From Actinoplanes sp. NBC_00393 (GTDB lineage: Bacteria; Actinomycetota; Actinomycetes; Mycobacteriales; Micromonosporaceae), in NCBI RefSeq assembly GCF_036053395.1, contig NZ_CP107942.1, positions 1,578,501-1,642,500 of the forward strand: DNA of 64,000 nucleotides, written 5' to 3'. Every line of letters starts with the position of its first letter. Position 1 is the first letter of the stretch. Under the pieces are notes generated by a model. The model did not search any database and had not been told where the DNA came from. It saw only the letters and a list, made by a program, of their open reading frames with translations. This document shows, in pieces, positions 1 to 64,000 of this stretch. The position numbers were made by a program, and so were the translations under genes.

Positions 1-710
1 TCGCCGCCGCGCACGTCCTCGGCGGTTGCGGCATGCAGCAGCGGAAGGGCGCCGTCGGCCGCCGACTGCGCCGACAGGCGAGCGGCCGCCACGACCAGGT
101 TGGCCAGCGGGTTGCGGGAACGCGCGAGGTTGGTGTGCGCCACGCCGGGGTGGGCGAGCACGCTGAGCAGCGGCACGCCGGCCGCGGTGGAGCGCCGGTG
201 CAGCTCCAGCGCGAACAGCACGTTGGCCAGTTTCGACTGGGTGTAGGCGCGGAACCGCCCGTAGCGCCGCTCGCCCATCAGGTCGTCGAAGTCGATCCGC
301 CCGCGTTTGTGCAGGCCACTGGTCACCGTGACCACCCGGGCGTGGTCGGTCGTGAGCAGGAGCGGCAGCAGCAGGCCGGTCAGCGCGAAGTGGCCCAGGT
401 GGTTGGTGCCGAACTGCCGCTCGAAGCCATCCTCGGTCAGCTGCCGGGGCAGCGCCATCACGCCGGCGTTGTTGATCAGCAGGTCGAGCCGGCCGTGCTC
501 GGCGCGGAACCGCTCGGCGAACCGGTGCACCGAGTCGAGATCGGCCAGGTCCAGCTGGGCCCAGGTGGCGCCGACGATCTCGGCCGCGGCTGCCGCGCCA
601 CGCTCGGGATCACGCGCGGTGATCACCACGTAGATGCCGCGCCCGGCCAGCTCCCGCGCGGTATGGAACCCGATCCCGCTGTTTCCTCCGGTGACCACCG
701 CGATGCTCAT
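1..710 (-). CDS. Short-chain dehydrogenase/reductase, 3' end outside window
   Basis: NAD(P)-dependent short-chain dehydrogenase; 236 codons lie in the window and the C-terminus runs off the left edge. The translation shows the cofactor loop TGGNSGIG (residues 7-14), NNAG (80-83), a serine near 131 and the YTQSK active-site motif (Tyr156, Lys160). The overall pattern, with LLL tracts and HLGHF around 104-108, resembles the retinol-dehydrogenase/WWOX-like SDR group; the substrate cannot be inferred. The start is the ATG at 710, opening directly into the Rossmann strand MSIAVVTGG. A 25-bp inverted repeat lies 20 bp upstream, suggesting repression by a TetR-type regulator encoded elsewhere. Confidence 0.9.
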   Translation of the reverse strand, partial: MSIAVVTGGNSGIGFHTARELAGRGIYVVITARDPERGAAAAAEIVGATWAQLDLADLDSVHRFAERFRAEHGRLDLLINNAGVMALPRQLTEDGFERQFGTNHLGHFALTGLLLPLLLTTDHARVVTVTSGLHKRGRIDFDDLMGERRYGRFRAYTQSKLANVLFALELHRRSTAAGVPLLSVLAHPGVAHTNLARSRNPLANLVVAAARLSAQSAADGALPLLHAATAEDVRGG

Positions 711-729
711 CTGCCGTCCTCCCCAGGTC

Positions 730-754
730 GGTGTACGAAACGGTACCGTACACC
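730..754. promoter_or_regulatory. Operator-like inverted repeat upstream of the SDR gene
   Basis: Perfect 8-bp arms GGTGTACG and CGTACACC flank a 9-bp spacer, and the centre-right part contains the palindrome ACGGTACCGT. It lies 20-44 bp upstream of the leftward SDR start, where a repressor would block transcription. Size and symmetry fit a TetR-family site; no such regulator is in the window, so the assignment is inference. Confidence 0.5.
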
Positions 755-794
755 ACGAAGAGTAGGCGCGCTCCGCAAGGGGCGCAAGCATCAA

Positions 795-1244
795 TCAGGC
801 AGGCGGCGGAGGAAGGCGGACGGTCTCGCCGAAGAAGCGGCTGATCCGCGACACCACGGCCTCGAACTCGACGAGGTCGATCGGCTTCGTCACATACGCA
901 TTCGCGTGGTGCCGGTAGCTGGCCAGCACGTCCGGCGGGGCGCCCGAGGTGGTCAGCACGATGACCGGGATGGCCCGCAGCTCGGGATCGCTCTTCACCT
1001 CGGCCAGGGTCTGCCGGCCGTCCATCCGCGGCATGTTCAGGTCGAGCAGGATCAGGTCGGGCCGGGGCGCGCCGGAGTGGCCGCCGCTGCGCCGCAGGAA
1101 GTCGAGGGCTTCGCGGCCGTCCCGCGTACGGTCCACGGTCACCGGCAGCGCGGCGCCGGCCAGGACCTCTTCGATCATGAAGGCGTCGGCGTCGTCATCG
1201 TCCACGACGAGGATGCGCAGCGGCTCTGTTCGGGTCGTGGACAC
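795..1244 (-). CDS. Single-domain response regulator (CheY/Rcp1-like)
   Basis: Stand-alone receiver domain of 149 residues with no output domain. The acidic pocket is at Asp15-Asp18, the phospho-acceptor is Asp68 in LLDLN followed by MPRMDG, and the switch residues are Thr99 and Lys120 (KP). The longer loop before the phospho-Asp resembles Rcp1-type regulators that partner phytochrome-like or hybrid kinases. It is the last gene of a leftward unit (GlsB-like, STAS, receiver); the gap to the STAS gene is 25 bp. The partner kinase is not identifiable here. Confidence 0.9.
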   Translation of the reverse strand: MSTTRTEPLRILVVDDDDADAFMIEEVLAGAALPVTVDRTRDGREALDFLRRSGGHSGAPRPDLILLDLNMPRMDGRQTLAEVKSDPELRAIPVIVLTTSGAPPDVLASYRHHANAYVTKPIDLVEFEAVVSRISRFFGETVRLPPPPA

Positions 1245-1269
1245 GGCGCCAGACTATCGAACGCTTGCT

Positions 1270-1875
1270 CTAACGCAACATCTGGCCGGGCGGGTGCGAC
1301 GGGATTGCCCCGGACAGGTGACGCAGCGCCGACCGGACGTTCGGATAGATCGGGAACAGGCCGTCCAGGTGCATGGTGTGCAGCACCGTGACGACGTATC
1401 GCGAGGGCGCTACCAGGCACAACGTGGCCCCGCGGTGTTTCGCCGCGCGATGCACGCGGACCAGTAGGCCCAGGCCGGCCGAGTCGACCACATCGGCGCG
1501 CCGCATGTCGATCACGACGTTCCGGCCTGCGGTGGCCGCGTCGACCAGCGCCGGGCGTACCCCGTCGACCAACTGCTGGACCAGGCCGGCGCGCAGCGCC
1601 ACGACCCGGGACCGCCCGGCCTCCCGGACGGTGAAACCGTCGCCGCGCGCCGGACCCGGCGGCGCGCTCGGTCCCTGATCCACCCGGGCGGCGTCCACGC
1701 ACCGCGGGCACCGGTGCGTGCCGGTGGCGAACGGGGAACCGGTCCAGCCCAGCTCGTTGATCGACGGCCAGACCATGTCCTCGTCGCGCAGCACGTCGGC
1801 GGCCTCCTCGACCGTGCCGCAGGCGTCGCAGATGACGGTGACGACGCCGCTGCCGTCACCGCAGACGGCAGTCAT
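1270..1875 (-). CDS. STAS-domain anti-anti-sigma-type protein with N-terminal zinc-ribbon-like part
   Basis: A 201-residue protein. Residues about 80-190 form a STAS domain with the phosphorylatable-serine motif DSAG (Ser132), as in SpoIIAA/RsbV antagonists that free sigma factors by binding anti-sigma kinases. The first 60 residues carry two Cys pairs, CDAC (16-19) and CPRC (56-59), spaced like a zinc ribbon; this extension is unusual for an RsbV-type protein. I chose the ATG at 1875 because it overlaps the upstream stop as ATGA, whereas a longer upstream reading is arginine-rich out-of-frame sequence. It probably belongs to a stress-signalling unit with the flanking genes. Confidence 0.8.
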   Translation of the reverse strand: MTAVCGDGSGVVTVICDACGTVEEAADVLRDEDMVWPSINELGWTGSPFATGTHRCPRCVDAARVDQGPSAPPGPARGDGFTVREAGRSRVVALRAGLVQQLVDGVRPALVDAATAGRNVVIDMRRADVVDSAGLGLLVRVHRAAKHRGATLCLVAPSRYVVTVLHTMHLDGLFPIYPNVRSALRHLSGAIPSHPPGQMLR

Positions 1876-2147
1876 CGCGTCCCCGTCGGGGCCTGGTCGG
1901 CGGTGACCGCCACGACGGCCACGCCGGCCACGGCGAAGAGCACCTGCAGCAGGATCTCGGTCAGAGTCGGGCCGGGTCGGTCGGTATTGGCCATCCGGGA
2001 CAGCACGGTCGCCAGCACGGCCGCGGCGACGCCGGCGGCGATCGGGAGCCACAACGGCACGGTCCGGCCACGGCGGAGCAGCATCCGGCCGGTGACGCCG
2101 GCGACCACGCCGACCGTCACCGCGATGATCAGACTGAGCGCCGTCAT
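1872..2147 (-). CDS. Small three-helix membrane protein, GlsB/YeaQ/YmgE-like
   Basis: A 91-residue protein with three hydrophobic segments (about 3-22, 31-50 and 64-82) and a short basic loop MLLRRGR. Size, helix pattern and the GxxxG spacing fit the GlsB/YeaQ/YmgE (transglycosylase-associated) family, often stress-induced; function in actinomycetes is undefined. The start at 2147 follows a strong AGGAGG ribosome-binding site. The stop overlaps the next start as ATGA, so it is translationally coupled to the STAS gene. Family assignment is moderate because such small hydrophobic proteins diverge quickly. Confidence 0.6.
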   Translation of the reverse strand: MTALSLIIAVTVGVVAGVTGRMLLRRGRTVPLWLPIAAGVAAAVLATVLSRMANTDRPGPTLTEILLQVLFAVAGVAVVAVTADQAPTGTR

Positions 2148-2170
2148 GGCGGTGCTTCCCTCCTCGGGTC

Positions 2171-2254
2171 GGTACCGGTCAGCCTGCCCGCCGTGATCTG
2201 CGGAATCGGCCCGCACCCATGACAGTTGCGTGACAAAACCAGCCGGTACCGGTC
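2171..2254. repeat. Two copies of GGTACCGGTC in a divergent promoter region
   Basis: The 10-mer GGTACCGGTC occurs at 2171-2180 and 2245-2254, each containing the palindrome CGGTACCG. Both lie between the leftward GlsB-like gene (start 2147) and the rightward response regulator (start 2295). This placement suits an autoregulatory site for the adjacent OmpR-type regulator or another factor controlling both units. No footprint can be inferred from sequence alone. Confidence 0.35.
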
Positions 2255-2294
2255 CGATTCGGCCGTCGCCGCCGGCGCGGGGCATCATGCGGAT

Positions 2295-2981
2295 ATGACC
2301 GCGGTGCTGCTGATCGAGGACGACGACCGGATCCGCCTCTCCCTGGCGATGGCCCTGGAGGACGAGGGGTACACGGCGTACACGGCGGCGACCGCGGAGG
2401 AGGGCCTGGCCGAGCAGCGGCGCCGGCCCGCCGAGACGGTGCTGATCGATCTGATGCTGCCCGGCATGGACGGCTACGAGTGCATCCGCCAGCTGCGGCG
2501 TACGGATGACGTGCCGATCGTCGTGGTCAGCGCGCGCGACGACACCCACGACATCGTGGCCGCGCTGGAGGCCGGCGCGGACGACTACGTGGTGAAGCCG
2601 GTCGCGGTCAAGGAGCTGGCGGCCCGGCTGCGCGCGTTGCGGCGGCGGGCCCGGACGGTCACCCAGCAAGCGGTGCCGACCACCTCGGTGCTCACCTTCG
2701 GTGACCTCGAGGTCCGGCCGGAAGCCGGGGAGGTGCGGCTGCGAGGGGAAGCGGTGGCGGTCACGCGTACGGAGTTCCGGCTCCTTTGCGAACTCGCTGA
2801 CCATCCCGGCCTCGTGCTGTCCCGCCAGCAGCTGCTGCAACGCGTCTGGGGACACGAGTTCGGCGACGAGCGCGTGGTGGACGTGCACGTCGGACGGCTA
2901 CGCCACAAGATCGAACCGGAATCCGGCAACCCGCGGCACCTGGTGACTGTGCGCGGCCTGGGCTACAAACTGCAGCCGTGA
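2295..2981 (+). CDS. OmpR/PhoB-family response regulator
   Basis: DNA-binding response regulator of 228 residues. The receiver has acidic residues at 9-11, phospho-Asp52 (IDLMLPGMDG), Ser79 and Lys101; the C-terminal winged helix (about 130-228) carries the usual LLxxLxxHPG and RVVDVHVxxLRxKI signatures. I start it at the ATG at 2295, which places the first beta-strand VLLIEDD at the N-terminus; an upstream in-frame ATG would add 23 non-conserved residues. Its stop overlaps the histidine kinase start as GTGA, so the two form a two-component pair. The signal is unknown. Confidence 0.93.
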   Translation: MTAVLLIEDDDRIRLSLAMALEDEGYTAYTAATAEEGLAEQRRRPAETVLIDLMLPGMDGYECIRQLRRTDDVPIVVVSARDDTHDIVAALEAGADDYVVKPVAVKELAARLRALRRRARTVTQQAVPTTSVLTFGDLEVRPEAGEVRLRGEAVAVTRTEFRLLCELADHPGLVLSRQQLLQRVWGHEFGDERVVDVHVGRLRHKIEPESGNPRHLVTVRGLGYKLQP

Positions 2982-4312
2982 AGGTGATCGGCCTGCGGGC
3001 CCGGGTCAGCGCGGCCTTCGCCGTCGGCGCGTTGCTGCTGTCGGCGTGCATCAGCCTGGTGTCGTACGAGTCGACCCGCAACACGCTGTTCGCCGAGCGG
3101 GAGCGGACCGCGGTCCGGGCCACCTACTATGACGCCGCCGTGGTCAACGCGGGGATCGCCGGTGTCGATCCGGACGTGCTCGGGGTGCTCCGGTCGCTGG
3201 ACACCGGCTCCGACCGGTACGTGCTGCTCCACCTCGACGGCCGGTGGCACTCCCGCAGCGCCGACCTGGCCGCCGACACCGCGGTCCCGCAGCGGCTGCA
3301 GGCGATGACGGCCGGCGGCGAGGCCGGCGCCCAGGTCATCCGCCGCGACGGCCGGCCGGCCCTGATCGTGGGCATCCCGCTGACCCGCTCGGCGGTCTTC
3401 TACGAGATCATCTCCCTCGGCGAGCTGCAGCGCACACTGCAGACCCTCGCGCTGGTCCTGACCGCCGTCGCGATCATGGTTGCGGCCGGCGGCGCCGCCC
3501 TCGGCTGGTACGTCACCCGGCACGCGTTGCGCCCGCTGACCGCGGTCGCCGGCGCGGCCCGCGGCATCGCCGGTGGCGACCTCACCACCCGCCTCGACCC
3601 GCACACCGAACCCGACCTGGCGGCCCTCTCGGTCGCCTTCAACGACATGGCCGACCAGCTCGCCCGCCGGATCGAACGCGACCGGCGGTTCGCCGCCGAC
3701 GTCAGCCACGAACTGCGGTCACCGTTGCAGACCCTGGAAGCGGCCGCCAGCGTCATCCACAAACGCCGCGACGAACTCGACGATCGCGGCGCCGCCGCGA
3801 TCGCGCTGCTCACCGCCGAGGTCACCCGGTTCCAGCACCTGGTGAACGACCTTCTCGAACTGTCCCGGAGCGATCAGCCGCTGCTGCGTGAGCCGGTGGA
3901 CCTCGCCGAGTTGGCCCGCCGGGTGTGCCGGTCCCGTGAGCTGCCCGCCGACCTCGTCGAAGTGCTGCCCGAGACCCCGGAGACCTGGCCGGTCGATCGC
4001 CGCAGGGTGGAACAGGCGCTCGGCAACCTGCTGGACAACGCGATCCGCTACGGCGGCGGACCGGTCGCGGTCCGGGTCGGCGCCGGGTTCCTGGAAGTCG
4101 ACGACGCCGGCTCCGGGGTGTCCGAGAAGGATCGGGCCACCATCTTCCACCGGTTCGTCCGCGGGCCGGCCGCCCACGACCGGGGCGACGGCGACGGCAC
4201 CGGGCTCGGCCTGGCGATCGTGGCCGAGCACGCCGCGGCACACGGTGGCACCGCCACGGTCGGCGAGCGGCCCGGGGGTGGCGCGCGTTTCCGCGTCGAG
4301 CTACCGGCGTAG
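2978..4312 (+). CDS. Sensor histidine kinase
   Basis: Membrane histidine kinase of 444 residues paired with the preceding regulator (GTGA overlap, GTG start at 2978). Transmembrane helices near residues 11-30 and 153-177 enclose a roughly 120-residue extracytoplasmic sensor region; a HAMP linker follows (about 178-232). The H-box is DVSHELRSP with His244; then come an N-box (NLLDNAIRYGGG), G1 (DDAGSGVS) and G2 (GDGTGLGLAIV). It resembles MtrB/CseC-type kinases of actinobacteria, but the sensor region gives no ligand clue. Confidence 0.93.
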   Translation: MKVIGLRARVSAAFAVGALLLSACISLVSYESTRNTLFAERERTAVRATYYDAAVVNAGIAGVDPDVLGVLRSLDTGSDRYVLLHLDGRWHSRSADLAADTAVPQRLQAMTAGGEAGAQVIRRDGRPALIVGIPLTRSAVFYEIISLGELQRTLQTLALVLTAVAIMVAAGGAALGWYVTRHALRPLTAVAGAARGIAGGDLTTRLDPHTEPDLAALSVAFNDMADQLARRIERDRRFAADVSHELRSPLQTLEAAASVIHKRRDELDDRGAAAIALLTAEVTRFQHLVNDLLELSRSDQPLLREPVDLAELARRVCRSRELPADLVEVLPETPETWPVDRRRVEQALGNLLDNAIRYGGGPVAVRVGAGFLEVDDAGSGVSEKDRATIFHRFVRGPAAHDRGDGDGTGLGLAIVAEHAAAHGGTATVGERPGGGARFRVELPA

Positions 4313-4363
4313 AGTCTCGTCACACTTTCGTCATGTATTCGCGCGGTGAAAGAGTCATCGATC

Positions 4364-4588
4364 ATGCAACGTCCCGATATGGGAACCACTGACGTGCTTC
4401 GCCTCGCCCGGCCGGTGCTCATCATCGCCGCCCTGTTCGGCGCTGTGGCCGTTCTCGAGTTGGTGCGTGGGTCGACCACGGCGGCCGTGCTTGTTGCGCT
4501 CGACGGGGCGCTCATCACCGCGTACGCCATCGGTCGTCTGCGGGCCAAGGCCCGTGCCTCCGTTAGGGATCAGCCCGCCAGGGCCTAA
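4364..4588 (+). CDS. Small membrane protein of unknown function
   Basis: A protein of 74 residues with two predicted membrane helices (about 14-33 and 38-56) and a basic C-terminal tail. I do not recognise a family. The ATG at 4364 is preceded by GAAAGAG at suitable distance; a GTG at 4346 would add six residues. It sits between the two-component genes and the Ser/Thr kinase, 11 bp before the latter, and may be co-transcribed with it. Confidence 0.6.
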   Translation: MQRPDMGTTDVLRLARPVLIIAALFGAVAVLELVRGSTTAAVLVALDGALITAYAIGRLRAKARASVRDQPARA

Positions 4589-4599
4589 GCTCAACGGCC

Positions 4600-6189
4600 G
4601 TGTCGTCTGCTGATGTTCTGCGGCCCGGAGTCCGGCTCGGCGACCGCTACCGGCTGCGACAGCGGCTCGGCGCCGGCGGTATGGGTGAGGTGTGGCTGGC
4701 CGTCGACGAGGTGCTGAAGCGGTCGGTCGCGGTCAAGGCGATGCTGCCGGGGGTGGCCGACGACCCGGATTTCGGCAGGCGGTTCGCGGCGGAGGCCACC
4801 GCGATGGCCCGGATCAACCATCCGGCTGTGGCGTCCATCCACGACTACGGGCACAGCCTGGGCGTCGCCTATCTGGTGATGGAGTACGTCGACGGTGCGT
4901 CCCTGGCGCAGCTGCTGGCCCGCGACGGCCGGATGTCGCCGGACCGGACGATGCGGCTGATCGCGCAGGCCGCCGAGGGTCTCCAGGCGGTCCACGATCA
5001 GGGGCTGGTGCATCGCGACATCAAACCGGCCAACCTGCTGGTCCGCCGGGACGGCAGCGTGGTGATCACCGATTTCGGCATCGCCCGGCATGAGGACGCC
5101 AGCCGCCTGACGGCGTCCGGGGCCATTCTGGGTACGCCCACCTACCTCTCGCCGGAGCAGGTGCGGGGTGAACCGGCCGGGCCGCGCAGCGACATCTACT
5201 CGTTGGGGCTGGTCGCGTACGAGTGTCTGGCGGGGGCGCGGCCGTTCGTGGGCGAGAACCCGTACGCGGTCGCCCTGCAACGGCTGCAGTCGGCTCCGCG
5301 TACCATCGGCGTTGCTTTGCCGGGCCCCGTGCTCGCGGTCGTGGAACGGGCCCTGGCCATCACGCCCGACGGGCGGTGGCCCTCCGCTTCGGCGCTGGCC
5401 GCGGCCGCTCGCGCCGCAATCATCGCACCGCCCGGCGCAGCCGACTTCGGCCCCCGCCCTGCCGCCACGGGCTCTGCAGCTCCTGCCCCTGCTTCGGCCT
5501 CCGGCCCTGCCGCCGCGGGTTTTGCGTCTGGTTCTGCCGGCCTGGCTTCTGCCTCCGGCCCTGCCGGCCTTCCTTCGGGCCCCGGCCCTGCCGGCTCCGC
5601 TTCTGCGGCCGCCAAGCCGTCCCCTCTTCGCCGACCCGTTGTGCTCGCCGCGCTGGCTGCCGTGGCCGCCGTGCTCGTCACCGTCGGCGTGATCACCTGG
5701 GTCGGTCAGAGCGACGGTCGCAAAGCGGTCCAAGCCAGCGGAGCCGGCCAAACCGGCAATGGTCGCGACACGGGCGAGACCAGCGCAGCCGGGCAAACCG
5801 CCGCCGATCCCGCCGGATTCCTTGCCTGCGGCGCTGCGTACTGCCCGGCCGAACCGATGTGCTGGCACGGACTCATCGTCGACGCCGGCAGACCCGGCTC
5901 GCCGCGGCCGCTGCCCTGCACGGACCCCCACTACTGGGAGACGTTCCTGGCCGTCCCGCTGCCGGCCGGCGAGATCATCCTGACCGGCGAGCTGCTGATC
6001 GCCCAGGCCGACTTCGCGAAGACCTGCTCCGCCGAAGCCCTCGCCGACCGCAGCCGCACCCCGCGAAAGACCAGCACCTGGAAGCGCGAGGCCTGGCCGG
6101 TCAAGTTCGGTGGCGGAACCATGCTGCACTGCATCGTCGCCTCCCCGCAGGGCGAATCAACCGGAACCGTCATCAATCCGGCCCGCTGA
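4600..6189 (+). CDS. PknB-type Ser/Thr protein kinase with six-cysteine outer domain
   Basis: Transmembrane Ser/Thr kinase of 529 residues with a GTG start. The kinase domain (about 17-275) has GAGGMGEV (24-31), Lys46, HRDIKPANLL (catalytic Asp140) and DFG (Asp158), all intact. A low-complexity Ala/Ser/Gly/Pro linker (about 280-340) precedes one transmembrane helix (about 345-368). The outer domain lacks PASTA repeats and instead has six cysteines in about 120 residues, suggesting disulfide bonds and an unknown ligand. Its substrates are not evident; the convergent next gene starts on the other strand. Confidence 0.92.
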   Translation: MSSADVLRPGVRLGDRYRLRQRLGAGGMGEVWLAVDEVLKRSVAVKAMLPGVADDPDFGRRFAAEATAMARINHPAVASIHDYGHSLGVAYLVMEYVDGASLAQLLARDGRMSPDRTMRLIAQAAEGLQAVHDQGLVHRDIKPANLLVRRDGSVVITDFGIARHEDASRLTASGAILGTPTYLSPEQVRGEPAGPRSDIYSLGLVAYECLAGARPFVGENPYAVALQRLQSAPRTIGVALPGPVLAVVERALAITPDGRWPSASALAAAARAAIIAPPGAADFGPRPAATGSAAPAPASASGPAAAGFASGSAGLASASGPAGLPSGPGPAGSASAAAKPSPLRRPVVLAALAAVAAVLVTVGVITWVGQSDGRKAVQASGAGQTGNGRDTGETSAAGQTAADPAGFLACGAAYCPAEPMCWHGLIVDAGRPGSPRPLPCTDPHYWETFLAVPLPAGEIILTGELLIAQADFAKTCSAEALADRSRTPRKTSTWKREAWPVKFGGGTMLHCIVASPQGESTGTVINPAR

Positions 6190-6201
6190 GGAATCCAGCC
6201 G

Positions 6202-6609
6202 CTACGTCGTCTTGTCGTCGGCGGCGGACTCCCGGCGGCGCAGTTCCTCCTCGCGGCGGCGCAGGTCGGCTTCCCAGTCCTTCATGAGCTTCTCGTCCTC
6301 GCGCCGGTTCGACTCGGCGAGCTTGCTTAGGAACTGCGGGTCGTCGTCGGGCGCCGATGGCCGCTCGTTCTCCGGGAAGCCGCTGCCGGGACGCCAGACC
6401 GTGCCGTTGCTCAGCTTCACCGGCCGGGCCGGGCGGCCGGCCACGAACCACGCGATCGCGCCGATCGGCGAGACGAGCAGGATCAGCAGGACCCAGAACG
6501 GGCGGGGCAGGGCCCGGATGGCGTGCTCTTCAGCGGACAGGCAATCGATCAGGGCGATCACGATGAGCGCCAGGTCGATGAGCACGAAGAGTGAGTAGAG
6601 GCGAACCAC
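6202..6609 (-). CDS. PLDc_N-domain membrane protein
   Basis: A 135-residue protein with two N-terminal helices (about 4-21 and 38-57). The segment with RPFWVLLILLVSPIGAIAWF fits the phospholipase D-nuclease N-terminal (PLDc_N) module that occurs alone in many actinobacterial membrane proteins. The C-terminal third is highly charged (E/R/D-rich) and probably coiled-coil. Start is a GTG at 6609. It converges with the kinase gene, 12 bp separating the two stops. Function is unknown. Confidence 0.75.
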   Translation of the reverse strand: MVRLYSLFVLIDLALIVIALIDCLSAEEHAIRALPRPFWVLLILLVSPIGAIAWFVAGRPARPVKLSNGTVWRPGSGFPENERPSAPDDDPQFLSKLAESNRREDEKLMKDWEADLRRREEELRRRESAADDKTT

Positions 6610-6708
6610 GCGGCAGATGATGTCAGAAGATCATCACTGCCGCCGCCCCGCTGGGGAGGCTTCATCGGGCGCGGTGCAGTGCCGGCTGTGACAAGGGGCA
6701 GCCGGCTT

Positions 6709-8280
6709 TCATGGTCGGCGGGTCAGGCGCCACCACAGGGACGGCTCGGGGAGTGCGGCGTCGGCGCGCAGCTGTACCCGTACGCCGGAAGCTTCGGCCG
6801 TGCCCACCGGCTCGCCCGCGGTGATCGCATCGCCGGGATCGGTGTGTTTGATCTTGACCGGAACCTTCAGGCCGGGCCAGCCGATCACCTTGAGCGGGGC
6901 TGCCGGGCTGACCGTGGCCGTCTCGCCCCAGGCGGTCTCCACCCGGCCGGCCGGCGCCGCCGCGATCAGCTCGTGCTCCTTGACGACCTTGCGGACCGCG
7001 GTGAGCAGCTTGCGGACCACCACGTTGACCGCGGCGAGCTGTTCCGGCGTGTTCGCGCCGGGCTGGTTGAAGACCGCGCCGACCAGGACCAGCGTGCGGC
7101 TGCCGACCTTGAGCCGGGACGCGAACAGCAGGTTCCCGCCGGCCTCGTCGGTCGAACCGGTCTTGATGCCGAAGACACCGCCCTCACCGAGCAGATCGTT
7201 GTAATTGTTGATCCGGCCGGCCACCGGGATGGTCGCCGCCTCGAGCTCGACGATCTCCGCGAAGACCGGGTTCCGCACCGCGGCGCGGCCGAGAATCACC
7301 TGGTCGGCAGCGGTACTGATGGTGGTCGGAAGGAAGCCGCTGGGATCGGTGTACTCGGTGTTCGCCATGCCCAGCTCGTCAGCGGCCGCGTTCATCTTCT
7401 CGACGAATTCGCTCTCGCTACCGGCGTCCCAGATGGCGAGCTGGTGCGCGATGTTGTTCGCCGACGGCAGCATCAGGGCCTCGAGGGCGTCGCGTTCGGT
7501 GAGTTTCGTGCCTTCCTTGACCGGGACCAGGGACTGGTTGGTGGCGATCCGTGACCGGTAGTCGGCGGCATCCGCGGCGGTCACGGTGAGTGATGGGCCT
7601 TCTTGATTGCCGCTGAGCGGATGCTCCTGCAGGATCACGTAGGCGGTCATCACCTTCGCGACACTGCCGATCGGCTCGGCGGAGTCCGCGCCCGAGCCGC
7701 CCAGCCGGCCGAGCCCTTCGATCATCAGCTCCGCCGCGCCGTCGTCCGGCCAGGGCAGCTCCGGGGTGTCGCCGGGGATCTGCATGGTCGAGGCGAGATC
7801 CATGGCCAGCGTCGCGGCAGGCACGTCCCGGCTGAGCTGCGCCGCGGCCCCGGCGCCGGTCAGGCCGAGCAGCGCGACGAGCGCGACGAGGGTGGCGGTG
7901 AGCAGGCGCCGTTCCTTCTTGGGTACGCCGAGCGACGGCACTGCATTCGGTGGAGGCGTCGTCGCGGGCACAGCGGCCCGGCCCGCGGTGGCCGGCGGGC
8001 TGATCGGCTGCTCAGGCGACGGACCGGCGGTCGGTGTCCGCCCGTAGACCGTGCCGGCGGCCTTGCTGTTGGCTGGTCCGGCGGCTTTGCTTTCGGCCGG
8101 TCCGGTGGCTTTGCTTTCGGCCGATCCGGTGGCTTTGCTTCCGGCCGGTCCGGTGGCTGGGGGAGAGGGCGGCACCTTCGCGGAGCCGACCACGGGGCCG
8201 GCCGGTGGGTCGGTGTTGGGGCTGGTGTGGCCTGGTGACGCGGGCGTGGCCTGGTCGTCGGGCCGTGGCGCCTGCGTCAT
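6709..8280 (-). CDS. D-alanyl-D-alanine carboxypeptidase (low-molecular-weight PBP)
   Basis: Penicillin-binding D,D-carboxypeptidase of 523 residues that trims peptidoglycan stem peptides. All three active-site motifs are visible: SVAK (Ser206-Lys209), SANN (273-276) and KTGST (373-377). A single transmembrane helix (about 126-147) follows a 120-residue cytoplasmic Pro/Ala/Ser/Lys-rich tail, so it is a type II membrane protein with the enzyme outside. The tail contains an eight-residue repeat (KATGPAES-like), encoded by 24-bp tandem DNA repeats. The C-terminal about 120 residues form the usual beta-rich domain. Confidence 0.93.
   Translation of the reverse strand: MTQAPRPDDQATPASPGHTSPNTDPPAGPVVGSAKVPPSPPATGPAGSKATGSAESKATGPAESKAAGPANSKAAGTVYGRTPTAGPSPEQPISPPATAGRAAVPATTPPPNAVPSLGVPKKERRLLTATLVALVALLGLTGAGAAAQLSRDVPAATLAMDLASTMQIPGDTPELPWPDDGAAELMIEGLGRLGGSGADSAEPIGSVAKVMTAYVILQEHPLSGNQEGPSLTVTAADAADYRSRIATNQSLVPVKEGTKLTERDALEALMLPSANNIAHQLAIWDAGSESEFVEKMNAAADELGMANTEYTDPSGFLPTTISTAADQVILGRAAVRNPVFAEIVELEAATIPVAGRINNYNDLLGEGGVFGIKTGSTDEAGGNLLFASRLKVGSRTLVLVGAVFNQPGANTPEQLAAVNVVVRKLLTAVRKVVKEHELIAAAPAGRVETAWGETATVSPAAPLKVIGWPGLKVPVKIKHTDPGDAITAGEPVGTAEASGVRVQLRADAALPEPSLWWRLTRRP
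8053..8142 (-). repeat. 24-bp tandem repeats inside the carboxypeptidase gene
   Basis: Three to four imperfect 24-bp units encode repeats of the type KATGPAES in the cytoplasmic tail of the D,D-carboxypeptidase. The codon-level similarity shows recent slippage expansion rather than selection on protein sequence alone. Copy number probably varies among strains. Confidence 0.7.
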
Positions 8281-8337
8281 CGTCCTGCTCCTTCCGGCCC
8301 GGTCCGCCCTGGCCCCGGGCCAGTATCACCACCCGGG

Positions 8338-8736
8338 TCAACCGGCGGCGGGCTGTCCGCCGACACAGAAGCGGTTGCCCTCAGGGTCGGCGAGCACCAC
8401 ATAGGGCACCTCGTCCGGATGACGTTCGCCCGGTTTCGGGTAGTACGGCCAGTCGACGCGCTGGGCGCCCAGCCGCACCAACCGGTCCACCTCGGCGTCC
8501 AGGTCGCCGTGCTCGATCTGCAGGTCCAAGTGCACCCGGGGCAGCTCCTCGGCCGGGCTCGAGCTGGTGTCCATCGCGATGGCGGCGCCGGCCACACCCG
8601 GCGGTGGCTCGATCACGATCCAGTCGTCGCCGTTCCAGCGGGGCGGACGCCGGACGTAGCCGAGGGCGTGGGTCCAGAAAGCTCCGGCCCGGTCGGGATC
8701 CTGCACACCGAGCGAGATCTGCGCGATCACTGCCAT
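8338..8736 (-). CDS. VOC-superfamily (glyoxalase-like) protein
   Basis: A 132-residue two-module vicinal-oxygen-chelate fold protein. The first beta-alpha module begins AQISLGVQDPDRAGAFW and the second ends with the typical LADPEGNRFCV strand. Such single-chain VOC proteins include dioxygenases, isomerases and antibiotic-binding resistance proteins; no substrate can be assigned. It diverges from the hydrolase gene across a 48-bp gap. Confidence 0.8.
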   Translation of the reverse strand: MAVIAQISLGVQDPDRAGAFWTHALGYVRRPPRWNGDDWIVIEPPPGVAGAAIAMDTSSSPAEELPRVHLDLQIEHGDLDAEVDRLVRLGAQRVDWPYYPKPGERHPDEVPYVVLADPEGNRFCVGGQPAAG

Positions 8737-8784
8737 CGGCCGATGCTAACGGGATTGTCAGACCCTGGCCGTAGTGTCACGGGC

Positions 8785-9651
8785 ATGACTGAGACGCACA
8801 CCCTCGCCCTGCCCGGCGTCGATCTGGTCTATGACGTCCGCGGCCCGCTGCCGCCGTCCGGCGGGCGCCCGCCGCTGCTCTTGATCGGCCAGCCGATGTC
8901 GGCGGAGGGCTTCAACGCCCTGGCCGCGCACTTCACCGACCGCACGGTGATCACCTATGACCCACGCGGGCTGGGCCGCAGTGTGCGCAAGGACGGCCGT
9001 GACGACCACACGCCGCAGCATCAGGCCGCCGATCTGCACCAGTTGATCGAGGCGCTGGGCGCCGGCCCGGTCGACGTGTTCGCCAGCAGCGGTGGCGCGG
9101 TGACCGCCCTGGAGCTGGTGGCGACCCACCCGCGCGACGTCGTCACGCTGGTGGCGCACGAGCCACCGATGAACGGTGTGCTGCCCGACGCCGAGGGGGC
9201 CGACCGGGCCCGGGCCGGGTTCCACCAGGCTTATCAGGAGCGCGGCTGGGGTGCGGGCATGGCCGCGTTCATGGCGATGACCATGTGGGAGGGCGAGTTC
9301 ACCGACGCCTACTTCGCCCAGCCCGTGCCCGATCCGGCGGCGTTCGGCATGCCCGCCGAGGATGACGGCAGCCGCGCCGACCCGTTGCTGTCGAAGAATT
9401 CGTGGGCCGTCAGCGACTACCGGCCCGACCCGGCGGTGCTCGCCGCCGCGCCGACCCGGGTCGTCATCGCGGTCGGCGAGGAGACCGGCAACACCTACAC
9501 CGCGCGCACCGCGCATGCGACCGCAGCGCTGCTGGGCCAGGAGGCGACCGTCTTCCCCAGCCACCATGGTGGTTTCCTCGGCGGCGAGTTCGGTTATGCG
9601 GGCAAGCCCGACGAGTTCGCGGTGAAACTTCGTGAGGTGCTGGGCGGCTGA
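8785..9651 (+). CDS. Alpha/beta-fold hydrolase
   Basis: A 288-residue alpha/beta hydrolase. The nucleophile elbow is ASSGG (Ser102, with Ala replacing the first Gly of GxSxG). The oxyanion region is near LLLIGQPM, and the catalytic His is probably in FPSHHGGF near the C-terminus. DPRGLGRS (59-66) is the family motif before helix B. I chose the ATG at 8785; the open reading upstream is antisense to the VOC gene. The substrate is unknown; esters or lactones are possible. Confidence 0.88.
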   Translation: MTETHTLALPGVDLVYDVRGPLPPSGGRPPLLLIGQPMSAEGFNALAAHFTDRTVITYDPRGLGRSVRKDGRDDHTPQHQAADLHQLIEALGAGPVDVFASSGGAVTALELVATHPRDVVTLVAHEPPMNGVLPDAEGADRARAGFHQAYQERGWGAGMAAFMAMTMWEGEFTDAYFAQPVPDPAAFGMPAEDDGSRADPLLSKNSWAVSDYRPDPAVLAAAPTRVVIAVGEETGNTYTARTAHATAALLGQEATVFPSHHGGFLGGEFGYAGKPDEFAVKLREVLGG

Positions 9652-9713
9652 GAATCTGAAAGTCACCGGGTCCGGGTGTCATCAATCGGTGCGGGCGGAG
9701 GCGTTTGGCTACC

Positions 9714-10220
9714 GTGACGTTCGAAGAGTTCGTATCCGCCCGCCTCACCAACCTGGTGCGCTACGCGACGGTGGTCACGTGGGATCCGCATCTGGCCGAG
9801 GACATCACTCAGAACGTGCTGGTGCGGGCGCAGGCGCGATGGCCACGGATAAGCCGGATGGACGCGCCGGAGCTGTATGTGAAGCGCATGCTCGTCAACG
9901 AGTTCCTGTCGTGGCGGCGGCGCCGGGCGGCCCAGTCGGTTCCGCTGTCCGGTGAGTTCCTCGCGGGGTTCCTGCCGGCCGCGCCGGATCCGACGGCCCA
10001 GCGTGACGACCGGGACGCGATGTTGCGCCTGATCGCCACCCTGCCGCCCCGGCAACGGGCGGTGATCGCGCTGCGCTTCTACGAGGATCTGCCGGTAGAG
10101 GAGATCGCGGACATTCTCGGCTGTCGAACGGTCACCGTCCGTACCCATTTGATGCGTGCCCTGGCAGCCCTGCAGAACGCGCTGCCGGCCACGCTGGTGA
10201 CCACCGGGGAGCCGTCGTGA
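9714..10220 (+). CDS. SigE-family ECF-type sigma-70 factor
   Basis: RNA polymerase sigma factor of about 168 residues with region 2 (DITQNVLVRAQARW) and region 4 (LPPRQRAVIALRFYEDLPVEEIADILG, followed by the recognition helix). It belongs to the actinobacterial SigE/ECF41-like small sigma group. The GTG at 9714 gives the family's usual VTFEEFV beginning; GGAGG lies 12 bp upstream. A TTG at 9705 would add three residues but leaves only 3 bp from that site. It overlaps the next gene as GTGA, suggesting the downstream protein controls it. Confidence 0.9.
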   Translation: MTFEEFVSARLTNLVRYATVVTWDPHLAEDITQNVLVRAQARWPRISRMDAPELYVKRMLVNEFLSWRRRRAAQSVPLSGEFLAGFLPAAPDPTAQRDDRDAMLRLIATLPPRQRAVIALRFYEDLPVEEIADILGCRTVTVRTHLMRALAALQNALPATLVTTGEPS

Positions 10221-11443
10221 CCAGGGAATTGGAAGATCTCATCCGGGCGACGCAGGAGCGTCAGGCGGACCGCGCCGTGCCCGCCGAGCGGATCCTCGCC
10301 GCGCTGCCGCAGCAGGCCGGCCGGGTGCGCCGCAACCGCCGGTTCGGGATGCTCGGCGCCGGCCTGGCCGCGGCAGCCGTCGCCGCCGCGGTCACGGTGC
10401 CGGCGCTGGCGTTGCGCGACAACGGCCCCGCCGGGACCGCCATTGATCCGGCCGCCACCGCCGGTGCGAAGACGCCAGACGGGACTGCCGGTGCGCACAC
10501 GCCGGACGTGACCGGCGGTTCGACGGCGCCGGACGGTGCCGCCGACCCGGCCCGCAAACCGGTCGAGGGCGCCGCCGACCCGGGTGCCAACCCGGCCACC
10601 GATGTGCCACCCGAGATCGCGCTCGGTTACCGGCCCACCTGGGTGCCGTCGGGATTCGCCGAGCACCTGCGGCACTTCGACGGTGGCGAGCCGGGCGACG
10701 CCATGGGCCCGACCCTCATGCGGGTGTGGAAGCGGGACGTGGCCGCCGGCGACCCGTGGGGCGGCAGCGAACTCACCCTTTACGTCCGCACCGAGGCGCG
10801 CGACGCCGCGGCCGGGATCGACAACAGCGGCCAGAAGGTCGACGTCAACGGGGTGCAGGGGTATTACACCGGGGCCCAGGGCGATCGGAAGTCGTCGGTG
10901 AACTGGGCGCTCGACGACCGTACAGCGCTGATTCTCGCTGCTAGCAAGATCGATATCAGCAAGAGCGACCTGCTGCGGATGGCCCGCTCGGTGCGGCCGG
11001 ATGCGGGTGTCTCTTCGGTCCCGGTGCGGTTGAGCTGGCTGCCGCCGGGCTGGACGAGCTCCGGCATCGACGTCAGCGGGCAGTCGGTGGGCGTGTGGCG
11101 CGGCTACGTCTACGCCGTCGAGCGTGGCCCGATGCCGAGCATCAACGCCAGCAACAAGCACGATAGGGAAAGCGTGACCTCGCAGAGCGGCAGCCTCACC
11201 GTCGAGGTCGGCACCACCACCGACGCGCCCGACGGCGGTGACACGTTGACGGTGGCCGGCCGCCCGGCCCGCAATCCGGTGCGTTCCGACGAGGCCGGCA
11301 AGGACCTGGTGTATCTCGTGGTTGAGCTCGACAAGGGCCGGCTGATGACACTGGTCGGCTCCGGCATCACTCGGGACGAGGTGAAGAAGGTGGCCGAGCA
11401 GGTCGCGATCACTCCGACCGGGCTGGACTGGCTCGGTAAGTGA
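10217..11443 (+). CDS. Membrane-anchored partner of the SigE-family sigma factor
   Basis: A 408-residue protein with a short charged cytoplasmic N-terminus, one transmembrane helix (about 44-66) and a long extracytoplasmic part that begins with an Ala/Asp/Gly/Pro-rich linker. Genes of this architecture regularly follow SigE-family sigma genes and are presumed anti-sigma factors or sensors; no zinc-binding ZAS motif (HxxxCxxC) is visible, so the mechanism is open. The GTG start at 10217 overlaps the sigma stop. A perfect hairpin follows the stop by 8 bp. Confidence 0.7.
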   Translation: MTRELEDLIRATQERQADRAVPAERILAALPQQAGRVRRNRRFGMLGAGLAAAAVAAAVTVPALALRDNGPAGTAIDPAATAGAKTPDGTAGAHTPDVTGGSTAPDGAADPARKPVEGAADPGANPATDVPPEIALGYRPTWVPSGFAEHLRHFDGGEPGDAMGPTLMRVWKRDVAAGDPWGGSELTLYVRTEARDAAAGIDNSGQKVDVNGVQGYYTGAQGDRKSSVNWALDDRTALILAASKIDISKSDLLRMARSVRPDAGVSSVPVRLSWLPPGWTSSGIDVSGQSVGVWRGYVYAVERGPMPSINASNKHDRESVTSQSGSLTVEVGTTTDAPDGGDTLTVAGRPARNPVRSDEAGKDLVYLVVELDKGRLMTLVGSGITRDEVKKVAEQVAITPTGLDWLGK

Positions 11444-11451
11444 CCCCAGTG

Positions 11452-11487
11452 GCTTGATCGGCCTGGCGCTCGCCAGGCCGATCAAGC
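11452..11487 (+). terminator. Perfect 17-bp stem hairpin after the sigma operon
   Basis: Arms 11452-11468 and 11471-11487 are exactly complementary with a 2-nt spacer (16 bp with a GCTC loop is the more realistic fold). It starts 8 bp past the stop of the sigma-partner gene. There is no T-tract, as is usual for actinomycete terminators. Its arm resembles the end of the neighbouring VOC gene (GATCGGCCTGGC), so it may have arisen by inverted duplication of that segment. Confidence 0.75.
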
Positions 11488-11538
11488 ACTCGGCCGTGCA
11501 GGCCGAGCCGCGGGGCATCGGTGCGGCTCAAGCCCGGA

Positions 11539-11700
11539 GGCTGATGCTGCGCCAGGCCGAACGGCGGCCCGGTGACCTCAGCCCCTCCTGCTTGGCGCGG
11601 GTGGAGGCGGACGCTCGCCAGGGCGAACGGCGACCCTGTGGCCGGAGCTCTGCCTGCTTGGCTCAGGCCGGGCTGATGCTTGCCAGGCCGATCAGGTTGC
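11539..11700. repeat. Degenerate 65-67-bp direct repeats
   Basis: Two imperfect units start at 11539 and 11606 and share blocks such as GCCAGGsCGAACGGCG and TGCCTGCTTGGC. A third partial unit starts at 11671, inside the last codons of the leftward VOC gene. The intergenic stretch 11488-11662 therefore looks like decayed duplications seeded from the gene's 3' end. No coding function is seen. Confidence 0.5.
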
Positions 11701-12037
11701 CCTCGGGGTCGGTGAACTGGCCGACGACCAGGTCGGTTCCGGGGGAGCGGACCGGGCCCAGCACACGCTTGCCGCCGAGGGTCTCGGCCTGGTCGAGGGC
11801 CGCTTCGACGTCTGGCACGTTGACGTAGAAGAGTGTGTGCGGGCGGAAGCCAGGCCCGCCACCGACGCCGCCGGGGATTGTCTCGCCCTCGGTGAAGCCG
11901 TAATTGCCCGCCTCGGAGACCTGCGGGGCGACCGGTCCGCCAGTGGCGAACTCCCAGCCGAACAGGTCGCCGTAGTAGTCCCGGAGCTTGCCCGGATCGG
12001 TGCCGATGATTTCGAAGTGCACGACCGGCTGTCCCAT
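11663..12037 (-). CDS. VOC-superfamily (glyoxalase-like) protein
   Basis: A 124-residue VOC protein starting MGQPVVHFEIIG, with the second module ending in FTDPEGNLIGL. The start at 12037 has a GGGAG site; a further upstream ATG would lie inside the AT-rich operator region. It belongs to the bacterial subgroup often called lactoylglutathione-lyase-like, whose substrates are usually unknown. It is divergent from an HxlR-type regulator, which probably controls it. Confidence 0.8.
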   Translation of the reverse strand: MGQPVVHFEIIGTDPGKLRDYYGDLFGWEFATGGPVAPQVSEAGNYGFTEGETIPGGVGGGPGFRPHTLFYVNVPDVEAALDQAETLGGKRVLGPVRSPGTDLVVGQFTDPEGNLIGLASISPA

Positions 12038-12050
12038 GGGTACTCCCTTA

Positions 12051-12082
12051 GTTGTAATTAACAACTGGACACTTGTAATTTA
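12051..12082. promoter_or_regulatory. AT-rich divergent operator for the HxlR-type regulator
   Basis: The 50-bp gap between the VOC gene and the HxlR-type gene is an AT-rich island. It holds GTTGTAATTAACAAC (12051-12065, palindromic arms GTTGT/ACAAC) and a second TTGTAATT at 12073-12080, 21 bp (two helical turns) downstream of the first. This fits a winged-helix dimer site controlling both genes. The regulator's GTG start lies 8 bp beyond, so its mRNA may be leaderless. Confidence 0.6.
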
Positions 12083-12087
12083 GCACT

Positions 12088-12843
12088 GTGCCGACCAGCC
12101 GGAGTTACGCCGACGCCTGCGGGATTGCTCGCGCCCTTGACGTGGTGGGGGAGCGCTGGGCCCTGCTGCTTGTCCGGGAACTGCTGCTCGGCCCGCAGCG
12201 CTTCTCGGATCTGCGGCGTGCGCTGCCCGGCGCCAGCTCGAACCTGGTCACCGACCGGCTGCGCGAGCTGCAGGGCCGGGGCGTGATCAGCCGTCGCCGG
12301 CTGCCTCCGCCGGCCGCCTCCGATGTGTACGAGCTGACCGCCTGGGGCCGCGAGCTGGAGCCGATCCTGCTCGCCCTGGGCGGTTGGGGGCTCCGGGTGC
12401 CGCGCCCGGCCGGCTCAACGCTCAGCGCCACCTCGGTCCTGCTCTACCTGCGCGGCTCGATCGACCCGGGCGAGCACACCTACCGGGTTGAGCTGGACGA
12501 CCGGATCTGGACGGTCCGGTCGCCGGCCGAAGAAGGGCCGGCCGAAGAAGGGCCGGCCGAGGAAGAGCCGGCCGAGGAGGAGCCGGCCGGCGAGGAGGGG
12601 GTCGAGCCGGGCATGGTGGGCAAGCCGGGCAAACCCGGGCCGGGTGAAGTCGGGCGTGCGGCCGGCCGCGTGGCGGTCGAGCCGGGTGAGCCCGCGCGCG
12701 CCGACGGCTCGATTCGCACCGACCCCGAGACCTTGAACACGCTGCTGGACGACCCGGGGAGACTGGCTGAGCTGGTCGCCGCCGGGCGGGCCGAGGTCAG
12801 CGGGGACGTCACGGCGCTGATCACCCGGGTGCGGGCGGTTTGA
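12088..12843 (+). CDS. HxlR-type winged-helix regulator fused to an SCP2-like domain
   Basis: A 251-residue regulator. Residues about 8-105 are an HxlR/DUF24 winged helix (GERWALLLVRELLLGPQRFSDL; SSNLVTDRLREL). The C-terminal part (about 108-251) looks like an SCP2 sterol-carrier domain (VELDDRIW...; DPETLNTLLDD...; GDVTALITRV) that is split by an insert of about 55 residues. The insert holds an AEEGP/AEEEP pentapeptide repeat followed by a Gly/Pro/Lys-rich stretch. HxlR-SCP2 fusions are common in actinobacteria and may sense a hydrophobic ligand. The insert looks recently expanded. Confidence 0.8.
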   Translation: MPTSRSYADACGIARALDVVGERWALLLVRELLLGPQRFSDLRRALPGASSNLVTDRLRELQGRGVISRRRLPPPAASDVYELTAWGRELEPILLALGGWGLRVPRPAGSTLSATSVLLYLRGSIDPGEHTYRVELDDRIWTVRSPAEEGPAEEGPAEEEPAEEEPAGEEGVEPGMVGKPGKPGPGEVGRAAGRVAVEPGEPARADGSIRTDPETLNTLLDDPGRLAELVAAGRAEVSGDVTALITRVRAV

Positions 12844-12897
12844 TCCGGCGATCACGCGGGCACGCCATCACCGACAGCGATGACCAGGAGGTTTGCG

Positions 12898-13290
12898 ATG
12901 CCCGCGCGTAAGGACATGCCGAGCACTCTGAAGCGGTCGCCGAAGAAGGCGCAGAACACCTACGTGAAGGCGCACGACGCCGCGGTCGAGGAGTACGGCG
13001 AGGGGGAGCGGGCGCACCGCACCGCGTTCGCCGCGGTGAAGCACTCGTTCGAGAAGGTCGGCGACCACTGGGAGCCGAAGAAGAAGAAGGGGCCGAGCGA
13101 CAAGAAGGCCGCCGGCGGCCGTGACACCAAGGCCAAGACCGCCGAGGGCGTCGACGCGAACGCCAGCAAGCAGCACCTGAAGGACGTGGCGAAGAAGCTG
13201 GACATCAGCGGCCGCTCCAAGATGACTAAGCCGGAGCTGGTGGACGCCATCCAGAAGGCCAACAAGAAGGCGAATCGCAAGAAGTCATGA
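12898..13290 (+). CDS. ChaB-family protein with Rho N-terminal-like domain
   Basis: A 130-residue, very basic protein. The N-terminal 60 residues match ChaB ([23 protein letters not shown]), and the C-terminal [19 protein letters not shown] segment, extending to DAIQKA, fits the Rho-N/SAP-like fold seen in actinobacterial ChaB proteins. The two are joined by a Lys-rich linker. The start at 12898 follows AGGAGG; an ATG 18 bp upstream lacks one. Function is unclear; DNA or RNA binding is plausible. It converges with the Rieske gene and their ends overlap by 6 bp. Confidence 0.85.
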
Positions 13291-14796
13291 CCTGGCGACG
13301 TCCACCTGCGACAGCGGAGTGTTCGCCGGTCCCTGGATGACCGAGCCGTCGATCCCGAACCGGGAACCGTGGCACGGGCACTCCCACGCCGTCTCGGCAT
13401 CGTTGAAGTGCACGATGCAGCCCAGGTGCGTGCACCGCGCCGAGACGGCGTGCAGGCCGCCGGCGTCGTCGCGGTAGACCGCGCAGTGCCGCCCGCCGAT
13501 CCGGACCACCGCGCCGGCGTCCGGCCCGATGTCGTCGACCGAGTCCACGTGCGACGGGCGGAGCCGGTCACCGACGAAGTGCCCGGCCACCTTCGCCTGC
13601 AGTTTCAGCATGGAGCCGGCTTCGCGGGCCAGGTTGAGCCGGCGCGGGTCGTACAGGCGGGTCCAGGGCGGTTCGGTGCCGGTGATCAGCGCGGCGAGCA
13701 GTTGCCCGGCGAGGACGCCGGTGCTCATGCCCCAGCCGCCGAAGCCGGTGGCGACGTACACCCGGGAGGTGCCGGGGTGGAAGCGCCCGATGAAGGGCAC
13801 CTTGTCGGCGGAGGTGTTGTCCTGGGTGGCCCAGCGGTACTCGATCGGCGTACCCGGAAAGCGGTCCTGGGCCCAAGCCGTCAACTTCTCCCAGTGCTCG
13901 ACCACCCCGTCGGTGCCGGGCGTGAAGTGTTCGCCGGTGACGATGAGCAGGCGCTGCCCGTCCCGGTACGGCGCGGTGCGTACTGATCTGGTGTTGTGCT
14001 CGGTGGTGATGAAGACGCCCTGCGGGTCGAGTTCCGCGGGGATCGGCCCGGCCACCACGAGTTCGCGGCGCGGTTCCATCCGGGCGAACAGCAGTCCCCG
14101 GTCGAACACCGGATAGTGGGTCGCGATCACCACCTGCCGCGCCGTGATCGTGTGCCCGGCCTCGGTGGTGACCGTGCACGGGTCGCCCTCGTCGAGACCG
14201 GTCGCCCGGGTCCGCTCGAAGATCTGCCCGCCGCGCGCCGCCAGGTCCTCGGCGAGCGCAAGGAGGTACTTGCGGGGGTGGAACTGCGCCTGGTTCTCCA
14301 CCCGGATCGCGCCGGCCACCGGGAACGGCAGCCCGGTCTCGGTGACCAGCGACGCGGCCAGGCCGGCCTCGGTCGCCGCTGCCACCTCGTCGCGGATCGC
14401 GTCCAGCCCGTCCGGTGACTCGGAGTACGTGTACGCCGGCACCCGCTCCAGCTCGCAGTCGATGTCCAACCGGGACGCCACCGCGGCCACCCGCTCGACC
14501 GCCTGCTGCTGCGACTCGCCGTAGAGCCGCGCCGCCTCCGGCCCGAAGGAGTCCCGCACCCGCGCGTAGATCAGCGTGTGCAGCACCGACAGTTTCGCCG
14601 TGGTGTAGCCGGTGACGCCGGCCGCGATCCGGTCGGCCTCTACCAGCACGACCCGCTGTCCGGCCTCGGTGAGCTCCCACGCCGTGCACAGTCCGGCGAT
14701 GCCGCCGCCGACCACGACGACATCGGTCTCGATGTCGCCGGTCAGCGCCGGATAGGAGGTGGCTGCGGTGGTATCCATCCAATAGGACTCGAGCAT
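13285..14796 (-). CDS. FAD-dependent oxidoreductase with C-terminal Rieske [2Fe-2S] domain
   Basis: A 503-residue DAO-type flavoprotein. GGGIAG near residue 30 binds the FAD adenosine, and the typical DKVPFIG and [11 protein letters not shown] motifs follow. The C-terminal 80 residues carry the Rieske ligands CTH (Cys455, His457) and CxxH (Cys473, His476), plus Cys460/Cys475 positioned for the disulfide of cytochrome-bc-type Rieske domains. Such fusions oxidise amines or amino acids using the cluster for electron transfer; the substrate is unknown. It lies 9 bp after the sugar kinase stop and may be the last gene of that operon. Confidence 0.88.
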
Positions 14797-14805
14797 GCCC
14801 GCCGT

Positions 14806-15468
14806 CTACCCCGGAGGATCCTCGGCAAACGACGAGGCAACCGACGAGGCAACCGACGAGGCGAACGAGGTGAGCACCAGATCGGCCCGGTCGCGGGTGG
14901 CGGCCACCCGGACCGCGTTGCGCTCGTCGGTACCCCCGGCCCAGGCGATCGCGGCGGCCTCGTCCTTGCCGAACTCGATGTGCCGCCGGACCAGGCGGCG
15001 CATCCGTTCGGCGGGGTCCAGGTCGACGTACCAGACCTCGTCGAACGCCTCCCGCACGGCGTTCCACCGTGGGTCGTCCAGCAGCAGGTAGTTGCCCTCG
15101 CTGATCACCAGCCGGGTGGATCTCGGCACCGGGATCGCCCCGGCGATCGGCTGCTCGAGGGTGCGTTCGAAGCCGGGGGCGTACACGATCTCGTCCTCGC
15201 CTTCGCGGATCCGGCGCAGCAGCGCGGCGTACCCCCAAGGGTCGAAGGTTTCCGGGGCGCCCTTGCGGTCACGCAGGCCGAGCCGGTCCAGCTCGGCGTC
15301 CGCCAGATGGAAGCCGTCCATCGGCACGTGCGCGACGTCCGTGCCGAGGCCCTTGATCAGGGCCTCGGCCAGGGTGGTCTTCCCGGCGCCGGGCGGGCCG
15401 GTGATACCGAGCACCGCGCGCCCGCCGGCGGCGAGCTTGCGAGCGCGCTCCAGCAGGGCGTCGTTCAT
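14806..15468 (-). CDS. FrcK-like sugar/nucleoside kinase (PRK/uridine-kinase fold)
   Basis: P-loop kinase of 220 residues with GPPGAGKTT (24-32), FHLAD and a lid rich in arginines (PAERMRRLVRRH). It resembles the FrcK-type kinases encoded in frcBCAK fructose-uptake operons, so it probably phosphorylates the imported sugar or its epimerisation product. The ATG at 15468 overlaps the upstream stop as ATGA. The C-terminal tail (SSVASSVASSF) is encoded by 12-bp tandem repeats around 14829-14868. Confidence 0.75.
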   Translation of the reverse strand: MNDALLERARKLAAGGRAVLGITGPPGAGKTTLAEALIKGLGTDVAHVPMDGFHLADAELDRLGLRDRKGAPETFDPWGYAALLRRIREGEDEIVYAPGFERTLEQPIAGAIPVPRSTRLVISEGNYLLLDDPRWNAVREAFDEVWYVDLDPAERMRRLVRRHIEFGKDEAAAIAWAGGTDERNAVRVAATRDRADLVLTSFASSVASSVASSFAEDPPG

Positions 15469-16331
15469 GAGGGGTACGCGGTGAGCTGTCCGGAGATGTA
15501 CGCGTGAGCGTGCCGGGCCAGATCCGCCCCGTCGGTCCACAGGTTCCGCCAGATCGCCAGGTCGTTGGAGAGTCCTTCCATGACGACGGCCGACGAGAAC
15601 GATTCGAAGGTGATCGGCCCGGTGTAGCGGATGTCGCGCAGGGCGTGGAAGAACGACGTGAAGTCGAGGTGCCCGGAGCCGAGGTAGCCGCGGTGGTTCT
15701 CGCCGATGTGCACGTAGCCGAGCCGGTCGCCGACCTCGTGCACGGGCCGCACGAAGTCGTCCTCCTCGATGTTCATGTGGTAGGTGTCGAGGTGGATCAG
15801 CACGTTGTCCTCGCCGATGTCGTCGGCCAGCCGCAACGCGTCGTGGGCGGTGTTGATGACGTTGGTCTCGTAGCGGTTGCAGATCTCCAGGCCGAGCGTC
15901 ATGCCGAGCCCGCGCGCCTCCTTGGCGAGCTGGGACAGCACGGTGACCACGTTGCGCCGTCCGGCCTCGGTGAGCGGCGCGGAGTACTTGCCCAGGGCGC
16001 TGTAGAGCGCGCCGGTGAAGTGGGTGCCGCCGAGGCCGTGGGTGATCTGCAAGGAGTCGTGGAGCAGTTGCTCACCCTTCTTGACCACCGCGGGGTCGTC
16101 GCTGGAGACGTCGGCGTCGAAGGCCAGCCCGCGAGAGCAGGCGATCTGGAGGCCGGCCTCCTGCAGGGCGGCCCGGGCGTCGGCGACGTCCAGGTTGAGC
16201 GAGTCGTGCAGGGAGAGCTCGAGCAGGTCGAAGCCGGCGGCTGCGGTCTGGGTGACGGCGTGCCGGACCGAGGCGGGGGAGGTGTCGCCGGTCCAGACGA
16301 GGGCGTGCACACCGATGGGGTTGTCAGGCAT
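15465..16331 (-). CDS. Sugar phosphate isomerase/epimerase family TIM-barrel protein
   Basis: A 288-residue AP-endonuclease-2-fold TIM barrel of the D-psicose/D-tagatose 3-epimerase type. Candidate metal ligands appear in LEICNR (Glu), HLDTYH (Asp/His), GYVHIGEN and FESFSS (Glu). It sits between the ABC ATPase and the kinase gene with 8-bp and 4-bp overlaps, so it should act on the transported sugar, for instance interconverting ketohexoses before phosphorylation. The exact substrate cannot be told from sequence. Confidence 0.8.
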   Translation of the reverse strand: MPDNPIGVHALVWTGDTSPASVRHAVTQTAAAGFDLLELSLHDSLNLDVADARAALQEAGLQIACSRGLAFDADVSSDDPAVVKKGEQLLHDSLQITHGLGGTHFTGALYSALGKYSAPLTEAGRRNVVTVLSQLAKEARGLGMTLGLEICNRYETNVINTAHDALRLADDIGEDNVLIHLDTYHMNIEEDDFVRPVHEVGDRLGYVHIGENHRGYLGSGHLDFTSFFHALRDIRYTGPITFESFSSAVVMEGLSNDLAIWRNLWTDGADLARHAHAYISGQLTAYPS

Positions 16332-17058
16332 TCAGGGCTCCTGTGATGAGGGCGACGATCTCCTCGCCGGTGGTCTGATCGGTGCGGCGGCCGCCGACGC
16401 AGCGGCCGGCGCGCATCACCCACACCTGGTTGGATAGGCGCATGACCTGCGCGAAGTTGTGACTGATCAGCAGGACGGCGTGCCCTTCGTCGCGCAGCCG
16501 CAGGATGAGTTCCTCGACCCGGGCGGTCTCCTGCACACCGAGCGCCGCGGTCGGCTCGTCCATGATCACCAGGCGGGAGCTGAACCCGGCCGCCCGGCAG
16601 ATGGCGACGGCCTGCCGCTGCCCGCCGGAGAGCCGCCGGATCCGGTTGCGCACGGCCGGCACGTTGACGGCGAGCGTGGAGACCATCTCGCGGGCCTGTT
16701 TCTGCATGCCGCGCTTGTCGAGGACGGCGAACGGCCCGATGCGGTGCACGAGCTCCCGGTTGAGGAACAGGTTCTGCCACACGGTCAGGTCCTCGACCAG
16801 CGCCAGGTTCTGGTGGACGGTCTCGATCCCGGCCTCGCGGGCGTCCTCGGGTGACTTGAAGTGCAGCGGCTCGCCGTCCATCGAGATGGTGCCGGCGTGC
16901 GGGCGATGGATGCCGCTGATGCAGCGGACCAGGGTGGACTTGCCGGCGCCGTTGTCGCCGACCAGCGCAGTGATCTCGCCGGCCTTGATCTCCAGCGAGA
17001 CGTCGACCAGGGCGCGGACGCTGCCGAACGACAGCGAGACGTTGTCAACGTTGATCAT
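16324..17058 (-). CDS. Sugar ABC transporter ATP-binding protein (FrcA-like)
   Basis: ATPase of 244 residues with one nucleotide-binding domain: Walker A GDNGAGKST (34-42), signature LSGGQRQAV, Walker B LVIMDEPTAAL and switch His in LISHN. A single domain is typical of FrcA rather than the two-domain RbsA/XylG proteins. The start at 17058 overlaps the permease stop as ATGA. It energises uptake together with the adjacent permease and binding protein. Confidence 0.92.
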   Translation of the reverse strand: MINVDNVSLSFGSVRALVDVSLEIKAGEITALVGDNGAGKSTLVRCISGIHRPHAGTISMDGEPLHFKSPEDAREAGIETVHQNLALVEDLTVWQNLFLNRELVHRIGPFAVLDKRGMQKQAREMVSTLAVNVPAVRNRIRRLSGGQRQAVAICRAAGFSSRLVIMDEPTAALGVQETARVEELILRLRDEGHAVLLISHNFAQVMRLSNQVWVMRAGRCVGGRRTDQTTGEEIVALITGALNA

Positions 17059-18026
17059 TTCTGGAACCTCGTCAAGAGTGCGGCCAGGACGACGACGAAG
17101 CCCACGGCGAGGGGCTGGTAGAACTGCGAGACGCCGAGCAGGGTGAGCCCGTTGGTGAGGGCGGTGAGCAGCAGCGCGCCGATCACCGGGCCGAGGATGG
17201 TGGCCCGCCCGCCGAGCAGGCTGACGCCGCCGAGGACGACCGCGGCGACCGAGTTGAGCAGGAACGACGTGTTGGAGGCGGGTTCGGCCGCGCCGACCCG
17301 GGCGATCAGCAGGATGGCGCCGACCCCGGCGAGCAGGCCGGCGATCGTGTAGACGGCGATCTTGATGCGGGCGGTGCTGATGCCGGTCGCGGTGGCCGCT
17401 TCGGCGGAACCACCGGTGGCCAGCACATGGGTGCCGAACCGGGTCCAGAACAGCAGCCCGTGCGCGGCGACCGCGAGCACCGCGGCGATGATGACCGGCC
17501 AGCCGAAGATGCCGATCCCGCCGGTGGCCAGCTTGAGCAGGAAGGTGTTGACGATGGTGACCGGCTTGCCGTCGGCCAGGATCAGGGCGGCGCCGGACGC
17601 GGCTGACAGCATGCCGAGGGTGACGATGAAGTCGGTGATCTTGCCCTTGGCGATGATCGAGCCGTTTATCAGGCCGGCGGCGCCGGCCGCGACGACGGCG
17701 GCCAGGCCAGAGCCGAGCACGCCCCAGCCGGCGGTGTACGTCTGCCCGAACACGACCGCGCCGAGGGTCATCACCGAGGCGACCGACAGGTCGATGCCGC
17801 CGGTGGCGACGACGAAGGTCTGACCGAGCGCCAGGACCACCAGGATCGCGGCGGCGACCAGCATCGAGGCGATGTTGCCGGTGCTCAGGAAGGTCGGATT
17901 GAGGATCTGGAAGACGACGACCAGCAGCACCAGGCCGACGGCGGCGGCCCACTCGGCCCAGAAGCCGAGGTCGGTGAGGCGATGTGTCCAGGATTGTCCG
18001 GCAGGCTTGACGGCGGTGGCGGTCAT
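17055..18026 (-). CDS. Sugar ABC transporter permease (FrcC/RbsC-like)
   Basis: Hydrophobic protein of 323 residues with about nine membrane segments and the BPD_transp_2 signatures ATGGIDLSVASVM, GMLSAASG and GRATILGPVIGALL. It forms the translocation channel of a monosaccharide importer. It starts 3 bp after the binding-protein stop and its own stop overlaps the ATPase start. Confidence 0.93.
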   Translation of the reverse strand: MTATAVKPAGQSWTHRLTDLGFWAEWAAAVGLVLLVVVFQILNPTFLSTGNIASMLVAAAILVVLALGQTFVVATGGIDLSVASVMTLGAVVFGQTYTAGWGVLGSGLAAVVAAGAAGLINGSIIAKGKITDFIVTLGMLSAASGAALILADGKPVTIVNTFLLKLATGGIGIFGWPVIIAAVLAVAAHGLLFWTRFGTHVLATGGSAEAATATGISTARIKIAVYTIAGLLAGVGAILLIARVGAAEPASNTSFLLNSVAAVVLGGVSLLGGRATILGPVIGALLLTALTNGLTLLGVSQFYQPLAVGFVVVLAALLTRFQK

Positions 18027-18029
18027 CGC

Positions 18030-19055
18030 TCAGCCCACCAGCGACTTGAACGGGTCGGCGTACTCACCGAACGGCTTCGGGGTGGCGGCCAGCGCCTTCT
18101 CCGCGTTCTCCGCGGTGACCACCTCGACCGGCGCCTCCACGTTGGGCGGCAGGGTGGCGCCCTTGGCGGCGGCCTGGCAGGCCTCCATGCCCATCTGCCC
18201 GATCGCGTACGGGTACTGCGCCACGGTCGCGTCCAGCTGCCCGGCCTTGACCGCTTCCAGCGCGTCCTTGATGCCGTCGACGCTGATCACCTTGACCTGC
18301 CCGGTCTTCCCGGCAGTCGCGACCGCCCGGGACACGCCGAGACCCATGTCGTCGTTGGCGACGAAGAAGCCCTTCAGATCCGGCTGGGCGCGCAGGATGT
18401 TGGTGGCCTGGGTGAGGGCTTCCTGCCGCTCCCAGTTCGCCGCGACGGTCTGGACCAGGGTCAGCTTGCCGGTGGTGGCCTTGGTGAAGCCCTCGATGCG
18501 GGCGCCGGAGGTGACGTCACCGGCGATGCCGCCGATCGCGGCCACGTTGCCCTCGGGCACCAGCTTCAGCATCTGCTCGCCGGCTTTCTCCCCGGCGGAG
18601 ACGTTGTTGGTGCCGATGTACGTCGCGGGCGTCGCGTTGGCGGCCTTGGCAGCTTCCGCGTCGACCGGGCTGTCGATGTTGACGATCGTCTTCTTCTGGG
18701 CGGCGAGCTGGGCCATGCCCTGGATCAGGTTGGTGCCGGAGATCGGGTTGACGATGTAGCACCCGTAGTCCTGCCCGGCCAGCCCGGTCAGCTTGTCGGC
18801 CTGCCCGGTGGTGTCGGTGATCGAGGTGGCGGCCTGCACGGTGACTTCGGTCCCGGAGGCCTTGGCCTGGTCGTTGATGCCGCTCTCCATGGTCTGGAAG
18901 AACGGGTTGTCGAGGCCCTTGATGACTGCCGCGACCTTGGGGTTGCCGGCGGCGCCGGAGCTGCCGTCATCGGCGGAGTTGCAGGCGGTGATCAGGGCGA
19001 GGGCGGCGACGGTGGCGCCGGCGGCGACGCCCCGGCGCAACGCGGTGCGTGGCAT
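18030..19055 (-). CDS. Sugar-binding lipoprotein of the ABC importer (FrcB/RbsB-like)
   Basis: A 341-residue periplasmic-binding-protein type 4 family protein. The signal peptide ends in the lipobox LITAC (Cys25), so the mature protein is a membrane lipoprotein. The sequence VAAVIKGLDNPFFQTMESGI and the later VISVDGIKDALEAVKAG are typical of RbsB/FrcB-type receptors. It is the first gene of the operon, reading leftward from the operator shared with the ROK regulator. Confidence 0.92.
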   Translation of the reverse strand: MPRTALRRGVAAGATVAALALITACNSADDGSSGAAGNPKVAAVIKGLDNPFFQTMESGINDQAKASGTEVTVQAATSITDTTGQADKLTGLAGQDYGCYIVNPISGTNLIQGMAQLAAQKKTIVNIDSPVDAEAAKAANATPATYIGTNNVSAGEKAGEQMLKLVPEGNVAAIGGIAGDVTSGARIEGFTKATTGKLTLVQTVAANWERQEALTQATNILRAQPDLKGFFVANDDMGLGVSRAVATAGKTGQVKVISVDGIKDALEAVKAGQLDATVAQYPYAIGQMGMEACQAAAKGATLPPNVEAPVEVVTAENAEKALAATPKPFGEYADPFKSLVG

Positions 19056-19110
19056 GGGAGGGGTCCTTCCGGAGGGGGTTTCGTCGATTGAACGCTCGAC
19101 TTATGACGGC

Positions 19111-19161
19111 TGTCAAGCAAAAGGTGCGCACCTTTCGTTTAGTGAGTGAACGTAATAGGAT
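19111..19161. promoter_or_regulatory. Divergent promoter with a perfect 16-bp palindrome (ROK operator candidate)
   Basis: AAAGGTGCGCACCTTT at 19120-19135 is a perfect palindrome midway between the binding-protein gene and the ROK gene. On the minus strand, TTGACA (19111-19116) directly abuts it as a -35 box, with TTCAAT 18 bp further. On the plus strand TAGGAT (19156-19161) is a good -10 whose start point would fall at the ROK GTG (19168), so that transcript is probably leaderless. The palindrome overlaps the -35 region of both promoters, ideal for repression. Confidence 0.7.
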
Positions 19162-19167
19162 CGCGGC

Positions 19168-20349
19168 GTGTCCACGACCGCGTCGCCACTCGCCGTCGCC
19201 GGTCTCGGCGACGTGCTCCAGCTCTTCCGCACCGAGCCGACCCTGACCCGCGCCGACGTCATAGCCCTGACCGGCCTGTCCCGCTCGACCGTCAACCAGC
19301 GGCTCGACGCGCTGCTCGCCGCGGCGCTCGTCGTGCCCAGCGGCGAGGGCGCCCCTACCGGAGGACGCCCGGCCAGCCGGTTCGCCTTCAACAGCGACCG
19401 TGGTGTGCTGCTGGTCGCCGACGTGGGCGCGACCGGGATGCGGACCGCCCTGTGCAACCTGCGCGGCGAGGTCCGGCACGAGCGGGAGCAGCCCATCGAC
19501 GTGGCCAGCGGGCCGGAGCCGGTGCTCACCGCGGTCGACGAGGCGTTCCGGGCGCTGCTGGCCGAGGCCGGGCGGTCCGCGGGCGACGTGCACGGCATCG
19601 GCATCGACGTGCCCGGGCCGGTCGACTTCGACAGCGGGCAGGTGGTGAGCCCGCCGATAATGAGCGGCTGGGACAGGTACGACATCCGCGCCTGGTTCGC
19701 CGGCCGCTACGACTGCCCGGTGCTGGTCGACAAGGACGTCAACGCGATGGCCGTCGGGGAGCATCGCAGTGTCTACCCGGAGGTGCGGCAGTTACTCGTG
19801 GTCAAGGTGGGCACCGGTGTGGGTGCTGGGATGATCATCGACGGCGAGGTGTTCCGGGGCGCCGACGGCGCGGCCGGCGACATCGGGCACATTCAGCTCG
19901 CCGTCGGCGACACCGACAGCGAGCCGGTCTGCCGCTGCGGCAACACCGGGTGCGTGGAGGCGTACGCGGGTGGGTGGGCCCTGGTCCGTGACCTTGAGGT
20001 CTCCGGAGTCCAGGAGGCTCTGGCGCTGATCCGGACCGGTGACCTCGACGCGGTCCGGCTGGCCCGGCGTGCCGGGCGCATCCTCGGCCACGCCATCGCC
20101 GACGCGGTCAGCCTGCTCAACCCCAGCGTCGTGGTGATCGGGGGGCAGCTCGCCCAGATCGAGGAGCAGCTGTTCGCCGGCATCCGCGAGATGGTCTACC
20201 GCCGTTCCCTGCCGCTGGCCACCCGGCGCCTGACCATCGTGGCCACCACCCTCGGCCCGCGTTCCGGCCTGGTCGGCATGGCGCTGTTGCTGGTCGACAG
20301 CATCTTCGCGGCGCATCGCATCGACAGTCTGATCGCTCGGCAAGGTTGA
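19168..20349 (+). CDS. ROK-family transcriptional repressor
   Basis: A 393-residue NagC/XylR-type regulator. The N-terminal winged helix (about 10-65, LTRADVIALTGLSRSTVNQRLDAL) is followed by a sugar-kinase fold with DVGATGMR, the motif GADGAAGDIGHI and the zinc cluster CRCGNTGC. Divergence from the importer operon, with a shared palindrome, indicates that it represses sugar uptake and is relieved by the substrate, as FrcR does for the fructose operon. A small hairpin follows the stop. Confidence 0.92.
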   Translation: MSTTASPLAVAGLGDVLQLFRTEPTLTRADVIALTGLSRSTVNQRLDALLAAALVVPSGEGAPTGGRPASRFAFNSDRGVLLVADVGATGMRTALCNLRGEVRHEREQPIDVASGPEPVLTAVDEAFRALLAEAGRSAGDVHGIGIDVPGPVDFDSGQVVSPPIMSGWDRYDIRAWFAGRYDCPVLVDKDVNAMAVGEHRSVYPEVRQLLVVKVGTGVGAGMIIDGEVFRGADGAAGDIGHIQLAVGDTDSEPVCRCGNTGCVEAYAGGWALVRDLEVSGVQEALALIRTGDLDAVRLARRAGRILGHAIADAVSLLNPSVVVIGGQLAQIEEQLFAGIREMVYRRSLPLATRRLTIVATTLGPRSGLVGMALLLVDSIFAAHRIDSLIARQG

Positions 20350-20352
20350 TTC

Positions 20353-20366
20353 GCCCGCAAGCGGGC
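20353..20366 (+). terminator. Short GC hairpin after the ROK gene
   Basis: GCCCGC and GCGGGC pair across an AA (5-bp stem with a 4-nt loop is more realistic). It lies 4 bp past the ROK stop and 11 bp before the alcohol dehydrogenase start, so it could be a weak terminator or a 5' UTR element. Confidence 0.45.
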
Positions 20367-20377
20367 AAGCACCACAC

Positions 20378-21559
20378 ATGCGAGCTTTGACATGGCAGGG
20401 CACGGCGAAGGTCTCCGTCGAGACCGTGCCCGATCCCCGGATACAGGAACCGACCGACGCCATCGTGCGGATCACCTCGACCGCGATCTGCGGCTCCGAC
20501 CTGCACCTCTACGACGTGCTCGGGATGTACATCGACCAGGGCGACATCCTCGGTCACGAGCCGATGGGCATCGTCGAGGAGGTCGGCGCCGAGGTCACCC
20601 ACATCAAGCCCGGCGATCGGGTGGTGATCCCGTTCAACATCTCCTGCGGGCACTGCTGGATGTGCACCCGCGGTTACTTCGCCCAGTGCGAAACCACCCA
20701 GAACGTCGACCAGGGCAAGGGTGCTTCCCTGTTCGGCTACACCAAGCTCTACGGTCAGGTGCCCGGCGGCCAGGCGCAGTACCTGCGGGTGCCGCAGGCC
20801 CAGTTCGGCCCGATCAAGGTGCCCGACCACCACCCCGACGAGCGCTTCCTGTTCCTCTCCGACGTGCTCACCACGTCGTGGCAGGCCGCCAAGTGGGCCG
20901 ACATCGAGCCCGGCAGCACCGTCTTCGTCACCGGCCTCGGCCCGATCGGCCAGATGAGCGCCCGCATCGCGCGCCACCTCGGCGCCGGCCGGGTGATCGC
21001 CTCGGACAGCGTGCCGGAACGCCTGGAGATGGCCCGCCGCAACGGCATCGAGGTGCTGAACGACTCCGAGGTGGACGTGCCCGCCGCGGTCCTGGACCTG
21101 ACCTCCGGCCGGGGCGCGGACAGCGTCATCGAGTCGGTCGGCATGGAGGCGCACGGTTCGCCGATCCAGGCGGCCGCGGTCAAGGCGGCCGGCATGCTGC
21201 CGGACAAGCTTGCCCGCAAGGCGGTCGAGACCGCCGGGATCGACCGGCTGGCCGCGCTCAACACGGCCTTCGCCGCGGTCCGCCGGGCCGGCACGGTGTC
21301 GATCATCGGGGTGTACGGCGGGAACGCCGACCCGATCCCGATGATGGACCTGTTCGACAAGGGTGTGACCCTGCGGATGGGCCAGGCGCACGTGAAGCGC
21401 TGGGTCGACGACATCATGCCGCTGCTCACCGGCGACGACGACCCGCTCGGCGTGGACGACCTGGTCACCCACCAGCTGCCGCTGGAGGAGGCGCCGCACG
21501 CCTACGAGATCTTCAAGCACAAGGAGGACGGCTGCATCAAGGTGGTCCTCAAGCCGTAG
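20378..21559 (+). CDS. Zinc-dependent alcohol dehydrogenase (formaldehyde-dehydrogenase-like MDR)
   Basis: A 393-residue medium-chain dehydrogenase. Catalytic zinc ligands are Cys38 (ICGSD), His60 and Glu61 (GHEPMG). The structural zinc site is Cys90, Cys93, Cys96 and Cys104, all present. The Rossmann motif GLGPIG follows. Length and the conserved region around the second half match the glutathione-independent formaldehyde dehydrogenase/ADH subgroup; physiological substrate unknown. It starts 28 bp after the ROK stop. Its 3' end overlaps the convergent HxlR gene by 11 bp. Confidence 0.9.
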   Translation: MRALTWQGTAKVSVETVPDPRIQEPTDAIVRITSTAICGSDLHLYDVLGMYIDQGDILGHEPMGIVEEVGAEVTHIKPGDRVVIPFNISCGHCWMCTRGYFAQCETTQNVDQGKGASLFGYTKLYGQVPGGQAQYLRVPQAQFGPIKVPDHHPDERFLFLSDVLTTSWQAAKWADIEPGSTVFVTGLGPIGQMSARIARHLGAGRVIASDSVPERLEMARRNGIEVLNDSEVDVPAAVLDLTSGRGADSVIESVGMEAHGSPIQAAAVKAAGMLPDKLARKAVETAGIDRLAALNTAFAAVRRAGTVSIIGVYGGNADPIPMMDLFDKGVTLRMGQAHVKRWVDDIMPLLTGDDDPLGVDDLVTHQLPLEEAPHAYEIFKHKEDGCIKVVLKP

Positions 21560-21914
21560 GCGGCGCCACCTCGACGAGAGTGCCCTCGGCAGCCAGGCGC
21601 TTGACCCGCTGCTCGCCCCAGGCGCCGAGCGCGCCGAGGGCCTCGTTGAGCGAGACGCCGTCCGGCGTCAACGAATACTCCACCCGGGGCGGCACCTCCC
21701 GGTAGATCTCGCGGTGGACGAGCCCGTCCTCCTCCATCTCGCGCAGGTGCTGGACCAGCATCTTCTCGCTGACCCCTGGCAGCGCCCGGCGCAGCTCCCC
21801 GAAGCGCCGGGTCCGGTAGTTGTCCAGCTCCCAGAGGATCAGCGACTTCCACTTGCCGGTGACCACGTCCATCCCGGCGTCGATCCCACAGATGTACGGC
21901 CCGCGCCTGCCCAT
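21549..21914 (-). CDS. HxlR-family transcriptional regulator
   Basis: A 121-residue winged-helix regulator with the HxlR pattern CGIDAGMDVVTGKWKSLILW, FGELRRALPGVSEKMLVQHLREM and VEYSLTPDG. The N-terminal Cys9 is at the position that senses thiol-reactive compounds in YodB/HypR-type members. It diverges from the imine-reductase-like gene; two adjacent palindromes lie between them. GGAGG precedes the start. Confidence 0.9.
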   Translation of the reverse strand: MGRRGPYICGIDAGMDVVTGKWKSLILWELDNYRTRRFGELRRALPGVSEKMLVQHLREMEEDGLVHREIYREVPPRVEYSLTPDGVSLNEALGALGAWGEQRVKRLAAEGTLVEVAPPTA

Positions 21915-21915
21915 G

Positions 21916-21955
21916 CTTACCTCCAGGTAAGTACCGCACTATTTAGTGGGTACTT
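21916..21955. promoter_or_regulatory. Adjacent palindromes in the HxlR promoter region
   Basis: CTTACCT-CC-AGGTAAG (21916-21931) is a perfect palindrome carrying the HxlR gene's own ribosome-binding site in its centre. Overlapping its right edge, AAGTACCGCACTA (21929-21941) faces TAGTGGGTACTT (21944-21955) with one unmatched base. GTAC-type arms of this kind are typical HxlR/YodB operators. The site could control both the regulator and the rightward genes. Confidence 0.6.
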
Positions 21956-21989
21956 GTTCGGCCTGACGGTACTCGCGAACCATGAGGGC

Positions 21990-22114
21990 ATGTCAATCTT
22001 TCTGGGCCTGGGAGCGATGGGCACGGCCCTGGTCGGCCCGGCGCCGCGCTCTTCTGCAGCGGCTCGGAAGCCGTCTTCACCGAGCACCGCGAGGAACTGA
22101 GGAGCACCCGATGA
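21990..22114 (+). pseudogene. Remnant of a 6PGDH/imine-reductase-like gene
   Basis: The ATG at 21990 opens MSIFLGLGAMGTALVG, a perfect N-terminal Rossmann motif of the same family as the next gene. After about 16 codons the similarity jumps two frames to ALFCSGSEAVFTEHREEL (from 22046). This resembles the mid-protein segment of the downstream enzyme ([18 protein letters not shown]). The stop of this second frame overlaps the next ATG as ATGA. It therefore looks like a paralogue reduced to about 125 bp by an internal deletion plus a frameshift. Confidence 0.6.
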
Positions 22115-22983
22115 GCCAGGAACCAGTCACCGTGATCGGTCTCGGCCCGATGGGCCGGGCCATGGCCACCACCCTGCTGCGTGGCGGTCACCCGACGACC
22201 GTCTGGAACCGTACGCCCGGACGCGCCGACGACCTGGTCGAAGCCGGAGCGACGCTGGCGGCCACGCCGGGTGACGCGGTGGCGGCCAGCCCGGTGACCA
22301 TTCTGAGCCTCACCGACTACGCCGCGATGTACCAGATCCTCGACGGCGCCGACCTGACCGGCCGGGACCTGGTCAACCTCAGCTCGGACACCCCTGACTC
22401 GTCCCGGGAGGCTGCCGCGTGGGCCGCCGGGCGCGGCGCCCGCTTCCTCACCGGCGGCATCATGGTGCCGGCCCCGGCAGTCGGCAACCCCGGGGCGTAC
22501 GTCTACTACAGCGGCCCCGGCGAGCTGTTCATGGCCCACGAGGCGGCGCTGCGACTGATCGGCGAACCGCGCTACCTCGGCGCGGACCCGGGCCTGGCCC
22601 AGCTCTTCTACCAGGCCCACCTCGACGTCTTCCTCACCGCACTCTCCGGCCTGCTGCACGCGACCGCCCTGGTGACCGCGGCGGGCGTCCCCGCGTCGGA
22701 CTTCCTGACCGACGCGATGACCACCCTCACCGACATCCCGGCGATGGTCGGCAGCGGCGCCGAACTGGCCGCCGTCCTGACGGCAGGCGAACACCCGGGC
22801 GACCTGAGCAACGCCCTGATGATGGGCGCCACCGCCGACCACATCCTGCGCACCAGCGAGAAGGCCGGCGTCGACCGCGAGCTGCCGGCCGCGGTCAAGT
22901 CGCACTACGACCGGGCGATCGCGGCCGGCCTCGGCAAGCGCGACTGGACCGCCCTGTACGAGGTGATCAGGGCTCGGGGCTGA
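22111..22983 (+). CDS. NAD(P)-binding imine-reductase/beta-hydroxyacid-dehydrogenase-like enzyme
   Basis: A 290-residue two-domain protein. The N-terminal Rossmann domain has GLGPMG (10-15) and [13 protein letters not shown], typical of NADPH specificity in imine reductases; the C-terminal all-alpha domain fits the 6PGDH-like dimerisation fold. The conserved catalytic Lys of hydroxyisobutyrate dehydrogenases is not evident, so imine reductase or a related reductase is more likely. GAGGAG precedes the start. It is probably controlled by the divergent HxlR regulator. Its 3' end overlaps the convergent CobW-like gene by 17 bp. Confidence 0.82.
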
Positions 22984-24184
22984 GCGGGAAGCAGCCGGCG
23001 AACGGGTCGGGCAGCTGCCGCCAGGCGTCCGACCCGTCGGCCAGCTCGTCGTCGCTCAGCAGGCAGGCGTCCAGCAGGCCGGTGATCCAGGTGTGGTCCA
23101 GGTGCAGGCCGATCAGGGCGAGGGTGGTCTGCCGGTCGCCGTAGTACGGGTCCCAGTCCAGGTCGGCGGCGAGCCGGCGCTGGTCGCTCGTCTCGGTCCA
23201 GCGCTCCACCGGCAGGGCGGCCAGCCAGTAGCCGAGCGTGCCGAGGCTGACCCCGCCACCGGCGCACTCGAAGGCGAGCACCGCGTCCGGCTGGCTGGCC
23301 AGCCAGAACTGGCCCCGCCCGCGCAGGGCGTGCTCGGTCAGCTGCTCCAGGGCGTCGTGCAGGCGCTGCGGGTGGAACGGCCGGCGGGTCCGGAACAGGA
23401 TCGAGGCCACCCCGTCGGCGTCCGGGTCGTGCACGGCGATCGGGCGTCCCTCGAGCGCCAGGCCGAGCATGCCCGGCCGCTCCGGGTCGTGCCGGCCGGT
23501 GCGCCGGACGTTGGCGTGCAGCGCGGTGCAGTCCAGCGTCGGCGACGGTCCCACGTGGACCTGCACCGCCCACGGCGCCAGCCGGTGCACCAGCGTGGCG
23601 AGCCGGTGCGACTCGTGCTGATCGGTGTCCGGCCGGTTCCAGAGGATCACGGTGTCGCAGAACTCGACCTGGTGCGCGACCACCTCGGCGACCGCGCGGT
23701 GGTCGTCCTCGGCGGCGTGCAGGTCACGGTGGCGCAGGTCGTCGGTGCTGGCCAGGTCGTCGAGGAAGCGGTCCGCGTCGACCACCGTCACATACGAGTC
23801 GAACCGCAGCGCGTCGAGCACCGGCGCGCAGGCCGAGGCGACCGCTTCCGGTTCCACCGTGGAAGGCAGGACGAGCAGGAGATCACTGCCGGGACGGGTA
23901 CGCGCGAGGCGTACCAGGGTCGGCAGCACGTCCTCGCGCAGCGTGCAGGAGACACAGCCGTGCTGGAGTTCGACGTCGGCCTGCCCCAGGACGGCGGTCG
24001 CGGTCTCCACCCGGCGGCGGACCACGCCGTCGCGGATGTCGGCGATGTCGTGGCCGACCGCGACGAGACGCTCGTCGGCGATCAGCAGGGCACGGGCGGC
24101 GGCCTGCACCGCGCCGGGGGAGAAGCCGGACAGCACGGTCACCGCTGTCCGTTGGTCCACCGGCGCGGGCAGCACTGGGGTCAT
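22967..24184 (-). CDS. CobW/ZNG1-family protein with degenerate P-loop, Zur-controlled
   Basis: A 405-residue protein of the COG0523 metallochaperone family (GTP-dependent zinc or cobalt insertases). The strand AVTVLSGF is present, but the expected GxxGxGKTT loop is replaced by SPGAVQAA, and the metal motif is [10 protein letters not shown] instead of GCxCCTLR. The CobW C-terminal domain is recognisable in the last third ([10 protein letters not shown] to [14 protein letters not shown]). I start it at 24184, because an upstream ATG at 24229 lies at the edge of the Zur box. GTP hydrolysis may be lost. Confidence 0.8.
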
Positions 24185-24213
24185 CGGGTTGCTACTCACC
24201 GCCCCATTGTTAT

Positions 24214-24228
24214 TGGAAACGGTTTTCA
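24214..24228. promoter_or_regulatory. Zur box between CobW-like gene and zinc-free ribosomal protein genes
   Basis: TGGAAACGGTTTTCA has arms TGGAAAC and GTTTTCA around one central base, with one mismatch to full symmetry, and matches the actinobacterial Zur consensus (TGAAAACnnTTTTCA-like). It lies 30 bp left of the divergent CobW-like start and 16 bp before the rpmB start. A TAAAGT -10 candidate at 24232-24237 would start the plus transcript at or near the rpmB ATG. Zinc-loaded Zur should repress both directions. Confidence 0.85.
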
Positions 24229-24244
24229 TTGTAAAGTCGCCACC

Positions 24245-24478
24245 ATGTCCAACGTCTGCGACGTGACCGGCAAAGCGCCGAGCTTCGGCAACGCCGTGTC
24301 CCACTCACACCGCCGCACCCGGCGCCGCTGGAACCCCAACGTCCAGCGCCGCCGCTTCCGCCTCGCCGACGGGCGCACCGTCCGGCTCAACGTCAGCACC
24401 ACCGGAATCAAGATCATCGACCGGGACGGCATCGACTCGGTCGTGGCCCGGCTCCGCGCCCGCGGGGTGCAGATCTGA
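24245..24478 (+). CDS. rpmB: Zinc-free paralogue of 50S ribosomal protein L28
   Basis: A 77-residue L28. The N-terminus reads [21 protein letters not shown]. Zinc-binding L28 has CxxC here, whereas this copy keeps only the first Cys, marking the C-minus form used under zinc starvation. The downstream start overlaps by one base (TGATG). It is the first gene of the rightward Zur unit; replacing zinc proteins on the ribosome frees zinc for other uses. Confidence 0.95.
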
Positions 24479-24645
24479 TGGCCAGGAGCACCGACATCCG
24501 GCCCGTGATCAAGCTGCGCAGCACGGCTGGGACCGGCTACACGTACGTCACCCGCAAGAACCGCCGCACCAACCCGGACCGGCTGGTGCTGCGCAAATAC
24601 GACCCGCTGGTCCGCCGGCACGTCGACTTCCGGGAGGACCGCTGA
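24478..24645 (+). CDS. rpmG: Zinc-free paralogue of 50S ribosomal protein L33
   Basis: A 55-residue L33 with the conserved [16 protein letters not shown] core and RKYDP end. The four cysteines of the zinc ribbon are all absent, so it is the C-minus form. Both ends overlap neighbours by one base (TGATG), showing translational coupling in the Zur-controlled operon. Confidence 0.95.
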
Positions 24646-24950
24646 TGGCCCGCCGCAGCCTCACCGAGCGTGAGAAGCGCCGCACCGAGCTGGCCGGCCA
24701 CTACGCCGACCGGCGCGCCGAACTGAAACGGCTGATCTCCGCACCCGGCACCGACCCGGGCGTGCGCGCGGACGCCGTACGCCGGCTCTCCTCCCTGCCC
24801 CGCGACTCCAGCCCGTCGCGCCGTCGCAACCGTGACCAGATCGACGGCCGGCCGCGTGGCGTGCTCTCCCGCTTCGGCCTGTCCCGGGTCCGCTTCCGGG
24901 AGCTGGCGCTGCGCGGCGAGCTGCCCGGCGTACGCAAAGCGTCCTGGTGA
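24645..24950 (+). CDS. rpsN: Zinc-free paralogue of 30S ribosomal protein S14
   Basis: A 101-residue S14 of the long, zinc-independent type, without the CxxC pair of the short zinc form. The signature [21 protein letters not shown] and [19 protein letters not shown] are diagnostic. It ends the coupled rpmB-rpmG-rpsN unit and is followed at once by a strong hairpin. An S18 or L31 paralogue, often found in such operons, is not present here. Confidence 0.96.
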
Positions 24951-24955
24951 ATCCC

Positions 24956-24990
24956 CGGGCGGGCCGGACCGATGAGTTCCGGCCCGCCCG
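24956..24990 (+). terminator. Strong hairpin terminator after rpsN
   Basis: Thirteen-base arms (24956-24968 and 24978-24990, beginning CGGGCGGGCC) are perfectly complementary around a 9-nt loop, 5 bp after the rpsN stop. No T-tract follows, as is common in actinomycetes. It should end the Zur-controlled transcript. Confidence 0.85.
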
Positions 24991-25028
24991 ATGGTCCTAC
25001 CCCGGAGGGACCACTTCGAGGAGGAACC

Positions 25029-25568
25029 ATGCGCAAGGTCGTGCTCTACTCGCTGCTGTCCACGGACGGCGTCGCCGAGTCCCCGGACGACTACGTGTTC
25101 GACTGGGACGACGTGATGGACGCCAATCTCGCCGAGGTCATCGGCACCCAGGACGCGGTGCTGCTCGGCCGGTGCAGCTACGACGAGTGGGCCTCCTACT
25201 GGCCGGCCGCCGAGCACGAGCCGTTCGCGAGTTTCATCAACGGCGTCCGCAAGTACGTCTTCACCGCCACCGAGCCGGACGTGCCGTGGGCCGGAACCAC
25301 GGTGGTGGCCGAGCCCGCCGCCAAGTACGTCCGCGACCTCAAGGAGCAGCCCGGCGGCGACATCGGCGTCCACGGCAGCATCCGCCTGGCCCGCTCGCTG
25401 CTCGCCGCCGACGTCGTCGACGAGTTGCGGCTGGTCATCGCGCCGACGGTGCTCGGCCACGGCCGCAAACTCTTCGAGAACGGCGACTCCCAGCGCCGCC
25501 TCACGCTCACCCGGGCGCAGGCCACCCCGTCCGGGGCGGTCCTGGCCGACTACACGGTCCGGCACTGA
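25029..25568 (+). CDS. Dihydrofolate-reductase-like (RibD C-terminal) family protein
   Basis: A 179-residue reductase-fold protein starting MRKVVLYSLLSTDGVAE, with LLGRCSYDEWASYW and the late DELRLVIAPTVLGHGRKLF motif of the YyaP/RibD-C family. These NADPH-binding proteins are common in actinomycetes but mostly uncharacterised. GAGGAGGAA precedes the ATG at 25029. A second, divergent family member lies at 29366-29953. Confidence 0.88.
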   Translation: MRKVVLYSLLSTDGVAESPDDYVFDWDDVMDANLAEVIGTQDAVLLGRCSYDEWASYWPAAEHEPFASFINGVRKYVFTATEPDVPWAGTTVVAEPAAKYVRDLKEQPGGDIGVHGSIRLARSLLAADVVDELRLVIAPTVLGHGRKLFENGDSQRRLTLTRAQATPSGAVLADYTVRH

Positions 25569-25583
25569 CGACATAATGGCGCG

Positions 25584-26738
25584 GTGGACGTCGACCTTGC
25601 CCTGATCGGATTCGGCGGCGCCACGTCGTTGCTGCTCAGCGCCCTCGATCGGCGTGGGGTACGCGGGCTGCGGATCGCCACGGTCGACCCGGAGCCGGCA
25701 CACGGCCATCACCGCACGTGGGCGTTCTGGACGGGTGCCGAGGACGAACTCGATCCGGTCCTGGACGCCGCCTGGTCGCAGGTCGATCTCTACGGGCCGT
25801 CCGGTTTGCGGCAGCTCGCGCTCGCGCCGATGCGCTACGCGATGGTCCAGTCCGGGCCGGTCTTCCAGCGCGCCGACGAGGCCGCGGCCCGGCTGGGCGT
25901 CAAGGTCGTCACGGCGAGCGCGGCCGCGCTCTCCGACAACGGCAAGATCGTCACGGTACGCGACGACGACGGCAAAACGATCATCCGGGCGCAGTGGGCG
26001 CTGGACTCGCGACCCGCCGCGCCGGCACGACCCGGGCGCACGTTCTGGTTGCAGCATTTCCGGGGCTGGTGGGTGCGGGCGGACACCGACGTCTTCGACC
26101 CGGCGTCGGCGATCCTGATGGACTTCCGGACCCGGCAGCCGGCCCACGGCGTGTCCTTCGGCTACGTGCTGCCGACCGGGCGTCGGACCGCGCTGATCGA
26201 GTACACCGAGTTCTCCCCGGCACGCCTCGACGACGCCGGGTATTCGCGGGCGCTCCGGGCGTACCTCCAGCTTCTTGATCTTCCGGAATTGACTGTCGAG
26301 AAGGTCGAGGACGGGGCGATCCCGATGACCGACGCCCCGTTCGCCGTCCGGCCGTCCCCGCGCGTGGTGCGGCTGGGCACCGCCGGTGGGGCGACCCGGC
26401 CGTCCACCGGGTACACCTTCTCGGCGATGCGGCGGCAGGCCGACCAGATCGCCGCCGCCCTGGCCGCCGGGGGCGATCCGGTGCCGGGTCCGGCGTACCC
26501 TCGTCGCCACCTCTGGATGGATGGGGTCGCGCTGCGCGCCTGGGACCGTGGCCTGGTCGCGGCCCCCGCGTTCTTCGAACGCCTCTTCACCCGCAACCCG
26601 CCCGACCGCGTGCTGCGCTTCCTCGACGGCCTCACCTCCCCGGCCGAGGAACTGGCGCTGATGGCCTCCACCCCGCTGCTCCCGATGACCCGCGCCGCCG
26701 CCGGCGACCTGCTGGCCCGCCTGCAAACCCGCAGCTGA
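25584..26738 (+). CDS. Lycopene cyclase family protein (CrtY/CrtL type)
   Basis: Flavin-dependent lycopene beta-cyclase-like protein of 384 residues with a GTG start. Seen motifs are LIGFGGATSLLL (dinucleotide binding), HHRTWAFW, FWLQHFRGWWVR, ILMDFRTRQ, PTGRRTALIEYTEFS and GGATRPSTGYTFSAMRRQA. It would convert lycopene to cyclic carotenes at the membrane. No other carotenoid genes (crtE/B/I) are in the window, so it is an isolated copy. Its stop codon lies inside the first unit of the 62-bp repeat array. Confidence 0.88.
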   Translation: MDVDLALIGFGGATSLLLSALDRRGVRGLRIATVDPEPAHGHHRTWAFWTGAEDELDPVLDAAWSQVDLYGPSGLRQLALAPMRYAMVQSGPVFQRADEAAARLGVKVVTASAAALSDNGKIVTVRDDDGKTIIRAQWALDSRPAAPARPGRTFWLQHFRGWWVRADTDVFDPASAILMDFRTRQPAHGVSFGYVLPTGRRTALIEYTEFSPARLDDAGYSRALRAYLQLLDLPELTVEKVEDGAIPMTDAPFAVRPSPRVVRLGTAGGATRPSTGYTFSAMRRQADQIAAALAAGGDPVPGPAYPRRHLWMDGVALRAWDRGLVAAPAFFERLFTRNPPDRVLRFLDGLTSPAEELALMASTPLLPMTRAAAGDLLARLQTRS

Positions 26739-27166
26739 CCTCCACTGCTGCTTCAGCGGCTGGGAGGCGACGCTGGGGGTCAGCTCGTTTGCTCGGCTGA
26801 CGCTCACTGTTGCTTCAGGGGCTGGGAGGCGACGCTGGGGGTCAGCTCGTTTGTTCGGCTGACGCTCACTGTTGCTTCAGGGGTTGGGAGGCGACGTTGG
26901 GCGTCAGCTCGTTTGTTCGGCTGACGCTCAATGTTGCTTCAGGGGCTGGGAGGCGACGCTGGGGGTCAGCTCGTTTGTTCGGCTGACGCTCACTGTTGCT
27001 TCAGGGGTTGGGAGGCGACGTTGGGCGTCAGCTCGTTTGTTCGGCTGACGCTCAATGTTGCTTCAGGGGCTGGGAGGCGACGCTGGGGGTCAGCTCGTTT
27101 GCTCGGCTGACCTCCACTGCTGCTTCAAGGGCCTGGAGGCAGCCCTGGCCGTCAGCCGAAAGGCGG
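26733..27166. repeat. 62-bp tandem repeat array, six full copies plus one degenerate
   Basis: Units start at 26733, 26795, 26857, 26919, 26981, 27043 and 27105, an exact 62-bp period. Each has GGCTGAC near the start and GGTCAGC or GCGTCAGC near position 46-52, so each can fold into a hairpin. Copies 3+4 and 5+6 form a 124-bp higher-order duplication (they alternate cgTTGGGCGT and cgCTGGGGGT types), and copies 1 and 7 share a different left part. The array fills the gap between two convergent genes. Apparent reading frames in it are by-products. A second site of the family is at 34558. Confidence 0.92.
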
Positions 27167-27196
27167 GCAGCGGCAGGTGGTTGGGCGGCGGGTTGG

Positions 27197-27610
27197 TCAG
27201 GTGGGCGTTGGCAGGGGCTTGGTGCACAGGACGTCCGGCATCGGGAGGTAGCCGAGCGCCTGCCAGAAGCGCAGGCCGGCCTCGTTGTCCGGCATGACCA
27301 GCAGGTTGACCCGTGGACAGCCCAGCTTTTGCAGGCGTGACTCCAGTTCGGCGACCATGCGGGAGGCGAAGCCTCGGCGGCGGTGCGACGGGTCGACGGC
27401 GAGGCGCAGGATCCAGCCGCGCCGGCCGTCGTAGGTGCCCATCACGACCGCGACGACCGCATCGTCCGACAGGCCCACCAGGAACAGCTCGGGGTCGCGG
27501 GTCAGCTTTGCCGCCAACTCGGCGCGGGGGACGACCTCACGGCCGGCGGCGGCCCACACCGCGGCCACCGTGTCGTAGTCGGACCACTGGAACTCCCGGA
27601 TCTGCAGCAT
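27197..27610 (-). CDS. GNAT-family N-acetyltransferase
   Basis: A 137-residue GNAT protein. The acetyl-CoA loop is LRLAVDPSHRRRGFASRMVAELE, and the C-terminal part has NEAGLRFWQALGY, as in RimI/YpeA-type enzymes acetylating amines or protein N-termini. The ATG at 27610 begins at MLQIREF; an ATG at 27628 would add six residues and overlaps the short repeats upstream. The substrate is unknown. Confidence 0.85.
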   Translation of the reverse strand: MLQIREFQWSDYDTVAAVWAAAGREVVPRAELAAKLTRDPELFLVGLSDDAVVAVVMGTYDGRRGWILRLAVDPSHRRRGFASRMVAELESRLQKLGCPRVNLLVMPDNEAGLRFWQALGYLPMPDVLCTKPLPTPT

Positions 27611-27623
27611 GCCCTCATGATCC

Positions 27624-27713
27624 GCCATCGGGTGGCGGCGAGGCCTCTGCCATCGGGTGGCGGCGAGAGGCCATCGGGTGGCGGCGAGAGGGCTCCGCCG
27701 TGGGGTGGCGGAA
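27624..27713. repeat. Short direct repeats of GCCATCGGGTGGCGGCGAG
   Basis: The 19-mer occurs at 27624, 27649 and 27670, and a diverged copy (GCCGTGGGGTGGCGG) lies at 27697. The spacing is 25, 21 and 27 bp. It lies upstream of the leftward GNAT gene and just downstream of a tiny membrane ORF. It may be slippage-derived; no function is evident. Confidence 0.6.
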
Positions 27714-27716
27714 GCG

Positions 27717-27803
27717 TCAGCGGCGGTTGCGGCGGCGGATGGTGATGATGCCGGCCACGATCAGCAGCACCGGAAGGATCAGTCCCCACATCAGATAGCC
27801 CAT
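27717..27803 (-). CDS. Possible 28-residue membrane microprotein
   Basis: ATG at 27803 to TGA at 27717 encodes 28 residues: MGYLMWGLILPVLLIVAGII forms one membrane helix and the tail is TIRRRNRR. A hydrophobic span followed by a cluster of arginines is the pattern of a single-pass, C-in small protein and is unlikely by chance in a region otherwise without structure. It has no clear ribosome-binding site, which lowers confidence. It lies between the leftward STAS and GNAT genes. Confidence 0.45.
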   Translation of the reverse strand: MGYLMWGLILPVLLIVAGIITIRRRNRR

Positions 27804-27837
27804 GGGGCCACGCTGCACGGCCGCAGCCGGCGGCGGA

Positions 27838-28218
27838 TCACCCCGGCGGAGTGAGACTCATGACGGCGGAAGCGCCGGTGAAGTGCAGGAGCCAGCGGAC
27901 GTGCGGGCGTACGCCGTCGACCGTGCAGGTCAGACCGGCGGCGGTGACCGTCTCGTGCACGGCCAGCAGGACCCGGACGCCCGCGCAGTCGCAGAACTCC
28001 ACGCCGGACAGGTCGAGCACCACGCGGCGGCCGGGAGCGTCGGCGATCAGGCGTTCGAGGCGCCGGGAGAGCGTGGCACAGGCCTGCACGTCGATGCTGC
28101 CGGAAATCGCGATCGTCAGCACGCGGGCGGTGGACCGGGCGGTGATCGCCACCTCCGGGGGCTCCTCCAACCGGGCGTACGCCAGCAGGTAGTCCTCGAA
28201 ACCGGTGTCATTGCGCAT
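27838..28218 (-). CDS. STAS-domain protein with Cys in place of the phospho-Ser
   Basis: A 126-residue SpoIIAA/RsbV-like STAS domain. Its core reads VVLDLSGVEFCDCAGVRVLL, where the conserved DSxG phosphorylation motif is DCAG (Cys78). Without the serine it cannot be inactivated by an RsbW-type kinase in the usual way, so it may be a constitutive antagonist or be redox-controlled. The ATG at 28218 has GGAG 6 bp upstream. Confidence 0.85.
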   Translation of the reverse strand: MRNDTGFEDYLLAYARLEEPPEVAITARSTARVLTIAISGSIDVQACATLSRRLERLIADAPGRRVVLDLSGVEFCDCAGVRVLLAVHETVTAAGLTCTVDGVRPHVRWLLHFTGASAVMSLTPPG

Positions 28219-28323
28219 CCGTGCTCCAATGGTCGTTCGCACAGAGTAGGCGCATCGTGATGCTGTGCTAGCTGTTGTGCGCACCCACTATCCGGATCGC
28301 GCTCCGGGTTTGGCGGGCGGCGC

Positions 28324-29316
28324 TCACCCGTGCCGACGACGCAGCGTCTCGCCGGGCGGGACGTGGAAACGTGCCTGGTAGCGGGCCGCGAAGGCGGCCG
28401 GGCTGGCGAAACCCCACCGACGGGTGACAGCGTTCACCGACGTGTCATCCGGGTCGGCGGCGCGCAACTCGGCGTGGGCGGCCACCAGCCGGACCTCCCG
28501 GACGTACGCCATCGGTGTCATCCCGAACTGCCGCCCGAACTCGAGGCGCAGCTGGCCGTGGCTGATGCCCGCGGTCTCGGCGAGCGCCGCGACCGTGTAC
28601 GCCCGGCGCGGCTCGGCGTGGATCGCGTCGACCGCCGGCAGGATGCTGCGCGGCGCGTGCCGCCACGGCACCCGGTCCCGCAGCCGGTCGCGGTACTGGT
28701 GGTCGGCGGCCATCAGCAGCGAGGTCAGCACCGCCTCCTCCAGCGGCGCGGCCACGATCGGCTCGTAGAACATGCTGTTCGCGTTCTCGATCTCCGCGCC
28801 GAGGAAGCGGACCAGGCCGGTGACCGTACGCCCGGCGGCCTGCCCGGCCTCGATCCGGCCGGACAGCCGGATGGTGTCGCGGACGGTGAGATCGAGGATG
28901 GAACTCAGGTGCGCCTCCAGTGCGAGCCGGTCCACCTTGACGGCGAGCAGGTGGCAGTCGGCGCTGGCGTAGTGCAGTTCGGTGTCGCCGACCGGCCGGT
29001 AGACCGCGGCGTGGTCCGGTCCGCCGCTGATCGGTCGCCGGCCCTGGCACGCCGAGAACCGCCCGGCCCGGGCCACGTTGACGTGGTAGCTGTCCAGCCC
29101 TTCGGTGACCCCGGCGACGGCTGCGCCGTACCGGACGTCGGCCACGGTCAGCGAGCCGAGGTGCAGGAACGCGAACCGGGCGTCCAGCATCGCCCCCGGC
29201 TCGAGCAGGCGCATCGACCGCGGGTACAGATGCTCGCCGCAGACCGCGCGGGCCTCATCCGGATCACGTGTCCGAACCGATACGGCCGGCCGGATATGGC
29301 CGAGATGTGAATCCAT
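28324..29316 (-). CDS. AraC-family transcriptional regulator
   Basis: A 330-residue regulator. The N-terminal 200 residues resemble the AraC-binding-like domain (PF14525 type; SRSMRLLEPG-like region and GLDSYHVNVARAGRF). The C-terminal 100 residues carry two helix-turn-helix motifs (AYTVAALAETAGISHGQLRLEFGRQFGMTPMAYVREVRL; VTRRWGFASPAAFAARYQARFHVPPGETLR). The target is unknown; neighbouring genes are transcribed in the same leftward direction. Confidence 0.9.
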   Translation of the reverse strand: MDSHLGHIRPAVSVRTRDPDEARAVCGEHLYPRSMRLLEPGAMLDARFAFLHLGSLTVADVRYGAAVAGVTEGLDSYHVNVARAGRFSACQGRRPISGGPDHAAVYRPVGDTELHYASADCHLLAVKVDRLALEAHLSSILDLTVRDTIRLSGRIEAGQAAGRTVTGLVRFLGAEIENANSMFYEPIVAAPLEEAVLTSLLMAADHQYRDRLRDRVPWRHAPRSILPAVDAIHAEPRRAYTVAALAETAGISHGQLRLEFGRQFGMTPMAYVREVRLVAAHAELRAADPDDTSVNAVTRRWGFASPAAFAARYQARFHVPPGETLRRRHG

Positions 29317-29365
29317 CGCCGTTAATGGTCGCCGGTGACCCGGAGTCCGGCAACCGGAACGCGGT

Positions 29366-29953
29366 TCAGCGGCGGACCCGGTAGCGGATGTGGGTGACCT
29401 CGGGCGTGTCGATCACCTGCACGATGTCGAGTTCGACGCGGGATTTCGCCGTGCCGAACAGCCGCTGCCCGCCTCCGAACAGCACCGGGATCTGGTGGAT
29501 CTGGATCTCGTCCAGGACGCCGGCCTCCAGTGCCCGCTGCGCGGTGTAGGCGCCGTGCACCAGCACCTCACGGTCCCCGGCGGCCGCCTTGGCCTGCTCC
29601 ATCGCCGACTCGATGCCGTCATTGACATACGTGACCAGCGGATAGTTCGCCACCGTCGGGCCGGGCGGGCGGTGACTCGGCACGAAGATCCGTACGCCCC
29701 GCCCGTGGTGGTCGCCGCCCCAGTGGTCGACCTGCTCGGCGGTGCGCCGCCCGACGAGGACCGCGCCGGTGGCGAAGACCCGGTCGAACAGGTCGCCGGC
29801 CGCACCTTCGGGCCGGGCGAACTCCCCGTCCGGCCCGAAGAACCACTCGTGCAGCCGCTCGAACCCGTCACCGCCGGGATTGTCCGGCCCGTCGTTCGGA
29901 CCGGAGATGTAGCCGTCGAGAGACATCGACATGTAGAGGACTGATACCGACAT
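29366..29953 (-). CDS. Dihydrofolate-reductase-like (RibD C-terminal) family protein
   Basis: A 195-residue member starting MSVSVLYMSMSLDGYISG, with FDRVFATGAVLVGRRTAEQVDHWGG and the IHQIPVLFGGGQRLF motif. It belongs to the same broad family as the protein at 25029-25568 but to the larger subgroup with a longer loop after strand 2. GGGAG precedes the ATG at 29953. Function is unknown; NADPH-dependent reduction is likely. Confidence 0.88.
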   Translation of the reverse strand: MSVSVLYMSMSLDGYISGPNDGPDNPGGDGFERLHEWFFGPDGEFARPEGAAGDLFDRVFATGAVLVGRRTAEQVDHWGGDHHGRGVRIFVPSHRPPGPTVANYPLVTYVNDGIESAMEQAKAAAGDREVLVHGAYTAQRALEAGVLDEIQIHQIPVLFGGGQRLFGTAKSRVELDIVQVIDTPEVTHIRYRVRR

Positions 29954-30019
29954 AGCTTCGCTCCCTCTGGTCGTCCTGAGGCTAAGACCACCCGGCCCCG
30001 CGATTCTCATCGGTGCGGA

Positions 30020-30613
30020 TCAGACCGGGACGGTCCGGCGGGGACGCAGGCCGGGCAGCGCGCAGGCCAGGAAACAGGCCGCGCCGAGGCAGGTGTTGGC
30101 GTTGGCGACGGCCACGTTGACCATCGAGTCGGTGCCGGGCAGCACGTAGGCGCCGAGAGCCGAGATGCCGAAGAAGATGCAGCCCAGCAGGTTCACCGCG
30201 GGCTGCCACCATCCGGCCGGGCCGCGCGCCGGCAGCCAGCCGTGACGATCAGAGGCGACGTACGCGATGACGCCGGAAACCAGGAAGCAGATGGAACCGA
30301 ACGCGTCGGGCCGCCAGACCAGCCGGTCGTAGTCGGTGCTGGACATCGCGACCTGCAGCGCCTGGAACGTGGTGACGTTGAAGAACAGCGTCCCGGCCGA
30401 CTGGATGAGCGCCGCCCACCACGCCGGCGCCCGCCGGTCGGAACGCGCACCCCACGTCTGCAGGGCGCCGCCGCACGTGAAAAGGATCGACCCGACGAAA
30501 AAGGTCACCGCGTCCGCGGTCGGCCCGACCAGGTCGGCGTACGCGGGTATCGGGCCGACGAGGAAACACGTCGACCCGAGGGCGAAGAACAACGCCATCC
30601 ACATCGGGTCCAT
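30020..30613 (-). CDS. Integral membrane protein, YrhK-domain-like
   Basis: A protein of about 197 residues with six or so predicted membrane helices arranged as two similar halves; FFVGSILFTCGGALQTW and NLLGCIFFGISALGAYV are YrhK-like repeats. Function is unknown. I prefer the ATG at 30613 (MDPMWMALFF); the ATG at 30670 would add 19 polar residues and overlap the divergent metG leader ORF. Neither start has a clear ribosome-binding site. Confidence 0.65.
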   Translation of the reverse strand: MDPMWMALFFALGSTCFLVGPIPAYADLVGPTADAVTFFVGSILFTCGGALQTWGARSDRRAPAWWAALIQSAGTLFFNVTTFQALQVAMSSTDYDRLVWRPDAFGSICFLVSGVIAYVASDRHGWLPARGPAGWWQPAVNLLGCIFFGISALGAYVLPGTDSMVNVAVANANTCLGAACFLACALPGLRPRRTVPV

Positions 30614-30668
30614 CGCACCGGTTCGAAACGGCGTGCGCCTCCCCCTCGGCGGATGACATCCTGGCCGC

Positions 30669-30728
30669 ATGTCTCAGCGCGCCGTACGGATGATGTGCCC
30701 CCTCCCGGGGCTCGTCGGCATGCGCTGA
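30669..30728 (+). CDS. Putative Met-rich leader peptide upstream of metG
   Basis: A 19-codon ORF, MSQRAVRMMCPLPGLVGMR, has four Met codons including a tandem ATG ATG at 30690-30695. It ends 62 bp before the methionyl-tRNA synthetase start, and a strong hairpin lies between. This is the arrangement of ribosome-mediated attenuators, where stalling at codons for the cognate amino acid changes RNA folding. No clear ribosome-binding site is visible; it might be leaderless. Functional status is inference. Confidence 0.45.
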   Translation: MSQRAVRMMCPLPGLVGMR

Positions 30729-30730
30729 AA

Positions 30731-30779
30731 TCCGCTACCAGCAGCCCCTGGCGACAGGGACTGCTGGCCGGGGGCGGAT
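30731..30779 (+). promoter_or_regulatory. Attenuator-like hairpin in the metG leader
   Basis: Arms 30738-30750 and 30755-30767 pair at 12 of 13 positions around a GCGA tetraloop. An outer TCCGC/GCGGA stem (30731-30735, 30775-30779) encloses it. GGGGGC at 30770-30775, just 3' of the hairpin, can alternatively pair with GCCCCC at 30697-30702, which follows the tandem Met codons of the leader ORF. The structure ends right before the GGGGA ribosome-binding site of metG, so either transcription or translation could be controlled. Confidence 0.5.
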
Positions 30780-30790
30780 CGGGGACTGTC

Positions 30791-32128
30791 ATGACCTTCT
30801 ACGTCACCACCGCCATTCCGTACGTCAACGCGGCACCCCACCTCGGCCACGCCCTGGAATTCGTGCAGGCCGACGTGCTCGCCCGGCACCGGCGCCTGCG
30901 CGGCGACCGGGTGCGTTTCCTGACCGGCACGGACGAGAACGCTTCGAAGAACGTGACCGCGGCCGGTTCTCGGGACGTCGCCTCGTTCGTCGCAGCGAAC
31001 GCCGCCCGGTTCGCCGCGCTGGCCGGCCCGCTGTCGCTGTCCTTCGACGACTTCATCCGGACCAGCAGCGACCCGCGGCACCGCGAAGGTGTGCAGGCGC
31101 TGTGGCGGGCCAGCGCTGCCCGCGGCGACTTCGACCGGCGCAGCTACGAAGGCTGGTACTGCACCGGCTGCGAGCAGTTCTACGACGCCGCCGGGCGCTG
31201 CCCGGAGCACGGTGCGGCTCTGGAGCAGGTGACCGAGACGAACTGGTTCTTCCGGCTGTCCCGCTATGCCGGCGCCGTCCTCGACGCGCTGGAATCGGGG
31301 CGGATCCGCGTCGAGCCGGCCGCCCGCCGCAACGAGGTGCTGTCGTTCGTTCGGGCCGGCCTGACCGACATCAGCGTCTCCCGGCCGGCCGCACGGTCCG
31401 GTGGCTGGGGGATCCCGGTGCCGGACGATCCGGAACAGGTCGTGTACGTCTGGTGGGACGCGCTGGCCAACTATCTGACCGCCGATCCGCAGCGGTGGGC
31501 CGGGGCGGCCGAACGCGTGCACGTCATCGGCAAGGGCATCGTCCGGTTCCACGCTGTGTACTGGCCGGCGCTGCTGCTCTCCACCGGTCACCCGTTGCCC
31601 ACCGCGATCTTCGTGCACGACTACCTGACCGTGGACGGGGCGAAGATCTCGAAGAGCGCCGGCAACGCCGTCGATCCGGGGCAGTTGGCGGAGAGGTACG
31701 GCGACGACGCCCTGCGCTGGTGGCTGCTCCGCGACGTCGCGCGGGTGGGCGACACCGACTTCACCGAGGAGCGCCTGCTCACCCGGTATCACCAGGATCT
31801 GGCCAACGGACTCGGGAACCTGTTACGGCGTACGCTCGCTCTGGTCTCTCGATCTTCTTCCGTTGTTCCTGGTGAACCGCTCGGGCCGGACCTGCCGGAG
31901 CGGATCGACCGGGCGCTGGCGGCCTTCGACTTCCGGGCCGCGACCGGCGCGATCGTCGATGTCGTCACCGAGGCCAACCGGTACGCCGAGCGCGAGCAGC
32001 CGTGGAAACTCGCCGACCCCGGCCCGGTCCTGGCCCGGCTCGACGCGACCTGCCGGCTGCTCACCCGCGAGGTGGCGCCGTTCCTTCCCACCGGCGCCGC
32101 CCGGCAGTTCTTCCCCCGGATCCGGTAG
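30791..32128 (+). CDS. metG: Methionyl-tRNA synthetase, short form
   Basis: Class I synthetase of 445 residues that charges tRNA-Met. The HIGH motif is PHLGH (16-20), KMSKS is KISKS (285-289), and the connective peptide has CTGC (124-127) and CPEH (137-140), a partial zinc knuckle. The anticodon-binding helices end the protein, and there is no C-terminal dimerisation extension. It is shorter than the usual roughly 600-residue actinobacterial housekeeping MetRS and may be a second copy, for example inhibitor-tolerant or regulated. The ATG at 30791 has GGGGA 5 bp upstream. Confidence 0.9.
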   Translation: MTFYVTTAIPYVNAAPHLGHALEFVQADVLARHRRLRGDRVRFLTGTDENASKNVTAAGSRDVASFVAANAARFAALAGPLSLSFDDFIRTSSDPRHREGVQALWRASAARGDFDRRSYEGWYCTGCEQFYDAAGRCPEHGAALEQVTETNWFFRLSRYAGAVLDALESGRIRVEPAARRNEVLSFVRAGLTDISVSRPAARSGGWGIPVPDDPEQVVYVWWDALANYLTADPQRWAGAAERVHVIGKGIVRFHAVYWPALLLSTGHPLPTAIFVHDYLTVDGAKISKSAGNAVDPGQLAERYGDDALRWWLLRDVARVGDTDFTEERLLTRYHQDLANGLGNLLRRTLALVSRSSSVVPGEPLGPDLPERIDRALAAFDFRAATGAIVDVVTEANRYAEREQPWKLADPGPVLARLDATCRLLTREVAPFLPTGAARQFFPRIR

Positions 32129-32221
32129 CGACATTTCTGTTGTCGCGCGCCGGCGGCGGCATCTACTGCTGCGGACCTCCGGCTTTCCCCGGCCGGGGCA
32201 CATCCCCTCGGAAGGAGCTTC

Positions 32222-34531
32222 ATGCTCAAGAGAACGAAGATGATGATCGCCGCCGGCGCGGTCGTCGTGGCCGTGCCGGTCGGCATGGTGGCGATCTCGA
32301 TGATGCCGGCGGCCGCCGCGGTGGCCCCGGTCGCGGGCGGCGTCTACACGCTGGCGTCGGGAGCGAGCGGCAAGTGCGTCGACGTCACCGGCGCGTCCAC
32401 TGCCAACTCGGCCCTGCTCGTCCAGGTCGCCTGCAACGCGGCCGCCACCGACCAGCAGTGGAAGGTCAGCGCCCAGTTCAATCTGGCCAACGTCAACAGC
32501 GGCCGGTGCATCGACGTGCCCAGTGCCTCGACGGTCTCCGGCACGCAGCTGCAGCAGTACGGCTGCGGCGACGGACTGAAGACGAACCAGCAGTGGACCT
32601 TCACCGCGTCGTCGGCGGCGTCCGGGAAATACCTGGTCAAAAGCGTGGCGACCGGGTTGTGCATCAGCAACAAGGACGGGTCGACGGCCGGCAACAACCC
32701 GATCGTGCAGGAGACCTGTTCGGACATCTCCCGCATGCAGTGGTCCTTCAGCTACGTCTCCGGGCCGACCACAGCGCCCACCTCTGCGCCGCCGGCCAAC
32801 GGCCGCCAGATGGAAGACCTGGACCGAGGGCTGATCAGCGTACGCTCGGGAAGCGCGAACCTCGTGTCGTGGCGCCTGCTCGGCACCGAAGCCGCGTCGA
32901 CCGGGTTCAACGTCTACCGGTCCGGGACGAAGCTGAACTCCTCGCCGATCACGAACTCGACGAACTACCTGGACTCGGGTGCGGCGGCGAACGCGTCGTA
33001 CACGGTCCGGGCGGTGGTGAACGGCGCCGAGCAGGCCGACTCGCCGGCGTCGCTGACCTTCGCCAACGGCTACCTGGACGTGAAACTGCAGGTGCCGCCG
33101 GCGGGCAGCGACTACACCTACTCGGCCAACGACGCGTCGGTCGGTGACCTGGACGGCGACGGCGACTACGAGATCGTGCTGAAGTGGGATCCGTCGAACG
33201 CCAAGGACAACTCGCAGTCCGGGGTCACCGGGAACGTGTTCGTCGACGCGTACCGGCTGGACGGCACCCGGCTGTGGCGCATCGACCTGGGCCGCAACAT
33301 CCGGGCCGGGGCGCATTACACCCAGTTCCAGGTGTACGACTATGACGGCGACGGCAAGGCCGAAGTCGCCATGAAGACCGCGGACGGCACGAAGTCCGGC
33401 ACCGGCGTGGTGATCGGGTCGTCTTCCGCCGACTACCGCAACTCGTCGGGCTACGTCCTGAGCGGGCCGGAATACCTGACCATGTTCAACGGGCAGACCG
33501 GGGCCGCGATGTCGACGGTCAACTACACGCCGGCCCGGGGGACGGTTTCGTCGTGGGGTGACTCGTACGGCAACCGGGTCGACCGGTTCCTGGCCGGCAC
33601 CGCGTACCTGGACGGCCAGCGGCCCAGCCTGATCATGGCCCGCGGCTACTACACCCGCGCGGTGGTGGCCGCCTGGGACTTTCGCAACGGCACGCTGACC
33701 CAGCGCTGGGTCTACGACTCGGGCACCAGCAACACCGGCGCCTACGGGCAGGGCAACCACCAGCTGTCCATCGCGGATGCGGATCAGGACGGCAAGGACG
33801 AGATCATGTACGGCGCCGCGGCGATCAACGACGACGGCAAGCTGCTGTGGCGCAGCGGCCTCGGCCACGGCGACGCCCTGCACGTCGGCGACTTCATCCC
33901 GTCCCGCGCCGGCCTGGAGGTCTACCGCCCGTCGGAGAGCACCACCCAGCGCACCGACGCCATGCTCGACGCCAAGACCGGCGCGATCATCTGGTCGCAC
34001 GCGGCCTGCGGCTGCGACAACGGCCGGGCGGTTGCCGGCGACGTGTACGCCGGAAGCGCCGGCGCCGAAGCCTGGTCCTCGTCGGTCGACGGCCTGTCCA
34101 ACACTAGCGGCGCCAACATCGGCCGCAAGCCGTCCTCGACCAACTTCCTGGCCTGGTGGGACGCCGACCCGGTCCGCGAACTCGTCGACGCCACCCGCGT
34201 CGACAAGTACGGCACCAGCGGCGACACCCGCCTGCTCACCGGCTCCGGGGTGGCCTCCAACAACAGCACCAAGCAGACACCGGCGGTCTCCGGCGACCTG
34301 TTCGGCGACTGGCGCGAGGAGATCGTCTGGCGCTTGTCCGACTCGTCGGCGTTGCGCATCTACAGCACCCCGACGGTCACCGACCGGCGCATCACGACGC
34401 TGATGCACGACTCCCAGTACCGGGTGGCTGTGGCCTGGCAGAACACCGCCTACAACCAGCCGCCGCACCCGTCGTTCTTCCTGGGCAACGGCATGACCAC
34501 GCCGCCCCAGCCCGCCATCTACGTCCGCTGA
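32222..34531 (+). CDS. Secreted rhamnogalacturonan lyase (PL11) with N-terminal CBM13
   Basis: A 769-residue secreted pectin-degrading enzyme. A signal peptide (about 1-34, cleavage after AAA) is followed by a ricin-type beta-trefoil (about 38-178, with GKCVDV, GRCIDV and GLCISN repeats), a Thr/Pro linker and a PL11 catalytic domain (about 194-769). The latter contains VGDLDGDGDYEIVLKWDP, YDYDGDGKAEVAMKTADG and GDSYGNRVDRFLAGTAYLDG, typical calcium-binding propeller motifs of YesW/YesX-type lyases. GGAAGGAG precedes the ATG. It splits the rhamnogalacturonan I backbone; no uptake genes for the products are adjacent. Confidence 0.95.
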   Translation: MLKRTKMMIAAGAVVVAVPVGMVAISMMPAAAAVAPVAGGVYTLASGASGKCVDVTGASTANSALLVQVACNAAATDQQWKVSAQFNLANVNSGRCIDVPSASTVSGTQLQQYGCGDGLKTNQQWTFTASSAASGKYLVKSVATGLCISNKDGSTAGNNPIVQETCSDISRMQWSFSYVSGPTTAPTSAPPANGRQMEDLDRGLISVRSGSANLVSWRLLGTEAASTGFNVYRSGTKLNSSPITNSTNYLDSGAAANASYTVRAVVNGAEQADSPASLTFANGYLDVKLQVPPAGSDYTYSANDASVGDLDGDGDYEIVLKWDPSNAKDNSQSGVTGNVFVDAYRLDGTRLWRIDLGRNIRAGAHYTQFQVYDYDGDGKAEVAMKTADGTKSGTGVVIGSSSADYRNSSGYVLSGPEYLTMFNGQTGAAMSTVNYTPARGTVSSWGDSYGNRVDRFLAGTAYLDGQRPSLIMARGYYTRAVVAAWDFRNGTLTQRWVYDSGTSNTGAYGQGNHQLSIADADQDGKDEIMYGAAAINDDGKLLWRSGLGHGDALHVGDFIPSRAGLEVYRPSESTTQRTDAMLDAKTGAIIWSHAACGCDNGRAVAGDVYAGSAGAEAWSSSVDGLSNTSGANIGRKPSSTNFLAWWDADPVRELVDATRVDKYGTSGDTRLLTGSGVASNNSTKQTPAVSGDLFGDWREEIVWRLSDSSALRIYSTPTVTDRRITTLMHDSQYRVAVAWQNTAYNQPPHPSFFLGNGMTTPPQPAIYVR

Positions 34532-34557
34532 CCCCTGGGGCTGGGCCCCGCACCCGC

Positions 34558-34716
34558 GGCTGACGTTCAGCGCTGCCTCGCACCTGAAAGGCGACGCTGG
34601 CCGTCGGCCGCGCACCCCGGCTGACGCCGAGTGCTGCCTCTGGGGCGGGGAGGCGACGCTGGGCGTCAGCTGTGTTGCTCGGCTGTCGCTGAGTGCTGCC
34701 TGTAGTGGGTGGGCGC
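34558..34716. repeat. Second locus of the 62-bp repeat family, two copies plus a partial
   Basis: Units start at 34558 (61 bp), 34619 (62 bp) and 34681 (partial). They share GGCTGACG, GTGCTGCCT, GGCGACGCTGGGCGTCAGC and TTGCTC with the array at 26733. Copies are more diverged from one another than in that array. The rest of the 389-bp gap (34717-34920) shows no recognisable element. Confidence 0.85.
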
Positions 34717-34920
34717 GGCCGGCTGAGGTGGGCGAGCCCGGCCGGGCGTTCGGCCGGGAGCGCGCCGACGAGGCGGATAACGGCTGCGGCTGGACGAGGT
34801 TGGGCGCCTCCGCGCCGCGACCGCCGACGTGCCCTCGGCGCGTGGGGAACGTGGAGCGCACGCGTTGATGGTGTTCGCCTGGGATTTCGCAGGCCGTACC
34901 CACTCGATAGCCTGCCCGCT

Positions 34921-35514
34921 ATGGGGACTGCGGAGCTCGAGGAACTGATCGTCGCCGACGCCGCGGCGCTGCGCGGGTGGATGCTGGAGCACCATGCCAC
35001 CTCGCCCGGGGTGTGGCTCGCCCTCACCAGGAAGGGCGGCGCCGTCACCACGCTGACTTGGCAGCAGGCGGTGGACCAGGCTCTGTGTTTCGGCTGGATC
35101 GACGGCCAGGCCCGCCGGCGCGACGAGGCTTCGTCGTGGATCCGGTTCACTCCGCGCCGGGCCCGCAGCTCCTGGTCGCAGCGCAACGTCGGACACGTGG
35201 CCAGGCTCGAGGAGCAGGGGCTGATGCAGCCGGCGGGCCGCGCGGCGGTGGAGGCGGCGAAGGCGGACGGGCGGTGGGCAGCCGCCTATGCGCCGCCGTC
35301 GGAGGCCGAGGTTCCGGACGACCTGGCCGCGGCGATCGCCGTCGATCCGGCAGCGCAGGCGATGTTCGACGTGCTCACCAAGGCCAACCGGTTCGCGCTG
35401 ATCCACCGCCTCAACGCGGTCAAGCGGGCCGAGACCCGGGAGCGGAAGATCCGCGAGTTCGTCGCGATGCTGGCCCGGCAGGAGACCATCTACCCACAGA
35501 AGGCCAAGCCTTAG
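34921..35514 (+). CDS. YdeI/OmpD-associated family protein
   Basis: A 197-residue protein with the family hallmarks GVWLALTRKG, QALCFGWIDGQARRRD, FTPRRARSSWSQRNV and the C-terminal helical FDVLTKANRFALIHRLNAVKRAETRERKI region (bacteriocin-protection YdeI/OmpD-associated type). These small cytosolic proteins are widespread; biochemical function is unproven. The ATG at 34921 gives the family's usual start; open sequence upstream is repeat-derived. Confidence 0.88.
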   Translation: MGTAELEELIVADAAALRGWMLEHHATSPGVWLALTRKGGAVTTLTWQQAVDQALCFGWIDGQARRRDEASSWIRFTPRRARSSWSQRNVGHVARLEEQGLMQPAGRAAVEAAKADGRWAAAYAPPSEAEVPDDLAAAIAVDPAAQAMFDVLTKANRFALIHRLNAVKRAETRERKIREFVAMLARQETIYPQKAKP

Positions 35515-35548
35515 CCTGCGCCGGGCCGGGTGCCGCGATGGCCGATGT

Positions 35549-35662
35549 ATGGACCTGTCGAACTTCACGACGGCGCCGGGCGCTGAAATCAGCGTGTGGG
35601 ATTGCTCGACCTGGGTCCCGGGCGTCGCCGGCAACCGGGCGCAGCAGTTCTACCTCGTCTGA
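35549..35662 (+). pseudogene. Remnant of a ricin-type (CBM13) lectin domain
   Basis: A 37-residue open frame, with LDLSNFTTAPGAEISVWDC followed by NRAQQFYLV and a stop, matches the last repeat of a beta-trefoil (LDL...G..V.VWDC.....NQQF.L). It has no signal peptide, no ribosome-binding site and only one trefoil repeat, so it is probably the 3' end of a lost secreted hydrolase gene. The intact trefoil in the nearby lyase differs in sequence, so it is not a simple copy of that. Confidence 0.55.
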
Positions 35663-36363
35663 CCGCCCCGTGTGGCCGCCCAATCCCTGCATTGGGCGGC
35701 CGACCGCGCGCACCAGCCCGCCCTGCTTTCGAGCCGGCCGGACCCGCCCCGGCTGGCAGAGCACCGTGCGCGCGGCGGCCGGCTCTCTGCGGGGGAGACC
35801 TTCCGGATCAGCGGCCACACCCGTAGCGGGTGTACCTACACCCGCTACGGGTGTGCCGGCGTTCGGGAACCCATATGTCGCCGGGCCCCCGGTACCTGCC
35901 CACCGGGTGGCGCCGAAGGCAGGTTCTGGGGCGCTCAACCGGCCCGACCCGGAGGAGACGTGGCCCGCCTCTGTCCCGCCAGCCACCGCCGCCGAGTCCC
36001 GCTGCCGGGCGTGGGGTGCGACGAGACAAGGCTCGTACGGGCTGCCGGCAATCGCGTCGTACACCTCGCCCTGCACCATGGCGAGGCTGCGGGTGCCGCG
36101 CGGTCGAGGACTGCCGGGGCGGTCTCGTAGACGGATATCCGGAGAGTCTATTGACGCCAATCGATGACCTCCGCCGGTGGCGAAAACGGGCATCGGCCTC
36201 TACCCGGCGGCTGGGCGGCCGTCCTCATAGGATGGATCAGCAACCCTCTGTCAATCAGGCCTCAACCCGGACGAATGGATCTTGTTGTCCGGGTGTTGTC
36301 GCGGCGTTTGCCTGGTGATGCGATCATGCTGGGTCGTTGGTCGGACCGGTAATGGGGGAACGG
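35663..36363. other. Gene-poor stretch with no recognisable intact gene
   Basis: Several open frames exist on both strands, but none has a known motif, a credible start or consistent third-position bias across its length. The notable element is the nested palindrome at 35817-35854. Together with the ricin remnant at the left, this suggests a decayed insertion or gene-loss scar between the YdeI-like gene and the LCP gene. The LCP promoter should lie in the last 150 bp, but I cannot place it. Confidence 0.6.
35817..35854. repeat. Nested 38-bp perfect inverted repeat
   Basis: An 18-base arm (35817-35834) and its exact complement (35837-35854) are separated by CC. Each arm is itself a hairpin: ACACCCG-TAG-CGGGTGT and ACACCCG-CTA-CGGGTGT. 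The element can therefore form either two small hairpins or one long cruciform. It is not beside a transposase and does not follow a stop codon closely, so neither insertion-sequence end nor simple terminator explains it. Confidence 0.85.
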
Positions 36364-37497
36364 GTGGCTGAAACCGCGAAGAAGCGTCGCGCACCGCTGT
36401 GGGCTCGGCTCTGTGTGGCCGGCGGTGCGGTCGTTCTGGTGGCCAGTGGGGGCACCGCTGTCACCGGGCAGGCGCTGATCGCCAAGTACACGGGCGCGGT
36501 CACCGACAACAGCCTCCTGACGGACCAGGCGGCCGAGGCCGCCGTCCCCAAGACCAATCTCAAGGGCGCGCTGAACATTCTGCTCGTCGGCATCGACCCG
36601 CGGGACGAGACCACCCCGCCGCTGTCCGACTCGATCATCGTGGCACACATCCCCGCCGACCGGTCTCGGGCGTACCTGTTCTCCATGCCCCGCGACCTGT
36701 ATGTGGAGATTCCCGAGTTCCCGGCCGCCAACGTCCGGTCCCACCACGCCAAGATCAACGCGGCGATGTCGCTGGGCAGCCAGACCGGCAAGGAGAAGCC
36801 GGACGTGGCCTCCGGCTTCCAGCTGCTCTCCAAGACGGTCCGCAACCACACCGGGATCAAGAAGTTCGACGCCGGCGCGATCATCAACTTCGGCGGCTTC
36901 AAGAAGATCGTCGAAGCGCTCGGCGGCGTCAACATGGTGATCGACCAGAACGTGAAGTCCGAGCACCTCAAGCCGGACGGCACCGGCCGCGACCGGCTGC
37001 CGCAGTGCCAGGGACACCACCGCTGCTCCCGGCCGTACACCGGGCCGCAGAAGGAGTACAAGAAGAGCAGCAAGCCGGTGCACCTGGAAGCCTGGGAGGC
37101 GCTCGACTACGTGCGCCAGCGCTACGGCCTGCCCCGCACCGACTACGACCGCCAGCGCCACCAGCAGCAGTTCATCAAGGCCATGGCGAAGCAGGCGATG
37201 AGCAAGGACGTGGTGACGAACCCGTCGAAGCTGACCAAGGTGATGGGCGCGGCCGGCGACTCGCTGACCTTCGCCGGCGGCGACCACAGCATCATCGACT
37301 GGGCCCTCGAGCTCAAGGACATGAACACCGACGACATGGTCACGGTGAACCTGCCCGGCGGTGGCCTGGGCACCGGCAGCAACTACAAGGGCGAGCAGTT
37401 CGCCGACTCGGTCGACGGCTTCTTCGAGGCGGTGGCGAAGGACGAGGTGGGCGAGTTCCTGCTCGACCACCCCGAGTTCGTCAACAAGGAGGGCTAG
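36364..37497 (+). CDS. LytR-CpsA-Psr (LCP) family cell-wall glycopolymer ligase
   Basis: A protein of about 377 residues. An N-terminal membrane helix (about 13-38) anchors an extracytoplasmic LCP domain with NILLVGIDPRDETTPPLSDSI, SMPRDLYVEIP, the Asn/His region HHAKINAAMSLG and the YVRQRYGLPRTDYDRQRHQQQ arginine cluster. LCP enzymes transfer lipid-linked polymers such as arabinogalactan or teichoic-type chains to peptidoglycan. GGGGGAA sits 5 bp before the GTG at 36364; an ATG at 36352 would add four residues. Its TAG stop lies in a CTAG shared with the convergent gene's stop. Confidence 0.92.
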   Translation: MAETAKKRRAPLWARLCVAGGAVVLVASGGTAVTGQALIAKYTGAVTDNSLLTDQAAEAAVPKTNLKGALNILLVGIDPRDETTPPLSDSIIVAHIPADRSRAYLFSMPRDLYVEIPEFPAANVRSHHAKINAAMSLGSQTGKEKPDVASGFQLLSKTVRNHTGIKKFDAGAIINFGGFKKIVEALGGVNMVIDQNVKSEHLKPDGTGRDRLPQCQGHHRCSRPYTGPQKEYKKSSKPVHLEAWEALDYVRQRYGLPRTDYDRQRHQQQFIKAMAKQAMSKDVVTNPSKLTKVMGAAGDSLTFAGGDHSIIDWALELKDMNTDDMVTVNLPGGGLGTGSNYKGEQFADSVDGFFEAVAKDEVGEFLLDHPEFVNKEG

Positions 37498-38105
37498 GCC
37501 GCGGCGCCGCAGGCCGGCAACGCGGGCGCGGTGGCCAGGGTTCGCACGGTGATGTCGCGGGTCCGGGCCACCACGCGGCCGGTGTCGTTCTCGGTCTCGG
37601 TGAGGGCGCGGCCGTGCAGCGGCGCCAGCGGCACGCTCTCCACGGTGTCGCCGCCGGGACCGGGGCGTGAGGCCACGCCGTCGGTGACGGTCCACCCGTC
37701 GGTGGTGGCGGCGTCCACCGGGCCGAACGCTTCGGCGAGCAGCGCCGGCAGGCGGTCCGGGACGTCGACTTCGTCGGTCTCGGCGGCGCAGCCGGGCGCT
37801 TCGGCGATGCTGGTGCCGCCGTCGCGGCTCCAGGCGCCGCGGTACGCGACCACGCCGTCACTGACCTCGGCGGTGTCCATGCTGCTCACCCTGCCGTCGG
37901 CGTCGAGGGTCAGCACGGTCCGGACCCGCGCGGCCGGTTCGCCGGACTGGTCGGCCACCCAGGAGACCTCCAGCACCCGGGCCCGGCTCCAGGCCGGGTC
38001 GACCACGTCGAAAGGCGCCGGGGCGGCGGTGCAACCGGCCAGCAGGACAGCGGCAAGCGCGCCCGGTACGAGGACCGGGCGCGCACCCCAGGGACGGGTC
38101 AGCAC
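37494..38105 (-). CDS. Putative lipoprotein of unknown function
   Basis: A 203-residue protein with a GTG start. The signal peptide ends in the lipobox LLAGC (Cys25), so it should be membrane-anchored outside. The rest is beta-rich and acidic with two further cysteines (PGCAAE, PACGAA) but no family I recognise. Its start overlaps the upstream stop by 7 bp. Its stop TAG is on the complementary strand of the LCP stop. Confidence 0.75.
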   Translation of the reverse strand: MLTRPWGARPVLVPGALAAVLLAGCTAAPAPFDVVDPAWSRARVLEVSWVADQSGEPAARVRTVLTLDADGRVSSMDTAEVSDGVVAYRGAWSRDGGTSIAEAPGCAAETDEVDVPDRLPALLAEAFGPVDAATTDGWTVTDGVASRPGPGGDTVESVPLAPLHGRALTETENDTGRVVARTRDITVRTLATAPALPACGAAA

Positions 38106-38500
38106 TTGAACCGGTGCTTCGCCGAGTACTCGTGCGGCTCGTTGATGATGTTGTTGGTGGCCCAGATCTTCCCCCGGTACGTGTAGGTGCCGGTGCCCTT
38201 GCACTTCCAGGCGAGCGGCCCCTGCACGGTCTTGCCGGCCTTCACCCCGTAGATGACCCGCTTGTTCTTGGTCTGCCACCAGCCGAGGCCCTTGTAGCGC
38301 TGCAACTCGGCGAGCGCGTGCCAGTACTTGGGTAGGCATGCCGACGCACGTGCCCGCACGTACGCCCCCGACTTGTACGGCTTGCCGACCGAGATCGCGT
38401 CACACCCCGCGACCGCCGGACTGCTCGTGGCGGTCACCAGACCACCGGTGAGCAGGGTGGCCGCGGTGGCTGCCGCGACCAGCATCCGTCGTGTTCTCAA
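38099..38500 (-). CDS. Small secreted four-cysteine protein
   Basis: A 133-residue protein with a Sec signal peptide (about 1-31, cleavage near AVA-GC). The mature part is basic and aromatic-rich (KGLGWWQTKNKR, GTYTYRGKIW) with Cys33, Cys55, Cys100 and Cys133, which could form two disulfides, the last residue being Cys. I do not recognise a family. It overlaps the lipoprotein gene by 7 bp, so the two are probably made and exported together. Confidence 0.75.
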   Translation of the reverse strand: MRTRRMLVAAATAATLLTGGLVTATSSPAVAGCDAISVGKPYKSGAYVRARASACLPKYWHALAELQRYKGLGWWQTKNKRVIYGVKAGKTVQGPLAWKCKGTGTYTYRGKIWATNNIINEPHEYSAKHRFKC

Positions 38501-38608
38501 AACTGTCCCCCCAGTTCAGTGACGTTGTCGTCCTGGAGAACACGGTGACTCAGGTCGATATGTGCGGGCCAGGAAGTTACCCGGCAGTTAAGCGGAAGAT
38601 CACCTTGG

Positions 38609-40783
38609 GTGACGGGTCGTATCGTGGGCCGCGTGTTCGCGAAGATGCTCACAGGACATCGGCGGCGGGCCAACCTCACCCAGGAGGATCTGGCCGAGCG
38701 GACCGGTCTGAGCGTGCGCAGCATCCGGGACCTGGAGGCCGGCCGGGTGGCCCGGCCGCGCCCGTCCACTCTGAAGCTGCTGTCCGACGCGTTCGCGCTG
38801 TCGGCCGTGGAACGGGAGCGGTTCCTGGCGGCCGCGCATCCGCCGCCGGCTGCTGGGCCGCGTCAGCTGCCGCTGGACGTGCCGGGCTTCTCCGGCCGCG
38901 ACGACGAGCTCGCCGCCCTCGACGCTCTGCTGGCGCAGTCGGCGGCGACAGTCGTGCTGGCGGCCGTCGGTGGTCTCGCCGGGGTAGGCAAGACCGCGCT
39001 GGCCGTGCACTGGGCACACCGGTGCGCCGGCCGGTTCCCCGACGGCCAGCTCTACGCCAACCTGCGCGGGTTCGATCCGGCGCCGTCGGTCGCCGACCCG
39101 GCCGAGGTGCTGCGGGGCTTCCTGGAGGCCCTCGACGTGCCGGCCGCACGCATCCCGGCCGGTACGGACGCCCGCGCCGCCCTCTACCGCGGGCTGCTCT
39201 GCGACCGGCGGATGCTCGTCGTGCTGGACAACGCCCGCGACGAGGAACAGGTGCTGCCCCTGCTGCCCGGCGCCGGCGCCAGCGGGGTGCTGGTGACCAG
39301 CCGGGACCAGCTCCCGGGGCTGATTGCGGCGGCCGGCGCGCAGCCGCTGACGCTCGGCGTGCTGACCGGGCACGAGGCGCACACGTTGCTCGCCGCGCGG
39401 GTCGGCACGACGCGGCTGGTCGCCGACCCGGAGGCGGTGACGCGGATCGTCGGCGCCACGGCCGGCCTGCCGCTGGCGCTGACCATGGTCGCCGCCCGGA
39501 TCGCCGTGCACCCGGACTTCCCGCTCGCCGCGTTCGCCGACGACCTGGGCGTCACGGCTGATCTGCAGCGGGTGTTCTCCTGGTCGTACCGAGCGCTTGC
39601 GCCGCCGACGGCCCGGCTGTTCCGGGCGCTCGGGTCGCATCCGGGTCCCGACGTGACCGCGCCCGCGGCGGCCGCGCTCGCCGGTGAGCCGGAGGCCGAG
39701 ATCGCCCCGCGGCTGACCGAGCTGGCCCGGCTGCATCTGCTCATCGAACACCGGCCGGGCCGTTTCCTGCTGCACGATCTGGTCCGGGACTACGCCGCCG
39801 CGATCGCCGATCCGGAACCGTCGCGGTACGAGCGGCTGTACCGGCACTACCTCACCGAGGCAGGCGCCGCCGCGGTCGCCTACCAGCCGCAGTGGGTGGT
39901 CCCGATCCCGCGCCCGCAGCACTTGCCGTCCACCGAGCAGGCCCGCGCCTACTTCGACGCCGAGCATCAGGTGCTCGCCGCCGTCGTGCGCCAGGCCGCC
40001 GAGCGCTGCGCCGCCGGCTACACGTGGCAGCTGGCCTGGGCCCTGGCGGCGTGGTACGCCCCGAGCGGCCGCTGGGCAGCGCACGAGGTGCTGCAACGGC
40101 TCGCCCTGGAGGTGTCCCGGGCCACCGGCGACGACGCCGGGGCGGCGACCGCCAGCCGATTGCTCGCCCGCGCCGAGATCCGCCGCAACCGACTGCCCGA
40201 TGCCGAGCGGCACCTGCGGGACGCCCACGACCTGTACGGCCGGCTGGCCGATCCGGGTGGGCAGGCGCAGGTCCTGCACAACCTCACCGAGGTGCTGCAG
40301 ATGTCCGGCCGCTCCGCCGAGGCCATCGAGGCAGCCTTCGAGGCGGTCCGGTTGCGCCGCGAGACCGGTGACCTCGACGGCGAGGCCCGCTCCCTCAACG
40401 CTCTCGGCTGGCTGCACGCGCTGGCCGGGGAGTTCGACGAGGCGGTCGCCTGCTGCTCGGCGGCGCTGGCGGTGCAACGCACCCGCGGCGACCGCAACGG
40501 GCAGGCGGCCACGCTGGACAGCCTGGCCATCGCGTACGACGGTCTGGGCCACAACGAGGAGGCGACGGCCGCTGCCGAGGAGGCGATCGGGCTGTTCCGG
40601 GCTTCCGGGGACCGCTACCACGAGGCCGAGACGCTGAGCCGGCTGGGCGACATCAGGATGGGCGCCGGGGACCGGGCGGCCGCCGTCGAGGCGTGGCGCG
40701 CCGCGCTGCTGATCTTCGACGACCTCGAGGTGCCCGCCGCGGACGACCTGCGGCGGCGGCTCAGTCCCGGTTCGCCGCGGTGA
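38609..40783 (+). CDS. STAND-type regulator: XRE helix-turn-helix, NB-ARC ATPase, TPR
   Basis: A 724-residue regulator. An XRE helix-turn-helix (about 12-65, LTQEDLAERTGLSVRSIRDLEAG) is followed by an NB-ARC ATPase with Walker A GLAGVGKTA (122-130) and Walker B MLVVLDN. C-terminal tetratricopeptide repeats (about 480-720) have ALGWLHALAGEFDEAVACC-like units. Such proteins act as ATP-dependent switches controlling secondary metabolism or development. Several GTGs are possible starts (38609, 38624, 38633); I keep the longest. Its end overlaps the convergent fahA by 23 bp. Confidence 0.9.
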   Translation: MTGRIVGRVFAKMLTGHRRRANLTQEDLAERTGLSVRSIRDLEAGRVARPRPSTLKLLSDAFALSAVERERFLAAAHPPPAAGPRQLPLDVPGFSGRDDELAALDALLAQSAATVVLAAVGGLAGVGKTALAVHWAHRCAGRFPDGQLYANLRGFDPAPSVADPAEVLRGFLEALDVPAARIPAGTDARAALYRGLLCDRRMLVVLDNARDEEQVLPLLPGAGASGVLVTSRDQLPGLIAAAGAQPLTLGVLTGHEAHTLLAARVGTTRLVADPEAVTRIVGATAGLPLALTMVAARIAVHPDFPLAAFADDLGVTADLQRVFSWSYRALAPPTARLFRALGSHPGPDVTAPAAAALAGEPEAEIAPRLTELARLHLLIEHRPGRFLLHDLVRDYAAAIADPEPSRYERLYRHYLTEAGAAAVAYQPQWVVPIPRPQHLPSTEQARAYFDAEHQVLAAVVRQAAERCAAGYTWQLAWALAAWYAPSGRWAAHEVLQRLALEVSRATGDDAGAATASRLLARAEIRRNRLPDAERHLRDAHDLYGRLADPGGQAQVLHNLTEVLQMSGRSAEAIEAAFEAVRLRRETGDLDGEARSLNALGWLHALAGEFDEAVACCSAALAVQRTRGDRNGQAATLDSLAIAYDGLGHNEEATAAAEEAIGLFRASGDRYHEAETLSRLGDIRMGAGDRAAAVEAWRAALLIFDDLEVPAADDLRRRLSPGSPR

Positions 40784-41978
40784 TCCGGCCGCGCAGTTCG
40801 CCGAGGCCGATCACGGCGCCGGCCGGGCCGGGCGCGGTCGCGGTGATCACGACCTCGTCGCCGTCCTCCAAAAACGTGCGGGTGGCGCCGTCCGGCAGTT
40901 TGACCGGCTCCTGGCCGCCCCAGGACAGCTCGATCAGGGAGCCGCGCTGGTCGGGGTCCTCGCCGCTGATGGTGCCGGAGGCGTACAGGTCGCCGGTGCG
41001 CAGCGAGGCGCCGTTGGCGGTCAGGTGGGCCAGCATCTGGGCGCCGGTCCAGTACATGCCGGCGAACTCGGGCCGGGACACGATGTGGCCGTTGAGCCGG
41101 ACCTCCAGGTGGATGTCGAAGCCCCAGGGTTCGGTCGACGCGTCGTCCAGGTAGGGCAGCAGTGGCACGGTCCGGGCCGGCGGGGTGACCCGGGCCCGGT
41201 CGAGGGCGGCCAGCGGGACGATCCACGGCGAGATCGAGGTGGCGAACGACTTGCCCAGGAACGGGCCGAGCGGCACGTACTCCCAGGCCTGGATGTCACG
41301 CGCCGACCAGTCGTTGACCAGGCACACGCCGAAGACGTGCTGGTCGAAGGCGGTCAGCTCGACGGGCCGGCCCAGCGCTGAGGGGGTGCCGACGACGAAG
41401 CCGAGTTCGGCCTCGATGTCGAGGCGCTGGGACGGCCCGAAGCTGATCTCGCCGTCCGGGCTGCGCCGCTGGCCGCACGGGCGGACCACCTCGGTGCCGG
41501 AGACGACGACGGTGCCGGCCCGGCCGTGGTATCCGATCGGCAGGTGCTTCCAGTTCGGTGTGAGCGGGTCCTGGCCGGGCCGGAACATCCGGCCCAGGTT
41601 GGTGGCGTGGTTCTCCGAGGCGTAGAAGTCGACGTAGTCGGCGACCGTGAACGGCAGATGCATCCGTGCGTCCCCGGCCGGCACGAGATGGCCGTCGAGC
41701 AGCTCCCGGTAGACCTCGTCGGTGAGCCAGGTGGTGATCCGGGCCCGCACGTCGGCCCAGGTGCGCGGCCCGGCGGCGAGCAGCGCGTCGAGCGACGGAC
41801 CGGCGACGGCAGCGGCGAGTTCCGGGGCCAGGTTGCGGATCGCCGCGGGCAGGTCGAGGATCCGGTCGCCGATCGCGACACCGACCCGCGGGTGCGGGTC
41901 GGCAGGCGTGCTGAACACCCCGTACGGCAGGGTGGCGACGCCGAACGGGTGGTCAGCGGGAACGTCGAGCCAGGTCAC
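40761..41978 (-). CDS. fahA: Fumarylacetoacetase
   Basis: Fumarylacetoacetate hydrolase of 405 residues, the last step of tyrosine degradation, giving fumarate and acetoacetate. The N-terminal SH3-like domain is followed by the FAH fold with DFYASENHATN, QRLDIEAELGFVVG, VCLVNDWSARDIQAWEYVPLGPF, WGFDIHLEV and YASGTISGEDPDQRGSLIEL; the metal-site acidic residues (Glu-Glu, Asp) are in place. The GTG at 41978 overlaps the upstream stop (GTGA) and has GGAGGA. It is the terminal gene of the operon. Confidence 0.95.
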   Translation of the reverse strand: MTWLDVPADHPFGVATLPYGVFSTPADPHPRVGVAIGDRILDLPAAIRNLAPELAAAVAGPSLDALLAAGPRTWADVRARITTWLTDEVYRELLDGHLVPAGDARMHLPFTVADYVDFYASENHATNLGRMFRPGQDPLTPNWKHLPIGYHGRAGTVVVSGTEVVRPCGQRRSPDGEISFGPSQRLDIEAELGFVVGTPSALGRPVELTAFDQHVFGVCLVNDWSARDIQAWEYVPLGPFLGKSFATSISPWIVPLAALDRARVTPPARTVPLLPYLDDASTEPWGFDIHLEVRLNGHIVSRPEFAGMYWTGAQMLAHLTANGASLRTGDLYASGTISGEDPDQRGSLIELSWGGQEPVKLPDGATRTFLEDGDEVVITATAPGPAGAVIGLGELRGRITAANRD

Positions 41979-42733
41979 CGAAGGTCCTCCGGGAGAAGTC
42001 CGAGACTGAGCAGGCCGCCGACCGGCTCGCTGATGCTGCAGGTGCCGAAACTGATGAAATGGTGCCGGACCGCCTTGGCGAGGACCTCGTCGATGCGGGC
42101 GACCGCGGCGGCGACCCGTTCGGCGTCCTGGTCGGCGAGGGCCCGCTCGATGTCGTAGCCCTGCAGGGCCTGGGCGGTGGCCAGGATGACGTTCAGGTAG
42201 CCGTGGTGCTCGAAGCCGGTGGCCGGGTCGCGGTGCCGGATCGGGTCGTGCAGGCCCGCGGTCAGCTTGAACGCGATGCCGCCGCGGACCGCCGCCCAGA
42301 GCGCGCGGGCCAGCTCCGCCTCGCTGGGGAACGCGTCCGCGCGTACCCCACCGGTCCTGATCTTCAGGCGCAAGCCGGCATCCCGCAGGGCCGCGACGCG
42401 CGTCGCGGTGATCTCCCCGCACGGCACCTCGGCGTACGTGGTGACCGCTCCCGCCTCGGTCGCGCCCACCATCTCGACGGCGACGATGTCGATCTCCGGC
42501 GCCGCCGGCAGCTCGGGCGAAGTCGTGACCAGCGAGACCGCGAGCGGGGGTCCGCCCGCCGCCGCCGCGACGAGTTCGTCCCAGCGGGCCAGGGAGCAGA
42601 TGAACGGGCCGAGCATCGGCTCCAGGGGTGACCCGCGACGCTCGCGGTGCGCCGCGACCGCTGCAGCCATCGGCACGTTGCCGGGCGGGAAGATCGCGGC
42701 GTCGTCGAACAGCCGCAGGAACAGCGGGTTCAC
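41975..42733 (-). CDS. Unknown protein between hmgA and fahA
   Basis: A 252-residue protein with no family I can name. Alternating hydrophobic strands and helices suggest a TIM-barrel-like fold, with conserved-looking LRLKIRTGG, IAFKLTAGLHDPIRHRD, GFEHHGYLNVILAT and HHFISFGTCSI segments rich in His and Lys. It is coupled by GTGA overlaps to hmgA before it and fahA after it. The pathway step between those two enzymes is maleylacetoacetate isomerase, otherwise absent from the operon, so that activity is the natural hypothesis. No thioredoxin/GST fold is visible. Confidence 0.8.
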   Translation of the reverse strand: MNPLFLRLFDDAAIFPPGNVPMAAAVAAHRERRGSPLEPMLGPFICSLARWDELVAAAAGGPPLAVSLVTTSPELPAAPEIDIVAVEMVGATEAGAVTTYAEVPCGEITATRVAALRDAGLRLKIRTGGVRADAFPSEAELARALWAAVRGGIAFKLTAGLHDPIRHRDPATGFEHHGYLNVILATAQALQGYDIERALADQDAERVAAAVARIDEVLAKAVRHHFISFGTCSISEPVGGLLSLGLLPEDLR

Positions 42734-43935
42734 GACTTCGGGCCCCGCCCGGCCCAGGTCCAGGCGTACTTCCCGTCGTCGCTGAGGCTGCCACCCTCGC
42801 CAAGGCCGAGCGGCCGGAACGTGTCGACCATGACCGCGGTCTCGTCGAACTGCTCCGCGCCCAGGCTGGCCTCGATCGCGCTCGGCTGCGGGCCGTGCGG
42901 GTAACCGCCGGGGTGCAGCGAGATCGAGCCGACATTGATCCCGGAGCCCTTGCGGGCCTCGTAGTCGCCGCCGACGTAGAACATCACCTCGTCGCTGTCG
43001 ACGTTCGAGTGGTAGTAGGGGACCGGCACCGCGAGCGGGTGGTAGTCGACCTTGCGCGGCACGAAGTTGCAGATCACGAAGTTGTTGCCCTCGAAGACCT
43101 GGTGCACCGGCGGCGGCTGGTGGATGCGGCCGGTGATCGGCTCGTAGTCGGCGATGTTGAACGCGTACGGGTACAGGCACCCGTCCCACCCGACCACGTC
43201 GAACGGGTGGTCCGGCAGGATGTGCACGCTGCCGGCGAGCCCACCCGGCCCGTCGCCGCGGTGCTTGATGTAGACCTCGACGTCCCGCTCGTTCACCTGC
43301 TGCGGCGCGCTCGGCAGCCGCAGGTCCCGCTCGCAGTACGGCGAGTGCTCGAGGAACTGCCCGTACCGGGAGAGGTAGCGCTTCGGCGGGGCGATGTGGC
43401 TGTTCGCCTCGATCGCGTAGAGCCGCAGCGGCTCGTGACCGCCCGGCACCCATCGGTGCGTGGTGGCCCGCGGGATGATCACGTAGTCGCCGATGGCCAC
43501 CTCCAGGTCACCGAAGACCGTCTCCACCACGCCCTCGCCGGCCTCGACGTAGACGCATTCGTCGCCGGTCGCGTTGCGGTACAGCGGAGACGCCGTGCCG
43601 CACACCACGTAGTTGATCCGCACGTCCGCGTTGCCCAGGACCAGCCGCCGGTCCCGGACCGCGTCGCAGGACTTCCACTCCTCGCCGGGGAACAGGTCGT
43701 GCAGCTTCAGGTGCCGGGGCAGCAGCGGCTGGTTGGACGTGGTGGCCTGGTCCGGCAGCTGCCAGATCCGGGCGCCGACCACCGCCGACGGGACGTGCCG
43801 GTGGTAGAGCAGGGAGGAGTCCGAGGAGAAGCCCTCCTCACCCATCAGCTCCTCGTAGTAGAGGCGGCCGTCGGGGTCGCGGTGCTGGGTGTGCCGCTTG
43901 GGCGGGATGTTTCCGGCCCGCTGGTAGTGCGCCAT
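42730..43935 (-). CDS. hmgA: Homogentisate 1,2-dioxygenase
   Basis: Non-haem iron ring-cleavage enzyme of 401 residues converting homogentisate to maleylacetoacetate. Motifs seen are YYEELMGEEGFSSDSSLLYHRH at the N-terminus, GDECVYVEAGEG, IPRATTHRW, PFDVVGWDGCLYPYAFNI and the iron-site region SNVDSDEVMFYVGGDY followed by SISLHPGGYPHGP. The length fits the bacterial short form. It starts 24 bp after hpd and overlaps the next gene as GTGA. Confidence 0.96.
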   Translation of the reverse strand: MAHYQRAGNIPPKRHTQHRDPDGRLYYEELMGEEGFSSDSSLLYHRHVPSAVVGARIWQLPDQATTSNQPLLPRHLKLHDLFPGEEWKSCDAVRDRRLVLGNADVRINYVVCGTASPLYRNATGDECVYVEAGEGVVETVFGDLEVAIGDYVIIPRATTHRWVPGGHEPLRLYAIEANSHIAPPKRYLSRYGQFLEHSPYCERDLRLPSAPQQVNERDVEVYIKHRGDGPGGLAGSVHILPDHPFDVVGWDGCLYPYAFNIADYEPITGRIHQPPPVHQVFEGNNFVICNFVPRKVDYHPLAVPVPYYHSNVDSDEVMFYVGGDYEARKGSGINVGSISLHPGGYPHGPQPSAIEASLGAEQFDETAVMVDTFRPLGLGEGGSLSDDGKYAWTWAGRGPKS

Positions 43936-43959
43936 CTCGAACTCCTCCCCTCGGATCCT

Positions 43960-45311
<1,352 letters not shown>

Positions 45312-45404
45312 TGTTGACCCGGTTGGCTAGGTTGGCGGATGCCTGACTGGTTTCCCCGGTCCGGCGGCATTCGTGCTTGACTTAGGCATCAGCGAGGGGA
45401 GTCG

Positions 45405-45593
45405 ATGATGCGCATCGCCACGGTGATGGGTCTGCTGGCGGCCGGTGTCGCCGTCGCGGCCGGGGTCGCGGTCGGCCATACCTCCCTCGCGTGCGAGCCG
45501 GAACGCGGGCCGGCGCCGGTGATCTACGTCGTCCCCGACGACGGCGGCACCATCGATCCGGTTCTCACTTCCACGGAGGAAGTCGACCTGTAA
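45405..45593 (+). CDS. Small exported protein of unknown function
   Basis: A 62-residue protein with an N-terminal hydrophobic segment (about 7-24) and a short acidic tail ending STEEVDL. GGGGAG precedes paired ATGs at 45405 and 45408. It could be secreted or a membrane-tethered peptide; a single Cys (LACEP, residue 30) does not form a clear lipobox. It is read divergently from hpd. Confidence 0.6.
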   Translation: MMRIATVMGLLAAGVAVAAGVAVGHTSLACEPERGPAPVIYVVPDDGGTIDPVLTSTEEVDL

Positions 45594-45705
45594 CCAGGTC
45601 TGTTCTGTGCTAGTTCTCGTTCATGACGTCCTATCGGTGACCGTCACTGCGCGCTGAGGATGAAGCGATCCCGTGCTCGGTCGGCCGTCAAGGAGGACGT
45701 CCGTG

Positions 45706-47865
45706 ATGAAACGTATCAGCCTGCTCCTGCTCCCACTCACCTTCATCGTGGTCCCGGCCACGCCGGCCCACGCCGCCGACGACTGCTCCACTGTCCCGTG
45801 GATGGACGTCCGCAAATCGCCCGAGAAACGCGCTCAGGCGCTGCTCGCGGCCAGCACCCAGCACCAGAAGTACCGCTGGCTGGTCGAGCAGCCCGCCAAC
45901 AGCCCGCAACAGACGACCTGGCCCGGCGACGTCGTCTATCCCGTCCAGGTGCCGTGCACGCCGACCGTGGTCTACTCCGACGGCCCGGACGGCGTACGGT
46001 TCACGCCCGGTGTCACCGCGTTCCCGGCGACCATCGCCACCGCCGCGACCTGGAACCAGCCGCTCGCCTACGCCAAGGGCGCCGCCCAGGGCGCCGAGGC
46101 CTTCGACAAGGGCAAGAACGTGCTGCTCGCGCCCGGCCTGGCCAGCGGGCGCACCCCGCTCTCCGGCCGCACCCCCGAGTACCTCGGCGAGGACCCGCTG
46201 CTCACCGGCCTGATCGCGGCGGCCGGCACCCGCGGCATCCAGAAGGACGACAGGGTCCTCGCCACGCTCAAGCACTACGTCGCCAACGAGCAGGAACTCG
46301 ACCGGCAGACCAGCTCGTCGAACGCCGACGAGCGCACCCTGCGCCAGATCTACGACCTGCCCTTCGAGATCGCCATCGACCGGGGGCGGCCGGAGAGCGT
46401 GATGTGCTCCTACAACCAGATCAACGGCGTGTACGCCTGCGAGAACGAACGCCTGAACGAGGTGCTCAAGGGCGACATCGGCTTCGACGGCTACGTGATG
46501 TCCGACTTCGGTTCGGTGCACTCCACCGCGCCGAGCCTGGTCAACGGCCTCGACCAGGAACTGAACCGGCCGATCTGGTTCACCCCGGCCCGCCTCGACG
46601 CGGCCCTGGCGGCCGGTGAGATCACCCAGCGGCAGATCGATGCGGCGGCGTTCCGGGTGGTTCGGTCGTACCTCCGCGGTGGTCTCTTCGATCACCCGCT
46701 GCCCGCCACCCCGGTGCCGGACGCCTCCACCGCCGCGCACAAGGCCGTCGCCCGGCAGGTGGCCGAGCAGGGCTCGGTGCTGCTGAAGAACGACAGGCTG
46801 CTGCCGCTGCGGCCGAAGGCCGGCGACACCATCGCGGTGATCGGGCCGACCGCGTCGTCCACGCCCACCGACGGGATCAGCGCGAACTCGGTGTGCAGCC
46901 TGTCGTGGCGCTTCGGCAACCCGCAGACCCTGCAGTGCGAGGATCTGATCTCGCCGGAGACCGGCATCCGCGACCGGGCGGCCCGGGCCGGTGCGACGGT
47001 CACCTTCGACAACGGCAGCGACCCGGCGGCAGCGGCTGCGGCAGCGGCGAACGCCGACGTGGCGGTGGTCTTCGGATATCAGCGGGCCGGCGAGTTCAAC
47101 GACCTGCCCGACCTGCGGCTGCAGGGCAACGGGGACGCGCTGATCAGTGCGGTGGCCGCGGCGAATCCGCGTACCGTGGTGGTCCTGCAGACCGGCAGCG
47201 CGGTCGAGATGCCCTGGATCGCCCGGGTGCCCGCGGTGCTGGAGAGCTGGTACGGCGGCGAGCAGATGGGCCCGGCCATCGCCGCGCTGCTCTTCGGCGA
47301 CACCAACCCGTCCGGCAGGCTGCCGATGACCTTCCCGCGCTCGCTCGCCGACACCCCGACCGCCGGCGACCCGGCACGCTACCCCGGCATCCGCGCCGAG
47401 GGCGACCCGATCCGGCAGGTGTCCTACAGCGAGGGCCTTCAGGTCGGCTACCGCTGGTACCAGGCCCAGGGCATCGACCCGCTCTTCGCCTTCGGCCACG
47501 GCCTGTCCTACACCACGTTCAAATACCGCGACGTGCGCGTCAGCGGGGACGGGCGCAGCGAGCTGCGCATCAGGTTCCAGCTGTCCAACACCGGGCGGCG
47601 TACGGGCACCGAGGTCGCCCAGGCCTACGTGACCCTGCCGTCGGCCGCCGGTGAGCCGTTCCGGCGCCTGGTCGGCTGGGAGCGGGTGACCCTCGCGCCG
47701 GGTCAGCAGCGCACCGTCGAGATCAAGCTCGACCGGGGCGATCTGAAGGACCTGCACCTGCTCGAATACTGGGCGGGCGGCTGGAAGACGGCTTCCGGCA
47801 CGTACCGGGTGCACGTCGGCGGATCGTCCGAGACCGCCCAGAGCGGCACGTTCCGGGTGCGCTGA
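45706..47865 (+). CDS. Secreted glycoside hydrolase family 3 protein
   Basis: A 719-residue exported beta-glucosidase/xylosidase-like enzyme. Signal peptide about 1-23 (ending AHA-AD). The GH3 N-domain contains FPATIATAATWN, LKHYVANEQELDR and the nucleophile in VMSDFG (Asp). The C-domain has LLKNDRLLPL, AVIGPTA, SWYGGEQMGPAIAALLFGDTNPSGRLPMTFP and a FnIII-like end (FAFGHGLSYTTF). AGGAGG precedes the ATG at 45706. It probably trims plant oligosaccharides together with other secreted enzymes such as the PL11 lyase. Confidence 0.93.
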   Translation: MKRISLLLLPLTFIVVPATPAHAADDCSTVPWMDVRKSPEKRAQALLAASTQHQKYRWLVEQPANSPQQTTWPGDVVYPVQVPCTPTVVYSDGPDGVRFTPGVTAFPATIATAATWNQPLAYAKGAAQGAEAFDKGKNVLLAPGLASGRTPLSGRTPEYLGEDPLLTGLIAAAGTRGIQKDDRVLATLKHYVANEQELDRQTSSSNADERTLRQIYDLPFEIAIDRGRPESVMCSYNQINGVYACENERLNEVLKGDIGFDGYVMSDFGSVHSTAPSLVNGLDQELNRPIWFTPARLDAALAAGEITQRQIDAAAFRVVRSYLRGGLFDHPLPATPVPDASTAAHKAVARQVAEQGSVLLKNDRLLPLRPKAGDTIAVIGPTASSTPTDGISANSVCSLSWRFGNPQTLQCEDLISPETGIRDRAARAGATVTFDNGSDPAAAAAAAANADVAVVFGYQRAGEFNDLPDLRLQGNGDALISAVAAANPRTVVVLQTGSAVEMPWIARVPAVLESWYGGEQMGPAIAALLFGDTNPSGRLPMTFPRSLADTPTAGDPARYPGIRAEGDPIRQVSYSEGLQVGYRWYQAQGIDPLFAFGHGLSYTTFKYRDVRVSGDGRSELRIRFQLSNTGRRTGTEVAQAYVTLPSAAGEPFRRLVGWERVTLAPGQQRTVEIKLDRGDLKDLHLLEYWAGGWKTASGTYRVHVGGSSETAQSGTFRVR

Positions 47866-47876
47866 CGCCTTAACAT

Positions 47877-47893
47877 CGTCGGATGCGCCGACG
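47877..47893 (+). promoter_or_regulatory. Hairpin with a start codon in its loop
   Basis: CGTCGG and CCGACG pair around the loop ATGCG, whose ATG (47883) is the start codon of the metallopeptidase-like gene, 17 bp after the GH3 stop. It could be a compact terminator for GH3 or limit translation of the next gene. A six-pair stem could arise by chance in this base composition. Confidence 0.35.
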
Positions 47894-48593
47894 CCGATGG
47901 ATCATCGCGGCGGTCGTCGTGGCCGCGCTCCTCGGAGCCACCACGGCGACCGCCGCCCTCGCTGCCCCCACGGTCACCGCGGCTGCCTGCCCGCAGTGCT
48001 ACGGCCTCACCGCCCGCGGCGGCGGCCTGTACAGCGACCGCGACGACCCCGCCCACCGCCCGATGCTCGACGCGGCGGACCGGCGCATCGCCGCCTTCTA
48101 CGGCAGCCGCACCGTGCAGCCGCGGATCCTGATCTGCACGACCGGCGACTGCTACCGCCGGATCGGCGGCGGCGGCGAGAAGGGCCGCACGATCCGGACC
48201 TGGGCCCTGCTGCTCTCGCCGAACGGGGCGAACGAGACCATCGCCACCCACGAGCTCTCCCACGGCGAGTTCCACCAGCGACTCGGCTCAGCCCGCGACC
48301 GGGTGCCGCAGTGGTTCGACGAAGGGCTCGCCGTCCTGGTCTCCGACGACGCCCGCTACCTGCAGGCCGGCCGCGGCGAGGCCCGCTGCCGCCTGCCGCT
48401 CGCCGAGGCCCTCCCGGTCGTCACCACCGACTGGTCGGCGCCGACCGGCGGCGCCGTCGACCACCACTACCTGCAGGCCGGGTGCGTGGTCGCCAAGTGG
48501 GTCGACGACAACGGCGGACCGGCGGCCGTCCTCGACCTCATCGACCGGCTGCGCGACGGCGCCGCTTTCGAGACGGCCGTCACCGTCGGCTGA
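47883..48593 (+). CDS. Secreted metallopeptidase-like protein (HExxH)
   Basis: A 236-residue protein with a signal peptide (about 1-28). HELSH within ATHELSHGEFH is a gluzincin zinc motif, and WFDEGLAVLV, about 24 residues later, supplies the usual third-ligand glutamate (peptidase MA-like). Two cysteines in CPQCYG follow the signal peptide, and two lie in CTTGDC. It may degrade protein or cell-wall material outside; it is short for a protease, so a binding role is possible. It begins 17 bp after GH3. Confidence 0.75.
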   Translation: MRRRRWIIAAVVVAALLGATTATAALAAPTVTAAACPQCYGLTARGGGLYSDRDDPAHRPMLDAADRRIAAFYGSRTVQPRILICTTGDCYRRIGGGGEKGRTIRTWALLLSPNGANETIATHELSHGEFHQRLGSARDRVPQWFDEGLAVLVSDDARYLQAGRGEARCRLPLAEALPVVTTDWSAPTGGAVDHHYLQAGCVVAKWVDDNGGPAAVLDLIDRLRDGAAFETAVTVG

Positions 48594-48632
48594 AAAGCTC
48601 AGACCGCCTCCGCCGGGACCGATTCCAACGGG

Positions 48633-49655
48633 GTGATCCGAAGGTACGTGCGCCGCGTGGTAGCCGGCGGCCGCGCTGACAACCCCGCGGTGGTCAGCGG
48701 CTTCACCCTGGGCCTGTTGTTCACGCTGGCCGGAATCTACACCTTCGTCACGATGCTGCTTCCGACCCCGGCCGGGTTCCAGCCGGCGTCGGTGGCCCTG
48801 ATCGCCGTGGTCGCGCTGGTCTGGGGCCTGGTCGCGATGGTGCTGCCCTGGGCGCGGATCCCACACCTGCTGCGGCTCGCCAACGGGCCGGCGGCGATGG
48901 CGGTGATCGCTCTGCACAACATCGCCGCCGGCCAGGACGCCTACCGCTACACGATGTTCTTCTTCCTGGTGTTTCTCTGGGCCGGCCTGTGCGAGGCACG
49001 CGGTCTGAGCCTCAAGATGAGCCCGTTCCTGGCGGTCGCGTACCTCGGCCCGCTGCTGGCCGACGGCAAGTCGGCGGCCGACCTCGCCTCGATCAGCTAC
49101 GCCCTGCCGATCTACCTCGCCGTCGGCGAGGTCCTCGCCTGGCGCACCGAGCGGATGCGCCGCCTCCAGCGCCGGCTGCAGCAGCTCGCCCACCAGGACC
49201 CGCTCACCGGCCTGCCGAACCGCACAGTCTTCACCAGCGCCCTGCACGAGCACTGCGCCCGCCCCGAACCGGTCGCCGTGCTCTTCCTCGACCTGGACGG
49301 CTTCAAGCAGATCAACGACCGCCTCGGCCATGCGGCCGGCGACCAGGTGCTGGTCCAGGTGAGCGCGGCGCTGCGGGCCCACACCCGCCCGGGGTACGCC
49401 GACCTGCCCTGCCGCCTCGCCGGCGACGAGTTCGTCCTGCTGCTGCCGAACACCGACCTGCCCACCGCCCGCGCCGTAGCCGACCACCTCGAACACCGCC
49501 TCAACCAGCTGCACGCGGCCGACGGCACCCCGGTGCACGGCAGCGTCGGCGTCGCCGTCGGCACCGGCATGGACGCCGAGGACCTGATCGCTGCCGCCGA
49601 CCACGCCATGTACACCGCGAAGAAGGCCAAACCGGTCAGCCGCCGAGCCGCCTGA
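48633..49655 (+). CDS. Membrane diguanylate cyclase (GGDEF)
   Basis: A 340-residue protein with about five membrane helices (about 20-155) and a GGDEF domain (about 178-335). The substrate motif reads LAGDEF, an AGDEF variant that can be active, preceded by LFLDLDGFKQINDRLGHAAGD. It should make c-di-GMP in response to a membrane signal. Start is the GTG at 48633; a nearby GTG at 48648 is an alternative. It lies 39 bp after the metallopeptidase-like gene. Confidence 0.9.
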   Translation: MIRRYVRRVVAGGRADNPAVVSGFTLGLLFTLAGIYTFVTMLLPTPAGFQPASVALIAVVALVWGLVAMVLPWARIPHLLRLANGPAAMAVIALHNIAAGQDAYRYTMFFFLVFLWAGLCEARGLSLKMSPFLAVAYLGPLLADGKSAADLASISYALPIYLAVGEVLAWRTERMRRLQRRLQQLAHQDPLTGLPNRTVFTSALHEHCARPEPVAVLFLDLDGFKQINDRLGHAAGDQVLVQVSAALRAHTRPGYADLPCRLAGDEFVLLLPNTDLPTARAVADHLEHRLNQLHAADGTPVHGSVGVAVGTGMDAEDLIAAADHAMYTAKKAKPVSRRAA

Positions 49656-49673
49656 GACCGATATCCTTCGACC

Positions 49674-50900
49674 GTGTCGCTCGTCCGTTCCGCTGGTCTG
49701 CAGAAGTTCCGGGAGACCGTGGAGGGACTGGGCGGCGATCCGGCGCTCTTCGCGCGGCAGGCCGGCCTGCCCGTCGACGCCCTGGATGCTGATGACCTGC
49801 TGATTCAGGACACCGCGCTGGCGGCCGTGCTGGAGATCGCGGCGGCGGCGCTGCGTTGTCCGGACCTGGGGCTGCGGGTGGCGGCGGCGCAGGATCTGAG
49901 CCTGCTCGGGCCGCTGGCCGTGGCCATCCAGCACTCGCCCTCGGTCGGCGACGCCCTGGAGTGCACCTCGCGCTACATGTTCGTGCATGCGCGGGACATG
50001 CACATCGCGCTGATCGCCGACCCGCAGGGTGTCGCGGGGGTGCGCGGCGTGCGGTACGTGTTCGGCGCCGGGGTGCGGCCGCTGCCGCAGGCCACCGACA
50101 TGACCATGCTGTTCCTGCACCGGGCGGTGCGGTTCCTGGTCGGCGGGCAGTACGGGTTGCGCTCGGTGGACCTGCCGCACGAGCCGGCCGCGCCGCGGGA
50201 ACGGTATGCGGAGGCGTTCGGCGCGGCGGTCCGGTTCGGGCGGCCGGAGGCGCTGCTGCGGGTGCCGGCGAGCCTGCTCAACCGGCCGCTGGAAGGTGTG
50301 GATGCCACGCTGCGCGGCCTGGCCCTGGCGTTCCTGTCCCGGCAGGCGCCGGGTGCGGGCACAGCGATGGCCTCGCGGGTCCGCGCGGTGCTCGCGCAGG
50401 CGCTGGGCACCGGGTCGACCGAGCTGGCCGACGTCGCCCGGCTGCTGGCCGTGCACCCGCGCACCCTGCAGCGTGAGCTCGCCGCCGAGGGGCAGACGTT
50501 CGCGGCCGTTCTGGACGGGCTGCGCCGGTCCCGGGCCCGCGCCTACCTGACCACGACCGACATGCCGCTGACCCAGGTGAGCCGCCTGCTGGGCTTCGCC
50601 GAGCAGGCGGTGCTGAGCCGGTGCGCCCGCCGGTGGTGGGGCACGAGCCCGTCGGCGTTACGCGCCGCCGCCCGCCGGCAGTTCCACGACGGCCACATCG
50701 TTCTCGATGAGGCTGCCGAGGACGAGCGTGCCGTCGTGCTCGGCCACCGAGGTGACGAAACCGTAGGAGCCGTCGTCGGCGCGCAGATCGTGGACCGGGT
50801 TGCCGGAGAGGTCGAAGGCCATCACCCAGGCGAGGATGGTGGCCTTGGGGCGTACCGCGTCGGGCAGGTTCCAGACCAGCACCCGCAGGAGGCCGGGTAG
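49674..50900 (+). CDS. AraC-family regulator with Arabinose_bd-type N-domain
   Basis: The N-terminal 195 residues fit the OruR/Arabinose_bd (PF12625) fold (GGDPALFARQAGLPVDAL; DLSLLGPLAVAIQHSPSVGDALECTSRY). The helix-turn-helix pair ends near WWGTSPSALRAAARR at about residue 330. No stop follows there: the frame runs another 75 residues antisense to the SMP-30-like gene, ending at 50900, so the two genes overlap tail-to-tail by 243 bp. The start is a GTG at 49674, 18 bp after the cyclase gene. It may control the neighbouring leftward operon. Confidence 0.82.
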   Translation: MSLVRSAGLQKFRETVEGLGGDPALFARQAGLPVDALDADDLLIQDTALAAVLEIAAAALRCPDLGLRVAAAQDLSLLGPLAVAIQHSPSVGDALECTSRYMFVHARDMHIALIADPQGVAGVRGVRYVFGAGVRPLPQATDMTMLFLHRAVRFLVGGQYGLRSVDLPHEPAAPRERYAEAFGAAVRFGRPEALLRVPASLLNRPLEGVDATLRGLALAFLSRQAPGAGTAMASRVRAVLAQALGTGSTELADVARLLAVHPRTLQRELAAEGQTFAAVLDGLRRSRARAYLTTTDMPLTQVSRLLGFAEQAVLSRCARRWWGTSPSALRAAARRQFHDGHIVLDEAAEDERAVVLGHRGDETVGAVVGAQIVDRVAGEVEGHHPGEDGGLGAYRVGQVPDQHPQEAG

Positions 50901-51641
50901 CGGGAGCAGACGGTCGAGCAGCGGATTGCGGGGTGCGACGATGCCGACCCAGAGCAGGCCGTCGCTGCCCAGGTACATGTTGTCGGGGAAGCCGGGCAGG
51001 TTGTCCACCAGCACCTCGGTGGTGCCCGCTTTCGCGCCGGTCAGCCAGTGCCGGCGGATCCGGTAGCCGGCCGTTTCGGCGAAGATCAGGTGGGATTCGT
51101 CGGGGGCGAGGACCAGGCCGTTGCCGAACTTCAGGTCGTCCAGCAGGGTGGTGACCGTGCCGTCCGGGTCGCGGCGCAGCAGCCGGCCGGTGCAGGAGTG
51201 TTCGAAGACGTCGCCGAGGTGGTTCTCCAGGTCCCAGCGCAGCGAGGACGAGGTGAACCAGATGGTGTCGTCGCGGCTCTGGACGACGTTGCTGGGGAAC
51301 GGGGTCTGCACCAGGACGTCGATCGTGCCGTCCGGGCGTACCTCCAAGAGGCCTTTGTCGTGGTCGCAGACCAGGACGCCGCCGTCGGCGCGGGCGTGCA
51401 GACCCAGCGGGCGGCCGCCGGTCTCGGCCAGGACCGTACGCTCGCCGCTCGCCGGATCGATGCGGACCACGCGCCCGTCCTCGGTGCCCGCGATGATCCG
51501 CCCGGCGTGGTCGAAGACCACATCCTCGGGCCCGTGCCCGCCGGCCGGCAGCCGGCGTAAGACCTTGAGCGGGCCGGTCGGTCCGCGGTCGGCGATGGCC
51601 GGGGGCGCCCAGCGGCGCGGGCTGATCAGGCGACGGGCCAT
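50658..51641 (-). CDS. SMP-30/strictosidine-synthase-like lactonase-fold protein
   Basis: A 327-residue six-bladed beta-propeller of the SMP-30/gluconolactonase/strictosidine-synthase-like group. Seen are GPEDVVFDHAGRIIAGTEDGRVVRID, FGNGLVLAPDESHLIFAETAGYRIRR, LPGFPDNMYLGSDGLLWVGI and the terminal LVLGSLIENDVAVVEL blade. Members hydrolyse lactones or similar esters with a calcium ion. It is the last gene of the ACAD/SDR/phosphotransferase operon, starting 10 bp after the phosphatase gene. Confidence 0.82.
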   Translation of the reverse strand: MARRLISPRRWAPPAIADRGPTGPLKVLRRLPAGGHGPEDVVFDHAGRIIAGTEDGRVVRIDPASGERTVLAETGGRPLGLHARADGGVLVCDHDKGLLEVRPDGTIDVLVQTPFPSNVVQSRDDTIWFTSSSLRWDLENHLGDVFEHSCTGRLLRRDPDGTVTTLLDDLKFGNGLVLAPDESHLIFAETAGYRIRRHWLTGAKAGTTEVLVDNLPGFPDNMYLGSDGLLWVGIVAPRNPLLDRLLPLPGLLRVLVWNLPDAVRPKATILAWVMAFDLSGNPVHDLRADDGSYGFVTSVAEHDGTLVLGSLIENDVAVVELPAGGGA

Positions 51642-51651
51642 GCGGGGCTCC

Positions 51652-52365
51652 TCAGCGGTAGGTGAGCAGGCGCGGATCTGATTCCAGGTGGGTGTGCTCG
51701 TTGTAGGTGGACATCCACAGCCCGCGCCGCCCGGAGACCAGTTTCGTGACGCCGGTGTTGACGGCGACCCGGTTCAGCGCGGCCCACACGGTGGCGAGCG
51801 TGGCCGGGTCCGCGTCGCGGCCCGCGGTCAGCGTCGCGACGGCCAGCGCGATCGGCCCGCCGGAGCTGACCGCGACGATGTCGCGGTGCTGTCGCAGCAG
51901 CTCACCGGCACGTTCCAGGGCGCCGGCGATCCGCTGCCGGAAACCCGGGAACGACTCGGCGTACTCGGTGTCGAACTCGCCGGAGCACCAGCGGCCGGTG
52001 GCCGCCTCGAAGATCTCCTGGAACGCACGGCCGGGCTGTTCGCTGCCGGCCAGTTCGGCCGCGAGGTACGCCCGATCCCGGTACGCCGGACGATGAACCT
52101 CCACGACGTGCTGGAAGTCGAACTCGTCCCAGCCCGGGTCGGTGTGCACCGGCACGGCCGGCCCGCCGAGTCCGTCGAGGATCCCGCCGACCGTGCCCTG
52201 ATGCCGGCGCAGCGACCCGCACAGCACCAGATCCGGCCGCAGACCGCGCTCGGCGAACGACTTGCCGAGCACGCGGGCCTGCTCACCGCCCAGCTCGGAC
52301 AGCGCGTCGTAGTCGTCCGCGCCGAACGACGCCTGACCGTGCCGGACCAGCAGCAGCCGCCCCAC
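51652..52365 (-). CDS. Histidine phosphatase family protein
   Basis: A 237-residue phosphoglycerate-mutase-like phosphatase. The catalytic RHG box LLLVRHGQASFG (His10) is at the N-terminus and the second histidine arginine pocket is completed by FDTEYAESFPGFRQRI and VAVSSGGPIALAV, where the usual second His of the pocket is replaced by Ser-Ser-Gly-Gly. The GTG at 52365 lies 2 bp after the phosphotransferase stop, with GGAGG. It could act on a phosphorylated acyl intermediate made by the neighbouring kinase; this is inference. Confidence 0.85.
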   Translation of the reverse strand: MGRLLLVRHGQASFGADDYDALSELGGEQARVLGKSFAERGLRPDLVLCGSLRRHQGTVGGILDGLGGPAVPVHTDPGWDEFDFQHVVEVHRPAYRDRAYLAAELAGSEQPGRAFQEIFEAATGRWCSGEFDTEYAESFPGFRQRIAGALERAGELLRQHRDIVAVSSGGPIALAVATLTAGRDADPATLATVWAALNRVAVNTGVTKLVSGRRGLWMSTYNEHTHLESDPRLLTYR

Positions 52366-52367
52366 GC

Positions 52368-53387
52368 CTACCTCCCCGCCCGGCGGATGATCCGCCGGCA
52401 TCGTGCTTCGAGCATGAGGCAGGCTACCCAGTAGTAGCGGAACGCGGGGTTCGTGGTCTGCCGGTGGTGGTAGCGGTAGTAGATCTGCTGCACGATGACG
52501 GCCAGCCGGAACAGGCCGAACACCTCGTAGAACGCCCACTCCCGGTCGGTGAGCTCGAAGCCGCGGCGGGCGCAGTAGTAGTCGACGACCTCGCGGCGGG
52601 TCAGCATGCCGGGCGTGTGCGTGGGCTGGCGCCGGAACGCCCGGAACAGCGGCCCGTCGTCGGCCTGCACCCAGTAGGCGAGGGCGCCGCCGAGGTCCAT
52701 CAGCGGGTCGCCGAGGGTCGCCATCTCCCAGTCGAGCAGGGCCACCGGCTTCATCGAGGGGTCGAAGACCACGTTGTCGAGGCGGAAATCGTTGTGGATC
52801 AGGCAGATGCCCCGGTCCTCCGGCTGGTTGTCGCGCAGCCAGGCCATCACCTTCTCGAACGAGCCGACGTTGCGCGTGCGTGCCGCCCGATAGCGGCGAC
52901 TCCAGCCGTCGACCTGCCGGGACACGTAACCGGCGCCCTTGCCCAGATCGGCGAGACCGGCGGCCTCCGGGTCCACCGAGTGCAGATCGGCCAGCAGGTC
53001 GAGGACCCCGGTGCAGAGCTGCCTCACCTGGTCCGGAGGCAGGTCGAGGTTCTTGCGGGGAATGAAGCCGGCGACCCGCCTCATCACGTAGAACGGCGAG
53101 CCGATCACCGACTCGTCCTCGCAGTACGCGACCATCTCCGGCACGTACGCGAAGACCGGCGCCAGCGCAGACTGGATCCGGTATTCGCGGCCCATGTCGT
53201 GGGCGCCCGCCGCCTTGGTGCCGGCCGGCGGGCGGCGCAGGATCAGGTCGTCGCCGAGCTGGTAGGTGAGGTTCGAGGCGCCACCGGTGAACTGCTTGAC
53301 CTCCGGCACCGCGTCGAGGCCCAGCCAGCGGGCGACCGCGGCGACGTCGAAGGCGTCCTCCGCACGGACCGGCCGGGGGCCGGTCAA
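52368..53387 (-). CDS. APH-family phosphotransferase (ACAD10/LvaA-like)
   Basis: A 339-residue aminoglycoside-phosphotransferase-fold kinase. Motifs are FTGGASNLTYQLG (nucleotide loop), LIHNDFRLDNVVFD (catalytic Asp) and LLDWEMATLGDPLMDLGG (metal-binding Asp). The pattern is that of the kinase domain of ACAD10/ACAD11 and of LvaA, which phosphorylate 4-hydroxyacyl-CoAs, not drug-resistance enzymes. The TTG at 53387 overlaps the SDR stop (TTGA); a GTG at 53365 is an alternative. Genomic coupling to an acyl-CoA dehydrogenase supports the role. Confidence 0.88.
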   Translation of the reverse strand: MTGPRPVRAEDAFDVAAVARWLGLDAVPEVKQFTGGASNLTYQLGDDLILRRPPAGTKAAGAHDMGREYRIQSALAPVFAYVPEMVAYCEDESVIGSPFYVMRRVAGFIPRKNLDLPPDQVRQLCTGVLDLLADLHSVDPEAAGLADLGKGAGYVSRQVDGWSRRYRAARTRNVGSFEKVMAWLRDNQPEDRGICLIHNDFRLDNVVFDPSMKPVALLDWEMATLGDPLMDLGGALAYWVQADDGPLFRAFRRQPTHTPGMLTRREVVDYYCARRGFELTDREWAFYEVFGLFRLAVIVQQIYYRYHHRQTTNPAFRYYWVACLMLEARCRRIIRRAGR

Positions 53388-54121
53388 GCCATTCTCCGCA
53401 CGACCGACAACGGCAGCGCCCGCATGGCGACACCGATCGGAACCCAGGGCCAGGCCGGGACGTACGCCTTGACCTTGCGCTTCTCGATGGCGGCGACCAT
53501 CGCGCGGACACCGACCGGCGTGTCCACCATGAACGGCGTCTTCTGCTGGACGTGCGCGTTCATCTCCGAGCGGATGTACCCGGGGTAGATCACCGACACG
53601 TCCACGCCACGGATCCGTTCCGAGCGCACCCCCTCGGCGATCGCGGCGACGCCGGCCTTGGTGGCCGCGTAGGTGGTCATCGACTTGCGCATACCGCGCA
53701 GCGCCGACATCGAGGAGATCAGTACGAGGTGACCGCGCTGCTGCGCCCGGAAGATCTCCAGAGCCGCCTCGGTCTGGGCCAGCGCCCCCACGAAGTTGAC
53801 CATCGCGGTGGCCCGGTTGGCGTCCCACCGGCCACTGCCGAGCGGAGCGCCCTTGCCGAGACCGGCGTTCACGACGACCCGGTCGATGGCGCCGAACTCC
53901 GCCGCGAACTCCCGGAACACCCGGAACACGGCCTCGTCGTCGGTGACGTCGAGCGCCCGGACACTCACCCGGACCCCGCTCAGTTCGTCCCGCAGTTTCT
54001 CGAGGCGATCGGTGCGCCGCGCACACAGCGCCAGGTCGTAGCCGAGCGCGGCGAACTGCCGTGCCATCTCCTCGCCCAGCCCGGCGCTCGCACCGGTGAT
54101 CAGGACTACGCCCTTGCTCAT
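53384..54121 (-). CDS. Short-chain dehydrogenase/reductase
   Basis: A 245-residue SDR with TGASAGLG (9-16), VNAGLG, the Ser of LISSMSAL and YAATK (Tyr/Lys pair). The C-terminal hydrophobic segment (YVPAWPWVPIGVAMRALPLSVVRRMA) suggests membrane association, as in acyl-chain SDRs. ATGA overlap with the previous SDR and TTGA overlap with the kinase gene show tight coupling. The substrate is probably a hydroxyacyl or keto intermediate of the operon's pathway. Confidence 0.9.
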   Translation of the reverse strand: MSKGVVLITGASAGLGEEMARQFAALGYDLALCARRTDRLEKLRDELSGVRVSVRALDVTDDEAVFRVFREFAAEFGAIDRVVVNAGLGKGAPLGSGRWDANRATAMVNFVGALAQTEAALEIFRAQQRGHLVLISSMSALRGMRKSMTTYAATKAGVAAIAEGVRSERIRGVDVSVIYPGYIRSEMNAHVQQKTPFMVDTPVGVRAMVAAIEKRKVKAYVPAWPWVPIGVAMRALPLSVVRRMA

Positions 54122-54897
54122 TCGTTCGACTCCATGATCTTCGTGCCGGTGGCGAACATCCGGCGGTCGTAGAGGACACGCGCGAGCCGCTTGGTCCAGA
54201 AGGCGATCCGGGCCGGGCGGTCGGGCATGATCAGAAACTTGCGGGCGTCCACGGCCTGCAGAACCCGGGCGGCGATCTCGTCCGCGCCCAGCGGCGCCTT
54301 GTTGATCAGTCGGGTGGCGACCTGCACCATCATCGGGTCGTCGGCGGACATCGACGCCGCCAGGTTGGTGCGGAAGAACGTGGGGCAGACGACCGAGACG
54401 CCTATGCCGTACGGATGCAGCTCGTGCCGCAGCGTCTCGGAGAGCGCGACGACCGCCGCTTTCGACGCATTGTAGGAGCTCATCGCGGGCGCGTGCACCA
54501 GCCCGGCGGCCGAGGCCACGTTCACGATGTGGCCGCCGCGCTGCTCCTTGAACAGCGGGGTGAAGGTGCGGCAGCCGGTGACCGCGCCGAGCACGTTGAC
54601 GTTCAGGACCCGTTGCCAGTGCTCGGCGCCGAGCCGGTCGATCCGGCCGCCGGCGGCGATGCCCGCGTTGTTGACCAGCAGGTCGAGGCCCTCGAACTGT
54701 TTACGCACCCGCAGCAACGCGCCCGCCCAGTCGGCCTCGGAGGTGATGTCGAGGGGCTGGAACGAGACCGCGCCGTCCGGCAGGACGTCCGGTTCCTTCA
54801 CGTCCGTGATCAGCACCTGGTCGCCGCGTTCCGCGCAGCGGGCGGCGAGGGCGGCGCCCAGGCCGGACGCGCCGCCGGTGATCAATACGCGCCTCAC
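54118..54897 (-). CDS. Short-chain dehydrogenase/reductase
   Basis: A 259-residue SDR: ITGGASGLG near the N-terminus, VNNAGIAAGG, the Ser of NVASAAGL and YNASK. A C-terminal basic and hydrophobic segment (FWTKRLARVLYDRRMF) again hints at membrane contact. The GTG at 54897 overlaps the acyl-CoA dehydrogenase stop (GTGA); longer upstream reading is arginine-rich antisense sequence. It is the second gene of the operon. Confidence 0.9.
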   Translation of the reverse strand: MRRVLITGGASGLGAALAARCAERGDQVLITDVKEPDVLPDGAVSFQPLDITSEADWAGALLRVRKQFEGLDLLVNNAGIAAGGRIDRLGAEHWQRVLNVNVLGAVTGCRTFTPLFKEQRGGHIVNVASAAGLVHAPAMSSYNASKAAVVALSETLRHELHPYGIGVSVVCPTFFRTNLAASMSADDPMMVQVATRLINKAPLGADEIAARVLQAVDARKFLIMPDRPARIAFWTKRLARVLYDRRMFATGTKIMESNE

Positions 54898-56108
54898 CGG
54901 CTCGCTCCGTGCTGGACGAGCTCGATCCGGGCGATCACACCGCGGTGCACCTCGTCCGGGCCGTCGGCGAGCCGGATCGCCCGGGCCGCGGTCCACGCCG
55001 ACGCGAGCGGGAAGTCACTGGACAGCCCGGCGCCGCCGTGGATCTGCATGGCGAAGTCGATGACGTCCTGGGCGACCCGCGGCGCGGCCACCTTGATCTG
55101 GCTGACCTCCGACAGCGAGGCGAGCGGGCCCTCGGTGTCGAGCTTCCAGGCGGCGTGCATGATCAGCAGCCGCAGCGAGTTGATGGCGATCCGGGCCTCG
55201 GCGATGCGTTCCCGGTTGCCGCCCAGGTTCACGAGAGGCTTGCCGAAGGCGACCCGGGACAGGCCGCGCTCGCAGGCCAGGTGCAGGGCCCGTTCGGCGA
55301 GCCCGACCAGGCGCATGGCGTGGTGCACGCGGCCCGGGCCGAGCCGGCCCTGCGCGATCTCGAAGGCGCGGCCGGGGCCGGCGATGACGTTCGACAGGGG
55401 GACGCGTACGCCGGTGAACGACACCTCGCCGTGCCCGAAGGGTTCGTCGAAGAAGCCCATCGTGTCGAGCATCCGTTCGACCTGGACGCCGGGGTGGTCG
55501 ATCGGGACCAGGACCATCGAGTGCCGGGCGTAGCGGTGGGCCTCCGGGTCGGTCAGGCCCATCACGATCAAAACCTTGCAGTCCGGGTGGCCGACGCCGG
55601 TGGTCCACCACTTGCGGCCGTCCAGAACGACCTCGTCGCCGTCGACGACCGCGGTGAGCTCCATGTTGGTGGCGTCGGAGGAGGCCACGCCGGGCTCGGT
55701 CATCGCGAAGGCGCTGCGGATCCGCCCGTCCAGCAGCGGGTCGAGCCACTGTTCCTGCTGCTCGGGGGAGCCGTAGCGGAGCAGCACCTCGGCGTTGCCG
55801 GTGTCGGGGGCGTTGCAGTTGAAGACGTACGGCGCGAGGTGGGACCAGCCGGTGGCCTCGGCGATCGGCGCGTACTCGACGTTCGTCAGGCCGGTGCCGT
55901 GCGGGCCGTCGTAGTCGTGCGGCAGGAACAGGTTCCACAGGCCCTGGGCGCGGGCCCGGCGCTGCAGCTCGCGGACCTGCTCGGGGACCTGCCAGCGGTC
56001 ACCGCGCGCACGGCGCAGCTCCTGCTCGACCGGTTCGATCTCGTCGCGGACGAAGGCCCGGACCGCCTCGGTCAGCTCGGCCGCGCGCTCGGACGGGGTG
56101 AAATCCAT
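54894..56108 (-). CDS. Acyl-CoA dehydrogenase (ACAD10/11-like)
   Basis: A 404-residue flavoprotein. Characteristic segments are FAMTEPGVASSDATNM (FAD/acyl binding), LDGRKWWTTGVGHPDCKV, the RVAFGKPL region and QIHGGAGLSSDFPLA. The WWTTGxGxPDC pattern is typical of the ACAD10/11-like bacterial enzymes that work with an APH-type kinase, where elimination of a phosphorylated 4-hydroxyacyl-CoA replaces simple desaturation. It is first in the six-gene operon, 35 bp after a pair of direct repeats. Confidence 0.92.
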   Translation of the reverse strand: MDFTPSERAAELTEAVRAFVRDEIEPVEQELRRARGDRWQVPEQVRELQRRARAQGLWNLFLPHDYDGPHGTGLTNVEYAPIAEATGWSHLAPYVFNCNAPDTGNAEVLLRYGSPEQQEQWLDPLLDGRIRSAFAMTEPGVASSDATNMELTAVVDGDEVVLDGRKWWTTGVGHPDCKVLIVMGLTDPEAHRYARHSMVLVPIDHPGVQVERMLDTMGFFDEPFGHGEVSFTGVRVPLSNVIAGPGRAFEIAQGRLGPGRVHHAMRLVGLAERALHLACERGLSRVAFGKPLVNLGGNRERIAEARIAINSLRLLIMHAAWKLDTEGPLASLSEVSQIKVAAPRVAQDVIDFAMQIHGGAGLSSDFPLASAWTAARAIRLADGPDEVHRGVIARIELVQHGASR

Positions 56109-56142
56109 GCGCTCACGCTAGGGCCTCAACGGCCACGAGGAC

Positions 56143-56179
56143 TTGATCCGGAGCGACAAGCATTTGATCCCGCGCGACA
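56143..56179. promoter_or_regulatory. Direct-repeat operator candidate upstream of the acyl-CoA dehydrogenase operon
   Basis: TTGATCCGGAGCGACA (56143-56158) and TTGATCCCGCGCGACA (56164-56179) match at 14 of 16 bases and are spaced 21 bp, two helical turns. They lie 35-71 bp upstream of the leftward operon's first start, a typical regulator position. The binding protein is unknown; the AraC-type regulator beyond the operon's far end is a candidate. Confidence 0.5.
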
Positions 56180-56284
56180 CGCCCCGGGTGACCATCTGCC
56201 TGAGCGCGGCGGCGGCGCTGGGGCGTCTCCCCGTGGCCGGTCGCATGGGCTGGGCGGGACTCTTCGTCGCGCGTACCCCGCTGG

Positions 56285-58504
56285 TCATGCGGCCTGGCGG
56301 TGACCCGCATCGATCATCGCGTCGATCGCCTCGGCCGGCATCGGCCGGGCGAAATGGAAGCCCTGCGCGTGCGGATAGCCCAGCTCGACCAGCCGCCGGG
56401 CCTGCTCCTCGGTCTCCACGCCCTCGGCCACCAGGTCCAGGCGCATGGTCGCGGCGATGCCGGCCAGCGCCGTGACGATGGCCTCCTGCTGCGGGGTGCC
56501 GCCGAGCCCGTCCACGAACGACTTGTCGACCTTGATGGTGTCGACCGGGCAGGTACGCAGCAGGCCCAGCGAGGAGTGCCCGGTGCCGAAGTCGTCGAGG
56601 GCGATGGTGATGCCCTGCGCGGAGAGCGCGGCGACGGTGGCCAGCGCGTGGCCGCCGCCGAAGACCGCGGTCTCGGTGACCTCGACCGTCAGGCTGGCCG
56701 GCGGCAGGTCGTGCCGGGCCAGCACCGCGGCCACGGTGGCGGGCAGGCGCGGGTCGAGCAGCTGCCGGGCGGAGACGTTCACACCGACCCGGGGCGCGGC
56801 CGGGCCGTGCTGCCGCTGCCAGGCCGCGGCCTGCGCGCACGCCGTCTCCAGGATCCACATGCCCAGGTCGGTGATGGCGCCGGTGTCCTCGGCGACCGGG
56901 ATGAACTCGGCCGGTGACACCGTGCGGCCGTCCCGCCGGGTCCACCGGATCAGCGCCTCCACGCTGGAGATCTGCCCGCCGGGCAGCGTCACGATCGGCT
57001 GGTAGAGCAGGTGGAACTCGCCGTCGGCGAGGCCGCGGCGCAGGTCGGCGGCCATCTGGCTGTGCCGGGTCACCTGCTGTTCCAAAGCGGCGTCGTAGCG
57101 GACCGCGACCGGACCGACCCCGTCCATGGCGGCGCGCAGCGCGATGCCGGCCCGCCGGTACAGGTCGGGCGCCTCGGCGCTGCGGCCGTCGGCGAGGCCG
57201 ACCGCGACGTCGATCAGCACCTCCTGCCCGTCGACGTGCAGCGGTTCGCGGCCCAGGGCGAGCAGCCGGTCGATCTGGTCCTGCTCCGCCGCGCCGGGCA
57301 GCAGCAGGCCGAACTCGTCGCCGCCGACCCGGGCCACCACGGCCTCGGTCCCGGCCACCGCGGTCAGCCGGGCCGCGAACGTGGAGAGCAGCATGTCGCC
57401 GGCGGTGGTGCCGAGGCTCTCGTTGACCGAGCGGAACCCGATCAGGTCGATCAGCGCGACCGTCCGCGGGCCCGTGCGGTCGCTGATCGCCGCGGCCAGG
57501 TGCCGCCGGTTGTGCAGGCCGGTCAGCTCGTCGTGCTCGGCACGGTGGGTCACCGCGTTGAGCAGGATGTTGTTGTCCGCCAGCGCGAACGCCTGGCGGG
57601 CGGCGACCAGCACCAGCATCAGCGCGGCGCCGCCCACCAGCAGGCCGCCGATCCGCCCGGTCACGACGAAGACGGTCACCACCAGCGCGCCGGCCAGGAC
57701 GCTGGCCAGCAGCGGCATGATGGTGCCGCGCCGGTAGGCGAGCTGCGGGTCGGCCGGCGCCGAGGATCGACTGGTCAGAGCCCAGGCGAGGGCGCACATC
57801 GGTGCGGCGGCCGGGAGCACGGCGGCGCTGCCGTTGAGGTACGGCCACGGCCGCAGGACCTCGATGAGGATGACCGACAGCGGCGCCGCCACGGCGATCG
57901 GGCTCAGGAACCACAGCGCCGGCCACGGCATCGGGTTGCTGCGCGACATCATCGCCTTCAGCACGATGACCATGCCGGCGCCGGTGATCGCCAGGACCGC
58001 GATGTTTAGGCGCACCGCGGACGGCTCGCCGGCGAGGTGGCGGCCGAACCAGGCGAGGTACTCCGAGGCGGCCATGCCAGCGGCCAGCGCGACGACGGCC
58101 ACGTCCAGAACCGCGGTGGCCCGCTGCCGCCAGGTCCGCTTGCCGGCGGGCAGGCGCACCATCGTGGTGGCGGCCACCGCCGAGGCGATCATGTAGATCA
58201 CCATGGTGCGGACGCTGACCGGCGGCACACCGGTGTTCGGCAGGGTCAGCACGTCGATCGTCTGGCTGACCGCGGCGGCCAGCATGCCGGCCACCGCCAG
58301 CGAGAAGCGCTTCCAGAACGCGCGCAGCGGTCCGTCGACGGTCCGGGCGGCGTGCCGGCAGATGACGAAGGCGACGATCAGTCCGAAGGCGGCGACGATC
58401 CAGACCAGCACCTTGGGCAGGCTGATCTGCGTACCGAGGGCGATGAGGCCGATCTCCGCCAGCATCGACGCCGCGGCGGCCACAGCGGCCGCACCGACCC
58501 TCAT
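56285..58504 (-). CDS. Membrane c-di-GMP protein with GGDEF and EAL domains
   Basis: A 739-residue protein. The N-terminal 310 residues have about eight membrane helices, then come a GGDEF domain (VGGDEFGLLLPG) and an EAL domain with EALIRW, NVSARQLLDP, ETAVF, DDFGTGHSSLGLL, KVDKSFVDGL and EGVETEEQ, i.e. a complete phosphodiesterase site. It could both make and degrade c-di-GMP. GGAG precedes the ATG at 58504. It is 73 bp downstream of another GGDEF gene in the same direction. Confidence 0.93.
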   Translation of the reverse strand: MRVGAAAVAAAASMLAEIGLIALGTQISLPKVLVWIVAAFGLIVAFVICRHAARTVDGPLRAFWKRFSLAVAGMLAAAVSQTIDVLTLPNTGVPPVSVRTMVIYMIASAVAATTMVRLPAGKRTWRQRATAVLDVAVVALAAGMAASEYLAWFGRHLAGEPSAVRLNIAVLAITGAGMVIVLKAMMSRSNPMPWPALWFLSPIAVAAPLSVILIEVLRPWPYLNGSAAVLPAAAPMCALAWALTSRSSAPADPQLAYRRGTIMPLLASVLAGALVVTVFVVTGRIGGLLVGGAALMLVLVAARQAFALADNNILLNAVTHRAEHDELTGLHNRRHLAAAISDRTGPRTVALIDLIGFRSVNESLGTTAGDMLLSTFAARLTAVAGTEAVVARVGGDEFGLLLPGAAEQDQIDRLLALGREPLHVDGQEVLIDVAVGLADGRSAEAPDLYRRAGIALRAAMDGVGPVAVRYDAALEQQVTRHSQMAADLRRGLADGEFHLLYQPIVTLPGGQISSVEALIRWTRRDGRTVSPAEFIPVAEDTGAITDLGMWILETACAQAAAWQRQHGPAAPRVGVNVSARQLLDPRLPATVAAVLARHDLPPASLTVEVTETAVFGGGHALATVAALSAQGITIALDDFGTGHSSLGLLRTCPVDTIKVDKSFVDGLGGTPQQEAIVTALAGIAATMRLDLVAEGVETEEQARRLVELGYPHAQGFHFARPMPAEAIDAMIDAGHRQAA

Positions 58505-58577
58505 GCCGTCTCCTTCGACCCGTATCCGCCACGCGCGTTCGGTATATCGGCCACCGATCCGCCGGGTTGAGAGAAGC

Positions 58578-59999
58578 TCAGGCCGCACGGCTGGTCTTGC
58601 CCGCGTACATGGCGGCGTCGGCCCGGGCGATCAGGGCCTCCCGGTCGACTGCGTCGCCTGGTCGCGCATGGGCGGCGCCGATGGTCACGCCGACCGAGAC
58701 CGGACCCACCGACAACCGCATCGGTACGCGCAACGCGTCCTGAATCCACTCGGCCAGATCGCCGCCGTCCACCTCCCGGCGGACCACCAGGAACTCGTCG
58801 CCGCCGAGCCGCGCCACCAGGTCACCGCAGGTGGTGACGTCCTTCAGCCGCTGCGCGACCACCTTCAGCGCCTCGTCGCCGACCAGATGCCCGTACCGGT
58901 CGTTGATCGGCTTGAATCCGTTCAGGTCACAGAGCAGGACCGTCACGCCGGGCAACTCGCCCCGATGCACCCCGGCCAGCGCCCGGTCGATCTCGGCCAT
59001 CACCTGCCGCCGGTTGCACAGACCGGTCAGCTCGTCGTGCGAGGCCTGGTAGGCCAGGGTCCGTTCGGCGTTCTCCCGCTGCACGGTGAGCCGGTGGATG
59101 CGCAGCAGCACCAGCGGGATGACCAGCAGCGTGCCGATCGGCAGCAGCAGGTTGGCCGAGTCGTTGCCCCGGAACGTCTGCACCGCGGTGAGCAGCGGAT
59201 TGATCGCCAGCGCGGCGGCCAGCCAGCCGAGATCCGGACGGCCGTTGCCGACCGGTGCGGCGCCGGGCTGCGGTTCGGTGACGGCGAAGACGCCCGGGTG
59301 CAGGGACGCGGCGGCCAGGGTGAGGAAGGCGAGCGGCCACAGCTGCGCCGCCAAGGCCGGCTGCGGCGAGCCGCTGCTGATCGCCACCAGCGTGATCGTG
59401 GCGGTTACCAGCAGGTAGGCGAGCGGAGCGCGGGCCGGGCCGGCCGTGCGGACCATCCGGATCAGGCAACCGACCACCCCGCACAGCACCAGGACGTCGA
59501 TCAGCATCAGGACCTGGCCGGTGGTCGAGGCGCCGGCCGGCAGGTGCGGCTGGATGCCCCAGACCCACACCGGGCCGCCGGCGCAGAGGCCGACCAGGGC
59601 GGCGTCCAGGATGCCGCCGGCGTCCTCGGCCATCCGACGGCGCAGGCCGAGGGCGGCGCCGAACAGGAACAGGCCGTGCGCGCTGGACAGGATCAGGTCC
59701 GGCAGGTCACCCTCGGCCCGGCCGAGATGCCCGTCCCGGACCCAGGCCGGCCAGCACAGCTGGGTGATCAGCAGCAGGGCCAGGCCGCCGACGGCCATCA
59801 GCCAGGGGCGCCGCAGCGGCAGGTTCCCGGAGCGCAGCGCCAGCACGAAAGTCACCGTGGGGGTCGCGGCGACCAGGGTCTGCACGACCGGCTGACCGGT
59901 GTGGCCGGCCCACCGGTACGCGAGAGTGGCGGCCACCGCGCAGACCACGAAGAAGACGTGCACGGCCCAGGCGGGGGCGGTGGCACGCAGCCGGCCCAT
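58578..59999 (-). CDS. Membrane diguanylate cyclase (GGDEF)
   Basis: A 473-residue protein with about nine membrane helices (first 310 residues) and a C-terminal GGDEF domain: SHDELTGLCNRRQVM, LLCDLNGFKPINDRYGHLVGDE and ARLGGDEFLVV, with an intact catalytic motif. It should synthesise c-di-GMP in response to a membrane-sensed signal. GGGAGGGAG precedes the ATG at 59999. It is probably co-transcribed with the downstream GGDEF-EAL gene. Confidence 0.92.
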   Translation of the reverse strand: MGRLRATAPAWAVHVFFVVCAVAATLAYRWAGHTGQPVVQTLVAATPTVTFVLALRSGNLPLRRPWLMAVGGLALLLITQLCWPAWVRDGHLGRAEGDLPDLILSSAHGLFLFGAALGLRRRMAEDAGGILDAALVGLCAGGPVWVWGIQPHLPAGASTTGQVLMLIDVLVLCGVVGCLIRMVRTAGPARAPLAYLLVTATITLVAISSGSPQPALAAQLWPLAFLTLAAASLHPGVFAVTEPQPGAAPVGNGRPDLGWLAAALAINPLLTAVQTFRGNDSANLLLPIGTLLVIPLVLLRIHRLTVQRENAERTLAYQASHDELTGLCNRRQVMAEIDRALAGVHRGELPGVTVLLCDLNGFKPINDRYGHLVGDEALKVVAQRLKDVTTCGDLVARLGGDEFLVVRREVDGGDLAEWIQDALRVPMRLSVGPVSVGVTIGAAHARPGDAVDREALIARADAAMYAGKTSRAA

Positions 60000-60049
60000 G
60001 CGGTCTCCCTCCCACGACTCCGACCCGCTCTGATCGGCGGTTCCGCCGG

Positions 60050-60964
60050 TCAGCTGAGGGAAGTCGTCCTGCGGGCCAGCGCCTCGGTCAGGCACCGCAG
60101 CAGCTGCTGGACGGCGGGGGAGCGGCCGCCGGTGCGGGTGGTGGCGTAGATCTGCCGGGCCAGCCCGCCCGGCCGGTCGATCGGCAGGTAGCCGAGGCCC
60201 CGCTGGGCGGTGGCGGCGAGCTGCGGCACCAGCGAGACACCGAACCCGGCGGCGACCATCGCCAGGACCATCGGGTAGCTGTGCACGCGTACGCTGATCC
60301 GCGGCTCGAAACCGGCCGCGCGGCACGCCATCTCGGTCGCGGCCTGAAAGCCGGTGCTGGTCAGCGCGCCCACCCAGTCCGCGGCGGCGAAGTCGGTCAA
60401 GGCCACCGGGGCCGGTTCGGCCGGCATCAGACTTCGGGGTACGGCGAGCAGCATCGGCTCCCGGTAGAGCGGCCGTTGGGTGAACCCCCGCAGGTCGGGG
60501 CGGGACAGCGGCGTGTACTCGTGGGTGACGGCAAGGTCGATCTCGCCGCTGCGGACCCGGGGGAGGGCCTCGTTCGACTCCAGTTCGGCGAAGTGCAGCT
60601 CGACATCGGGGTGCCGCCGCCGGAACGTGTTCAGCGCCGGAATGACGAAACTGATGCCGGCCGTGGCGAAGGCCGCGACGCTGACCCGGCCACCGCGCAG
60701 CTCGGCGACGTCGCGGACGGCCCGCTCCGCCTCGGCGAGCGAGGCCAGCAGGGGTTCGGCGTGCTCGGCGAGGACCCGGCCGGCCTCGGTGAGCCGGACG
60801 CTGCGGGCTGAGCGTTCCAGCAGCGTGGCGCCGAGCTCGCGTTCCAGCGCCGCCAGCTGTTGCGACGCGGCAGCGGCCGTACACCCGGCCCGGGCTGCAG
60901 CGGCTGCGATGGTTCCGGTGATCGCTACGTCCCGGAGCAGGCTCAGGCGGCGAGAATCGAGCAT
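60050..60964 (-). CDS. LysR-family transcriptional regulator
   Basis: A 304-residue LysR regulator. The helix-turn-helix (about 3-60; LLRDVAITGTIAAAAARAGCTAAAASQQLAALERELG) is followed by a periplasmic-binding-like effector domain (AAFATAGISFVIPALNTFRRRHPDVEL). It is divergent from the LysE-type exporter, the classical arrangement in which the regulator (LysG/ArgP-like) activates export of an amino acid or analogue. Confidence 0.92.
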   Translation of the reverse strand: MLDSRRLSLLRDVAITGTIAAAAARAGCTAAAASQQLAALERELGATLLERSARSVRLTEAGRVLAEHAEPLLASLAEAERAVRDVAELRGGRVSVAAFATAGISFVIPALNTFRRRHPDVELHFAELESNEALPRVRSGEIDLAVTHEYTPLSRPDLRGFTQRPLYREPMLLAVPRSLMPAEPAPVALTDFAAADWVGALTSTGFQAATEMACRAAGFEPRISVRVHSYPMVLAMVAAGFGVSLVPQLAATAQRGLGYLPIDRPGGLARQIYATTRTGGRSPAVQQLLRCLTEALARRTTSLS

Positions 60965-60976
60965 AAGCTGAACTTA

Positions 60977-61016
60977 CGCTCAGCGCTGTTGTGGCCCATT
61001 GTTGTTGCGCTGAGCG
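60977..61016. promoter_or_regulatory. LysR-type operator in the lysE promoter region
   Basis: Arms CGCTCAGCGC (60977-60986) and GCGCTGAGCG (61007-61016) are exact complements 30 bp apart (three helical turns). Each arm contains a smaller CGCTnAGCG palindrome. The site fills the 69-bp gap between the LysR and LysE-type starts, as expected for a LysR tetramer bound at two half-sites. Confidence 0.6.
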
Positions 61017-61033
61017 CGCGGCAGCCTGAGCCG

Positions 61034-61657
61034 GTGCCTCTCGATCCGCATCTGCTCATCGCGTTCACCGTGGTCACCGTCATCGCCACTCTCTCGCCCG
61101 GTCCGGACATGCTGTTCGTGCTGAGCTGCGGGATGCGCGGCGGCCCCCGGTCCGGGTTGCTCGCCACCGCCGGCCTGGCCACCAGCGAGGTCGTCCACGT
61201 CGCAGTCGCCGCGGCCGGCCTGACCGCGTTGTTCACCGCGGTCCCGCAGGCTTTCACGGTCCTGCGCGTAGCGGGCGCGGTCTACCTCGCCTACCTGGGT
61301 ATCCAGATGATCCGCCGCCGGGGTGCCACCCTGCTGATCGCAGCCCCGGCGCTGTCCGACCGGCGCGCCTACCTGATGGGCTTTCTGACCAACCTCACCA
61401 ACCCCAAGATGATCGCCTTCTCGGTGGCCTTCCTGCCCCAGTTCGTCGACCCGTCCCTCGGGCCGGTCGGGCTCCAGTTCGCTGTGCTCGGCGCCATCCT
61501 GATCAGCCTGGAGTTCCTGATCGACGGCTCGGTGGGCCTCTTCGCCGGCCACATCGGCACGTGGCTGCGCCACCGCCGCACCCTGGCCCGCCGCATCGAC
61601 ACCGCCACCGGCGGCATCCTCATCGCCCTCGGCTTCCGCCTCGCCCTGGACCAGTAG
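61034..61657 (+). CDS. LysE-family amino acid exporter
   Basis: A 207-residue membrane protein with six helices. The LysE/RhtB signature LSPGPDMLFVLSCGMRGGPRSGLLATAGL is near the N-terminus, followed by YLGIQMIRRR and FLTNLTNPKMIAFSVAFLPQF. It exports an amino acid or related metabolite using the proton-motive force. The GTG at 61034 is the only start compatible with the shared operator; the substrate is not predictable. Confidence 0.93.
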   Translation: MPLDPHLLIAFTVVTVIATLSPGPDMLFVLSCGMRGGPRSGLLATAGLATSEVVHVAVAAAGLTALFTAVPQAFTVLRVAGAVYLAYLGIQMIRRRGATLLIAAPALSDRRAYLMGFLTNLTNPKMIAFSVAFLPQFVDPSLGPVGLQFAVLGAILISLEFLIDGSVGLFAGHIGTWLRHRRTLARRIDTATGGILIALGFRLALDQ

Positions 61658-61966
61658 CCCCTCGCGCTGCCGCGCCCCGCGGCGGGGCCTGCCTCTTCCG
61701 CGCAATTGCCTCCCGCGTCCCAGCTGCCGCGCCTGCCGTGCCTGCCGTTCTCCTTCTCCGCTGCATCCGTGGCGATCTTGGGCGATTTGCCACGCTCAGG
61801 GGTGGTCGCGCGCCCAAGATTGACAACCGCGGCGTCGAACCGGCCAGCCATCACGTGACCGCCCCGGCGGCGGCCCCCTCAGCTGGCACCGGGTCAGGCC
61901 GTCCGGTTTGGCCGGCGCGAGCGGGCATCATCGGCCGGCGCGGGTGGGCGTTAGCGAGTGGAGGGG
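61658..61966. other. Intergenic region with a possible structured RNA
   Basis: This 309-bp gap between the convergent LysE-type and haloperoxidase-like genes contains no credible coding sequence. At 61768-61820 two stems conflict: CGTGGC (61768) pairs with GCCACG (61789), and the loop-located ATCTTGGGCG (61775-61784) pairs perfectly with CGCCCAAGAT (61811-61820). These could alternate or form a pseudoknot. The rest shows only GC-rich low-complexity sequence. Confidence 0.5.
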
Positions 61967-63232
61967 TCAGCGCGGGCAGGCGCCGAAGTGGGTGGGGCCG
62001 GAGCGGCGCAGCAGTTCGGTTGCCAGGACCTCGTCGGCGACGGCGCGGCCCACGCTCAACCCGGCCTGGTTGCTGAATTCGAAGTGCTGGCCGCCGTACA
62101 CCCGGGATCGGCCGGTCTCCGCGGCCGCGGCCGTGAAGCTCCGGTAGCTGCGCGCCGCGCCGCCGGGCGCCGAGTCGGTGACGTGACTGAACGGGATCGC
62201 GTCGCGGCAGAAGAAGCCGGCCAGCACGGCCGCGCCGGCCCCGCTGTACGAACTGTGCCCGGACACGTACTCCGGTGTCCCGCCGACGCTGCCGGCCCGC
62301 GCCGACCAGGCCGGATCCGGTACGGTGACCGGGTTGCCGTCGGTGTCTCCCTCGCGGATCGCGGTGGTCGGGCGCCAGTGACGGTACGCGTACTTGGTGC
62401 CCACGGTCGCCACGGTCGTGTCCGCGAGCGACATGGACAGCAGCGCGGTGAGCCGGGCCTGTTCGGCGAGCGGCAGGTGCCGGTCGGCCGCGACGGTCAA
62501 CCCGATGCGCAGCCATTCCCCGGGCGGCTGATCCGAACCGGCGGGCAGCGACCAGTACTGGTAGGTGGCGAGCAGTTCGGCGTCCGGCAGTGCGGCGTTG
62601 CCCAGGACGGCGACCTCGGCGTACGCGGCAGCGTAGGGGAGGCTGGTCAGCGCCGGAGGTGGGCCGGGGATGTATCGCGCCGGGTCGGCCACCGCGAACG
62701 GGCGTACGTTGCGGTATTGCGTGCCCGACCAGGCCGCCCGGAACACTCCGGGCCCGGTGCCGGCCGGCTGGGACTCGACCGGCGTGGAGCCGTCGCCGGT
62801 CCGGGCCGTGACCACCGACTCGCCGACTTCGCGGCCCCACTCCGCGCCGCTGGTCACGCCGCCGTGCAGGCGGGCCAGGTCCGTGGCAAGCCGGGTGTCG
62901 TAGTCGGCGGTGTGGGGCGGGACGAGACGTACCAGCACCGCGTGCGCGGCGGAGGCCGCGGCGGCCTGCGGATTGCCGCCCCGGGGTCCCGGCCCTGGGA
63001 CCAGCGCGTGGGTCCGCCCGCCGGCCAGTCCGTTCACGGCGTCGTAGATCGCGACGTTGACCATCGCGTAGAGACGGGCGGCGTCGGCGTCGGTGGCCCG
63101 GGCGGTGCGCACGGCGTCGAGCGCGAACCCGTTCCACACCCGTACGGCGTCGATGTCGGCGCGGACCGGTTCGGCGGTGACCACCGGCATGCCGATCAGC
63201 GTCAGTGCTGCGACGTACACCAGTTTGTTCAC
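61967..63232 (-). CDS. Secreted vanadium-haloperoxidase/PAP2-superfamily protein
   Basis: A 421-residue exported protein with a signal peptide (about 1-25). The VCPO/acid-phosphatase core is present: KYAYRHWRP (Lys/Arg phosphate or vanadate ligands), EYVSGHSSYSGA (Ser-Gly-His) and SRVYGGQHFEFSNQAG (Arg and the His that ligates vanadium). All expected residues are retained, so either bromo/chloroperoxidase or phosphatase activity is possible. It is not in a biosynthetic cluster, so the role may be oxidative defence or signalling. Confidence 0.88.
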   Translation of the reverse strand: MNKLVYVAALTLIGMPVVTAEPVRADIDAVRVWNGFALDAVRTARATDADAARLYAMVNVAIYDAVNGLAGGRTHALVPGPGPRGGNPQAAAASAAHAVLVRLVPPHTADYDTRLATDLARLHGGVTSGAEWGREVGESVVTARTGDGSTPVESQPAGTGPGVFRAAWSGTQYRNVRPFAVADPARYIPGPPPALTSLPYAAAYAEVAVLGNAALPDAELLATYQYWSLPAGSDQPPGEWLRIGLTVAADRHLPLAEQARLTALLSMSLADTTVATVGTKYAYRHWRPTTAIREGDTDGNPVTVPDPAWSARAGSVGGTPEYVSGHSSYSGAGAAVLAGFFCRDAIPFSHVTDSAPGGAARSYRSFTAAAAETGRSRVYGGQHFEFSNQAGLSVGRAVADEVLATELLRRSGPTHFGACPR

Positions 63233-63291
63233 CGTCCCACCCTGCGCCCGCTAGGCATCAGGTGCTGTCGATGGGTCGTTGATCGGACGCT

Positions 63292-63882
63292 TCAGCGTGG
63301 TCCGGGCGCCGGCCGTTGCGGCGGTCCGCCACCGATGGACTTGCCCTCGAATCCGATCACCCGGCCACCGGCGGTGACCTCATCGACATCGAGGTCGACG
63401 TTGACCCGGCCGCCGGCCCCCACGTGATCGATGCGTGCCGCGACCAGGTGTCCCTCGACCCGTTTCGCGGTCGCGACGACGTCCACCTGGCTGCCGGACG
63501 GCTCGCGCTCCTCTCCACGGAACGTGATCCGCTGCTGATAGGCCAGCTCGAGCAGACCGCGCAGCGCCTCAACCTTGGCGACCAGCTCGGCGCTGGCCGG
63601 ATCGACCTCGCGGTTGCCGTTGGTGTACGAGACCAGGCCCTCCTGGAGGGTGATCAACTCTTCGCTGCGCTCGTCGACGACCTTCTCGTCGACCGGCAGC
63701 GGTTGCAGCTGACCGGCCAGCACCGGGTCGGACACCGCGGGCGTGAGCAGTGGCTCCTTCGCCGCCGCTTTCTTCCGTTCGCGGCGGATTTTGATCAGCT
63801 CGCCCGCCTGGTTGTAGAGAAAGGCTATGCCCTGGGTCAGCGCGACCGTGCCCAGCACCGCCCACGTCACCGGTTCCGCCAT
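63292..63882 (-). CDS. Unknown protein with N-terminal hydrophobic helix
   Basis: A 196-residue protein. The first 25 residues form a hydrophobic segment (TWAVLGTVALTQGIAFLYNQA) followed by a basic Lys/Arg-rich stretch (IRRERKKAAAK) and an acidic, helical middle; the end is Gly-rich and beta-like with VDVVATAKRVEGHLVAARIDHVGAGG. Similar short actinobacterial proteins are uncharacterised, and I do not recognise a domain. It is transcribed leftward, 59 bp before the haloperoxidase-like gene, and may share its transcript. Confidence 0.7.
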   Translation of the reverse strand: MAEPVTWAVLGTVALTQGIAFLYNQAGELIKIRRERKKAAAKEPLLTPAVSDPVLAGQLQPLPVDEKVVDERSEELITLQEGLVSYTNGNREVDPASAELVAKVEALRGLLELAYQQRITFRGEEREPSGSQVDVVATAKRVEGHLVAARIDHVGAGGRVNVDLDVDEVTAGGRVIGFEGKSIGGGPPQRPAPGPR

Positions 63883-64000
63883 TGCGCCTCCCGAACGCCG
63901 GACTGCCGAGGACGGTACGCCCGCCCGAGCACCGTCTGTGTCGGCTCGCTGACAGCGGTCACTCTCGCGTGCGGGGTGCGGCTCACGTCGTACCGTGCTG

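Follow-up and report, generated by a model that had tools for sequence, protein, structure and literature searches.

The window (the whole stretch of DNA analysed here, 64,000 nucleotides long) belongs to a genome assembled as a single 11.4-Mb contig. It carries an operon in the order hpd-hmgA-X-fahA, where X is our label for an unnamed gene, and for its product, that lies between hmgA and fahA with a GTGA overlap at either end. The genes, the two overlaps and three conserved segments of X are as follows, all on the reverse strand:

43960..45165 (-), hpd: 4-hydroxyphenylpyruvate dioxygenase, 401 aa; TIGR01263 at 423.5 bits (cut-off 277); start and stop read from the sequence
42730..43935 (-), hmgA: homogentisate 1,2-dioxygenase, actinobacterial type, 401 aa; HgmA_C, HgmA_N and Cupin_2 above Pfam cut-offs
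42730..42733 (-), GTGA overlap of the hmgA stop and the X start
41975..42733 (-), X: 252 aa, GTG start; candidate for a maleylacetoacetate cis-trans isomerase independent of glutathione; member of a conserved family with no Pfam, NCBIfam or PDB match
42347..42364 (-), segment KIRTGG of X: invariant K124, R126, G128 and G129
42236..42268 (-), segment KLTAGLHDPIR of X (K156-R166): invariant K156, T158 and H162
42029..42052 (-), segment SFGTCSIS of X: invariant C232
41975..41978 (-), GTGA overlap of the X stop and the fahA start
40761..41978 (-), fahA: fumarylacetoacetase, 405 aa, GTG start; TIGR01266 at 450 bits (cut-off 375), scanned with the longer open reading frame that contains fahA

A first-pass annotation, made from the letters of the DNA without database searches, had placed an unnamed gene wedged between hmgA and fahA through GTGA overlaps, and the sequence bears this out (42733-42730 and 41978-41975). 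Its naming of the neighbours as hpd, hmgA and fahA is likewise confirmed by TIGR01263, TIGR01266 and the Pfam models HgmA_C and HgmA_N, all over their cut-offs, and the two segments that it picked out as conserved-looking, KLTAGLHDPIRHRD and FEHHGYLN, both fall in conserved stretches of the X family. The spacing from hpd to hmgA is 24 bp. The window HmgA (42730-43935) passes its Pfam cut-offs and scores just 53 bits with the curated model TIGR01015, against a cut-off of 510; by these scores it is a separate, second, actinobacterial type of HmgA, which the curated model would leave unnamed.

X itself matches no family in Pfam or NCBIfam at E ≤ 1 and no PDB sequence at E ≤ 10. Its sequence has no GST or maiA match at E ≤ 1 in Pfam and NCBIfam; proteins of the X kind are about 250–300 residues long, compared with the 211 positions of the GST-zeta model TIGR01262. 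With X as the query, 326 proteins were found at E ≤ 1e-3 among 8000 candidates scored, and a profile of distant members found 5892 at E ≤ 1e-3 among 8000 candidates scored. The best 120 of each search were listed. Organism names among the matches listed are actinobacterial, the closest named homologues being from Actinoplanes, and protein names, where given, are ‘hypothetical’ or ‘uncharacterized’, the exceptions seen being four automatic assignments as ‘Transaldolase’ or ‘HpcH/HpaI aldolase’.

Two distant kinships of X were considered and set aside. Weak Pfam matches to CbiZ occur in 9 of the 62 members of alignment A1 (best E 0.002), and the two inspected closely were below cut-off and spanned 42 and 44 residues; CbiZ kinship was rejected. 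Deoxyribose-phosphate aldolase (DERA) appeared as one weak match, with the X profile A2 (5c2x, E = 0.055), in an alignment that puts two DERA lysines opposite K124 and K156 of X. The other three X profiles (A1, A3 and A4), however, did not recover DERA, and hhalign of X profiles with sets of 28 and 47 DERA sequences returned probabilities under 1%. Permuted controls, 100 of each kind, reached the real hhalign score in 7 column-permuted and 33 block-permuted cases for A2, 4 and 8 for A4, and 25 and 20 for A1. Homology of X to DERA or to class I aldolases is not claimed, since it appears with one profile only and neither hhalign nor the permuted controls support it. For the TIM-barrel-like pattern that the first-pass annotation saw in X, the profile comparisons likewise gave no significant result.

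The link between X and fahA is close. Among the 80 best of 553 confirmed X loci, which were those named and are hence biased to near relatives, 75 have fahA 3′ of X, on the same strand and no more than 250 bp away. The hmgA gene is directly upstream of X in 40 of these 80 and nearby in divergent orientation in 26; the stretches fetched for the other 14 showed no hmgA. Some of the 14 may carry canonical HmgA, to which the window query responds poorly, and some of the loci stop at contig ends. Five named loci have X without a nearby fahA (L039, L046, L083, L089 and L100), and fahA is found elsewhere in all five genomes; two of these genomes (G301 and G302) have a second X that adjoins fahA. At L039 (2884-7595) an intact X is divergent from genes for an HpaB-like monooxygenase, a flavin reductase, a LigB-type dioxygenase and an aldehyde dehydrogenase. 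This context was set aside as functional evidence, those genes being on the opposite strand to X.

The first-pass annotation had suggested looking for co-occurrence of X with hmgA and fahA in actinobacterial genomes that lack GST-zeta. This was checked in 298 Actinomycetota genomes, drawn evenly and at least 95% complete, the same set serving for every gene. X was found in 20 of them, fahA in 50 (E ≤ 1e-40), HmgA of the actinobacterial type in 53 (E ≤ 1e-30; 31 of these at E ≤ 1e-90 by our own count) and HmgA of the canonical type in 27 (over cut-off). The GST-zeta isomerase model TIGR01262 was over its cut-off in 0/298 genomes, with weaker matches (E ≤ 1e-5) in 43. All 20 X genomes have fahA, which adjoins X on the same strand every time with 5–265 bp between the matched parts, and all 20 have HmgA, 12 having the actinobacterial type (E ≤ 1e-90) and 8 the canonical type (over cut-off). 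Because X accompanies both types of HmgA, it tracks FahA and the intermediate, not a particular dioxygenase. By a hand tally, fahA and HmgA occur together in 49 genomes (24 with the actinobacterial type, 25 with the canonical), leaving out the fiftieth fahA genome, G147, where the HmgA match is weak. X is thus in 20/49 genomes with fahA and HmgA versus 0/249 of the others (Fisher p = 4e-18, uncorrected for kinship). Nine genomes have a good HmgA and no fahA at E ≤ 1e-40, and X is in none of them.

The 29 of the 49 pathway genomes without X comprise 16 of a single genus (f4 g8), which is probably Streptomyces, and 13 others. In all 16 (L106-L121) the HmgA that accompanies fahA is canonical, the two genes lie far apart or on separate contigs, and X and an over-cut-off GST-zeta are both absent. 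Since named Streptomyces (L034-L036) carry X while the f4 g8 genomes lack it, X would be patchy within Streptomyces; two genomes that share a genus, G178 and G044, also differ in its presence. At L122 and L133 hmgA and fahA stand side by side with no X. A search for missed copies in the X-less loci (L106-L135), with a deeper profile and all filters off over about 4 kb around fahA, gave a best open reading frame match of E 0.27. A universal role for X in the pathway was therefore rejected: with 29/49 pathway genomes lacking it, it is not required everywhere, and it would be one of several solutions to the isomerase step. One X genome, G217, has its X-fahA pair in one place and hmgA elsewhere, with a GST-fold gene (L215:4504-5082) lying two genes downstream of the latter; this GST-fold gene is closest to the SspA and maiA models, below their cut-offs (maiA 80 bits versus a cut-off of 171).

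Conserved residues were read from an alignment of X with 360 proteins from three listings (the best 120 of each), one of these proteins being X's own record and three being fragments under 200 aa. In the first two listings, K124, R126, G128, G129, K156, T158, H162, H177, G178, N181, R223, G230 and C232 are identical in 240/240 proteins. The third listing holds 120 relatives of the host genome's own paralogue of X (L003:6640-7482), with organism names, among the matches listed, of Actinoplanes or Paractinoplanes. In this sister clade T158 is replaced by Ala, H162 by Arg and C232 by Ala, Val, Ser or Thr in 120/120 listed, and K156 by Arg in 58/120, while E87, E102, K124, R126, G128, G129, R166, H177, G178, N181, R223, G230 and P237 are kept in 120/120. 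Because K156, T158, H162 and C232 are lost together on an otherwise conserved scaffold, this Lys/Thr/His/Cys group is the likely catalytic set of X. The retention of most conserved residues in all 120 listed relatives led us to reject the idea that the sister clade consists of pseudogenes. In the tree the sister clade stands beside the fahA-linked, Cys-bearing copies of L010 and L012, which are from another genus of the same family. The paralogue itself (at about 7.92 Mb of the host contig, G000:C1) has TPR and PQQ-repeat genes as neighbours; the 14 kb fetched around it contain no hpd, hmgA or fahA.

Both the host genome and G301 have a sister-clade copy in addition to a Cys-bearing X. In G301 (L145/L154) it is the Cys-less, sister-clade copy that adjoins fahA, and the Cys-bearing X adjoins hmgA on a different contig. 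C232 is present in 79 of the 80 best named loci, the exception being L100 of G302; there the Cys-less copy keeps K156, T158 and H162, its loss of the cysteine being independent of the sister clade, and a Cys-bearing X adjoins fahA. Two genomes of distant lineages have degenerate fahA-linked copies: G050 (L020) has lost K124, H162 and C232, and G167 (L022) has lost K124, K156, T158, H162 and C232. The search of the 298 genomes found no second copy of X in either. These two copies count against the catalytic reading of the Lys/Thr/His/Cys group.

The first-pass annotation had placed a non-GST isomerase in the maleylacetoacetate slot of the operon. That placement is strongly supported by the phylum-wide co-occurrence, the adjacency and the conserved Lys/Thr/His/Cys set; the reaction itself we infer. 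With fair confidence, then, we propose that X is the maleylacetoacetate isomerase of the operon, a non-GST enzyme that would work without glutathione or mycothiol. As the candidate for this step, X would take maleylacetoacetate, the product of HmgA, to fumarylacetoacetate, which FahA would then use. In GST-zeta enzymes glutathione takes part in the cis-trans chemistry, and the mechanism suggested for X is modelled on its role, with an internal cysteine in its place. The Cys232 thiolate would attack the cis double bond with the help of His162 and Lys156, and Lys124 and Arg126 might hold the carboxylate or activate the C4 ketone; the resulting single bond would rotate and the cysteine depart to leave the trans product. 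We consider the chances of such a cysteine mechanism about evenly balanced. A Schiff base between a lysine and the ketone is possible, and would rest on the DERA resemblance that failed its controls.

The first-pass annotation had left two options for the isomerase, thiol-independent or mycothiol-using, and the genomes favour the former and disfavour the latter. The case for a mycothiol requirement, or for one of another small thiol as in the DinB-type maleylpyruvate isomerase of Corynebacterium, starts from MshC, which exceeds its cut-off in 8 of the 20 genomes with X, with an MshC-like gene at about 380–430 bits in six more (G076, G126, G167, G179, G184 and G194); a mycothiol-dependent maleylpyruvate isomerase is moreover described for related bacteria in excerpts of PMC3937715. 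Against this, the remaining six (G039, G050, G104, G217, G226 and G273) have nothing above about 315 bits with the MshC model, a score up to which we read the matches as cysteinyl-tRNA synthetase-like, and five of these six, all except G050, have the residue set of X intact. The family also has an invariant cysteine of its own, and the DinB-family model MDMPI_N (PF11716) has no match in X (E ≤ 1) nor among 62 members of alignment A1 or 20 of A2 (E ≤ 10). With no recognisable MshC in 6/20 of its genomes, X is probably independent of mycothiol, and we hold a thiol-requiring X to be quite unlikely.

The first-pass annotation also named GST-zeta and DinB-type isomerases encoded elsewhere in the host genome as rivals for the step. 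GST-zeta has no match there at E ≤ 1e-5; DinB-type proteins are represented, with 20 MDMPI_N matches alongside MshC, and a second, mycothiol-dependent route may exist in this genome. These matches speak for another reading, in which X serves the pathway as an enzyme or helper but has some other task, such as removal of an off-pathway intermediate or partnership with FahA, the isomerisation being spontaneous, thiol-driven or carried out elsewhere. The pathway genomes without X fit that reading too, as does the conserved Cys-less sister clade, one copy of which adjoins fahA. The near-total adjacency to fahA, the invariant Lys/Thr/His/Cys set and the lack of any GST-zeta over cut-off in the sample speak against it, however, and to us it is improbable. 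Least likely of all, and in our view very doubtful, is that FahA or another hydrolase cuts maleylacetoacetate to acetoacetate and maleate and that X then isomerises maleate to fumarate: gene context cannot separate the two step orders, and excerpts of PMC4457819 cite a maleylacetoacetate hydrolase giving maleic acid for some Bacillus and describe a genome with an hpd-hmgB-hmgA operon and no isomerase gene, but in the window X is flanked by hmgA and fahA, in most of the best 80 loci it sits upstream of fahA, and the window FahA is over the fumarylacetoacetase cut-off.

Read as a maleylacetoacetate isomerase, X can be compared with several known systems. It would share with GST-zeta (MaiA) the pathway slot and the reaction, with its invariant internal cysteine in the place of bound glutathione; the linkage of X to hmgA and fahA is one that GST-zeta genes often, though not always, have, and the likeness would be one of function, not of membership. 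In actinobacteria that lack glutathione, the mycothiol-dependent maleylpyruvate isomerase (MDMPI, DinB family) likewise converts a ring-cleavage product from cis to trans. It differs in that X has no MDMPI_N match and occurs also in genomes without recognisable MshC, so that X is not confined to mycothiol producers. Cysteine attack on a cis alkene with no external cofactor is the chemistry proposed for maleate cis-trans isomerase, a member of the Asp/Glu racemase superfamily, as it is for X. X and the members of A1 and A2 have no Pfam match to this superfamily.

The reaction is already known; it is the protein family that is new to it. In a broader form, to which we give an even chance, the proposal is that a widespread family outside Pfam and NCBIfam is the glutathione-independent maleylacetoacetate isomerase of actinobacteria, with a built-in cysteine, possibly activation of the ketone by a lysine, no small-molecule thiol and an origin independent of GST-zeta, and that the Cys-less sister clade keeps the scaffold for another job. 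In bacteria without glutathione the breakdown of tyrosine and homogentisate has one step missing, and the X family, if the proposal is true, would fill it for the actinobacteria. It would also put a name on many proteins now called ‘hypothetical’ (the 5892 of 8000 candidates scored, E ≤ 1e-3) and provide a cis-trans isomerase that needs no cofactor and whose residue set is ready for mutagenesis. Older work by Crawford and by Hagedorn and Chapman is said to have dealt with glutathione-independent gentisate and homogentisate pathways. Among the open-licence PMC papers listed by literature searches, none reports such an isomerase gene in its title or abstract opening, subscription papers being mostly outside this scope. 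For the Bacillus with the hpd-hmgB-hmgA operon, excerpts of PMC4457819 state that no maleylacetoacetate isomerase gene is identifiable and that what becomes of maleylacetoacetate calls for further study.

At its downstream end the operon meets a convergent neighbour (window 38609-40783), whose 3′ end overlaps the end of fahA. Its product is a TPR regulator-like protein, with distant matches to the HaaT and AfsR models that fall under their cut-offs.
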